Assembly: GCA_944326465.1 (NCBI GenBank)
Contig: CALVEB010000019.1
Span: forward strand, 1 to 40,274
DNA from: Candidatus Gastranaerophilales bacterium
GTDB lineage: Bacteria; Cyanobacteriota; Vampirovibrionia; Gastranaerophilales; Gastranaerophilaceae
Direction: 5' to 3'
Length of the DNA: 40,274 bases
The notes below the pieces were generated by a model that was not told where the DNA came from, did no database searches, and saw nothing but the letters and a program-made list of their open reading frames with translations. The number at the start of each line of letters is the position of its first letter. The stretch's first letter is position 1. This document shows, in pieces, positions 1 through 40,274 of the stretch. The position numbers were made by a program, and so were the translations under genes.

Positions 1-73
1 TAGCGAACGGAACGAGCCGACTGGAGCAACGCTCCTCAGGCGAGTCTCCGTGAGCGTGGAGCAAATCCAAGAC
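1..73 (+). repeat. Palindromic dispersed repeat, copy A (truncated by window edge)
   Basis: It carries the right part of the family: the inner stem GGAGC-AAC-GCTCC and the right terminal inverted repeat GCAAATCC at 61-68. The segment 1-150 is repeated at 40125-40274 with one mismatch (75 versus 40199). Confidence 0.85.
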
Positions 74-397
74 AGGGAAATAAGGGAATAAGTTCGTTAC
101 AAAAGTAATATTATTCCTTCTCCATTTATCATTATCCTTTAATAAAATCAGATTTATATAGTTTTGCCATTCAGTCCCGAATTGGTGCGTCAAACGACGT
201 TCAGATAAAGGGAATAGGGGAATGAGGAAATAAGGGAATAGGTTCGTTACATGAATTAGTCCCGTATTCTGTTTATCAATTCCGACAATATTGAGCGCTC
301 GCTTTGCGCAGTCCGTACGGAAATCCGTTTTGTCCACCCTATGGTTAGTGCTGGATTTCTCGTTTATATCAAATCTTTTTCCTGTGGTTTCAGCCAT
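1..397 (-). CDS. Partial hypothetical protein running off the left edge; its C-terminal part is repeat-derived
   Basis: The minus strand stays open from an ATG at 397 to the window edge (132 codons, no stop). Start evidence is good: GAGGA at 405-409 lies 7 nt upstream, and a near-consensus promoter lies at 427-455. About 46 N-terminal residues (beginning MAETTGKRFDINEKSS) look unique. After that the frame reads through two copies of a VTNLFPYF-coding segment and then the dispersed palindromic repeat (LDLLHAHGDSP peptide). I recognise no family. The start is probably a real gene. The tail may be repeat sequence that replaced or extended the original 3' end. Function unknown. Confidence 0.45.
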   Translation of the reverse strand, partial: MAETTGKRFDINEKSSTNHRVDKTDFRTDCAKRALNIVGIDKQNTGLIHVTNLFPYFLIPLFPLSERRLTHQFGTEWQNYINLILLKDNDKWRRNNITFVTNLFPYFPVLDLLHAHGDSPEERCSSRLVPFA

Positions 398-426
398 TAA
401 GAATCCTCACGTGTACTCATACATAT

Positions 427-455
427 ATTATAGCGTATGTTTTTCAAAATTGCAA
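427..455 (-). promoter_or_regulatory. Promoter for the minus-strand gene starting at 397
   Basis: On the minus strand, -35 TTGCAA (450-455), a 17-nt spacer and a perfect -10 TATAAT (427-432). It fires leftward and is divergent from the rplI promoter about 50 bp away. Confidence 0.7.
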
Positions 456-507
456 GACTCTTTTTAAAATCAATATAACAATTCACTTAACTTTTTTTAA
501 TAGTTAC

Positions 508-536
508 TCGACAGTCTGTTTTGTTTGGTATATGAT
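508..536 (+). promoter_or_regulatory. Promoter for rplI
   Basis: -35 TCGACA (508-513), 17-nt spacer, -10 TATGAT (531-536). Predicted transcription start is near 543, giving a leader of about 35 nt that contains the strong Shine-Dalgarno AAAGGAG of rplI. Confidence 0.65.
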
Positions 537-577
537 AATTTTACACGCTGATTTATAATTAGTAAAGGAGAATTATT

Positions 578-1075
578 ATGCAAGTTATATTAAAAAAAGA
601 TGTTCAAAACCTCGGTGAAGCAGGTGACATCGTTAATGTAAAAGACGGGTATGCAAGAAATTTCCTTCTTCCGCAGTCCGTTGCTGAAATCGCTACTGAA
701 GGTGCTTTGAAAAACCGTGAAAACAATCTCGCAAGAATTAAAGCAAAACAAGAAAAATTACATCAGGAAGCTCTTGCTACTGCTGAAAAAATCGAAAAAT
801 TCGCTAAGCTTGAACTCTCTGCTAAAGCAGGTGAATCAGGTAAATTGTTCGGTACTATTACAACTAAAAAATTGACTGAAGAATTACTCGCTCAAGCTGG
901 TATTGAAGTTGACAGAAAAAATGTTTCTCTCAATGCGCCGATTAATAAAATTGGCGAATATACTATGCTTATCAAATTGACTTCTAAAGTTAAATGTGAA
1001 TTAGCTGTAGTTGTTACCGCGTCTGAAATACTTAAAGAGTCTGTTGAAGAAGTTGAAACAACTGAAGAAGCTTAA
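578..1075 (+). CDS. rplI: 50S ribosomal protein bL9
   Basis: A structural protein of the large ribosomal subunit that binds 23S rRNA. The N-terminal RNA-binding domain is clear: the start MQVILKKDVQNLGEAGDIV, then VKDGYARNFLLPQ at about 21-33. A long charged linker helix (about 46-75) leads to the C-terminal domain. Length is 165 aa against a usual ~150; the excess is an acidic tail (VEEVETTEEA). The start is set by AAAGGAG 7-8 nt upstream. In many bacteria rplI follows rpsF, ssb and rpsR; here it stands alone at the head of a + strand run and is followed after 22 nt by an unrelated methyltransferase gene. Confidence 0.97.
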   Translation: MQVILKKDVQNLGEAGDIVNVKDGYARNFLLPQSVAEIATEGALKNRENNLARIKAKQEKLHQEALATAEKIEKFAKLELSAKAGESGKLFGTITTKKLTEELLAQAGIEVDRKNVSLNAPINKIGEYTMLIKLTSKVKCELAVVVTASEILKESVEEVETTEEA

Positions 1076-1097
1076 TACTTAGTAACGAAGGCCTTTA

Positions 1098-2189
1098 ATG
1101 AATAATACGGATAAATTAACTTTACAATGTATGGCAATAGGCTCACTTCCTCATCGTGATTTAAACAAGGCTATGCAGCTTGTAAAACTGAATTTCCGCA
1201 ATATTCCGTTCTGGCCTCAGCTTTCAAAGCTTAACAAAAACGAAGACATGATTTTGCAGTTTCTGGAAAACATGCCTTCGTTTTTTGTTGATAAAAGTAC
1301 TGAAAAATCCTATCTGGAAACAGAAAGTGATAAGTTTTTTGAGGATATAGAACAATTTTTCGCTGATTATGAAGAAATTCTTGCAGATATAAATTGCAAA
1401 ACCTTAGAAAAATATGCGATTAGTGCTGAGAATTCAAAAACCTTTCCTGAATTTATCAAGTTTGTACAGGACACTAAACCATTGTTTGCAAAAGGGCAGA
1501 TTGTCGGGCCTTTTACTCTTGCAACAACACTTGTTGACAAAAACGGCCGCTGTGCTTTTTATGATGAAACCCTGCGCGAAATTATCGTAAAAACACTGAC
1601 ATTGAAAGCTCTCTGGCAGATAAAGCAAATAAGAACGGCAAATCCTGAAACAACACCGATTATTTTTATTGATGAACCGTCAATATCCCAGCTTGGTACA
1701 TCGGCTTATCTGACAATTTCACAGAGTGAAGTTTTGGAAATGCTAAAAGATATTTCCGATGCAATAAAAAGTAACGGAGCATTGAGTGCAATACACTGTT
1801 GCGGCAAATGTGACTGGACAGTGCCGCTAAAAGCAGAAGTTAGTATTATTAACCTTGATGCGTACGCTTATGCTCAAAATTTAAGTGTTTTTGACAAACA
1901 TGTTGAAAAATTTCTTAAAAACAACGGGAAAATTGCCTGGGGAGTTGTACCGACGCTTGATAAAAAAGCGCTGGAAAAAGCGGATTTGCAGACGCTTATG
2001 GAGATTTTTGAAAAAGCTGTTAAATATTTGACTAAAAAAGGAATTGATGAGAAACTTGTAATAACAAATTCAATGATAACACCGTCCTGCGGCGCCGGCG
2101 GATTAGACGAGGCAATGGCTGAAAAAGCCATGACTTTGACAAAACGATTATCAGATAAATTAAAGGAGAAATACCATATTGACAACTAA
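1098..2189 (+). CDS. Core-MetE-like (UROD/MetE superfamily) methyltransferase
   Basis: 363 aa, similar in size to the catalytic C-terminal half of cobalamin-independent methionine synthase, without the N-terminal folate-binding half. Visible motifs: GSLPH (16-20), PFWPQL (37-42), GPFTL (137-141), FIDEP (190-194), the zinc-type HCC motif at 233-235 (HCCGKCDW, matching MetE H-x-C) and a second cysteine at C331 (SCGAGG, matching the last MetE zinc ligand). These support a zinc-dependent thiol methyltransferase. Known core-MetE enzymes take methyl groups from corrinoid proteins rather than folate; whether this one makes methionine is an inference. It overlaps the downstream CooC-like gene by 11 nt, which suggests translational coupling. 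Confidence 0.72.
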   Translation: MNNTDKLTLQCMAIGSLPHRDLNKAMQLVKLNFRNIPFWPQLSKLNKNEDMILQFLENMPSFFVDKSTEKSYLETESDKFFEDIEQFFADYEEILADINCKTLEKYAISAENSKTFPEFIKFVQDTKPLFAKGQIVGPFTLATTLVDKNGRCAFYDETLREIIVKTLTLKALWQIKQIRTANPETTPIIFIDEPSISQLGTSAYLTISQSEVLEMLKDISDAIKSNGALSAIHCCGKCDWTVPLKAEVSIINLDAYAYAQNLSVFDKHVEKFLKNNGKIAWGVVPTLDKKALEKADLQTLMEIFEKAVKYLTKKGIDEKLVITNSMITPSCGAGGLDEAMAEKAMTLTKRLSDKLKEKYHIDN

Positions 2190-2925
2190 GTTAGCTATTA
2201 CGGGAAAAAGCGGAAGCGGCAAAACAACTATAACTAAAGCATTTCTGGCAATATTTCAGGAGTTATTTCCTGACAAATCCATTCTTTTATTTGATAATGA
2301 TTTGAGCGCTGAACTTTCTCACAGCTTCGGACTTGATATCAGAAATACTATTTACGGTATCAGGAGCGGTAAACACGAATACAAAACCGGTATTCCGGAA
2401 GGGATGACTAAACAGGAATTTGTAGAGTGGGCAATGGAGGACATTGTTGTTTCATTGAGTGACAATGTTGATATAATTGTTTCTTGGTTTGTCGGGTCAA
2501 AAGACTGCCGCTGCCCGATTACAGGCCAGATTAACGATGCAGTGCTTAAACTTATTGACCGGTATGATATTGTAATTTTTGACTGTGAATTTGATCTAAA
2601 ATATTTAAACCAGCTTGTTGATACAGATATAGATACAACTATTATTGTTGCGAACCCGACTGATGAAAGTGCGCATCTGGCAAAACGTATAGAAGAATTC
2701 AGCGCTAAATATGCTGCCGGCGGGCAATTGGGTGTTGTTATTAATAAAGTAGAAAGCTTTGATTTGACGTCTGTTTATGATTTGTTGAAAAAGTATGAGC
2801 TTGATGTGCTGGGTATAATTCCTTATGATAAATCATTAGAAAAAAATGGTGTTGAAAAGAATTCGGCAGTTGTGCAGGAAGCAATAAAACAGTTCTATTT
2901 CCGGCTGAATTTGCCGCAGGAATAA
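2179..2925 (+). CDS. CooC-like P-loop ATPase (metallocentre maturation type)
   Basis: SIMIBI-class ATPase of the MinD/ParA/CooC branch, 248 aa. The deviant Walker A is at 9-17 (GKSGSGKTT, signature lysine K10 kept), the Walker B-like DIVIFDCE is near 133-140, and VVINKVE is near 188-194. A CxC motif at C110/C112 sits almost exactly where CooC places its metal-binding cysteine pair, so a nickel or other metal chaperone role is plausible. The start is TTG at 2179, chosen because AAAGGAGAAA lies just upstream; it lies within the end of the preceding gene. No CO dehydrogenase is visible in the window, so the client is unknown. A role with the adjacent methyltransferase or a corrinoid protein is speculation. 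Confidence 0.7.
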   Translation: MTTKLAITGKSGSGKTTITKAFLAIFQELFPDKSILLFDNDLSAELSHSFGLDIRNTIYGIRSGKHEYKTGIPEGMTKQEFVEWAMEDIVVSLSDNVDIIVSWFVGSKDCRCPITGQINDAVLKLIDRYDIVIFDCEFDLKYLNQLVDTDIDTTIIVANPTDESAHLAKRIEEFSAKYAAGGQLGVVINKVESFDLTSVYDLLKKYELDVLGIIPYDKSLEKNGVEKNSAVVQEAIKQFYFRLNLPQE

Positions 2926-2953
2926 CGGGGATTTGTTCTGTACTGAATTTTTC

Positions 2954-2962
2954 TGTTATAAT
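2954..2962 (+). promoter_or_regulatory. Extended -10 promoter giving a leaderless polyprenyl synthase mRNA
   Basis: TGTTATAAT: a TG plus a perfect -10 TATAAT at 2957-2962. The ATG at 2969 starts 7 nt after the -10, where transcription would begin, and no Shine-Dalgarno precedes it. Confidence 0.55.
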
Positions 2963-2968
2963 TATTAT

Positions 2969-3811
2969 ATGGAAAATTACAGACAAATATATGACCTCGT
3001 AAAATCAGACATAGATATTATTATAGAAAATTTAACCTGTAAATTAAATTTGCAAGAGCCTTTGTTGATGCAGTTAAAACAGTTTCTTAATTCTCCTGCC
3101 AAACGAATACGGCCATTGCTTGCTATACTTTATATGAAGGCTTGCGATGTAAGGTTAGAAACGGAGCATTACAAACTTTTAACGGCAATAGAACTTGTAC
3201 ATAATGCATCTTTGATACATGATGATGTGATTGATAATGCGGATATAAGACGCGGTATCAAGACTCTGAATAGGATTTTTAATTCAAAACTTGCTGTGGT
3301 TTCAGGAGATTATTTGCTTTCTTGTGCAGTTGATTTTGTAAGAGAAATTGGCGATAACAGGATTTTGAATATTTTTATACAATCTCTGGCAGAGATGTGT
3401 AAAGGAGAAGTTGCCCAGTATTTCTGTGCTAATAAGATTCCGGCAATGGATGAATATCTGCTTAAAACCGAACAAAAAACTGCACAACTTTTTGTTGCGG
3501 CACTTGAATGCAGCGCAATTTTGTCCCCTGAAATTGATAAAGAGAAGGCTGTGAGTTTTGCTAAGAATTTTGGTATTGCGTTTCAGATAAAAGACGATTT
3601 GAATAATATATTGACGACCAACACTGATGCGGAAAACGGTATCTATACTGCCCCGATAATTCTCTCGGGCGATGTTGACAGACCGGCTATTGAAAAAACA
3701 CATAATTTGTTGAATAATTATATTAACCTTGCCCTGAACAATCTGGACAATCTTAAAGATAATATATATAAAGAGGCATTATTAGCGCTAACGGAACTTT
3801 ACAGAAAATGA
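2969..3811 (+). CDS. Polyprenyl diphosphate synthase family protein
   Basis: Trans-prenyltransferase that condenses IPP with allylic diphosphates to make isoprenoid chains for carriers or quinones. 280 aa from the ATG chosen here. A TTG 36 nt upstream extends the frame but has no good ribosome site and overlaps the promoter. Family motifs: KRIRPLL (about 45-51), the first aspartate motif HDDVID, then ADIRRG and VSGDYLL. The second aspartate motif reads KDDLNN, so the usual last aspartate of DDxxD is Asn. The rather short C-terminal half may mean altered chain length or activity. The stop overlaps the lepB ATG (ATGA), so the two are coupled. Product length cannot be told from sequence. Confidence 0.85.
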   Translation: MENYRQIYDLVKSDIDIIIENLTCKLNLQEPLLMQLKQFLNSPAKRIRPLLAILYMKACDVRLETEHYKLLTAIELVHNASLIHDDVIDNADIRRGIKTLNRIFNSKLAVVSGDYLLSCAVDFVREIGDNRILNIFIQSLAEMCKGEVAQYFCANKIPAMDEYLLKTEQKTAQLFVAALECSAILSPEIDKEKAVSFAKNFGIAFQIKDDLNNILTTNTDAENGIYTAPIILSGDVDRPAIEKTHNLLNNYINLALNNLDNLKDNIYKEALLALTELYRK

Positions 3812-4440
3812 ACAAAGAAGATTTGAAAAAATTATATGAAAAATATAAGCCGGCGATAAAAGAGACGGTTGATACAGTAGTATTTGTTGTTGTGGCAATA
3901 ATTATAATCAAGTTTTTTATAGGCGAAATACGCTGGATACCTTCAGGATCAATGCGTCCAACAATAGTTGAGGGTGACAGAATTTTTGTTGAACGGTATT
4001 CAAGATTTTATTCTACCCCGAAACGCGGAGATATAATGGTCTTTTATCCTCCGTTTGAAGAATTAAAAAACACACCGTGGAAGGTGTTTGCAAGATTGAC
4101 AGGATTTTTCTGTAAAGATATTGCGTATATTAAAAGGGTTATAGGACTTCCTGGGGAAAAAATAGAGATTAAAACAGATGCAAACGGCAAAACATTTGTT
4201 TATATAAACGATAAACCGCTTAATGAACCATATATAAGCAGCGTATACGACTACTCATATTGCACTGAAGAAATGTATTGCGGCCCTTTTGTTATACCGG
4301 AGGGTGAATATTTTATGATGGGCGACAACCGCGGGAATTCAAAAGACAGCCGTTATTGGGGCACGCTTCCTGTAAACAGATTTATCGGCCGCGCAACATT
4401 TTTGTTCTGGCCGTTTACACACGCAAAAAAGTTTGACTAA
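3808..4440 (+). CDS. lepB: Signal peptidase I
   Basis: Membrane serine protease (S26A) that removes signal peptides from exported proteins. 210 aa. One N-terminal membrane helix at about 21-38, then the catalytic serine in PSGSMRPT (S48), the general-base lysine in YIKRVIGLPGE (K109), and box E MMGDNRGNSKDSRYWG near the C-terminus. A single membrane span and the Ser-Lys dyad are typical of short bacterial LepB proteins. Translation is coupled to the upstream prenyl synthase by a 4-nt overlap. It converges with the minus-strand gene that ends 3 nt away. Confidence 0.95.
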   Translation: MNKEDLKKLYEKYKPAIKETVDTVVFVVVAIIIIKFFIGEIRWIPSGSMRPTIVEGDRIFVERYSRFYSTPKRGDIMVFYPPFEELKNTPWKVFARLTGFFCKDIAYIKRVIGLPGEKIEIKTDANGKTFVYINDKPLNEPYISSVYDYSYCTEEMYCGPFVIPEGEYFMMGDNRGNSKDSRYWGTLPVNRFIGRATFLFWPFTHAKKFD

Positions 4441-4443
4441 AAC

Positions 4444-4821
4444 TTAGAATAACAGGTGGTAGTATTTCATGTAATCAGCCATAATAGTTGAACTTGTTGC
4501 GTTAGCCATATTTGCCTTGACTGTTTGTTCACTGTCGGTTTCTGATATACTTTTAACTTTTTGATTTTGTTCTTTTTGCTGATCTTGCGACTGTTCTGTT
4601 TTAAGTTTTTCAACATATTCCTGAACAGTTGCCTTAATTTCTTCTACCTTGGCTTTGTCGCTGTTAAAATCCCCTGTGGATTTAACACCGGCTTCTTCAA
4701 GATCTTTTAATATCTGATTCCATTCGTTATAATTAACAACAGTTGTGCCCTGCGCCTGCGCTGCTGCCTGCGCGCGTTCAAGTTCTTCAAGTGATTTTAT
4801 ATCTTCTACTTTGTAGGCCAT
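4444..4821 (-). CDS. Hypothetical small charged protein
   Basis: 125 aa and not recognised. It is soluble-looking, rich in Glu, Gln, Lys and Ala, and mostly predicted helical: a helix at about 5-22 (SLEELERAQAAAQAQ), another near 33-42, and a Lys/Gln-rich low-complexity stretch at about 70-90. There is no signal peptide and there are no cysteines. A CAGGAG site 6 nt before the ATG supports the start. It ends 3 nt from lepB, tail to tail, with no clear terminator between them. Confidence 0.7.
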   Translation of the reverse strand: MAYKVEDIKSLEELERAQAAAQAQGTTVVNYNEWNQILKDLEEAGVKSTGDFNSDKAKVEEIKATVQEYVEKLKTEQSQDQQKEQNQKVKSISETDSEQTVKANMANATSSTIMADYMKYYHLLF

Positions 4822-4977
4822 GTCAGCACTCCTGATTTATACTCTATATATACTAAGTATATTATTCCCGTAAAAATTCAAGAAAAAGCGTTTTTGTAAC
4901 AATGTTTAACATTTGGCGCCAACTTTAAAAAGCTTTAAGCTATTAGAATTTAAAAATTAGCCTAATGATTATTTTTG

Positions 4978-4986
4978 TGCTATATT
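4978..4986 (+). promoter_or_regulatory. Extended -10 promoter for gyrA
   Basis: TGCTATATT (TG, one base, -10 TATATT at 4981-4986) with no good -35. It predicts a start near 4993 and a short leader carrying the AAAGGAG site of gyrA. Confidence 0.45.
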
Positions 4987-5028
4987 AATGATACAGGATA
5001 CTTATGGACTTGGATAAAGGAGAAGATT

Positions 5029-7596
5029 TTGGCTCAGCAAAATATGTTTGAAGACGGAAAAATTATTCCCGTTAATATAAGAGAAGAAATGAAACGCTCA
5101 TATATTGATTATGCTATGAGTGTTATTGTCGGTCGTGCACTACCTGATGTACGTGACGGTTTAAAACCTGTACACAGACGTATTCTTTACGCTATGAACG
5201 AATTAGGCATGACGCCGGATAAACCGTTTAAGAAATGTGCCCGTATTGTTGGTGAAGTTCTTGGTAAATATCACCCGCACGGCGATACAGCAGTATATGA
5301 AGCTCTTGTACGTATGGCACAGGATTTTTCAACAAGATACCTGACTGTTGACGGGCATGGAAACTTCGGGTCTGTAGATGGCGACGGGGCTGCTGCAATG
5401 CGTTATACAGAAGCCAGAATGAATAAGATTACTCCGTCTATGCTTGCTGATATTGATTGTGAAACAGTAGAATTTGTGCCGAACTTTGACGGATCTTTAC
5501 AGGAACCTTCTGTTTTGCCGGTAAGACTTCCGATGCTTTTATTGAACGGTGTTTCTGGTATTGCAGTAGGTATGGCAACAAATATTCCTCCGCACAATTT
5601 AGGCGAAATTGTTGATGGAACAATTGCATTAATTGATAATCCGAATATTACTGTTGCAGAACTGATGGAATATATCAAAGGGCCTGATTTCCCGACAGCC
5701 GCAACTATTATCGGACTAAATGATATTAAACAGGCTTATGAAACAGGGCGCGGCTCTATCAAAATGCAGGCTGTTGCCGGATTTGAAGAAATAGCAGGCG
5801 GCGGCGGACGTCAGGCAAGAACAGCTATTGTCGTAACAGAAATTCCTTATCAGGTTAACAAAGCGATGCTTATTGAAAAAATAGCTGAACTTGTTAAAGA
5901 TCAAAGAATCACAGGTATTTCTGATATCCGTGATGAATCCGACAGAGAAGGTATGCGTATTGTAATTGAATTGAAACGTGACGCAAAACCTGATGTCGTT
6001 AAAAATAATTTGTTTAAATATACACAATTATCAACAACTTTCGGTGTAAATATGCTGGCACTTTGCGGTAAGCAGCCGAGACTTTTGAATTTACATCAGG
6101 TGTTGAGCGAGTTTGTTGAACACAGGGTAGAAATTGTTACAAGAAGAACTATTTTCTTCCTTAAAAAAGCTAAAATCCGCGCGCATATTTTGGCCGGTTT
6201 AATCATTGCTCTGGCATCAATTGATGAAGTTATTGAACTTATTAAAAATTCAAAAACAACTGATGATGCGCGTAACGGTTTAATGTCAAAATTCGGACTT
6301 GATGTAGATCAATCCAATGCAATTCTTGAAATGCAATTGAGAAGATTGACCGGATTGGAACAGGATAAAGTTAAGGCTGAATATGACGAATTAATCAAGA
6401 AAATTGCTGAATATGAAGCAATTCTTGCCAGCCGTCAAAAAATTCTTGATATTATCAAAAAAGAATTGCTGGAAGATAAGGCAAAATTCGGCGATGACAG
6501 AAAAACCCAAATTCTGCCGGATCAGGGAGAAGTTACTATTGAAGATTTGACTCCGAATACACCGATGGCCGTGTTTATTACACATCAAGGGTATCTGAAA
6601 CGTATTTCTCTTGATACTTTTGAGCGCCAGAACCGTGCTACCCGCGGCAAATCAGGTATTAAAACAAAAGAGGATGACGATATTCAACACTTCTTTACAG
6701 CAATGATGCATGATAAAGTTCTGTTTTTCTCATCTAAAGGAACAGTATACAGCCTGAGCGTATACGACTTCCCTGAAGGCGGACGTCAGGCAAAAGGACT
6801 TCCGATAATCAATGTACTTCCTATAGAACAGGATGAAAGAATTACTGCGGTTGTACCGGTCAGCACATTCTCTAAAGATTTGAACTTAATTATGCTGACG
6901 AAAAAAGGTAACATCAAGCGTATTGAATTAGATAATTTCTCTAACATCAGACGCAGCGGAATTATTGCAATAGGCTTGGAAGAAGGCGATGAACTCAACT
7001 GGGTAAAACTTGCAACCGGCCGCGACGAAATTATTATCGGAACATCCTGCGGTATGGCAATAAGATTCCCGATTGAAGATTTAAGACCGCTCGGACGCAG
7101 CGCAAAAGGTGTTACCTCAATGAAGTTACGCACCGGTGATGAAATAGTCGGTTGTGATATTGTTCCGCGTGATTATGATGCAGATTTACTGGTTGTAACA
7201 TCTGATGGTTTTGGTAAACGTACAAAACTTTCTGAATTCAGAACCCAGAACCGCGGCGGTATCGGTTTGATTGCTACCAAATTTAAATCATCAGCATCAA
7301 GACTTGTTGCATTGACTATTGTAAAAGAATCAGATGATATAATGATGGTTACGGCAAACGGTGTTGTAACAAGATTGAATGCAGGCTCAATTTCCCGTCA
7401 GGGCAGACCGGCAACAGGCGTCAGAGCACAGAACCTGATGGAAAATGATACCGTTGTTTCTGTAAACAAAATTATTAATCCGGATGAAGATGAACAAATC
7501 GTCAAAGATGTTCAGGCAATGGACGCTCAGGAAAATACTCCGAATGTTTCCCAGACAAGTTTGCTTGATACAAATTCTCCGGATGAACAAGTGTAG
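5029..7596 (+). CDS. gyrA: DNA gyrase subunit A
   Basis: Breakage-reunion subunit of the type IIA topoisomerase that introduces negative supercoils, working with GyrB. 855 aa from the TTG start chosen here, because AAAGGAG lies 7 nt upstream; the frame is open 54 nt further but that part lacks family similarity. Motifs: [34 protein letters not shown], catalytic tyrosine Y126 in [10 protein letters not shown]. In the quinolone region the residues matching E. coli S83 and D87 are T87 and E91. Six beta-pinwheel blades follow. The GyrA box is a variant ([10 protein letters not shown]), as in several other phyla. The variant box leaves ParC as a minor alternative. An intrinsic terminator follows 28 nt after the stop. 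Confidence 0.94.
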
Positions 7597-7624
7597 TACT
7601 ATTTATAAGTGGTTGAGTTGTTAA

Positions 7625-7652
7625 AGGCAATAGAAATATTGCCTCTTTTTTT
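7625..7652 (+). terminator. Intrinsic terminator of gyrA
   Basis: Perfect 8-bp stem AGGCAATA / TATTGCCT with a GAAA loop, followed by CTTTTTTT. It belongs to a recurring stem type (GGCAAT...ATTGCC) also found at 12953, 13156 and 31830. Confidence 0.9.
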
Positions 7653-7744
7653 ACGCAGAATCATTTATTTGACCATGTTTTTGTAAACATATTTTTATAC
7701 GTTTGACATGTAAAAAATAAACCTTAAATACATGTTGTAGAAAT

Positions 7745-7760
7745 TCATACAAAAGTATGA
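7745..7760. promoter_or_regulatory. Palindrome upstream of the TPR gene (possible operator)
   Basis: TCATAC-AAAA-GTATGA, a perfect 6-bp inverted repeat with a 4-nt centre, about 60 nt before the TPR gene. A TTGACA (7703-7708) and a TATAGT (7783-7788) lie around it but not at canonical spacing. The role is a guess. Confidence 0.3.
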
Positions 7761-7822
7761 CCAAAGTCAGTGTAACTTAATGTATAGTAGTAATACCATA
7801 ATTGGGTAGAATAGAGGGCATT

Positions 7823-9361
7823 TTGTTAAACGGTGTTTTCCAAAGACCATATATAGTTAAAGACGGACGCGGCGGTGTTAAGAAAAAACAGGATGATGAC
7901 ACCTCCAAATCACCTGCCCAAACCCAACGTGAAGAACAGGCAAACTCCAATTCCAGAAGTAAAGGCCTACAATATACAGAACAAAGATTACCGGATAAGT
8001 CCACCTCTGCATATAACAGAGCCCTTCAAAAAGAAGGTCAGGTAGACTGGCAGGCTATGCGCAGCCAGATTCAAGGACAGGTCGCTCAAAGAAAAAGCAG
8101 TGCAAAAACCTCAACAAATACAACAGTTGCCCCGCAAATAAATACCACAGCCGGTCAAATCCAGCGCAGTGCTACAATTAATATTGCTCAGATACTCAAA
8201 GATTTTAACAATACCGCCCTCGCTATCGGCACACCTGCCGAATTGAAAGAAGAAGTTGACGGATATCTCGCGCTTGTTGAAAAACAGGTACAAAAAGATA
8301 ATCCAAATACTAAATTAATTAAATCAAACCTCAAAAATGCTTCCTCTATTCTTGACGGCTATATTTCTAAAACTCTCAATAAAGATTCAAAAGTCGTTGA
8401 AAACTGGGTTGATGCTCTTTTCTTACAACAGATTGATTTTAAATATGACGAAAACAATATAAATAAGCAATTCCTTGTAAAATTTCCGGAAGGCTCTACC
8501 GGAAAGGCTGAAAAGAAAGAAGAAAAGGCTGCCGTTGAACAAACGGTGACAGAACCTGTAGAGCAGGAAATTGCAACTGATGCAAAAGTACAATCACTTA
8601 TTCCACAGGATAAAGAACTTAAATCACTGTTTATTCAATCCAAAAAATTGACTTATGCAAACGAACCTAAAAAAGCTCTGGCAAAATTTCAGGAGGCCCT
8701 GCAACGCGCTGATGAAGTAGGCGATACCGAAACAAAATCAAAAATATTTTATGAAGTCGGAAAAATCTATGATGATCATGATTTTTATGCACAGGCATTA
8801 AAGAGTTATAATAAATCACTTGAACATACATCTGATAACAATATCAAAACAAAAGTACATTACTCAATGGCGCAAATTTATGACGATGTAAACCAAATTA
8901 CGCCGGCACTGGATCATTATTTCAATTCGATTTCATTTGCGGGCGAAACGGAAAATCTTGTTGCACAATCCGCTTCACTTACCAGAATGGGAAATATTTA
9001 CACCGATATGTATGAACAGGAATCTTTTGATTATTATTCTGTCGCAGGAGATCTGGCAGAACAAACAGATAATTCTAAGATAAAAGGATTTTTATCATCA
9101 AGCATGGCAAATGCTTATGAGAAATTTGGCGAACCGCAGGAAGCATTACGCTCATATTCAAAAGCCGTACAACATTATGCGGATGCAGAATCACCTTTAA
9201 AAGTTGCACAGAATTATAAAGATGCGGCTGACATTATGCTTGAGTATAATAACCCGTCTAAAGCACGCGGGCTTTTGCAAAAAGCACAAAATTATGCGCG
9301 TCAGACCGACGATGTTAATTTGATGAATGAGATTGAAGAAAAACTTGGAAGTATTGCATAG
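7823..9361 (+). CDS. TPR-repeat protein
   Basis: 512 aa from the TTG at 7823, chosen because GAGG lies 5 nt upstream; an earlier in-frame TTG at 7802 has no ribosome site. The first ~110 residues are polar low-complexity, rich in Gln, Ser, Thr and Lys. A helical middle follows, then a Glu/Lys linker near 230-250. The C-terminal half holds about five or six tetratricopeptide repeats (for example AKFQEALQRADEVGD, YAQALKSYNKSLEH, EALRSYSKAVQHYAD). TPRs form protein-binding solenoids. There is no signal peptide or catalytic motif, so a cytoplasmic scaffold or regulator is likely. Partner unknown. Confidence 0.8.
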   Translation: MLNGVFQRPYIVKDGRGGVKKKQDDDTSKSPAQTQREEQANSNSRSKGLQYTEQRLPDKSTSAYNRALQKEGQVDWQAMRSQIQGQVAQRKSSAKTSTNTTVAPQINTTAGQIQRSATINIAQILKDFNNTALAIGTPAELKEEVDGYLALVEKQVQKDNPNTKLIKSNLKNASSILDGYISKTLNKDSKVVENWVDALFLQQIDFKYDENNINKQFLVKFPEGSTGKAEKKEEKAAVEQTVTEPVEQEIATDAKVQSLIPQDKELKSLFIQSKKLTYANEPKKALAKFQEALQRADEVGDTETKSKIFYEVGKIYDDHDFYAQALKSYNKSLEHTSDNNIKTKVHYSMAQIYDDVNQITPALDHYFNSISFAGETENLVAQSASLTRMGNIYTDMYEQESFDYYSVAGDLAEQTDNSKIKGFLSSSMANAYEKFGEPQEALRSYSKAVQHYADAESPLKVAQNYKDAADIMLEYNNPSKARGLLQKAQNYARQTDDVNLMNEIEEKLGSIA

Positions 9362-9386
9362 TGTAAATTCAATTAATGGAAAAGGG

Positions 9387-9415
9387 TTGAAAAGTATAAA
9401 GCAATATGTTAAACT
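9387..9415 (+). promoter_or_regulatory. Promoter for the small gene at 9447
   Basis: -35 TTGAAA (9387-9392), 17-nt spacer, -10 TAAACT (9410-9415). Confidence 0.5.
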
Positions 9416-9446
9416 AAGAGTAAAGTATTGAAAAAGAGGAAAACAG

Positions 9447-9611
9447 ATGCCAGCCGCGCTCCGGAAGGAAAGAGTAGAAAAACAAGAGGAATTTGGGGTT
9501 AGAACAGCGAACGAACGTGTTCAGACATGTATATTAAACGAGCTGCTAAGCCCGATATTGTCATTAAGCGTTGCAAATGTTGAAATTTCGGGGGGGGGGC
9601 GCCCACTTTAA
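9447..9611 (+). CDS. Small gene with a G10 homopolymer; possibly frameshifted or phase-variable
   Basis: 54-aa frame starting MPAALRKERVEKQEEFG, with AGAGGA just upstream and a plausible promoter. At codon 48 it enters a run of ten G (9590-9599) and stops three codons after the run. With eight or eleven G the frame would continue as APTLSQIQAISGFAEKRK and so on through ICVELLYKK near 9700, a sequence that reads like a real helical protein. So the present frame is probably the broken or OFF version of a longer protein of about 80 aa or more. I do not recognise the family. A sequencing or assembly error in the homopolymer is possible. Confidence 0.45.
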   Translation: MPAALRKERVEKQEEFGVRTANERVQTCILNELLSPILSLSVANVEISGGGRPL

Positions 9612-9715
9612 GCCAAATACAGGCTATTAGCGGGTTTGCGGAAAAGCGTAAAATTGACACAAATATAAAAATTTGTGTCGAATTGTTGTATAAAAAACAA
9701 ATGCCGTCAGGTCTT

Positions 9716-10290
9716 GGTGGACACAGTCCACTCTTACACACTAAGCACCCGCTAAAGTTCAACGGCGCCCGTTACATTCCTTCTCCCCCTGGGGAGAAGG
9801 TTAGGATGAGGGGTCATAAGGGTACCGTGGAGTCTCGCCAACACCGCTACGCATTCCTCTCCAGGGGTGAGGGTGGACACAGTCCACTTTTACACACTGG
9901 GCACCCGCGAAAACGCAACGGAACCCATTACACAATCCTCTCCAAGGGGGAGGAAAGAAATTTGTTGCCGAACGCAGTGAGGCTAGAAATTTCAGGAGGG
10001 GGGTGGACAAGTCCACTCTTATACTCTTGGGGGGCGCTAAAGAAATACGGTGCCCGCCTAATGTGTGGATCCAACGAACCAACCCCCACCCGAATTTCTA
10101 AGTTCGCAGGCTCACTAAGAAATTCAGCCCTCCCCCTCGGAGAGGGTGGACACAGTCCACTCTTACATTCAGGATGCCCGTTGCAACCCAACATGCTCCG
10201 TTCCGTCATACCGCAGCAGTTTCGTTGCATCCCAGAGGGCGTCGGCGCCTTGCGGGTGGACACAGTCCACTTTTATACATTGGACACCCG
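9716..10290 (+). repeat. Cluster of five GTGGAC-hairpin repeats in a GC-rich island
   Basis: The palindrome GTGGAC-ACA-GTCCAC occurs at 9717, 9873, 10146 and 10256, with a two-base-loop variant at 10003. Each is followed by a tail like CTCTTACACACTGGGCACCC. Between copies lie typical bacterial intergenic repeat sequences (TCTCCCCCTGGGGAGA, GTCATCCCGC). The region is far more GC-rich than its neighbours. Open frames across it are repeat translations, not genes. Confidence 0.8.
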
Positions 10291-10466
10291 CGAAAATCCA
10301 ACAGGCCTTTTTCTACGTCATCCCGCAACGGTAAAGAATGCGTCAGACGGGCATTGTTACCTTGCGGGATCTCAAATGAAAACTGGTGCGGGATGACGAC
10401 TTGACGGGTGACGTAAAAAGTCACAGTGACTTAATCACAAAATCACACAAAAATGTAATAGATAAC

Positions 10467-10481
10467 GCCGGCAAAGCCGGC
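10467..10481 (+). repeat. GC-rich hairpin GCCGGC-AAA-GCCGGC
   Basis: Perfect 6-bp stem with a 3-nt loop, about 55 nt upstream of the pilin-like gene and just before its leader peptide. It has no T-run. It may be a dispersed repeat or a 5'-UTR structure. Confidence 0.5.
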
Positions 10482-10499
10482 AGAAAGAAGAGGTAAAAC

Positions 10500-10541
10500 A
10501 TGCAAACAAATTACTCTAAAAAAAGAAAGGAGAACAAATGA
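10500..10541 (+). CDS. Possible 13-aa leader peptide coupled to the pilin-like gene
   Basis: ATG at 10500 with AGAGGT upstream; encodes MQTNYSKKRKENK. Its TGA overlaps the ATG of the next gene (ATGA). The Shine-Dalgarno of the pilin gene lies inside its last codons. The same arrangement precedes avd. It could be chance. Confidence 0.3.
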   Translation: MQTNYSKKRKENK

Positions 10542-11938
10542 TGTTCAACAGAAAAATCACACAAAATTGTCATTGCGAGCCGTTAGGCGAAGCAATCCAG
10601 CCGATTGAAACAGACGTTAATCGTCACAAAGCCACAGGGACTAATTCCTGTAACCACTTAATCACTCAATCACCTGTCTTGGATTTGCTCCACGCTCACG
10701 GAGACTCGCCTAAGGAGCGTTGCTCCAGTCGGCTCGTTCCGTTCGCTATCCGGACTCGCTACGCTGTCTTGCTCGCCGGCGTTAAACGGGTCTGCAACGC
10801 CGCCGCCTTCGCGTCGCCGTTTCGCCCTCTGCCGGCTCGCGCTCCGTCCGTCCGCAAATCCGCTAGTCACTTAATCACTTCAAAAGCGGCCGCCTTTACT
10901 CTCGCAGAAGTCCTAATCACCCTCGCGGTTATCGGAATAGTGGCAGTACTGACCATCCCAAACCTTATGCAGAACAACAACCAGAAAGCATGGGATACAG
11001 CAGCAGATGTCTTTAACAAACGACTTGAAGTCGCAGCCCGTGTCATGAATACACAGGAAACCTTAGCAGGGTATTCAAACACCAAAGACTTTGTTACAGA
11101 ACTAAAGAAACACATCAAAATAACAAGAATATGCGATAACGATGAATTAACAAAATGTTTCCCTGAAAAAGTCTTTTGGGGTGCAGAGCAGGAAGAAATA
11201 GATGTAGAAAAGGATATTAAAAGCGCTAAAAACATGGGACAGGATGACTGGGGGACAGAAGTTATAGGTGCACAGTTTGCAAACGGAATAGATGCATTAA
11301 TAGCTTATGACCCGAATTGTACTCAAGATCCGTATAATAACCAGATTCAGGCTTCTAATTGCGTGGCAATATTATATGATGTCTCTGCCAAAAAGAATCC
11401 AAACAGCTATGGCAAAGACCTTCGCGCAAACGGTAAAGTTCTTTCTTTAGGCGGAATAGAATGCGCATTTGAAGTAGCAGGAACATGTTATACAAATCCT
11501 GCATTGCCAACACCAATGACACTTGCAGAATGTGAACAGGCTGTACAAGAAGGTACTTTAGGAATAAAAGAATGCCATTATGACAACGATTACTGGGCAG
11601 GAGCAGTAAAACACTGCGGCGGAGTCCAGAACATGCCAACACCTGCACAACTAGCAGAGATAGCAACTGATTTGTATGGTGATCATGGATTTAGTACAAG
11701 CGGCTACGAATACAAAGATGGCTTAACCATGGACAAGACCAAGTCCTACGTATCAATTCTTGATGCAGTATACGGCGACTCAGTATCAGGCAGACCAAGC
11801 GGCGAATTCGCTATTTGGTCAGGGCAGGAGTCTGACGGCTACTACGCATATGATCGTGGGTTCGTCTCTGACTACACGCTCGCGGACGGCTACTACCGCG
11901 GCACTAACTACGCACTGGCGGTTTGTCTTGGTGATTAG
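10538..11938 (+). CDS. Type IV pilin-like DGR target protein with a repeat inserted in its leader
   Basis: 466 aa. AAAGGAG before the ATG supports the start. A classic prepilin N-terminal helix begins at F120 (FTLAEVLITLAVIGIVAVLTIPNL, with Glu at +5), so the mature protein would start there after cleavage at A119; -1 is Ala instead of the usual Gly. The mature part is exported and likely sits in a pilus or pseudopilus. It contains several Cys pairs and ends in IWSGQESDG...ALAVCLGD, which resembles the C-type-lectin-like fold of DGR variable proteins (inference). Codons about 424-465 are the variable repeat. Residues 11-119 are abnormal: they are translated from dispersed repeats (10571-10600 and 10681-10861), still in frame, making a ~119-residue leader where 5-30 is normal. 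No alternative start lies near F120. The gene may be impaired or may tolerate the insert. Confidence 0.8.
   Translation: MMFNRKITQNCHCEPLGEAIQPIETDVNRHKATGTNSCNHLITQSPVLDLLHAHGDSPKERCSSRLVPFAIRTRYAVLLAGVKRVCNAAAFASPFRPLPARAPSVRKSASHLITSKAAAFTLAEVLITLAVIGIVAVLTIPNLMQNNNQKAWDTAADVFNKRLEVAARVMNTQETLAGYSNTKDFVTELKKHIKITRICDNDELTKCFPEKVFWGAEQEEIDVEKDIKSAKNMGQDDWGTEVIGAQFANGIDALIAYDPNCTQDPYNNQIQASNCVAILYDVSAKKNPNSYGKDLRANGKVLSLGGIECAFEVAGTCYTNPALPTPMTLAECEQAVQEGTLGIKECHYDNDYWAGAVKHCGGVQNMPTPAQLAEIATDLYGDHGFSTSGYEYKDGLTMDKTKSYVSILDAVYGDSVSGRPSGEFAIWSGQESDGYYAYDRGFVSDYTLADGYYRGTNYALAVCLGD
10571..10600 (+). repeat. Short CATTGCGAG...GAAGCAATCC repeat inside the pilin leader
   Basis: Resembles a type of short repeat scattered in many bacterial genomes, with ATTGC (10572-10576) and GCAAT (10592-10596) as inverted ends. 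It is read in frame as HCEPLGEAIQP. Confidence 0.55.
10681..10861 (-). repeat. Palindromic dispersed repeat, copy B (in frame in the pilin leader)
   Basis: 181 bp with perfect ends GGATTTGC (10681-10688) and GCAAATCC (10854-10861), and the inner stem GGAGC/GCTCC (10714-10726). It lies opposite in strand to copies A, C and E. It is longer than other copies because of an inner GC-rich segment (about 10760-10845). Read on + it gives LDLLHAHGDSPKERCSSR and so on, with no stop. Confidence 0.85.
11808..11935 (+). repeat. DGR variable repeat (VR)
   Basis: 128 bp at the 3' end of the pilin-like gene. It aligns without gaps to the template repeat at 12686-12813. The first 32 bases are identical. In the next 96 there are 20 substitutions, all opposite adenines of the template (20 of 37 A changed, 0 of 59 other bases). 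The A-free stretch CTGGCGGTTTGTCTTGG near the end is the likely initiation-of-mutagenic-homology region. Changes are mostly in the first two positions of AAC codons, giving Tyr, Gly, Val, Leu, Asp and so on. Confidence 0.95.
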
Positions 11939-11957
11939 CTCACCTATTCTCCCTTTC

Positions 11958-11984
11958 GGGGCGATTTTTTCAGAAAATCGCCCC
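11958..11984 (+). promoter_or_regulatory. Hairpin downstream of VR (likely DGR target-recognition cruciform)
   Basis: Perfect 11-bp stem GGGGCGATTTT / AAAATCGCCCC with loop TTCAG, beginning 20 nt after the stop codon. No T-run follows, so it is a poor terminator. In studied DGRs a hairpin or cruciform just after the VR is needed for efficient retargeting, which fits here. A structured 3' end of the mRNA is the alternative. Confidence 0.6.
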
Positions 11985-12148
11985 TTGAGAACCGGTACTG
12001 CAGAGAAGAATTCTGACTCCATAATTATTTAATTATTATTAATAAAATATCTACATAAAATATATCCCTAAAATTGAATAATAACAATGCTTTCAACACT
12101 TTTATTATACAAAAAATACGGGAAAATTACAATAAAAATGAGGTGAAA

Positions 12149-12193
12149 ATGTTACATTTCGACATGAAATATTTGAGGGATTCAAATGGCTAA
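12149..12193 (+). CDS. Possible 14-aa leader peptide overlapping avd
   Basis: ATG at 12149 after GAGGTGAAA; encodes MLHFDMKYLRDSNG. The stop lies 8 nt inside avd (ATGGCTAA), which would couple the two. Speculative, but it mirrors the peptide before the pilin gene. Confidence 0.25.
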   Translation: MLHFDMKYLRDSNG

Positions 12194-12557
12194 ATACGAC
12201 ACATTGCCAATATACAAAGCGGTATATGATTTTCTATTAAAAATACTAAAATTCATCGCGCAGTTCCCGCGTGAATACAAGTACACAATAGGCGACAAAA
12301 TTCAGGGGGCGGCGGTTGCCATTGTGATAGATATCTACCGTGCCAACCAGACAAAAGAAAAAATTCCGCATTTGAAAAGTTTATTGGAAAATGTTCAGCT
12401 TGTACATTTATATTTGAATATAGCTTATGATTATGGTATCTTTCCTAAAAAAGACATCGATACAATAAAAGCAATGGTGGAAGATATAAGTAATCAGGCA
12501 CAAGGATGGTTAAAAACACAGGAAAAAGTGCGAGAGCCTGTTAAGTCAATGGCTTAG
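12186..12557 (+). CDS. avd: DGR accessory variability determinant (Avd), four-helix bundle
   Basis: 123 aa, predicted all-helical. The layout matches the Avd / S23-like four-helix-bundle family: a first helix with IYKAVYDFLLKILKFIAQFPRE, then KYTIGDKIQGAAVAIVIDIYRA, then IPHLKSLLENVQLVHLYLNIAYDY, and IDTIKAMVEDISNQAQGWLK at the end. In known DGRs Avd forms a basic pentamer that binds the reverse transcriptase and template RNA and is needed for mutagenic cDNA synthesis. Its place between the VR gene and the TR is the classic order. GAGGG 6 nt before the ATG supports the start. The expected reverse transcriptase does not follow the TR, so its partner must be elsewhere or lost. Confidence 0.85.
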   Translation: MAKYDTLPIYKAVYDFLLKILKFIAQFPREYKYTIGDKIQGAAVAIVIDIYRANQTKEKIPHLKSLLENVQLVHLYLNIAYDYGIFPKKDIDTIKAMVEDISNQAQGWLKTQEKVREPVKSMA

Positions 12558-12685
12558 CGGGGAGTGCCTTTTTCATCACGTCTGGAAACCGGTTGGCCTT
12601 GAGTGCAACCAAAGCCGTAAAATTTTTTTTTGCGGGATGACTATTTGGAAAGAGTCTGAGTAGTTGTTAATTAGAGTTTCCGTCG

Positions 12686-12813
12686 TCGCTATTTGGTCAG
12701 GGCAGGAGTCTGACGGCAACAACGCATATGAACGTGAATTCAACTCTGACAACACGAACGCGAACGACAACAACCGCAACAATAACAACGAACTGGCGGT
12801 TTGTCTTGGAGAT
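12686..12813 (+). ncRNA. DGR template repeat (TR)
   Basis: 128 bp non-coding template, same strand as VR and avd, 128 nt after avd. It contains eleven AAC codons and one AAT in the VR frame. AAC can mutate at its adenines without giving a stop codon, a known DGR design. It reads SDGNNAYEREFNSDNTNAN where the VR has the diversified residues. The transcript would run from upstream of 12686 to one of the terminators at 12848-12984. The 128 nt between avd and TR have a T9 run and a GCGGGATGAC repeat fragment. Confidence 0.93.
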
Positions 12814-12847
12814 GAAACTTTTTCTTAAGTTTTTAGCCGGGGAACGC

Positions 12848-12881
12848 CGTCCGAACCCATTTCGGGCGACGTTTCTCTTTT
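12848..12881 (+). terminator. Candidate terminator of the TR transcript
   Basis: 8-bp stem CGTCCGAA / TTCGGGCG (one G-U pair) with loop CCCAT, followed by ACGTTTCTCTTTT. Confidence 0.5.
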
Positions 12882-12952
12882 GGTCCGGTGATTAGTAAGA
12901 TGTTATCCTCTTACTTGGACGTGATTAAGTGATTAAGAGGATTTCATAATTG

Positions 12953-12984
12953 GGCAATGCAAAATTTAAGCATTGCCTCTTTTT
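12953..12984 (+). terminator. Intrinsic terminator
   Basis: Perfect stem GGCAATGC / GCATTGCC, 9-nt loop, then TCTTTTT. It lies about 140 nt after the TR, with no gene ending nearby. Confidence 0.75.
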
Positions 12985-13011
12985 AGGGGAATAAGGGAAT
13001 GAGGAAATAGC

Positions 13012-13123
13012 GGATTTGCGTACGGATGGCGCGAACGAAGTGAGCAAATCCGGATAGCGAGCAGATTGAGCCAGCTTGTGCGTAAGCACAACAGGCGATA
13101 CTCTGCGAGCGTGGAGCAAATCC
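13012..13123 (+). repeat. Palindromic dispersed repeat, copy C
   Basis: 112 bp with ends GGATTTGC (13012-13019) and GCAAATCC (13116-13123). The inner stem is the alternative type TTGTGC-GTAA-GCACAA (13076-13091). It is flanked by GGGAATAAG-type runs as in copies A and E. Confidence 0.8.
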
Positions 13124-13155
13124 AAGACAAGGGAATAAGTTCGTTAATAGAATCA

Positions 13156-13190
13156 GGCAATGCAGGATTTTCCGCGTTGCCTCTTTTTTT
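13156..13190 (+). terminator. Intrinsic terminator
   Basis: Stem GGCAATGC / GCGTTGCC (one G-U pair), 10-nt loop, then TCTTTTTTT. It is nearly a second copy of the terminator at 12953, with repeat copy C between them. The stretch 12814-13573 holds only terminators and repeats; no reverse transcriptase or other gene is visible. Confidence 0.75.
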
Positions 13191-13256
13191 AAAGGAGGGT
13201 TCGGGAACGTAGTTCCTGATTACTCGTTCATTTCAAACGCGTGTTTTTCTTTTTCG

Positions 13257-13301
13257 GTTCACTTTTTCTTTTTGCGTCGCAATCAAAAAGAAAAAGTGAA
13301 C
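13257..13301. repeat. Long perfect inverted repeat (18-bp arms)
   Basis: Arms GTTCACTTTTTCTTTTTG (13257-13274) and its exact complement (13284-13301) around CGTCGCAAT. It could form a strong hairpin or cruciform in either strand. Purpose unknown. Confidence 0.85.
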
Positions 13302-13369
13302 ATTACATTTGTAATTAAAATTTATTTGAGTTCCAGCAAGGTAACAATTAATGTGGAGTGCACACATAC

Positions 13370-13452
13370 CCGTTGCGGGATGACGGAAAGGGGTATGTTG
13401 GATTGCAACGGGCATCCAGTATGTAAGAGTGGACTGGTCCACCTGTGTCCAC
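13370..13452 (-). repeat. Inverted copy of the GTGGAC-hairpin repeat
   Basis: The reverse complement closely matches 10145-10216 (hairpin, CTCTTACAT, GGATGCCCGTTGCAA, CCAACAT, CCGTCAT). The copies at 10.2 and 13.4 kb are therefore inverted and bracket the DGR. Confidence 0.75.
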
Positions 13453-13573
13453 CTGCGTGTGCCGCGTATAGAATTAATACTGTTTTTATTCTTTACATTT
13501 TTTAACAAACTATCTTATAAATTAAAGTCACCGTCTGTTAATGCCGATAAATATCTTAACGAAGGGAAAATTT

Positions 13574-15376
13574 ATGGGTTTAGCAGCATCACAGGCAAGA
13601 CTATTAAGTTTAACAACTCGGATAAACAATAATGAAATGGAATCTCTTCTCGTTTCCAATTCCAAAATTCGTTTGGCCGATAAAAATTCCGCTGCAAAAC
13701 AGAATTATCTCGCTGCTCTTGATGCAACTAAATATGAATTTATTTATTATGATTCAACAGGAGTACAAAACAATACGGCTTTTACCTTCAATGCTGTAAC
13801 ACAGTATCAATCAATGAAAAATCAGTACAGTTTTCACAACGCCGCAGGACAAATCCTTGTCAGCTCAAGTGATGCAAACAAATTTGAACAGTCAGCAAAC
13901 TTGTATGAATTTCTTGATAAATATGGACTTTTTGACCAGAGTAAAGAAGAATTCCAAGAACAGCTTGATGAATATAACGCTCAAATGGATGAATACAACA
14001 AACAAAAAGCTGAGTACGACCAGAAACTGGCTGATTATGAAAAGAAATATCAGGATTATGTCGCTGATTTAGAAGCATATAATAAAGAACTTGAAGCATA
14101 TAATAAAGAAATGCAAAATTATTATGCTGAACTGGATCAATATAATAAAGATTATCAAGAATATTTAGATGCTTTAAATAAACCAGACCTGTATGCAAAA
14201 TTCAGTGATATTGTTGGTACAAGTGACAATCCTACTGCTTTTTGCTACAGAATGGCTCTTGGTGGTGATAGCGGCTGTTATATGCACCTGCTGAACTTAA
14301 TTCTTGATTTTAACGGAAGTTCTCCTACAAGGAATACTTATACAGCTTCTAACGGTAAACAAGTAACAACCAATGGCGCTACAGGCGGTATGGGAACTCC
14401 GGCGGCAATGAAAGATGTTTCTGATGCTTTGAATGAAACAAATGCGGACGGTACACCTACCAGAGTATGTGACGGCGATGATGATTTGAATACTGAAGGC
14501 GATCAAAACATGCTGGCTCAGGCTAAGGCTGCCGGAAAAACTCCAACAGAATTAGAAGTATTAATGAGTGACTATGTTGATAACGGTGACGGTACATATT
14601 CTCTAAAATCTCTGAAACAAAAAGCTATTGATATGTATTATATTTTACAGAATATGAGCGGCTCTGTTGATGCTGCTGATATGAAAAATATGCTTATCAA
14701 CTTTACCGACGGTGATATGCAGAAATTGACTTTACCGGAGCCTACGCCGCCGACTCTGCCTAATCCGCCGGAAGCTTTCACAGGGGTTAAGCCGACATTT
14801 GACGAGGTTGCTCCTAATCCGCCGGAAATGCCGGAATATACAGAAAAAATCTACGACAAACCGCTTGCGCAGTGGTATATTAACCTCTGGTATGCTATGG
14901 ATGCTGATTCTATTGATCCGGAATCCGATACGCTTTACACTGTTCATAAAGAAGACGAAAAACCTTATTATACAGTACCTAATGTCGTAAAAGAAACAAC
15001 TGACGGAAATAAGTTTTATGAAGTAATTGACGAAGATAAAGCAAATGATGAGCAATGGCTTAATTTTGCACTAAATAAAGGTATGATTACTATGACTCAG
15101 GCTGTTGCGCCGGAGGACAGCGAACACGAAATAACATGGAACAGCATTATTCATACTAATGTCAGCGATCTCGTAGAAGTAGAAGATACTGAAAAAATCG
15201 CAAAAGCTGAAGCTGAATATCAAAAAAGTGTTACTGAAGTTCAAATAGAAGATAAAAAATTCGATATTGAGCTTAAAAAATTAGACACTGAACACAATGC
15301 TTTGCAACAACAGTTTGAAGCTATCAAAAGCGTTATGGATAAAAATACCGAACGCACTTTTAAAACTTTTTCTTAA
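13574..15376 (+). CDS. MGLAASQAR-type protein with Tyr/Asn-rich coiled coil, unknown function
   Basis: 600 aa from the ATG at 13574, chosen because GAAGGGAAA precedes it; the frame is open 33 nt further upstream. The N-terminus MGLAASQARLLSLTTRINNNEMES is a conserved-looking start that I associate with multi-copy proteins of unknown role in Gastranaerophilales-type genomes (recollection, not checked). Residues ~120-210 form a coiled coil with a degenerate repeat of about 7 residues rich in Tyr (EAYNKELEAYNKEMQNYY). A Pro-rich stretch near 395-430 (PEPTPPTLPNPPEAF) separates a middle domain with a Cys pair from a C-terminal domain ending in a second coiled coil. No signal peptide or catalytic motif is visible. 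Possibly a secreted or surface structural protein. Confidence 0.75.
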   Translation: MGLAASQARLLSLTTRINNNEMESLLVSNSKIRLADKNSAAKQNYLAALDATKYEFIYYDSTGVQNNTAFTFNAVTQYQSMKNQYSFHNAAGQILVSSSDANKFEQSANLYEFLDKYGLFDQSKEEFQEQLDEYNAQMDEYNKQKAEYDQKLADYEKKYQDYVADLEAYNKELEAYNKEMQNYYAELDQYNKDYQEYLDALNKPDLYAKFSDIVGTSDNPTAFCYRMALGGDSGCYMHLLNLILDFNGSSPTRNTYTASNGKQVTTNGATGGMGTPAAMKDVSDALNETNADGTPTRVCDGDDDLNTEGDQNMLAQAKAAGKTPTELEVLMSDYVDNGDGTYSLKSLKQKAIDMYYILQNMSGSVDAADMKNMLINFTDGDMQKLTLPEPTPPTLPNPPEAFTGVKPTFDEVAPNPPEMPEYTEKIYDKPLAQWYINLWYAMDADSIDPESDTLYTVHKEDEKPYYTVPNVVKETTDGNKFYEVIDEDKANDEQWLNFALNKGMITMTQAVAPEDSEHEITWNSIIHTNVSDLVEVEDTEKIAKAEAEYQKSVTEVQIEDKKFDIELKKLDTEHNALQQQFEAIKSVMDKNTERTFKTFS

Positions 15377-15391
15377 TTTCTTAAACTAACA

Positions 15392-15420
15392 TTGCATTCA
15401 GGATTTTGACGTGCTAAAAT
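15392..15420 (+). promoter_or_regulatory. Promoter giving a leaderless rimI-like mRNA
   Basis: -35 TTGCAT (15392-15397), 17-nt spacer, extended -10 TGC-TAAAAT (15415-15420). The ATG at 15427 starts 7 nt after the -10, at the predicted transcription start, with no Shine-Dalgarno. Confidence 0.65.
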
Positions 15421-15426
15421 TTTTAT

Positions 15427-15960
15427 ATGAACGACACGATGTTAAATTTAAAAATCCGCAGAATGACAGTAGATGATGTCGACAACGTAATTGCTATAGA
15501 AGAAAAAGCATACGGTGAGCATCACTGGTCAAAAGATTCGTTTTTAAGTGAAATTAACAACGAACTTGCCAGATATTATTGCGCGTTTGACAAAAATAAT
15601 AATCTGCTCGGATATGCAGGCTCCTGGCAAATTCTGGAAGAAGCACATATCACAAATGTTGCGGTTTCTCCTGAGATGAGGAGAAAACATATCGGCGAGG
15701 CTCTGTTATGCGCAATTATTGAAGACTGCTATAAAAATATGGTAAAATACATAACCCTTGAAGTAAGAGTAAGCAACAAAGCCGCTATTGCATTATATGA
15801 AAAATACGGGTTTAAATCATTCGGAACGCGTATCGGTTACTATCAAAACAACAATGAAGACGCTCTTATAATGTGGACAGAAAATATATTTTACGATAAA
15901 TTTAGAGTAAAATATGATAAAGTTTTTAAAGAATTAAAGGATAAAATTAATATCTTATGA
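15427..15960 (+). CDS. rimI: RimI-like GNAT N-acetyltransferase
   Basis: GNAT-fold enzyme that probably acetylates the N-terminal alanine of ribosomal protein bS18 using acetyl-CoA. Evidence: IRRMTVDDVDNVIAIEEKAYGEHHWSKDSF (the RimI N-terminal pattern), THVNVAV-like strand ITNVAVSPEMRRKHIGEALL (acetyl-CoA pyrophosphate loop R-x-x-x-I-G), and LEVRVSNKAAIALYEKYGFKSFGTRIGYY (motif B with the conserved RxxN and YxxxGF). 177 aa against a usual ~150; the last ~25 residues are a Lys-rich extension. Its stop overlaps the next start by 4 nt. Other GNAT substrates cannot be excluded. Confidence 0.82.
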   Translation: MNDTMLNLKIRRMTVDDVDNVIAIEEKAYGEHHWSKDSFLSEINNELARYYCAFDKNNNLLGYAGSWQILEEAHITNVAVSPEMRRKHIGEALLCAIIEDCYKNMVKYITLEVRVSNKAAIALYEKYGFKSFGTRIGYYQNNNEDALIMWTENIFYDKFRVKYDKVFKELKDKINIL

Positions 15961-16616
15961 AAGAAAGTGAAGCAGAAAGAAGGTTAAGATACCGTCAGAT
16001 TTTTGGGATAAGACTTTCACTCGGAAGTATTATGCTAATGGTGTTTGGTGCATTTGTATTAACTATGGCAACATTTATAAAATTTAACCTTACGCATTAT
16101 ATATTACCGTTGGATATTTTTGATGAGAGTGTAATTCATAAGTCTGCTGATTTTTTAAAAACAGTTACAATTATTCCGCAAATACCTGTGGTAATGTTTA
16201 TCGGAGCATTATTGGGACGCAAATACGGAATTACAAGCATACTTATGTATATACTTGCCGGACTGTTTTTAGTTCCGGTTTTTGCACTTGGCGGCGGCCC
16301 GGGGTATATTTTTGAATACGGATTCGGGTATATTATCGGATATATTCCCGGAATATTTTTTGCCGGTACTATTTTGAAAAACGGATTTACCTATAAAAAT
16401 ATTGCAAAAGCTATGTTTGTTGGAGTTCTCACTATACACATAATAGGTGTACTCTACATGTTATTTCTCGCAGGTCTCAAACACGAAGGCAACGAATTTA
16501 TAAAAGGCTGGATAATGGCTCAAAGCGGGTTGAAAATATTTTATGATTTCATATTAAGCTTTCTGATGGTTCTTGTGGCTAAGTATGCGCGGATTCTTTT
16601 GTGGATATTTATGTAA
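15957..16616 (+). CDS. bioY: BioY-family biotin transporter (S component)
   Basis: 219 aa, about six membrane helices. BioY binds biotin in the membrane and works alone or with an ECF energizing module. Family signs: IPQIPVVMFIGALLGRKYGITSILMYILAGLFLVPVFALGGGPGY, followed by GYIIGYIPG. The N-terminus has a basic cytoplasmic segment (RRLRYRQ) before helix 1. It overlaps rimI by 4 nt, so the two are co-transcribed although functionally unrelated. Biotin synthesis genes bioD and bioA lie 11 kb away, so the cell may both make and take up biotin. Confidence 0.75.
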   Translation: MKESEAERRLRYRQIFGIRLSLGSIMLMVFGAFVLTMATFIKFNLTHYILPLDIFDESVIHKSADFLKTVTIIPQIPVVMFIGALLGRKYGITSILMYILAGLFLVPVFALGGGPGYIFEYGFGYIIGYIPGIFFAGTILKNGFTYKNIAKAMFVGVLTIHIIGVLYMLFLAGLKHEGNEFIKGWIMAQSGLKIFYDFILSFLMVLVAKYARILLWIFM

Positions 16617-16723
16617 TAATGGCTCGTTGCATTCAGGCGTGTGAGTGCTGCAAGTAAAGTGAAAGAATACAAAACTCACTCAATTCACCTTACTTACTTC
16701 ACTTACTTTATACACTTAGTCAC

Positions 16724-18076
16724 TTAAACAATTCCCTGTGCAAGCATTGCTTCTGAAAGCTGTGTAAACGCAGCAATATTAGCACCTGCAACATAGTTGT
16801 TACCGAGGTTATATTTTTCAGCGGCTTTTTGGCAGGAATTGAAAATATTAACCATTATGTTATCCAATTTTTTATCAACTTCTTCAAAAGTCATATAATA
16901 CCGCATGCTGTTCTGACTCATTTCAATTGCAGAAGTTGCTACACCGCCTGCATTTGCCGCTTTGGCCGGTGCAACGAGTATACCTTTTTCAAGAAAATAG
17001 TCTGTAACCTCTTTTGGACAAGGCATATTTGCCCCTTCCCCTATTGCAATAACTCCGTTTTCTACAAGTTTTTTTGCTGATTGCAGACTTACCTCGTTTT
17101 GGGTTGCGCAAGGCAGGGCAATATCTGTTTTAATTGTCCAGATCGGAGAATTTTCATCAACACGTTCAATATATTGAGCATCAGGGTGCTTTTTCAAATA
17201 TTCTTTAATTCTGCCACGTTCAACTTCTTTTATTTGTTTTATAACACTGATATCAATTCCGTTTTTATCATAAATACAACCGGAACTGTCACTCATAGCA
17301 ACAACATTTGCGCCGTACTGCTGTGCTTTTTCGCATGCATAAATTGCGACATTACCGGAACCTGAAATTGTGACTGTTTTACCTTTTAATGACTGGTGGC
17401 CGTTAGCTGCAAGCATCTCACGCATAAAATAAATAAGTCCGTAACCTGTAGCTTCAGTTCTTGCAAGTGACCCGCCGTAAGACAGTCCTTTACCTGTAAT
17501 AACACCGCCTTCATAGCCGTTTTTGATCCTTTTGTACTGTCCGAACAAATACCCGACTTCTCTTGCGCCGACTCCGATGTCGCCTGCCGGTACGTCAATA
17601 TCAGGGCCGATATGGCGCTGCAATTCAGTCATAAAACTTTGACAAAAATGCATCACTTCTCTATCGGATTTACCTTTTGGGTCAAAATCACTTCCGCCTT
17701 TTCCGCCGCCTATCGGGAGTCCGGTCAGGGCGTTTTTGAATATTTGTTCAAAGCCGAGAAATTTCATAATACTTTGATTTACACTGCGATCAAATCTTAA
17801 TCCGCCTTTATAAGGGCCGATAAGACTGCTGAATTGTACGCGATACCCTCTGTTAACAATTGTTTTGCCTTCATCATTTATCCATGGAACTCTGAATGTA
17901 ATTATTCGTTCCGGTTCCACCATACGCTCTAAAACCGCAAATTCTTCAAATTCCGGATGTGAATTAATCACCGGTTCAATAGAAATTAATACTTCTTCGA
18001 CGGCCTGTAAATATTCCGGCTCATGACTATTCTTTGCTTTTGTATATTCTAAAACCCTTTTGATGTATTCGTTCAT
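16724..18076 (-). CDS. gdhA: NADP-type glutamate dehydrogenase
   Basis: Reductive amination of 2-oxoglutarate to glutamate, linking ammonium uptake to carbon metabolism. 450 aa, the typical size for the hexameric bacterial enzyme. Motifs: GPYKGGLRFDRSVN, PIGGGKGGSDFDPKGKSD (catalytic lysine region), PAGDIGVGAREVGYLFGQYKR, a Rossmann GSGNVA, and NAGGVATSAIEMSQNS. The ATG at 18076 is chosen over an upstream in-frame ATG because AAGGGGTG precedes it. It is monocistronic. Confidence 0.96.
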   Translation of the reverse strand: MNEYIKRVLEYTKAKNSHEPEYLQAVEEVLISIEPVINSHPEFEEFAVLERMVEPERIITFRVPWINDEGKTIVNRGYRVQFSSLIGPYKGGLRFDRSVNQSIMKFLGFEQIFKNALTGLPIGGGKGGSDFDPKGKSDREVMHFCQSFMTELQRHIGPDIDVPAGDIGVGAREVGYLFGQYKRIKNGYEGGVITGKGLSYGGSLARTEATGYGLIYFMREMLAANGHQSLKGKTVTISGSGNVAIYACEKAQQYGANVVAMSDSSGCIYDKNGIDISVIKQIKEVERGRIKEYLKKHPDAQYIERVDENSPIWTIKTDIALPCATQNEVSLQSAKKLVENGVIAIGEGANMPCPKEVTDYFLEKGILVAPAKAANAGGVATSAIEMSQNSMRYYMTFEEVDKKLDNIMVNIFNSCQKAAEKYNLGNNYVAGANIAAFTQLSEAMLAQGIV

Positions 18077-18379
18077 TAGCACCCCTTTTTTTAAAATTTG
18101 TATTTTTACACTATAAATGTAGCACATTTATTAAAATATTTCAAATTTTATTTTCAAAAAGATTTCTGATGTGCAGGCGAGGTAATCCAGTCAATTAAAA
18201 AGTGATTAAGGATTCTGAGACTAAGAGATTAAGCGGGTTAAAAAATAGGGTTCGTTAAAATCTTGTATTGTCGTTTAAAAGACACTTGGTTATTAGCGAA
18301 TTCACGGACGCAGTAAATTCAAGACATGGCACTGATGCACTAAGTAGTTACAGCAAGATAAAAAAGAACATAATTCCTC

Positions 18380-18404
18380 TGTTTTATGCGCTTGGCGCGA
18401 TTCG
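18380..18404. repeat. Duplicate of the tRNA-Lys 3' end (att-like direct repeat)
   Basis: 25 bp identical to 18610-18634, which covers the last 17 bp of the tRNA gene plus 8 bp beyond it. The two copies are exactly 230 bp apart and enclose repeat copy D and the tRNA terminator. This is typical of site-specific integration at a tRNA 3' end, but no integrase is seen. Confidence 0.75.
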
Positions 18405-18408
18405 TCTT

Positions 18409-18518
18409 GAATTTGCTCCACGCTCACGGAGACTCGCCTGTTGTGCTTACGCACAAGCCGTCTCGTTCCGTTCGCTATCCGGATTTGTGCCTGTGGCACT
18501 TCATCCGTCCGCAAATTC
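18409..18518 (-). repeat. Palindromic dispersed repeat, copy D
   Basis: 110 bp. Its ends are GAATTTGC (18409-18416) and GCAAATTC (18511-18518): both ends differ from the other copies by one base, and in a way that keeps them complementary. The inner stem is TTGTGC-TTAC-GCACAA (18441-18456). A degenerate mini-copy lies at 18297-18326. The stretch 18077-18617 holds no gene. Confidence 0.8.
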
Positions 18519-18577
18519 GCCGAACGCTTTGACAAGGCATTCGCCTTGTGCGCGTTCTACAAATCCTGTCAAAACAG

Positions 18578-18617
18578 ATAAAACAAAGGATAGGTTAAAA
18601 CCTATCCTTTGTTTTAT
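18578..18617 (-). terminator. Terminator of tRNA-Lys
   Basis: Perfect 17-bp inverted repeat (arm ATAAAACAAAGGATAGG, loop of 6) immediately 3' of the tRNA on the minus strand, followed by CTGTTTTG. Confidence 0.8.
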
Positions 18618-18689
18618 GCGCTTGGCGCGATTCGAACGCGCGACCTATCCCTTAAAAGGGGAGTGCTCTACCTGCTGAGCTACAAGCGC
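18618..18689 (-). tRNA. tRNA-Lys (anticodon TTT)
   Basis: 72-nt cloverleaf on the minus strand. Acceptor GCGCTTG pairs with CAAGCGC. The D arm is GCTC...GAGC, the anticodon loop CTTTTAA, and the T arm GCGCG-TTCGAAT-CGCGC. The outermost anticodon-stem pair is C-T. CCA is not encoded. The 3' end is duplicated at 18380. Confidence 0.95.
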
Positions 18690-18813
18690 TTAATCGCTAT
18701 TCATTTCGTCAGTGATTTTAATATAGCAAGAACATTTTTTCTTGTCAATAACTTTTTTAAATAAATTTTTATATTATTCTCTAAATATTACCCGACAGGC
18801 TAATATTTTTTGT

Positions 18814-18842
18814 TTGACTTTATACTTTTTTAGTGCTAATCT
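18814..18842 (+). promoter_or_regulatory. Candidate promoter of the glycogen-synthase-like gene
   Basis: TTGACT (18814-18819), 17-nt spacer, TAATCT (18837-18842). It lies about 130 nt upstream of the ATG. Nothing else is evident in 18690-18980. Confidence 0.35.
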
Positions 18843-18980
18843 TATTCTCGGTCTCAAAACTAATCTCGGGTGAAGATTTGTAACAACTTTGCGCGTTTTC
18901 TCCTGACGCTAGCAAAAAATTAAATTCACAGATTTTAGCTTTATAGATAGTTAGAATATAGTAAGTAAAAAGGTGTTTGT

Positions 18981-21881
18981 ATGAGTATTGAAATTCAACC
19001 AAAGACAAATTTGTTGTCCTCTTTTAGCCAGACAAAAATTAACTACCAGCAGCCGCAATTTATACCGGCTCATCCTCCGGTTTCAACTGAGCAGCCTCAA
19101 GAAAAAACAGTATTACAAAGTCAGCCGCAAAAAGATGAATTCGTTAACTCCGATTCTAAGGCTGATACGCAAAAATCAAATGCCTTTAAAGACTTTGCTC
19201 AAAAGTACGGCGGTGTTCTGACCGGTACTGTAGCTCTCGCTACCTCTGTTATTGGGTTCCCTCTTGTTTATAAAAAAGGCAAAGCTGCTACTAACAGGGC
19301 TTTAAATGAAGTTAAGGATTCACTTGATATACTATCCGGAAAAATTAAAAATTTGGATTTTGAAGATCAAATCAGAAACGCTGTTAATGAAGTTCTCAAA
19401 GAATCAAACAAAAAGCCGAATGTCCCTGTCTCCAAACAATCAATACTCACAACCGCTTTACTTGGAATAGGCACAGGCGTCGGAATTACTGAATTCTTGA
19501 AAGATAATAAAGATACTATAAAAGAACAGGGCTTTACTGATGATGATATTAAAAAAGCTAAAGATACTGCAACAGCTATTTTAGAAAAACCTGTGGAAGC
19601 ACTCAATAAAGCCAATGCTGTTCATGGTATGGCTGAAGACGCTAAAAGAATTGCAGAAGCTTATGACAGCAGAATAAACATTGCTATGGAAAATTCCCGC
19701 GATGCTGTTGACGCTGCAGGTGCACGCGACAAGCAAATTATGAATCTCTTCCTTGAACCGTTTTATGATTTAAGGCTTTTGTCAGTACGTGATTGGGATA
19801 AGAAAATTGATACTAATAAATCAAAAGAAGCGTTTGCTATCGTAAATGATGCTGCTGTAATGCGTCTTGATAGAAGTGCTAATGATACAATAAGAGATAT
19901 TAAAAACTTTAAAGAAAAATATCCGCAATTGACTTCCCTCTGGGGCATGACATCTGAATATGACCCTATCAAAAAAGGCGGTCTTGGCGTTGTGCCGTCT
20001 GATTTACAAGACAACTTTGTCAAACTCGGTATGGATTCGCCAACATTTATCCCTATGTATCTCAAAAAAGGTTTGAGTGAATTTAAAGCAGTAAGACAAT
20101 ACAACCCTGAAACAGGAAAAGATGAAGCTCATTATCAATATATTTATGATAAAGAAAAATATGATTTGAAAAAACTTGCAGAAGTTACTATACCGACATA
20201 TCGTAACGGCAAGCAGCTAATGGAAAGAGTTGAATACTACAGTGCTCAAAAACCTATTCGCGGTACAGACAAAACCAAAACTCTCGTATTTGTAAAAAAT
20301 GCTGACTACTTCCGCGAAGGAATTTATGATTCAACTCCTTTTGCAGAAGAAACTGAAAAATTTGCGTTATTTACAAAATCAGTTTATACACTTGCAAAAT
20401 ACAAAGTCGCCGAGGCATTGGGCAGTGATTTAACCGGTGTTGAAAACATAAAAATAGCTGATAAAGCCGCTTTTGATGAGATAAAAGCACCTAATTCCTT
20501 TGTTCTGAATGACTGGCATGCGGGTTCTGTTGCAGGTTTGTTCAGATATCGTGCACCTATGGAATATGCATACAAGGAACTTTCACACGATGTGATGTAT
20601 GCGCTTAAAGATATGCCGCTTCTAATGATCGGGCATAACCTCGGTGAGCAGGGCAATACAAACTCCGGCAGCGGTTCTTTGACAGCTAAAAACCAGACAA
20701 CAGAAAACGTTATCAACACATTATATGATCATTATGCAAAAGCTCTGGCAGAACACGGGCACAGCGGTCTGCAAAATGAAGATATATGTAATACAATTCT
20801 TATGAAACGCAGAACCGGTGATAAGCAGTTTAACAGTTTATTCCACGGAGCAGCGCTTGCTGACTGGTTTGAAATAGTATCACCAAACCACGCAGAAGAA
20901 TGTATTAAAGATCCTGCTCAATCCGGTATTTTGTGGTCACTTTTGCAACGCAGACAACATACAGGCACAATAGGCGGTATACTTAACGGTCTGGATAAAA
21001 ACAAAGTTGATATGAAAGCTACCAATGATCGTAACTATGTAAAATTCCATGATGTTAACGAAAAACTGAATTTGCAGGAATACGATAAAGATACCCCGAT
21101 TGATGAAGTTATGGAAAGACGTATGTACAACAAACGCAGAGTCTATAACGCATTTATCAAGCCGCTTGGTATAGACAAAAATTATCCGGCTGATATTGAG
21201 CTTGTAAATCCTGAAGCAGGCAGCCTGAATATATCAGAAGATGATTTTGCCAATGCTCCTGTTATTGGCTGGGCTCACAGAATGTCCAGACAAAAAGGAT
21301 TAAAATATTTCTCAGAAGCTGTAACAAGACTCTTTGACAACTGGGATAATCTATTCCCTGGCAAACCAATGCCGGTAATTATCGTTGGCGGCCCTGTTGA
21401 AGACGCTAATCAACTTCAGTACCTGAATGATTTGCGAGATCCGGGTAAGGGCAGCAACAAAGAACGTCTAAATAGAACTATTGCATTAAAAGGTAATCTT
21501 CCGAACCCTGCAATTATGTCAGCTTGTACATTCTTCACAGGCCCTTCAGATTATGAACCTTGCGGATTAATTCAGGGTGAATGTTTCGCAAAAGGTACGC
21601 CGGTTATAGCAACTGATGTAGGCGGTTTCCATGATACGATAAAAGACGGGGAAACAGGTTTCCTTGCTAAATATCCAAGTACGGATGCAGTGTATGACAA
21701 AATGGTGGAAGGGCTCAAAATGTACTTCTATGACCATGACAAATATAAACAAATGGTGGCTAATGACCTGCAAGTTGACTTTAGCTGGAATCAGGCGGGC
21801 AAACAAGGCTCAATCTTTGAATATACTGACAAACTCGGATTTGACAGAGATAAGCTTCCGGAAGTTGCAATTGCGGCGTAG
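18981..21881 (+). CDS. Glycogen/starch synthase-like glycosyltransferase (GT5) with membrane-type N-terminal extension
   Basis: 966 aa, roughly twice a normal GlgA (~480). Residues ~1-75 are polar and low in complexity. Two hydrophobic segments follow, near 77-97 (GVLTGTVALATSVIGFPLVYKKG) and 152-170 (LTTALLGIGTGVGITEFL), then a helical linker to about 300. The GT5 catalytic parts are recognisable: the K-x-GGLG loop as KKGGLGVV, NDWHAG, a nucleotide-binding IGWAHRMSRQKG, and the C-terminal GPSDYEPCGLIQGE followed by GTPVIATDVGGFHDTI. It would transfer glucose from ADP- or UDP-glucose. AAGGTG before the ATG supports the start. Large insertions between motifs suggest a divergent subfamily. Location at a membrane or polymer surface is inferred. 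Confidence 0.8.
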   Translation: MSIEIQPKTNLLSSFSQTKINYQQPQFIPAHPPVSTEQPQEKTVLQSQPQKDEFVNSDSKADTQKSNAFKDFAQKYGGVLTGTVALATSVIGFPLVYKKGKAATNRALNEVKDSLDILSGKIKNLDFEDQIRNAVNEVLKESNKKPNVPVSKQSILTTALLGIGTGVGITEFLKDNKDTIKEQGFTDDDIKKAKDTATAILEKPVEALNKANAVHGMAEDAKRIAEAYDSRINIAMENSRDAVDAAGARDKQIMNLFLEPFYDLRLLSVRDWDKKIDTNKSKEAFAIVNDAAVMRLDRSANDTIRDIKNFKEKYPQLTSLWGMTSEYDPIKKGGLGVVPSDLQDNFVKLGMDSPTFIPMYLKKGLSEFKAVRQYNPETGKDEAHYQYIYDKEKYDLKKLAEVTIPTYRNGKQLMERVEYYSAQKPIRGTDKTKTLVFVKNADYFREGIYDSTPFAEETEKFALFTKSVYTLAKYKVAEALGSDLTGVENIKIADKAAFDEIKAPNSFVLNDWHAGSVAGLFRYRAPMEYAYKELSHDVMYALKDMPLLMIGHNLGEQGNTNSGSGSLTAKNQTTENVINTLYDHYAKALAEHGHSGLQNEDICNTILMKRRTGDKQFNSLFHGAALADWFEIVSPNHAEECIKDPAQSGILWSLLQRRQHTGTIGGILNGLDKNKVDMKATNDRNYVKFHDVNEKLNLQEYDKDTPIDEVMERRMYNKRRVYNAFIKPLGIDKNYPADIELVNPEAGSLNISEDDFANAPVIGWAHRMSRQKGLKYFSEAVTRLFDNWDNLFPGKPMPVIIVGGPVEDANQLQYLNDLRDPGKGSNKERLNRTIALKGNLPNPAIMSACTFFTGPSDYEPCGLIQGECFAKGTPVIATDVGGFHDTIKDGETGFLAKYPSTDAVYDKMVEGLKMYFYDHDKYKQMVANDLQVDFSWNQAGKQGSIFEYTDKLGFDRDKLPEVAIAA

Positions 21882-21922
21882 ATATGATTTTAGCGGAAAG
21901 TTAACTTTTATCACATTTAACG

Positions 21923-21952
21923 AAAAAAGGAGTTTGATAACTCCTTTTTTTT
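21923..21952 (+). terminator. Intrinsic terminator
   Basis: Stem AAAAAAGGAGTT / AACTCCTTTTTT with loop TGAT and a T8 run. A TATAAT (21954-21959) directly after it is a likely -10 for the next gene. Confidence 0.9.
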
Positions 21953-21990
21953 GTATAATTAATTTGTAAAAAGATTTTTTAAGGTTGAAG

Positions 21991-23271
21991 ATGGAAAGAC
22001 TATTCGGATTACTCGGAATTATATTGATATTTGGCATCGCGTATTTGATGTCCAATAACAGAAAAGCCATAAATTACAAAACAGTCGGCATGGGATTTTT
22101 ATTACAGGTATTGCTGGCTGTTTTTGTTTTCAAGGTGCCATTAGGGCGTGCGATATTTTTTAATATAGGTTTGTTTATCCAGAAAATTCTTGATTTTGCA
22201 AAAGAAGGCGGATATTTTGTATTTGGACCTTTGATTGATAATACAAAATTAGATGCAGTATTTTCAGGCGGAGCCAATGTTTTTGCACTTCAATTAATAT
22301 CATCACTTATATTTATGATGATACTCGTGAATATACTCTACTATTACGGAATAATGCAGCGTATAGTTCCGCTTTTTGGTAAAGCAATGAATAAACTTAT
22401 GTCAGTCAGCGGAGCTGAGGCTTTGTCAAATGTAGCCAGTGCATTTGTGGGACAAATTGCAGCCCAGATAATGATAAGACCGTATCTGGCAAAATTAACC
22501 AGATCAGAATTATTGGCGTCAATGGCCGGAAGTATGGCGTGTATTTCCGGAGCTACAATGCCTATTTATATAGGCTTAGGTATACCTGCACAGTACTTGC
22601 TTGCCGCATCAATTATGGCTGCTCCTGGGGCGCTTGTTATTTCAAAAATAGTTTATCCGGAAACACATACACCAGAAACAAGTGAAAATATTCATATTAA
22701 ATTTAGTAAAAGACGCCGTCCATACATAAATCTTTTTGATGCAATATCAGCAGGGGCATCTGAGGGGATGAAGGTTGCAATTAATGTCGTTGCAATGATT
22801 CTTGCACTTGTTGCACTTGTTGCAATGGTGGATTGGGTGCTTGCAAATTTCGGGATTTTAGTGGTTAAGTATCTACATTTCAATATTCCCGGATTTGATC
22901 TTACCCAGCTTTCATTAAAGATGATTTTAGGTAAAATCTTTGCGGTATTTGCATATTTTATGGGAGTGCCGCTTGAGGAAGCGACAACTGTCGGAAGCTT
23001 AATGGGAACAAAGTTAGTGCTAAACGAAATGGTTGCTTATGTAGATCTTGCGAATTTACCGCAGCAATTATCCGCCAAAAGTTATTTAATTGCGTGCTTT
23101 GCACTTTGCAGTTTTGGTAATTTCGGGTCTATCGCAATACAACTTGGCGGTATCGGAGAATTAGCGCCAAACCAGAGAAAAAACCTTGCGCGTTTAGGTT
23201 TGCGTGCGCTGATTTGCGGCACTCTGACCTGCTACATGTCAGCTGCTATTGTTGGTATTCTGTTTAACTAA
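21991..23271 (+). CDS. nupC: NupC-family concentrative nucleoside transporter
   Basis: Cation-coupled nucleoside importer of the inner membrane, 426 aa with eight to ten hydrophobic segments. Family signs: PLFGKAMNKLMSVSGAEALSNVASAFVGQ, SGATMPIYIGLG, the CNT signature GTKLVLNEMVAY, and the C-terminal FALCSFGNFGSIAIQLGG. The ATG at 21991 has AAGG 6 nt upstream; a TTG 6 nt earlier overlaps that site. It stands alone after a strong terminator and converges on the M16 peptidase gene. Confidence 0.92.
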   Translation: MERLFGLLGIILIFGIAYLMSNNRKAINYKTVGMGFLLQVLLAVFVFKVPLGRAIFFNIGLFIQKILDFAKEGGYFVFGPLIDNTKLDAVFSGGANVFALQLISSLIFMMILVNILYYYGIMQRIVPLFGKAMNKLMSVSGAEALSNVASAFVGQIAAQIMIRPYLAKLTRSELLASMAGSMACISGATMPIYIGLGIPAQYLLAASIMAAPGALVISKIVYPETHTPETSENIHIKFSKRRRPYINLFDAISAGASEGMKVAINVVAMILALVALVAMVDWVLANFGILVVKYLHFNIPGFDLTQLSLKMILGKIFAVFAYFMGVPLEEATTVGSLMGTKLVLNEMVAYVDLANLPQQLSAKSYLIACFALCSFGNFGSIAIQLGGIGELAPNQRKNLARLGLRALICGTLTCYMSAAIVGILFN

Positions 23272-23283
23272 GATTCAGCATTT

Positions 23284-23398
23284 TGCAATTTTGTAAAGTA
23301 GGAGGCTGCGAAAATGTAAAATACAGATGTGCATTTTTGTAAAATACAAGTGTGCGAAAATGTAAAATACGAACGTGCATTTTTGTAAAATACAAACC
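23284..23398. repeat. Tandem array of five 23-bp units
   Basis: Units start at 23284, 23307, 23330, 23353 and 23376, with no spacers. Units 2 and 4 begin TGCGAAAATGTAAAATAC. Units 3 and 5 begin TGCATTTTTGTAAAATAC, and unit 1 is a degenerate version of that type. So the real period is 46 bp. GAAAATG of one unit can pair with CATTTT of the next. It lies between two convergent genes. Confidence 0.9.
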
Positions 23399-23421
23399 GG
23401 AAATCCTCTGTATACCAGCAT

Positions 23422-26250
23422 TTACACAGTTTCTAATTTCTTAAAATACTCTTTGTTTGCAGCAAGTGTATTCGGGGTTGCATTGATTGAATATACCGGT
23501 TTTGAATTAAAAATGTGATTTGCCATATTATAAATATCATCGACTGTTATATTATCAATCATATCTATAAACTGGTTTTCTCTTGAAGGGCCGTAATAAT
23601 TGTGAAGTCCAATATCAAGACTTATCATTTTGCCAAATCCGTCTTCATTATCAGACAATATCAGATTTTTCAGATAAAGTTTTGCGTTTTCAAGTTCTTT
23701 TTCTGAAACTTTTTCTGTTTTAATTTTTTGAATATGTCTATTGAATCCGTCAATAGATTTTTGAACGTTATCGTAGCTTATTTCGCCTGTTTGTTTATTT
23801 TCTGTAGTTGTACCGATGCGAAGTCTCATAATGCCTGTATTGTCGTGATAGTTTACAGTTGAGCGAACAGAGTAAGCAAGTTTTTCGGTTTCACGCAGAT
23901 CCTGAAACAGTCTGGAGGAGGAATTACCGCCCAGAATAATATTTAAAAGCCTTACAGTAACATCATCTTTTAAGTTACCGTTGTTTTTAAATTTAAATGC
24001 TTCAACAATATCGGCTTGATTTTTGTTATGGGTATCAGTCAGAACTTTTGTTTGCGCAACAGGTGTATAAGTATCAAGAATTGCCGGATTTATGTCTGCA
24101 AACTGTTTATTTCCGGCCGGAAGATGCTTGGTTAAAGTATTTAAAAGCTCAGGATTTTGTTTAAAAGGTGCAGATATAACAATGGAGCCGCTCGGGTTTT
24201 TCATAAGGTATTCATACAGACCGCGCACATCAGCGAGCGTTACTTTTTTAAGTCCTTCTTTTATATCTTCATCGGTTGCGCCATAGTTGTCATTAGGGAA
24301 TAATTCTTTGTTTAATTTTTCCATCGGGGTTTTATCAGCAAGTTCAATTGCTTCCAGAATTTGTTTTTTAGCCATATCAAGTGTAGCTTCTGTTATTCTG
24401 GGATTTAGCAAAACCTCATTAATTGCATCAAGAGTTTTTGGCAAATCTTCTGCTGCAAAATATGCATTTGCGCCTAAACCGGATTCATCCGCTCTGAATT
24501 TTACAGATATAGCATCCTTATTCAAGTCTGCGAGGTAATCAAATTCATGACGTGAGGCAGAACCTGCATTCAGCATTTTATGCAGTATTATAGGTGTTGC
24601 AGGGTTGACGTTTGCAGAATAAAGATTTTCAAAAGCTATGGATAAATCACAATTGTTTGTTTTGGAATTGTTTGTGATGATCTGAAAATTATTAGATGTT
24701 TTATAGGATTTGACATTATCCATATTAATAGCTGTTTTTTTGAGGATATTATCAGAATTGCCGGTAAATGTTATTTTTTGTGCCGCAACGTGATTTTTCC
24801 TCAATGCAGCTTCATCTATAGTATCAGGATGAACAAGTACAATAGATGCTTTTGTGGTATCAAGATATTTTGCGGCTGCATTTGAAATATCTTGAGGAGT
24901 CAGGCTGTCGACCATTTTTTCGTAATCGTTTATGGTGTTTAGAATACCGTCAAGAGTTGCTTCGCCGATTATTGTATTCAAATCCGCAGAGCATTCAAAG
25001 TTGCTTGCAAAATTCCTTTTCAAAGTTTTCTTGATAAAGCTCATTTCTTCTTGAGTCGGCGGATTATGTTCAATCTCATCGAGTTTGTTTGCAATAGTTC
25101 TCAGAACTTTTGGTGAATTTTCTTCTGTTGTTTCGGCATTGAAAACTATTGCAAGCCCGTCTGACTGTTTTGTGCTTACTGTTTCAACATTCATATATAT
25201 TTCGGCGTTGTAATCTCTTAGTACTTTTGAGAGTCTTGCGTTTTTAGAACCTGTGAGAAGTACTGACAGTGCTTTCAATAAAACTTGTCCTTTTGCATCA
25301 TTATCAGCAGGGCCGTTGAATGCAGCATAAATACCTGTTGAATGCGCTTTATCTGAAATTATATCTTCTCTTACTGCGCTTTGAACAGGCTGCAATTTTT
25401 CATAGTTGCGGCTTGCCTGTGGTGTTTTTGTTGAATTGAAATATTTCGCAACAAGTTTAATTGTTTCGTCAGGATCTACTTCTCCTGTTATAACTGTTGT
25501 TGTATTTGCAGGATAGTAGTTACGGTTAAAGTAATCAACAACATCTTCGCGGCTCAAATTCGTTATGTTATCAGTTGTGCCGCCTATCAAATCTACTGAT
25601 GTGGATTGAATATTATATAAATTTTTTATTGCGCGGTTAACGCCAATATTATCGGGATTAGAAAGAATCATATTAATTTCAGAATTAACAATGCCTTTTT
25701 CTTTTTCAAGTTTATCCGCGAGAAAATACGGAGATTGGAGCATTGAGGCCTGAAGTTTGATTTTTTCTTCCAGATCTCCTTTACGTAGCAGATTTGAATT
25801 TATATAATAATTTGTTTCTGCATATCCTGTTGCAGCATTGCTTGAGGCGCCCATTTCATTAACACGTGTAAAAAATTCATCTGCATCCAATCCTTTTGAG
25901 CCGTTGAAGAGGTTGTGCTCAATAAAATGGCTTATGCCGCGTAAATTGTCAGGCTCATTCATTGAACCTGTTTTTACATAACTTTTTACAACGGTTGTGC
26001 CTTCTTTCGGAATTATAATTACATTTTGTCCGTTACCGAGTTTATATAAAGATGCTGTTGTATCATAAGGCAGTTTGATATCTTTTATTTTCTGATAACT
26101 AACAGGAATATTGACATTAAAATCCGGCGTAACATCCGGCAGACGATCAATTTGTTTATGGGGTTTGTTCGTCTCAGGTTTGTCCGGACTTTGTTGCGTC
26201 TGGATATTCAATTTTATTCTGTCAAGATAATTACTACTAATTTGCTGCAT
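23422..26250 (-). CDS. M16-family zinc metallopeptidase
   Basis: Insulysin/pitrilysin-type peptidase, 942 aa: two M16 halves each with an active-like and an inactive-like domain. The inverted zinc motif HxxEH is HFIEH at 108-112, with the third ligand in GIVNSEINMILSN downstream. The N-half shows GISHFIEHNLFNGSKG and ETNYYINS. The C-half has the usual FKNNGNLKDDVTVRLLNIILGG and SSRLFQDLRETEKLAYSV. There is no signal peptide, so it probably degrades peptides in the cytoplasm. The ATG at 26250 is chosen (AGGTAG 6 nt before); an in-frame ATG at 26298 lies inside the terminator hairpin of the upstream gene. Confidence 0.9.
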   Translation of the reverse strand: MQQISSNYLDRIKLNIQTQQSPDKPETNKPHKQIDRLPDVTPDFNVNIPVSYQKIKDIKLPYDTTASLYKLGNGQNVIIIPKEGTTVVKSYVKTGSMNEPDNLRGISHFIEHNLFNGSKGLDADEFFTRVNEMGASSNAATGYAETNYYINSNLLRKGDLEEKIKLQASMLQSPYFLADKLEKEKGIVNSEINMILSNPDNIGVNRAIKNLYNIQSTSVDLIGGTTDNITNLSREDVVDYFNRNYYPANTTTVITGEVDPDETIKLVAKYFNSTKTPQASRNYEKLQPVQSAVREDIISDKAHSTGIYAAFNGPADNDAKGQVLLKALSVLLTGSKNARLSKVLRDYNAEIYMNVETVSTKQSDGLAIVFNAETTEENSPKVLRTIANKLDEIEHNPPTQEEMSFIKKTLKRNFASNFECSADLNTIIGEATLDGILNTINDYEKMVDSLTPQDISNAAAKYLDTTKASIVLVHPDTIDEAALRKNHVAAQKITFTGNSDNILKKTAINMDNVKSYKTSNNFQIITNNSKTNNCDLSIAFENLYSANVNPATPIILHKMLNAGSASRHEFDYLADLNKDAISVKFRADESGLGANAYFAAEDLPKTLDAINEVLLNPRITEATLDMAKKQILEAIELADKTPMEKLNKELFPNDNYGATDEDIKEGLKKVTLADVRGLYEYLMKNPSGSIVISAPFKQNPELLNTLTKHLPAGNKQFADINPAILDTYTPVAQTKVLTDTHNKNQADIVEAFKFKNNGNLKDDVTVRLLNIILGGNSSSRLFQDLRETEKLAYSVRSTVNYHDNTGIMRLRIGTTTENKQTGEISYDNVQKSIDGFNRHIQKIKTEKVSEKELENAKLYLKNLILSDNEDGFGKMISLDIGLHNYYGPSRENQFIDMIDNITVDDIYNMANHIFNSKPVYSINATPNTLAANKEYFKKLETV

Positions 26251-26288
26251 GAGACTACCTATAATATGATTAAAAAACGAAAAAAAGA

Positions 26289-26316
26289 AAAATTGCACAT
26301 TTTTATATGTGCAATT
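26289..26316 (-). terminator. Terminator of the zinc-ribbon gene
   Basis: 11-bp perfect stem AAATTGCACAT / ATGTGCAATTT with a 6-nt loop, followed on the minus strand by TTCTTTTTTT. Confidence 0.8.
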
Positions 26317-26345
26317 TAATATAACTTAATAAGGAGGTAAAATTT

Positions 26346-26657
26346 TTATTTTGGCAAATATTTTTGCCAATCAGAGTCTAAATTTTGAATAAATCTATGC
26401 GCATCAATTACATCGTCATAATTAATAGCCTCAAGACCTTCAACTACTTCAAACGCCATATCTTCGGGATTTTTGAGTTCTATATTTGTAAGTCCCAAAA
26501 ACGCAGCCCCGAATGATTTACCGCAATGCTGGCAGGTTAGATGCACAACAAGCAGTCCTGTCTCTTCGCGTTTGATTTCTATCGAATCTTCATCAAACCC
26601 CTTACGGCAGACTGAACAACATAGATTATTAAATAATTGTTTTATTTTCTTTTTCAT
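26346..26657 (-). CDS. Small zinc-ribbon protein, unknown function
   Basis: 103 aa. Two CxxC knuckles, CSVC near 14-17 and CQHC near 42-45, form a likely zinc ribbon, with a basic N-terminus (MKKKIKQLF) and an acidic helical C-terminus (NPEDMAFEVVEGLEAINYDDVIDAHRF). AGAGGGATTT before the ATG supports the start. Possibly a regulatory or RNA-associated protein; not recognised. Confidence 0.75.
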   Translation of the reverse strand: MKKKIKQLFNNLCCSVCRKGFDEDSIEIKREETGLLVVHLTCQHCGKSFGAAFLGLTNIELKNPEDMAFEVVEGLEAINYDDVIDAHRFIQNLDSDWQKYLPK

Positions 26658-26770
26658 AAATCCCTCTTTCTAAAATTGTACCATGAATTTTTTAAATCAG
26701 TGTTCAAATATGTTACAAAATATTACTTTCAGGGAATAATATAAGTGTAAACATTTAGGAGAAGTTTATC

Positions 26771-26866
26771 ATGGAAGCTATCAATTTAATCTTGTTCGGA
26801 TTCATCGTTTACACTGCTTTAATCGTTGTTCCTAGTATCTGGGAAGAACTTACAACAGAAGGATAA
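26771..26866 (+). CDS. 31-aa single-span membrane protein
   Basis: Encodes MEAINLILFGFIVYTALIVV then PSIWEELTTEG. One hydrophobic helix at about 5-22 with a short acidic tail. A strong TAGGAG site lies 9 nt before the ATG. A weak hairpin (GCAATTT/AAATTGC, 26894-26916) follows. The design resembles tiny bitopic subunits of membrane complexes, including small photosystem subunits of cyanobacteria, but I cannot identify it. Confidence 0.65.
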   Translation: MEAINLILFGFIVYTALIVVPSIWEELTTEG

Positions 26867-27009
26867 TCCTCAAAGTTACAGACGAAAAGCATCGCAATTT
26901 GTTGCACAAAAATTGCTTTCCTGAATTTTTTACCAGGTAGAAGAGTATGGACAATAAGAAGTGTAGGTAATACGTTAATTCCAAAACGTATAGTTGTTGT
27001 GCGCTAATT

Positions 27010-28353
27010 TTACCCGAGAACTTCTTTGAGGCATTTTAGTGCTGTATCTGTTACATAGTCCATTTCTTCAGGCTTGATAATTAATGGCGGATTAAAGTAT
27101 ATTACATCACCCAGCGGGCGCAGTAATACACCGTTTTGTAGTGCCTTTTTATAGATTTGATACCCTGTTCGAAGTTTTGAATCAAAAGGCTCTTTTGTAT
27201 TTTTATCTTTTACAAGTTCTATTGCATTAATTAAACCTATAGAGCGCACTTCGCCGACGTTTTTGTGCGGAAGGAATTTTTCTTTGATAATTTTATTGAA
27301 ATATTTAGCATTCTTATTAGCTTTTTCAATAATATGTTCATCTTCAAGAATATTAAGCACTTCAATTGCTGCAGAACAGGCAAGCGGGTTTCCGCTGTAG
27401 GTATGGCTGTGCATAAACGCTTTGCCTTCATTGTAATCAGCATAAAACGCATCATAAATCTTTTGTGTTGTGATAAACATAGCCATAGGCATATATCCGC
27501 CGGTTAATCCTTTTGAAAGACACATAATATCAGGAGAAACCCCTGCATGGTCAAACGCAAACATCTTTCCTGTTCTTCCGTAGCCCGTTGCAATTTCATC
27601 CGCGATTAAGTGTACGTTGTACTCATCACAAAGTTCACGTAATTTTTTTAAATACAAAGGCGGATAAACTCTCATGCCCGCCGAACCTTGCAATAACGGC
27701 TCAACCAGAAGAGCACAGGTTTCTTTGCCGTATAGCGCAAATGCCTGTTCTGCTTTTGCAATACATTCACACTGACAGTGGTCTCTATCTTTGCCATACG
27801 GGCATCGGTAACAGTCAGGGCCTTCTATCCTTGCAATGTCAAGCAAAATAGGTTTATAAATTTCTGAATATAAATCAACCCCGCCAACTGATAATGCGCC
27901 GATTGTTTCACCGTGGTAGGCGTCAGATAGTGCCATAAACCGCTTTTTTTGAGGATTTCCGGTTTGGGCGTGATATTGAAAACTTACTTTCATTGCCGCT
28001 TCAATAGCAGATGACCCGTTGTCGGTAAAATTAAATTTACATAGCCCCTGCGGTAAAACTTTAGCAAGCTTTTCACAAAGAGTGATAGCTGGTTTATGGG
28101 AAAAATTTGCAAAGATAACATGTTCAAGCGTATTTATTTGTTTTTTTACAGCAGCATTAATCCGGGGGTTGCAATGTCCTAAAAGGTTACACCACCATGA
28201 ACTCACAACATCATAATATTCTTTCCCGTTAATATCGTAGAGTTTAATCCCTTCGCCGCGTTCTATAACAATCGGCGGTAATTCTTCGTAATCCTTCATT
28301 TGCGAACACGGATGCCAGATGTATTTCAAATCTTTTTCTGCCCAGTTTTCCAT
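27010..28353 (-). CDS. bioA: Adenosylmethionine-8-amino-7-oxononanoate aminotransferase
   Basis: PLP enzyme of biotin synthesis: moves an amino group from S-adenosylmethionine to KAPA to give DAPA. 447 aa. N-terminal WHPCSQMKDYEELPP and SSWWCNLLGHCNPRIN are BioA-specific. DAYHGETIGALSVGG, the PLP aspartate in ADEIATGYGRTGKMFA, and the Schiff-base lysine K281 (SKGLTGGYMPMA) follow. A Cys-rich segment at 181-197 (CYRC, CQCEC) occurs in several family members. Start by AAGGAGATATAAGAG. It begins 3 nt after bioD ends, forming a bioD-bioA operon; bioB and bioF are not in the window. Confidence 0.95.
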   Translation of the reverse strand: MENWAEKDLKYIWHPCSQMKDYEELPPIVIERGEGIKLYDINGKEYYDVVSSWWCNLLGHCNPRINAAVKKQINTLEHVIFANFSHKPAITLCEKLAKVLPQGLCKFNFTDNGSSAIEAAMKVSFQYHAQTGNPQKKRFMALSDAYHGETIGALSVGGVDLYSEIYKPILLDIARIEGPDCYRCPYGKDRDHCQCECIAKAEQAFALYGKETCALLVEPLLQGSAGMRVYPPLYLKKLRELCDEYNVHLIADEIATGYGRTGKMFAFDHAGVSPDIMCLSKGLTGGYMPMAMFITTQKIYDAFYADYNEGKAFMHSHTYSGNPLACSAAIEVLNILEDEHIIEKANKNAKYFNKIIKEKFLPHKNVGEVRSIGLINAIELVKDKNTKEPFDSKLRTGYQIYKKALQNGVLLRPLGDVIYFNPPLIIKPEEMDYVTDTALKCLKEVLG

Positions 28354-28356
28354 CTC

Positions 28357-29040
28357 TTATATCTCCTTGAAAATTCCTTCTAAAATATTTTTTTCAATCT
28401 CTAAGTCCTTCTGATTTTTTCCGACAGTTGTTAGAACAGGTATTCCTGTCAGGATTTCTGCACATTTTTTATTATCAACATGCATAATATCATCATGATT
28501 ATAGCCGTTTAATATAATACCTTTAACCGCAATACCGTGCTGCTTTGCATATTCAGCGGTTAATACTATTGAATTAATTGTGCCGAGTTCTGCAGATGCA
28601 ACAATTACAATATCTAAATCAAGTGCTTTTATGACATCAGGTAATAAAAGATTTTCTTCTATATTGAATGGACAGACAATACCGCCCGCACCTTCTGCGA
28701 CGATATAATCGTATTGTTTTTTTATTGCAGCAAAATCAGATGTTATTTTTTCAAGTTTAATCGGGTTATTTTCTATTCGCGCTGCCAGATGCGGGGAAAC
28801 TGCCGGTTTGAACATATAAGAAACGCATTTTTCAGGCTGAACATTGAGTCCTGCTGTTTTAACTACATAATCACAGTCTCCGGGGATAAGGCGTCCATTT
28901 GTAATTTCAGCCCCGCTCAAAGCCGGCTTATAATATCCGCAATTATATCCTGAATCACGCATATTCTTTACCAGAAGCGCTGATATATACGTTTTCCCGA
29001 TATCCGTGCCTGTTGCTGTCACAAATATCCCTTTTGCCAT
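28357..29040 (-). CDS. bioD: Dethiobiotin synthetase
   Basis: ATP-dependent carboxylation of DAPA to dethiobiotin, the step after BioA. 227 aa. P-loop GTDIGKT at 11-17, YYKPALSGA (substrate lysine region), VAEGAGGIVCPF, and VIVASAELGTINSIVLTAEYA. First gene of the bioD-bioA pair, with AGAGAGG upstream. A strong terminator lies before it, so it has its own promoter. Confidence 0.95.
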   Translation of the reverse strand: MAKGIFVTATGTDIGKTYISALLVKNMRDSGYNCGYYKPALSGAEITNGRLIPGDCDYVVKTAGLNVQPEKCVSYMFKPAVSPHLAARIENNPIKLEKITSDFAAIKKQYDYIVAEGAGGIVCPFNIEENLLLPDVIKALDLDIVIVASAELGTINSIVLTAEYAKQHGIAVKGIILNGYNHDDIMHVDNKKCAEILTGIPVLTTVGKNQKDLEIEKNILEGIFKEI

Positions 29041-29097
29041 TTATATTGCCTCTCTTTCTAAGTATTATTGGGGCGAGCCAACGCGCGGCTCTTATAA

Positions 29098-29130
29098 ATA
29101 TGCGATAACTTTTTTTAAGTTATCGCATAT
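29098..29130 (-). terminator. Terminator of the TpsB-like gene
   Basis: Perfect 14-bp stem ATATGCGATAACTT / AAGTTATCGCATAT with a 5-nt loop, just after the stop on the minus strand, followed by TTATAAG. Confidence 0.8.
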
Positions 29131-29144
29131 CTTAATATGTTTTT

Positions 29145-31067
29145 TTATAAGTTTCCGCCGCCACCGTCAAGGTAGTAATCGTAGTGACGTACGTCATTAT
29201 AATTATTTATATATTCTGCTTCAACATGTTTTTCTATAGCCTGCGGAGCGCCGTGTCTGCTTCTCAAGAGAGCGTCAAAGTCAGGAGCCATAGTTAATTC
29301 AAAGTGGAAGCGGCCATATTTATTTTCTTCATAACGTGTGTCGTTAAGTATCGGGAAGCCCCAGTATAATCTTGCGCTCAAGTCGCCAGGTAATTGTACT
29401 CTAAGCCCCATACCGAGTGATGCCATAAAGTAACTTCCGCCATACGGGTCATAACTTGCAGCAGGGAAGATACCGGCATGGTCTGCAAATATTGCACCTT
29501 TAACATACTTTCCGATAAACGGTATTTTTTGTCCTGAACGCGGGCTTGTGATTTCTCTCGGCAGTAACGGGAACATCAATTCACCGCTTACAAAGTAACC
29601 GTTTTTACCGATCATAAGACCTTCTGAGTAACCTCTGACTGTTGCCAAACCACCGGCTTGAATTTGATCAAGATAAGGTACGTTCTGGCTGCCCGGTATA
29701 ATCTGGTAGTTACTTCTCAATTGACCGATAACGCCGTGAGAGAAGTCGTGTAATCTGACTACCGCACCGCTGTATTTAAAGTAATGGTTGTCGTTTTGTG
29801 AATTTAAAATCGGTATCGCATAGTAAGCACTCTGGCTCGCATACCATATACCGTATTTAGTATCTTTACGCATATTTAATGCTGCTTCAACACTGGTTAC
29901 GTTATCAACACCGAGTTTAACGGCATCATCAAATAATGTAGTTCTTGCACGTTTGTAGTTCAATGCAGCATAACCTTTTAATTCAAAACCAGGTTTTCTT
30001 ATAATCGGCTGCGTATAGTACAAACTGTATTGATATGATTTACTTTTCAAATCAAGAGGCGCAAATTCACCCCATTTAACTTTAGCAAAACCGCTTGAAT
30101 ATAAGAAACCTATACGGCCGTCATGCTTGTTAACAGGAATGTTATAATCAAAGAACGGGCTTGTAACACCGCCGCTTAAATATGTACCGACTGACATTTT
30201 GTCGCGTAAACCGAACAAACTGTCTGCATACAACATAGCACCGCCGCGGAGGCTGCCGGTTGTATAACGTCCCTGGTTATCCATTACACCGACTAAGTGG
30301 AACGGGAATTTTTCATCCGCTTTAATTTCTATATCGGTTGTTCCCGGTTTTTCGCCGGCTTTTAAGTTTGCTGATAATTTAACACCTTCATTGTATCTGT
30401 TAAAATCAAGTACATCTTGTTCCAGATCAACGATATCAAACAGTTCACCTTCTTTTTGCGGTAATCTGTCTGTAATGTATTTCGTACGTGTCCAGCGGTT
30501 CTCTTCAACTGAAATATTACCGATACGGCTTTCTATAACATCAATATAGATATTACCGTCAGTAACTGTTTGTTCCGGCAAAAATGCTTTTGCTGTTACA
30601 TAACCTTTGTCTGCATACAATGTGTTGATTTCATCAATAACAGCTTGAATATCACTGATAAATACGTTTCTGCCGACTAATTTCTGGATAATCGGGTCTG
30701 TTTCTTCTTTTGTTAATATTTCAGATGGTGCAAGCTGAACAGAATTGATATAAACACCTTTGGTGTCGAGTTCGTCAACTGTTGCTTTTATTACATCCTG
30801 AGGCGCCTGATATTGATCTCTATTTTCTACAGGTTCAGGGTTTTCTTTTACATGTTGTCTATTGGTATAATCATCACGGATATAGCGTTCTCTGTTTTGA
30901 AAACGTTCCAGATCCATATCATGTCTGTAGTTCATGCCGCCTTCTTGAAGAGCGTCATTCGGGTTAAAATTCGCCGGTAAATCTACAGAAAATGCCGGAG
31001 TGCTTATTATACAGCAAACAGACATACATAATACGGCTTTTATAAGGTTCTTGCCAATCTTTTTCAT
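29145..31067 (-). CDS. TpsB/ShlB-FhaC-type outer-membrane transporter (two-partner secretion)
   Basis: 640 aa. Signal peptide at 1-28 (ends TPAFS). A polar segment follows, then a ShlB-type POTRA domain (VYINSVQLAPSEILTKEETDPIIQKLVGRNV ... INTLYADKGYVTAKAFLPEQTV ... IYIDVIESRIGNI). A second POTRA-like part leads to an Omp85 beta-barrel with the conserved VRGYSEG motif (about 480). Such proteins export large haemagglutinin-like exoproteins across the outer membrane, which shows the cell has one. No exoprotein gene lies nearby. Odd: after the last barrel strand (GRFHFELTMAP) there is a ~45-residue hydrophilic tail ending HYDYYLDGGGGNL, whereas barrels usually end at the last strand. Confidence 0.85.
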   Translation of the reverse strand: MKKIGKNLIKAVLCMSVCCIISTPAFSVDLPANFNPNDALQEGGMNYRHDMDLERFQNRERYIRDDYTNRQHVKENPEPVENRDQYQAPQDVIKATVDELDTKGVYINSVQLAPSEILTKEETDPIIQKLVGRNVFISDIQAVIDEINTLYADKGYVTAKAFLPEQTVTDGNIYIDVIESRIGNISVEENRWTRTKYITDRLPQKEGELFDIVDLEQDVLDFNRYNEGVKLSANLKAGEKPGTTDIEIKADEKFPFHLVGVMDNQGRYTTGSLRGGAMLYADSLFGLRDKMSVGTYLSGGVTSPFFDYNIPVNKHDGRIGFLYSSGFAKVKWGEFAPLDLKSKSYQYSLYYTQPIIRKPGFELKGYAALNYKRARTTLFDDAVKLGVDNVTSVEAALNMRKDTKYGIWYASQSAYYAIPILNSQNDNHYFKYSGAVVRLHDFSHGVIGQLRSNYQIIPGSQNVPYLDQIQAGGLATVRGYSEGLMIGKNGYFVSGELMFPLLPREITSPRSGQKIPFIGKYVKGAIFADHAGIFPAASYDPYGGSYFMASLGMGLRVQLPGDLSARLYWGFPILNDTRYEENKYGRFHFELTMAPDFDALLRSRHGAPQAIEKHVEAEYINNYNDVRHYDYYLDGGGGNL

Positions 31068-31253
31068 TTAATCACCTTTATTAAATTGTATAATCTCATC
31101 TATCTTTATTTTACTACCATTAACGTTAAATGAGAACGAAAAATGCGCTATTGTTACTAAATTGTAATAAATATTTAAACAAATTTATATAACGACGGGC
31201 ATTTGTCAATGATATTGTAGCCGGTTTTTCTCTTATTGTAAAGTAATTTTTAG

Positions 31254-31284
31254 AAAAATCAATCATTCAAGGTAGTTGATTTTT
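31254..31284 (+). terminator. Terminator-like hairpin upstream of the ompH-like gene
   Basis: AAAAATCAA / TTGATTTTT (9 bp) with a 13-nt loop and a T7 run, about 45 nt before the ompH-like start. It could attenuate that gene or end a small RNA. No promoter was identified with certainty in 31068-31331. Confidence 0.4.
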
Positions 31285-31331
31285 TTATGTTATTTAAGTA
31301 TTGTAATCTTGTGGTAAATAAGGAGAAAAAT

Positions 31332-31802
31332 ATGAACAACAAGTTGAAATTTTTAGCTGTAGGATTGGCTGCATTTGTTATCGGTTTCGGGGTAAATAAT
31401 TATGCTATTTCCGATATGCCGTCCAAAATCGCTGTTGTAGACGTACAAAAAGTTGTTAATTCATCACCTCAGGTTGCTGCACTGAAAAAAGAACAGCAAA
31501 CAAAAGCTCAAGAAGTCGTAAACTTTATTGAAAAAGCAAGAAAAGATGTAATCGCGCAAACTGATCCTAAGAAAAAACAGGCTTTAGAAGAAAAATATAA
31601 TAAAGAATTAAAAGCTAAAAGAGAAAAAATAGAAAAAGATTACACTTCAAAATTGTCAGCAATTGATTCAAAAATTTCATCAGTTATAAATACCGAAGCT
31701 AAAGCAAGAAATTTTGATGTAGTTCTTGCAAAAGGTGCAGTACTTTACGGCGGAACAGATATTACAGACGCTGTTTCAAAAGCTGTAAAAGCAAGCAAAT
31801 AA
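31332..31802 (+). CDS. OmpH/Skp-family periplasmic chaperone
   Basis: 156 aa from the ATG at 31332, set by AAGGAGAAAAAT; the frame extends upstream without support. N-terminal signal or anchor (LKFLAVGLAAFVIGFGV), then IAVVDVQKVVNSSPQVAALKKEQQ, a long Lys/Glu coiled-coil hairpin (about 45-115) and the conserved end VINTEAKARNFDVVLAKGAVLYGGTDITDAV. Skp trimers hold unfolded outer-membrane proteins. It lies divergently next to the TpsB-like barrel gene, which fits that role. Confidence 0.88.
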   Translation: MNNKLKFLAVGLAAFVIGFGVNNYAISDMPSKIAVVDVQKVVNSSPQVAALKKEQQTKAQEVVNFIEKARKDVIAQTDPKKKQALEEKYNKELKAKREKIEKDYTSKLSAIDSKISSVINTEAKARNFDVVLAKGAVLYGGTDITDAVSKAVKASK

Positions 31803-31829
31803 AGTAATTGTAAAACACGGTTTTTAATA

Positions 31830-31864
31830 AAAAAGGCAATGTATATAAACAACATTGCCTTTTT
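31830..31864. terminator. Bidirectional terminator
   Basis: 13-bp stem AAAAAGGCAATGT / ACATTGCCTTTTT with a 9-nt loop, A-tract and T-tract on opposite sides, between convergent genes. Confidence 0.9.
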
Positions 31865-31882
31865 AATATGGATAATTATTTT

Positions 31883-32617
31883 CTATTTAACATAAAAACT
31901 TGCGTTTATGTTTGCATAAATTTTTACTGTTCCGCTTTCAATCGGAGTTGCCATATCGGCGCCCATTGCATTTGATGCTTTGGCCTCCAGCAGATTGTAA
32001 TGAATGCGTGCTGAACTGTTTGTATTACTGCAGCTTCCTGATATAGATTTTATGCCAGATACAGAAGTTGATAGAGCATTTGCAATTATATCAGCCTGAG
32101 ATTTTGCTTTTTGTGTTGCTTTTGCAAGAAGTTCATCGCATTCTGAATCATAATTAGATACTGTGAAATTCAGATTGTTAATATTGGTCGCGCCCAGTGA
32201 AAGAGCTTTATCTATGATTGCGCCGACATCTTTAATATTTTTTGTTCTGACTATAATACTGTTTGATACTTGATATTTGTCAAAATTTCTTTTGTTATTT
32301 GAATAGTTATATAAAGGTGTGGCATTAAAATCTGCTGTTTTTACAAAATCTCCGTTTGCTGTATTAATCATAGATTTCATTGCAGCATAAACCTGATCGG
32401 AAATTTGTTTGTTTTCAAGTGTTGCTTTTTGCATTGATTTTGTGTCGAAAGTTTGTACTTCAATTGAGATTTCAGCTACATCGGAAGCTATTTCTTTATT
32501 AGCGCTTGCGCTTGCTGAGATAAATCCGCGTTCATCGGTTGTTGTAACATTAGCCTGAGTTGCCAGTCCGCCGATTAAAAGACCTGTAATTGCAGCTGCT
32601 AGTAATACTTTTTTCAT
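31883..32617 (-). CDS. SIMPL-domain (DUF541) exported protein
   Basis: 244 aa with an N-terminal signal peptide (KKVLLAAAITGLLIGGLATQA). SIMPL fold signs: GFISASASANKEIASDVAEISIEVQT, LYNYSNNKRNFDKYQVSNSIIVRTKNIKDVGAIIDKALSLGATNINNLNFTVSN, and KATQKAKSQADIIANALSTSVSGIKSISG. It is probably periplasmic or membrane-tethered. The family's function is poorly known; some members relate to envelope or oxidative stress. It overlaps the upstream gene by 4 nt. Confidence 0.85.
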   Translation of the reverse strand: MKKVLLAAAITGLLIGGLATQANVTTTDERGFISASASANKEIASDVAEISIEVQTFDTKSMQKATLENKQISDQVYAAMKSMINTANGDFVKTADFNATPLYNYSNNKRNFDKYQVSNSIIVRTKNIKDVGAIIDKALSLGATNINNLNFTVSNYDSECDELLAKATQKAKSQADIIANALSTSVSGIKSISGSCSNTNSSARIHYNLLEAKASNAMGADMATPIESGTVKIYANINASFYVK

Positions 32618-33066
32618 ACATTCTCCTTTTCTTTTTCTTCGTGTTTTGAAGATGTTTCTTCATGTTTTTTTTCAAACTCATCAGGTTTTGTTATTTCTTT
32701 TAGTTTGAATTTTTCTAATTCTCCGGCACTTATTATCATGTGACGTTGAGTATGCATTTTTATTGCATTCATAACCTGTTTTAATTCTTCTTCGTTCAAT
32801 TCTTTTGGAGATTTAACGGCAATGAATGATTGTTTTCTCCTGTCAGTAATAATAAAGTAAGAAATTGCAATCATTGCCCATAAAAGAATCCCTTGAAAAA
32901 GATTTATTACAGGCATATATCCATATCCTGAGAAATAATTCCAGATATTTTTTGCAACAAATCCCGGAAAAACTATAAAACCGGCTGCAAGACAGGTTAC
33001 TGTAAACAGTGCAAGTATGAGTCCGCGAAAACCGTTTATCTGTATAATTTTAGTATTTCTTTTCAT
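32614..33066 (-). CDS. Two-span membrane protein with charged C-terminal tail, unknown
   Basis: 150 aa. Two hydrophobic helices near 14-37 (GLILALFTVTCLAAGFIVFPGFV) and 54-74 (NLFQGILLWAMIAISYFIIT), then a cytoplasmic helical part and a very charged Lys/Glu/His tail (KKHEETSSKHEEKEKENV). Not recognised. Its stop overlaps the SIMPL gene start (ATGA), so the two probably act together at the envelope. It is 24 nt downstream of ligA. Confidence 0.75.
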   Translation of the reverse strand: MKRNTKIIQINGFRGLILALFTVTCLAAGFIVFPGFVAKNIWNYFSGYGYMPVINLFQGILLWAMIAISYFIITDRRKQSFIAVKSPKELNEEELKQVMNAIKMHTQRHMIISAGELEKFKLKEITKPDEFEKKHEETSSKHEEKEKENV

Positions 33067-33090
33067 AAATCCTTCTTTCGTAACAACAAT

Positions 33091-35094
<2,004 letters not shown>

Positions 35095-35931
35095 TTACAT
35101 AATCATAAGGAGTTCGCGGATAACTTTTGTTGCCACGGCTGTAGAAACACCTGAGGTATCATAATCCGGTGCCAGTTCAACCACATCAGCCCCGACAATA
35201 TCAAAATCTTTAAGGTATTCAAACCAGTCTATAAGCCCGTTGAATGTAAAACCGCCGGCTTCCGGAGTGCCTGTACCGGACATAACTGAAGGATCAAGAA
35301 CATCCAAATCAACTGTTACAAAAACCTTTTTACTTTTCAAGACATCAAGCCCTGAAAACTCGTTTATTAAAGTTCCGTGTTTGTGCATAAAGTCCCATTC
35401 TTCTTTCATGCCGGATCTTATGCCAATCTGTTTAATATTTTCCGCCCCGACAATTTTTGAGGCATGACGAATAACAGCAGAATGCGACATTTCTTCACCA
35501 AGATATTCCTCGCGCAAATCAGTGTGGGCATCAAAGTGAACAATCGCAAGATCTTTATGAAATTTTGAGACAGCTTTTATTTCTGGCAATGTAACCAGAT
35601 GTTCTCCGCCTATACCAAAAACCCGTTTGCCGTCTTTATAAATATCTTCAACATTTTGTTCAATAATGTCGAGGGATTTATATGTATTACCGAGTGGAAA
35701 TTCCAAATCTCCCGCATCATGAAAGTTTACATCTTGCAGATGTTTATTAAAACGCGGAGAATAGTCTTCCAATCCCCAGCTTGCGAGTCTGATTTGTTCG
35801 GGAGCAAATCTTGAGCCTGAACGGTATGAAACAGTTCCGTCAAACGGCAAACCAAGCATTACAATATCTGCAGATAGATAATCTTCATTCTGGCCTATCC
35901 AGTTTCTGTCTAAAAATGGTCCTGATAACAT
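35095..35931 (-). CDS. speB: Agmatinase (ureohydrolase family)
   Basis: Hydrolyses agmatine to putrescine and urea, part of polyamine synthesis. 278 aa. All binuclear manganese ligands are visible: H111 (GIGGEH), D134/H136/D138 (HFDAHTD), D208/D210 (TVDLDVLDPS). GSRFAPEQIR and the C-terminal ELAPDYDTSGVSTAVATK are typical of agmatinases. Other ureohydrolases such as guanidinobutyrase remain possible. It precedes ligA by 15 nt on the same strand. Confidence 0.88.
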   Translation of the reverse strand: MLSGPFLDRNWIGQNEDYLSADIVMLGLPFDGTVSYRSGSRFAPEQIRLASWGLEDYSPRFNKHLQDVNFHDAGDLEFPLGNTYKSLDIIEQNVEDIYKDGKRVFGIGGEHLVTLPEIKAVSKFHKDLAIVHFDAHTDLREEYLGEEMSHSAVIRHASKIVGAENIKQIGIRSGMKEEWDFMHKHGTLINEFSGLDVLKSKKVFVTVDLDVLDPSVMSGTGTPEAGGFTFNGLIDWFEYLKDFDIVGADVVELAPDYDTSGVSTAVATKVIRELLMIM

Positions 35932-36002
35932 GTTTTTTTAACTCCATATATCTTATTTAAATGTTACAACAAATAACTTATTAAAACAAGATTTTAATAA
36001 AA

Positions 36003-36027
36003 TGGCGGGACGCGAAATGTCCCGCCA
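36003..36027 (-). terminator. Terminator of the AGCS-ACT operon
   Basis: 9-bp GC-rich stem TGGCGGGAC / GTCCCGCCA, 7-nt loop, followed on the minus strand by TTTTATTAAAA. Confidence 0.8.
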
Positions 36028-36051
36028 GAACTAATATCCTTATGAAATAAT

Positions 36052-36330
36052 TTATATATTATGCATATTGTCAAAGATTTCTTTACGTTGAACCCAAACT
36101 TCCATACCTAATTCTTTTCCGGTATTAATCAGGTTTTCTTTTATTTCTTTAAAAGAATATTTGGATTTTTCAATATTGCCGAGCAAAAACATTACGAAAT
36201 GCCCCTGCATTAAAGTTTGTTTTATATCTTCAATATTGACTTCGTATTGAGCAAGTGCTGTCGTAACTTTTGCAACGATTCCCACTTTGTCAATACCTGA
36301 AACCGTTACTATTATTTGCTGGTCTGACAT
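36052..36330 (-). CDS. ACT-domain protein (glycine-cleavage-repressor / UPF0237 type)
   Basis: 92 aa, a single ACT domain: IIVTVSGIDKVGIVAKVTTALAQYEVNIEDIKQTLMQGHFVMFLLGNI. ACT domains bind small ligands, usually amino acids. The gene overlaps the 3' end of the AGCS symporter by 19 nt, so it may sense the transported amino acid (inference). Confidence 0.85.
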   Translation of the reverse strand: MSDQQIIVTVSGIDKVGIVAKVTTALAQYEVNIEDIKQTLMQGHFVMFLLGNIEKSKYSFKEIKENLINTGKELGMEVWVQRKEIFDNMHNI

Positions 36331-37895
36331 TGTGAATCCTCCGCTGTTACAGCTGCCGGCACAGGTTTTACCCAGTCACGGTTCAACCATTTTGCAACCT
36401 GATGGCGTCTTACGTATTCAACCAAATCCGATTTGATTTCAGGGGATAATACGTAAAGCGCAATAATATTTGGTACAGACATAGCTATCATCATTGCGTC
36501 TGTAATGTTGATAACAGAAGTTACATTCATTGCAGAGCCGACAATGATAAACAGACAGTATATTACATCAAAAGTTAAATTACGTTTATGACCTTCACCA
36601 ACAAGGAATGTCCATGCTTTTTGTCCGTAATATGCCCAGGAAATCAATGTTGATAATGCAAATAGAATTACAACGATTGATAAGATGTATGGGAAGAATG
36701 AAATTACGGATTCAAACGCAGAGGACGCAAGTTCAATACCTGAAATTTGTCCGACCTGAGTTGTATCAAGAATTCCGGAAAATACAATTGCAAAAGAAGT
36801 TAACAAACATAAAATACCTGTAAGCAAAGTTTCAAGCAAAGCGACAAAACCTTGAGAAATAGGTTCGTTTGTTTTAACTGCCGCATAAGCAATAGCCGCA
36901 GCCCCGGTACCGGCTTCGTTAGATTGTACTGAACGTCTTAACCCGATAATAATTGTTCCGATAACCCCGCCGGCAACAGCATGCGGTGCAAATGCTTCTT
37001 TTACAATTAATGCAATAGCATGCGGAATGTGCATAAAGTTTGCAAGGATTACTACTATACCAGCTCCGATATATAAGAAACACATTGTAGGAACTAAAAT
37101 AGTTGTGATTTTAGAAATACTTTTTATCCCGTCAACAACAGCCAGCCAAACAAGTATAGCTATCAATAGCCCGAATACCCAGGTGTATCCGTTCATAAAA
37201 CTGTCTGCACCGCCGGTGATTAATACTAGCTGATGGGCAGACTGGTTAATCTGAATCATGTTTCCGCCGGATATAGCGCCGCCAATACAAAGAACAGCGA
37301 ACACAACTGATAACGGCTGACCTAACCAGCGCATTTTCTTTCTTGTAAGTCCGTGAGCAATATAGTGCATAGGACCGCCTGATACTGTTCCGTCAAGGTT
37401 AAATCTTCTGTATTTTACAGCAAGAGAAGCTTCGACAAATTTAATAGACATACCGAGAATTGCCCCTGCAAAAATCCAGAACGCTGCACCCGGGCCGCCT
37501 ATAGAAATTGATATTGCAACACCGGCAACACTACCGATACCGATTGTTCCGGATAAAGCCGTTGCAAGCGCCTGAAAAGATGAAACTTCACCGCTCGCAC
37601 TGCTATTCTTTTCATCTTTATGAGCAGGCTTGGAAACTATATCAATAGCATGTTTTAAACCCCATATTGATACACCTCTGAAAAACAACGTGAAAAATAT
37701 TCCGGCTATCAAAATCCAGAATATAATTATAGGGATTTGAGAGCCTCCAATATTTACAGGGTAAAAAATAAGATTAGCAACCGCATCTGATACAGGGGCA
37801 ATATGTTTGTCCATAAAAGCATCTACGTTCATTGCGTTTGCTGTCTGAATACTACATAGTAGTGTAAAAAGTACAATCAAAAATTTGTTCATCAT
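36312..37895 (-). CDS. Sodium/alanine (glycine) symporter, AGCS family
   Basis: 527 aa with about eleven membrane spans. Sodium-driven uptake of alanine or glycine. Diagnostic stretch GEVSSFQALATALSGTIGIGSVAGVA, then GGPGAAFWIFAGAILGMSIKFVEASLAVKYR, SGGPMHYIAHGL, and NEAGTGAAAIAYAAVKTNEP. The ATG at 37895 is used (AAGGAATTT before); the upstream 90 nt of open frame have no site. The N-terminus looks like a cleavable signal peptide (FLIVLFTLLCSIQTANAM) ahead of the first transport helix, which is unusual for this family but seen in some members. Confidence 0.92.
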   Translation of the reverse strand: MMNKFLIVLFTLLCSIQTANAMNVDAFMDKHIAPVSDAVANLIFYPVNIGGSQIPIIIFWILIAGIFFTLFFRGVSIWGLKHAIDIVSKPAHKDEKNSSASGEVSSFQALATALSGTIGIGSVAGVAISISIGGPGAAFWIFAGAILGMSIKFVEASLAVKYRRFNLDGTVSGGPMHYIAHGLTRKKMRWLGQPLSVVFAVLCIGGAISGGNMIQINQSAHQLVLITGGADSFMNGYTWVFGLLIAILVWLAVVDGIKSISKITTILVPTMCFLYIGAGIVVILANFMHIPHAIALIVKEAFAPHAVAGGVIGTIIIGLRRSVQSNEAGTGAAAIAYAAVKTNEPISQGFVALLETLLTGILCLLTSFAIVFSGILDTTQVGQISGIELASSAFESVISFFPYILSIVVILFALSTLISWAYYGQKAWTFLVGEGHKRNLTFDVIYCLFIIVGSAMNVTSVINITDAMMIAMSVPNIIALYVLSPEIKSDLVEYVRRHQVAKWLNRDWVKPVPAAVTAEDSQCQTSK

Positions 37896-37989
37896 AAATT
37901 CCTTATAAAAATTGTAATTACGGCTCTCCAGTAAGTGTAAACCAACTCCGATTATTGTAGCAGAAACATGCAAATATTTTGTCAAATCT

Positions 37990-39072
37990 TTACAAAATCT
38001 TAAAAATTTGTTGCAAATAATTTTCGCACATGGCTTTTTGAGTGAAATTTTTGATAGTGTTGTAACTATTGCAGCGCAACGTTTTTAAGGATTCTTTATC
38101 CATATTTTTTATGTTAAGAAGAATCTCTTTAATTTCGTTTTCATCAGGGGTAGTTAAAAATCCGTTTGCGTTATTTTTTATAATTCCGTCCACACCGTCA
38201 TTTATTGTCGCAACTGTAATGCAGCCTGAAGCCATAGCTTCAAGATAAACCATACCAAGTGTTTCTCCTACACTCGGTAACACAAATATATCACTCTCGC
38301 GCATGTGTTCAAGAACTTCTTTTCTTGTCAGATATCCGGTAAAAGTTACATTTTTGTCTATGTTTTCAAGCCGTTTGCGCAATCTGCCCTCCCCGATTAC
38401 AGTTAAATCAAAGCTTTCAAGCCCTTTGCAAGCCTTTATAACTTTATCTATATTTTTTCTCTTTTTGAAATTCGCACAGGTTAAGACTTTTATCTTTTCT
38501 TGTGCAAAAGTTTCATTTGTCCTGTCAGTAATCAAATTTTCATCAATACCGGAATATGCAACAAAAACTTTGCTCTCAAACTCAGGGTAAAGTCTTAAAA
38601 GCCGTTTTTTAATAACTTCGGACCTGCATGCAAGCAGTTTCGCTTTACAAAAAGCTTTCAAAAGTGCGGGTTTAAAATATATTGCATACAAAGGATTTGT
38701 TAATATCTCCAAATCAGATACATGCACCCCGCAAACAAGCGGCAGATTATATTTTCCCGCAAGTTTCTGCGCAAAAATTGTCCCTGAGGGCATGTGCGAA
38801 ACAATTACGTCAGGCCGGAGTTGCGACCCTAATTTTTCAGAAACATTTCCCCAAAAAGGCGTATGATAATTTACATTAAAAACATCCTTATACTGTCCTG
38901 TCGGATAAAAAGGCTTTTTGCGCAAAAAAGAATTAAGAAGAAAATTAGGTTTTATAACATCAACCTCAACCCCTTGTTCTCTAAACCCCTGAACAAAATC
39001 ATATAACGTTCTCGGAGTAGTTTTTTCGTTGTCAGATACAGGATACAGGTCAGTTGCAAAAAGGATTTTCAT
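37990..39072 (-). CDS. Glycosyltransferase family 4
   Basis: GT-B retaining glycosyltransferase, 360 aa. N-terminal Rossmann domain ILFATDLYPVSDNEKTTPRTLYDFVQGFREQGVEVDVI, C-domain start KVLTCANFKKRKNIDKVIKAC, FTGYLTRKEVLEHMRESDIFVLPSVGETLGMVYLEAMASG (the E-x7-E nucleotide-sugar motif). Probably builds a surface polysaccharide or glycolipid. It starts directly after rfbA stops (no gap), so both are in one operon. Donor and acceptor unknown. Confidence 0.9.
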   Translation of the reverse strand: MKILFATDLYPVSDNEKTTPRTLYDFVQGFREQGVEVDVIKPNFLLNSFLRKKPFYPTGQYKDVFNVNYHTPFWGNVSEKLGSQLRPDVIVSHMPSGTIFAQKLAGKYNLPLVCGVHVSDLEILTNPLYAIYFKPALLKAFCKAKLLACRSEVIKKRLLRLYPEFESKVFVAYSGIDENLITDRTNETFAQEKIKVLTCANFKKRKNIDKVIKACKGLESFDLTVIGEGRLRKRLENIDKNVTFTGYLTRKEVLEHMRESDIFVLPSVGETLGMVYLEAMASGCITVATINDGVDGIIKNNANGFLTTPDENEIKEILLNIKNMDKESLKTLRCNSYNTIKNFTQKAMCENYLQQIFKIL

Positions 39073-39942
39073 TTATTTCAAAATCCTTTTTATATAATTA
39101 TAATATTCATTGTCTTTCACATCGGGAATATTGCGTAGAATATCATCTGCAGAGAGGAAACCGAGGCGGTATGCAATTTCTTCAAGACAGGCAATTTTTA
39201 TCCCCTGATTTTCTTCTATTGTCTGTACATACTGGCTTGCCTGCAAAAGTGATTGATGAGTACCTGTATCAAGCCATGCGAAACCGCGTCCCAGAAGTTC
39301 TACATTGAGTTTTCCTTTTTGCAGATATATATTATTGAGGTCAGTAATTTCTAATTCGCCGCGGTGTGATGGTTTGAGACTTTTAGCATATTCTGCGACA
39401 TTATTATCATAGAAATACAGACCGGTTACAGCAAAATCAGATTTAGGATTTTGCGGTTTTTCTTCTATGGAAAGTACTTTTCCGCTGTCATCAAATTCAA
39501 CAACACCAAACCTTTGCGGATCTTTTACTTTATAACCAAAAACTGTTGCAATACCTTTTTTCGCGTTTTCAGCGACATGTTTTAGCCGTCCTGAAAATCC
39601 GTTGCCATAAAATATATTATCCCCGAGAACAAGAGCGGCTTCATCATTCCCGATAAAATCTTCACCCAGAATAAAAGCCTGTGCCAGCCCGTCAGGACTT
39701 GGCTGTTCTTTATACGAAAAATTGACCCCGAATTTACTTCCGTCACCCAGCAGGTGCTGAAAATCCGGCAAATCTTGCGGGGTGGAGATTATCAGAATAT
39801 CCCGTATTCCTGCAAGCATAAGAACGGATATCGGATGATAAATCATTGGTTTGTCGTATATCGGCAAAAGCTGTTTGGAAACAGTTAAAGTACTCGGATA
39901 TAATCTTGACCCTGTGCCGCCTGCTAAAACAATACCTTTCAT
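39073..39942 (-). CDS. rfbA: Glucose-1-phosphate thymidylyltransferase
   Basis: Makes dTDP-glucose from dTTP and glucose-1-phosphate, the first step to dTDP-L-rhamnose and related sugars. 289 aa, full length. [82 protein letters not shown] and [15 protein letters not shown] match RmlA closely. GGAGGTACTG before the ATG; an extended -10 TGCTATACT lies at 39959-39967. Partners rfbB, rfbC and rfbD are not in the window. Confidence 0.96.
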
Positions 39943-40036
39943 CAGTACCTCCGAGATTAGTATAGCATAAATAAATGAAAAGAGTGACTAAGTTGTTATC
40001 AAAATAAGGCACTATGATTGTGACTAAGTGATTAGC

Positions 40037-40060
40037 GGATTTGCGGACGGATGGCGCGAG
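40037..40060 (+). repeat. Truncated left end of the palindromic repeat
   Basis: GGATTTGCGGACGGATGGCG followed by a break, 53 bp before the full copy E. It is surrounded by ACTAAGTNACTAAG-type simple repeats. The 332 nt from 39943 hold only this and copy E. Confidence 0.65.
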
Positions 40061-40089
40061 TGAAGGCACTAAGTTACTAAGGCACTAGC

Positions 40090-40192
40090 GGATTTGCGGA
40101 CGGATGGAGCGAAGCGAGTCCGGATAGCGAACGGAACGAGCCGACTGGAGCAACGCTCCTCAGGCGAGTCTCCGTGAGCGTGGAGCAAATCC
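40090..40192 (+). repeat. Palindromic dispersed repeat, copy E
   Basis: 103 bp with ends GGATTTGC (40090-40097) and GCAAATCC (40185-40192), inner stem GGAGC-AAC-GCTCC (40147-40159). From 40125 to the window end the sequence equals the window start. Confidence 0.9.
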
Positions 40193-40274
40193 AAGACAAG
40201 GAAATAAGGGAATAAGTTCGTTACAAAAGTAATATTATTCCTTCTCCATTTATCATTATCCTTTAATAAAATCA

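Follow-up and report, generated by a model that had tools for sequence, protein, structure and literature searches.

The window, which is the whole 40,274-nt stretch of Candidatus Gastranaerophilales DNA that was analysed, carries an intact tRNA-Lys(TTT) gene followed on its 3' side by a terminator-like inverted repeat, a small hairpin, a structured palindromic body, and a second copy of the tRNA 3' tail (Table 1). The two tails lie in a direct repeat (positions 18375-18404 versus 18605-18634), 29 of whose 30 positions are identical, with a spacing of 230 bp. The repeat comprises the last 18 nt of tRNA-Lys, starting from C56 in the T-loop, and 12 nt of the trailer, which are a part of the terminator hairpin. 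A sequence-only reading had reported that a 25-bp direct repeat of the tRNA-Lys 3' end flanks a palindromic repeat, copy D, and this was confirmed: an exact 25-mer forms the core of the repeat (18380-18404 and 18610-18634). Assuming independent bases and the composition of the window, 3e-6 exact 25-mer pairs are expected in 40 kb.

Between the direct repeats lies copy D (18404-18520), which has 34 other matches in the same genome (37 matches minus the query itself, its hairpin arm, and one match to another tRNA). Taken as its reverse complement, the 5' arm of the small hairpin reads as the 5' strand of the tRNA-Lys T-stem followed by TTC. Only one open reading frame of at least 100 aa overlaps the unit; it starts with TTG, encodes 136 aa (18268-18678), runs into the tRNA gene, and has no Pfam match.

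Table 1. Features of the tRNA-Lys locus and dispersed copies of its body type in the window
Feature	Position	Strand	Remarks
tRNA-Lys(TTT), intact	18617..18689	-	ARAGORN; Rfam RF00005, 71 bits; 3' tail is the first repeat copy
Terminator-like perfect inverted repeat	18578..18617	-	19-bp arms, 2-nt loop; immediately 3' of tRNA-Lys
Small hairpin	18522..18557	-	3' arm GCGTTC; 5' arm GAACGCGC at 18550-18557
Structured palindromic body, type A (repeat copy D)	18404..18521	-	Genome-wide BLAST copies; compensatory pairs
CAAGAC body end (GTCTTG on the plus strand)	18404..18409	-	
tRNA-Lys 3' tail, second copy	18387..18403	-	GAATCGCGCCAAGCGCA
Probable decayed second copy of trailer/terminator start	18357..18386	-	TAAAACARAGGA and TTTATC common to first copy
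Direct repeat, distal member	18375..18404	.	Partner 18605-18634
Dispersed type A copy	1-73	-	
Dispersed type A copy	10676-10754	+	
Dispersed type A copy	13010-13128	-	
Dispersed type A copy	40088-40197	-	

Tail copies and model matches behind tRNA genes

To find similar arrangements, 16-nt tRNA tails starting from A58 were searched for within 1 kb downstream of tRNAs, allowing up to 3 mismatches, and tRNAs with at least 300 nt of downstream sequence were counted. The scan covered 36 tRNAs of the window's own genome (G000), 35 tRNAs of G001 and 37 of the 39 tRNAs of G003, both from the same genus, and 18 of 43 tRNAs in each of G011 and G046. Tail copies were found at 10 of 33 testable tRNAs in G000 and at 8 of 32 in G001, as well as at Arg-ACG of the latter genome, where the contig ends 210 nt downstream. 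No tail copy was present at the 32 testable tRNAs of G003. The one copy found at 17 tRNAs of G011 is the tail of a neighbouring tRNA, and the 18 tRNAs of G046 yielded none; G046 does have a unit at tRNA-Asp, which is outside those 18. When tails were compared with sequences downstream of other tRNAs, 5 matches were obtained in 1221 comparisons. This null and the expectation for exact 25-mer pairs rule out a chance origin of the tRNA-Lys repeat.

The tRNA-Ile gene of G000 is an eleventh tRNA with a unit, from which it is separated by a 12.8-kb island, and two further copies of the dispersed repeat lie behind a tRNA with a duplicated tail. Only three tRNAs (Lys, Arg-TCT, and Leu-TAG) have tail copies in both G000 and G001, and the presence of units varies among close relatives. 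A unit behind the tmRNA gene of G014 repeats the tmRNA 3' end. Unit size in the loci read is 104-395 nt, which gives a family range of about 100-400 bp, and no recombinase genes were seen inside the units read.

Comparison of the tRNA-Lys loci of relatives, which the sequence-only reading had called for, revealed a tail copy in 7 of 29 loci, with small bodies between the two copies. The body is of type A in G000, G001, and G004, and of other types in G002, G006, G008, and G014. Thus, the duplicate does exist without copy D, yet another body fills the gap, and the idea of an insertion is not refuted by these genomes. No duplicate was found within 1.1-1.5 kb downstream of tRNA-Lys in G003, G005, G011, G012, G018, and others (two of the 22 loci without a tail copy had less than 200 nt of readable sequence), and only the start of a unit is present in G019 and G033.

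A covariance model, R1, was built from 11 hand-picked segments of a second body type, type B; type A units were found by their tails and not by R1. Of 59 relatives, 45 have a match to the model. In a phylum-wide draw of 386 genomes, 149 have one (28 of 142 genera), and all of these positive genomes belong to the window's order. G003, despite having no tail copies, has two model matches, one of which was read and is not behind a tRNA. For 43 loci (24 best matches with loci and 19 chosen by us among the matches listed), 60 model matches were placed relative to tRNAs: 36 directly follow a tRNA or tmRNA on its strand, at a distance of 26-178 nt, 14 are next in an array, and 10 are neither. None of the 60 matches had a tRNA on the opposite strand.

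Arrays of three units are present at tRNA-Met of G002 (178-bp spacing and equal model scores), at Arg-CCG of G004, and at Ser-GCT of G001, where the third unit is weak, while two units each are found at tRNA-Gln of G002 and G004 and at tRNA-Met of G004. At Arg-TCT of G001, serial units are of different types and have separate terminators. Eight model-matched loci have no tRNA. Three of them contain arrays of units with tRNA-Asn-like tails and no tRNA in the stretch (L427, G000 C2:143543-143885; L432, G001 C3; L408, G033 C29). Of the others, L443 and L445 look dispersed, L411 is at a contig edge, and L403 and L415 end in other tail-like sequences. The tRNA-Asn contig of G000, C17, ends 140 nt behind the tRNA, and an island or an assembly break may therefore separate tRNA-Asn from its array. 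One exact pattern searched across viral contigs, as a sign of phage carriage, gave 0 matches.

These data bear on an origin that the sequence-only reading had offered for the repeat, namely that an island was excised there and left a scar; a prophage scar is considered here together with it. Such a scar would leave a duplicated tRNA 3' end, and true islands do exist at other tRNAs of G000 (tRNA-Ile and tRNA-Pro). The same size range, fold, and borders are however seen at many tRNAs and in many genomes, and the tRNA-Ile island sits in front of an ordinary unit array and does not produce one. We therefore reject the scar, which we regard as highly improbable. Since units of one architecture, each with a conserved folded body, are found behind many tRNAs and form tandem arrays, they are better described as a family of small elements than as a remnant. 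The other half of the suggestion, a very small element inserted at the tRNA, comes close to this result, and the view of the repeat as an insertion-type duplication of a tRNA 3' end is right.

The island at tRNA-Ile (L337, G000 C8:31000-46200) is ca. 12.8 kb long and encodes two large serine recombinases of 548 and 491 aa (PF00239 and PF07508), the first of which overlaps the tRNA-Ile end. At tRNA-Pro-TGG (L338, G000 C7), the 3' half of the gene from the anticodon arm is duplicated ca. 1.8 kb downstream, with no CAAGAC; this is a classical island-type att duplicate.

Anatomy of the units and fit of their arms to the adjacent tRNA

Read in the sense of the tRNA, the intact gene is followed by a terminator, which separates it from the unit, an inverted copy of its own 3' end, a small hairpin, and then a split T-arm. 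In this second half of the unit, the T-stem 5' strand with TTC(G) is followed by the body, usually CAAGAC, and again the tRNA sequence from A58 to the discriminator base. The inverted copy (GGGATGAGAACCC, compared with GGGATTCGAACCC for the true antisense) and the small hairpin precede the split copy in many units. Identity with the tRNA begins at position 56-58 in 43 of 53 units; an exact CAAGAC ends at the border in 26 of 53, and CAAGA is present within a few bases in 47 of 53. The 53-unit set comes partly from loci fetched for a model match and so yields no rate, and one of its members (L271, Ala, 4 mismatches, preceding T-run) is probably false. Based on where identity starts and on CAAGAC at the border, we conclude that in the second copy a folded palindrome interrupts the loop of the T-arm, near TTC(G)/A58.

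When all units are pooled, arms match their own tRNA more closely than they match other tRNAs, though this does not hold for every unit. The score of the inverted arm against its own tRNA was 18.1, versus 14.7 +- 0.42 with permuted labels, and none of 20,000 permutations was as good (25 tRNA types). Single units vary: in 15 of 53 units the own tRNA comes out on top, and in 6 of 53 it falls in the bottom half of the tRNAs compared (Tyr, Leu-GAG, Val-TAC, Val-GAC, Ile, and one Gly-CCC). An anchored test of four T-stem positions gave 3.15 of 4 matches versus 2.14 +- 0.23 (p=1e-4) for the 22 of 28 units, of 11 tRNA types, that could be anchored, the hairpin anchor being missing in the other 6; the effect on the T3 side was weaker (p=0.016). 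For the T-stem and TTCR in front of the body, 6.69 of 9 positions matched versus 5.64 +- 0.17 (0 of 20,000 permutations as good) in 31 of 53 parsed units of 19 types, the 22 units that could not be parsed being left out.

The consensus folds of both body types are supported by covariation. In type A, the window type, 35 pairs are predicted from 7 sequences, with two-sided compensatory changes in 19; in type B, 27 pairs are predicted from the 11 segments, with such changes in 18. In our reading of the predicted folds, Watson-Crick pairs alternate with tandem G.A steps in bodies of both types. Bodies at different tRNAs can be nearly identical: the alignment of the bodies from Arg-ACG and Ser-GCT of G001 reaches 98.7% of the full score, that from Tyr and Leu-TAG of G000 93%, and that from Gln and Gly-CCC of G032 91%. 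The mean likeness of type B bodies was the same by tRNA and by genome (0.63 in both cases, 33 of 53 units parsed). Gene conversion between units could also be the source of near-identical bodies at different tRNAs.

Type A bodies are also dispersed away from tRNAs, where most of them lie between short tandem octamers rather than in T-loops. The octamers that flank most of the dispersed copies in the window are TTATTCCC, TTAATCAC, and TAAGACGT. The type A copy at 10676 harbours a nested type B body (10763-10844) and is located in the upstream portion of a frame whose match to the pilin-type N_methyl domain is weak and below cut-off. Some type A copies elsewhere precede a sequence that we translate as FTLAEVLITL.

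Compensatory changes in the fold are also what a structured RNA of the tRNA 3' trailer would display. The units could be such an RNA, with a role in processing, attenuation, or decay, that was tandemly multiplied and is lost only slowly. All 50 tRNA-linked model matches are on the strand of the tRNA, and the arms are complementary to their own tRNA end, as expected for an RNA element. On the other hand, terminators stand between the tRNA and the unit, type A bodies also occur away from tRNAs, and no tail copy is present at the 32 testable tRNAs of G003, nor at most tRNAs of G000 and G001. We consider this explanation improbable.

Sites with and without units were compared by aligning their flanks; since the first 16 letters of each row are tRNA tail by construction, only later columns are informative. 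At Leu-GAG, the second tail of G000 is followed by the same 22 nt as the tRNA of G003, while a different terminator follows the first tail; beyond the 22 nt, the flanks of G000 and G003 have no clear alignment. At Gln, the second trailer of G000 is 93% identical to the G003 trailer over 41 nt, and the first trailer matches too, less closely. Behind the Arg-CCT array of G000, the flank aligns collinearly with that of G003, which lies 520 nt closer to its tRNA (76% over about 860 nt). The locus taken as "empty" at Gly-TCC of G000 holds a piece of a type C-like body and is not a clean empty site. In 20 of 52 units, the likeness between the trailers after the two tails exceeded the 99th percentile for mismatched pairs, which indicates that the terminator was also duplicated in many units, although tandem repetition explains a part of this. 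A target-site duplication of fixed length was considered and found unsupported, as identity beyond the tail ranges from none to more than 45 nt.

Proposed modes of insertion and candidate enzymes

The repeat in the window may thus be the far border of one mobile unit of ~100-400 bp that targets T-arms of tRNA and tmRNA genes in Gastranaerophilales, a reading to which we give about even chances and whose mechanism we infer from sequence comparisons. The mobile part would be the palindrome. An enzyme provided in trans would act on it as a folded single strand and insert it into the T-loop, whose sequence is similar in all tRNAs. During insertion or the subsequent repair, the 3' end of the gene and the terminator would be duplicated, leaving the host with a working tRNA. 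The fold-back arms could come from copying of the adjacent T-arm, by template switching at a quasi-palindrome, and additional units could arise by repetition or by unequal exchange between tails. No mobilising enzyme was found among the candidates examined.

The main rival is that whole cassettes, with their own tRNA tail as an attachment core, are serially integrated, in an island-like manner, by a site-specific recombinase acting in trans; the proximal tail would then be that of the element, and the distal tail the original one. We regard this as unlikely, though deserving serious consideration. The borders of the units are explained by both T-loop insertion and cassette integration. A border in the T-loop and a tmRNA target are typical of integrases (for the tmRNA T-loop, see PMC3146451), and the 22 nt of original flank behind the distal tail at Leu-GAG are as cassettes would leave them; they count for T-loop insertion too. 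At the same locus, the first trailer is less like the original one than expected after a simple, recent duplication, which counts against T-loop insertion. The serial units of different types with separate terminators at Arg-TCT of G001 likewise favour cassettes. T-loop insertion is favoured by the bodies, which are nearly identical across tRNAs while tails and arms are tRNA-specific, and by the presence, in the second copy, of the T-stem 5' strand, which a tail-only core does not predict. The related trailers of the two copies in 20 of 52 units and the lack of a recombinase gene in the units read also speak against cassettes.

Tyrosine recombinases were considered as candidate enzymes. By score, two of six such proteins of G000 are XerC/D-like, and none reaches the NCBIfam cut-off for integron integrases (best score 165 bits versus 265). 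Short tyrosine recombinases, among the matches listed, are present in genomes both with and without a Lys unit; no link to the units was seen, which counts against cassette integration. Two of these proteins in G000 (L105, C14:32005, and L106, C34:9036) are 179 aa long and match only the C-terminal part of XerC/D-type models. They adjoin HTH_3 and HipA genes (HipA was tested in L106) and, in L105, also an Eco57I-type methylase gene; similar short recombinases occur in many relatives among the matches listed.

Another candidate for the mover, which we regard as improbable, is a RAYT (REP-associated tyrosine transposase, Y1/HUH) of the same genomes; the GTCTTG end of the bodies would then take the role that the GTAG tag has in REPs. 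Matches to RAYT family NF047646 are present in 26 of 59 genomes. Within the window's family, model counts are higher in genomes with a RAYT match (median 7 versus 1, p=4e-4, or p=0.03 when restricted to matches over the cut-off; the statistic ignores kinship). Of 44 examined RAYT rows (of 46; tallied by hand), seven are located 3' of a tRNA at a distance of at most 1 kb, and one is located on the 5' side; the binomial p for the 3' side is 2.6e-5 at an assumed frequency of 2%, a value that we estimated from roughly 38 tRNAs, with 1 kb each, in a genome of 1.9 Mb. Both results count in favour of a RAYT. Against it, the R1 scan of RAYT loci gave matches only at G028:C6 and at remnants at G028:C21 and in G002, none of which flanks both sides, and G014, G031, and G032 have 11-14 model matches and no RAYT match. 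Behind 10 checked RAYT genes or remnants, there was no tail copy except for one 4-mismatch match lacking CAAGAC, and the RAYT of G026 is flanked by a different small palindrome of its own. The type A and B consensus sequences had no BLAST match in 23 Y1 loci, while at one RAYT locus, G010:C9:7819, a unit was recognised by its tail. The support for a RAYT as the mover, tested with PF01797 and NF047646, is therefore circumstantial. A RAYT gene or fragment lies behind tRNA-Arg of G026 (L473, C3; flanking palindrome GTTGGGGTTTCTACCCCAAC), and another behind the tRNA-Met unit array of G002 (L428, C14).

Comparison with known systems

Downstream of tyrT of E. coli, tandem 178-bp repeats (rtT RNA) each contain about the last 19 nt of the tRNA, and Rfam includes an rtT family. 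The units described here are similar in that they are tandem and each starts with a tRNA 3' end. To our knowledge, the tyrT repeats occupy one locus, and we know of no fold-back arms or T-loop palindrome there. When the window and 19 unit loci were scanned against Rfam, only tRNA and tmRNA were listed at gathering cut-offs, and no rtT homology was seen.

The attC site of integrons is recombined as a folded single strand, conserves structure over sequence, and forms same-orientation arrays behind one primary site. Such arrays are also formed by the units, in which arms and a predicted fold are present that might serve as a comparable single-strand site. Unlike integron cassettes, the units contain no recognisable gene, and their site copies the local tRNA. 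The inverted arm, hairpin, split T-arm, and tail of one DNA strand might fold into a double-stranded version of the tRNA 3' end, from which the palindrome protrudes at the T-loop; this would be an attC-like site with the tRNA gene as its partner site. The arrays would then be gene-free and integron-like, with essential tRNA and tmRNA genes as attachment sites and cassettes re-addressed by copying the T-arm of a new tRNA. We consider this combined proposal quite unlikely.

Serial islands at ssrA, the tmRNA gene of Dehalococcoides, have a border in the T-loop, a 20-bp repeat of the gene 3' end, an adjacent motif, and tandem growth (PMC3146451). The units share with them the T-loop border, the 3'-end repeat of about 20 bp, the tandem arrays, and a motif directly before the repeat. 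The ssrA islands are kilobase-sized, use a serine recombinase (absent in some), and have one target. The units, unlike them, are ~100-400 bp long with no recognisable genes, occur at many different tRNAs, and possess a folded palindrome in the T-loop as well as target-matched inverted arms. A direct repeat of the 3' end of an RNA gene at the far border is what is found at islands; neither an integrase nor cargo was recognised in the unit at tRNA-Lys, where the only overlapping frame of at least 100 aa is without a Pfam match, and the units are small in the loci read.

The tag of REP sequences is GTAG or CGTC (PMC3733652). The units are like the REP/RAYT system in being short, tagged palindromes present in many copies, with RAYT genes in some of the same genomes, and they differ in their tag, GTCTTG/CAAGAC. 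The end tag is conserved, as in REPs; no RAYT gene flanked by the same repeat was found among the RAYT loci scanned. Unlike REPs, the bodies are about 80-120 bp long, with predicted tandem G.A steps, and are sited in copies of tRNA T-loops. In the open-access literature (subscription papers being outside the scope of the search), no description of such tRNA-tail hairpin units was found.

Tandem units can break assembly contigs at tRNA genes and resemble att sites of islands; island finders that rely on tRNA fragments may therefore miscall them. If our reading is true, the genomes of one order of gut bacteria harbour a large element family whose members insert into a highly conserved stretch of essential RNA genes and leave the target genes working, with target-matched arms that are unexplained by any described element that we found. 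The origin of the matched arms would then bear on template switching, folded-DNA recombination, or T-loop-directed transposition.
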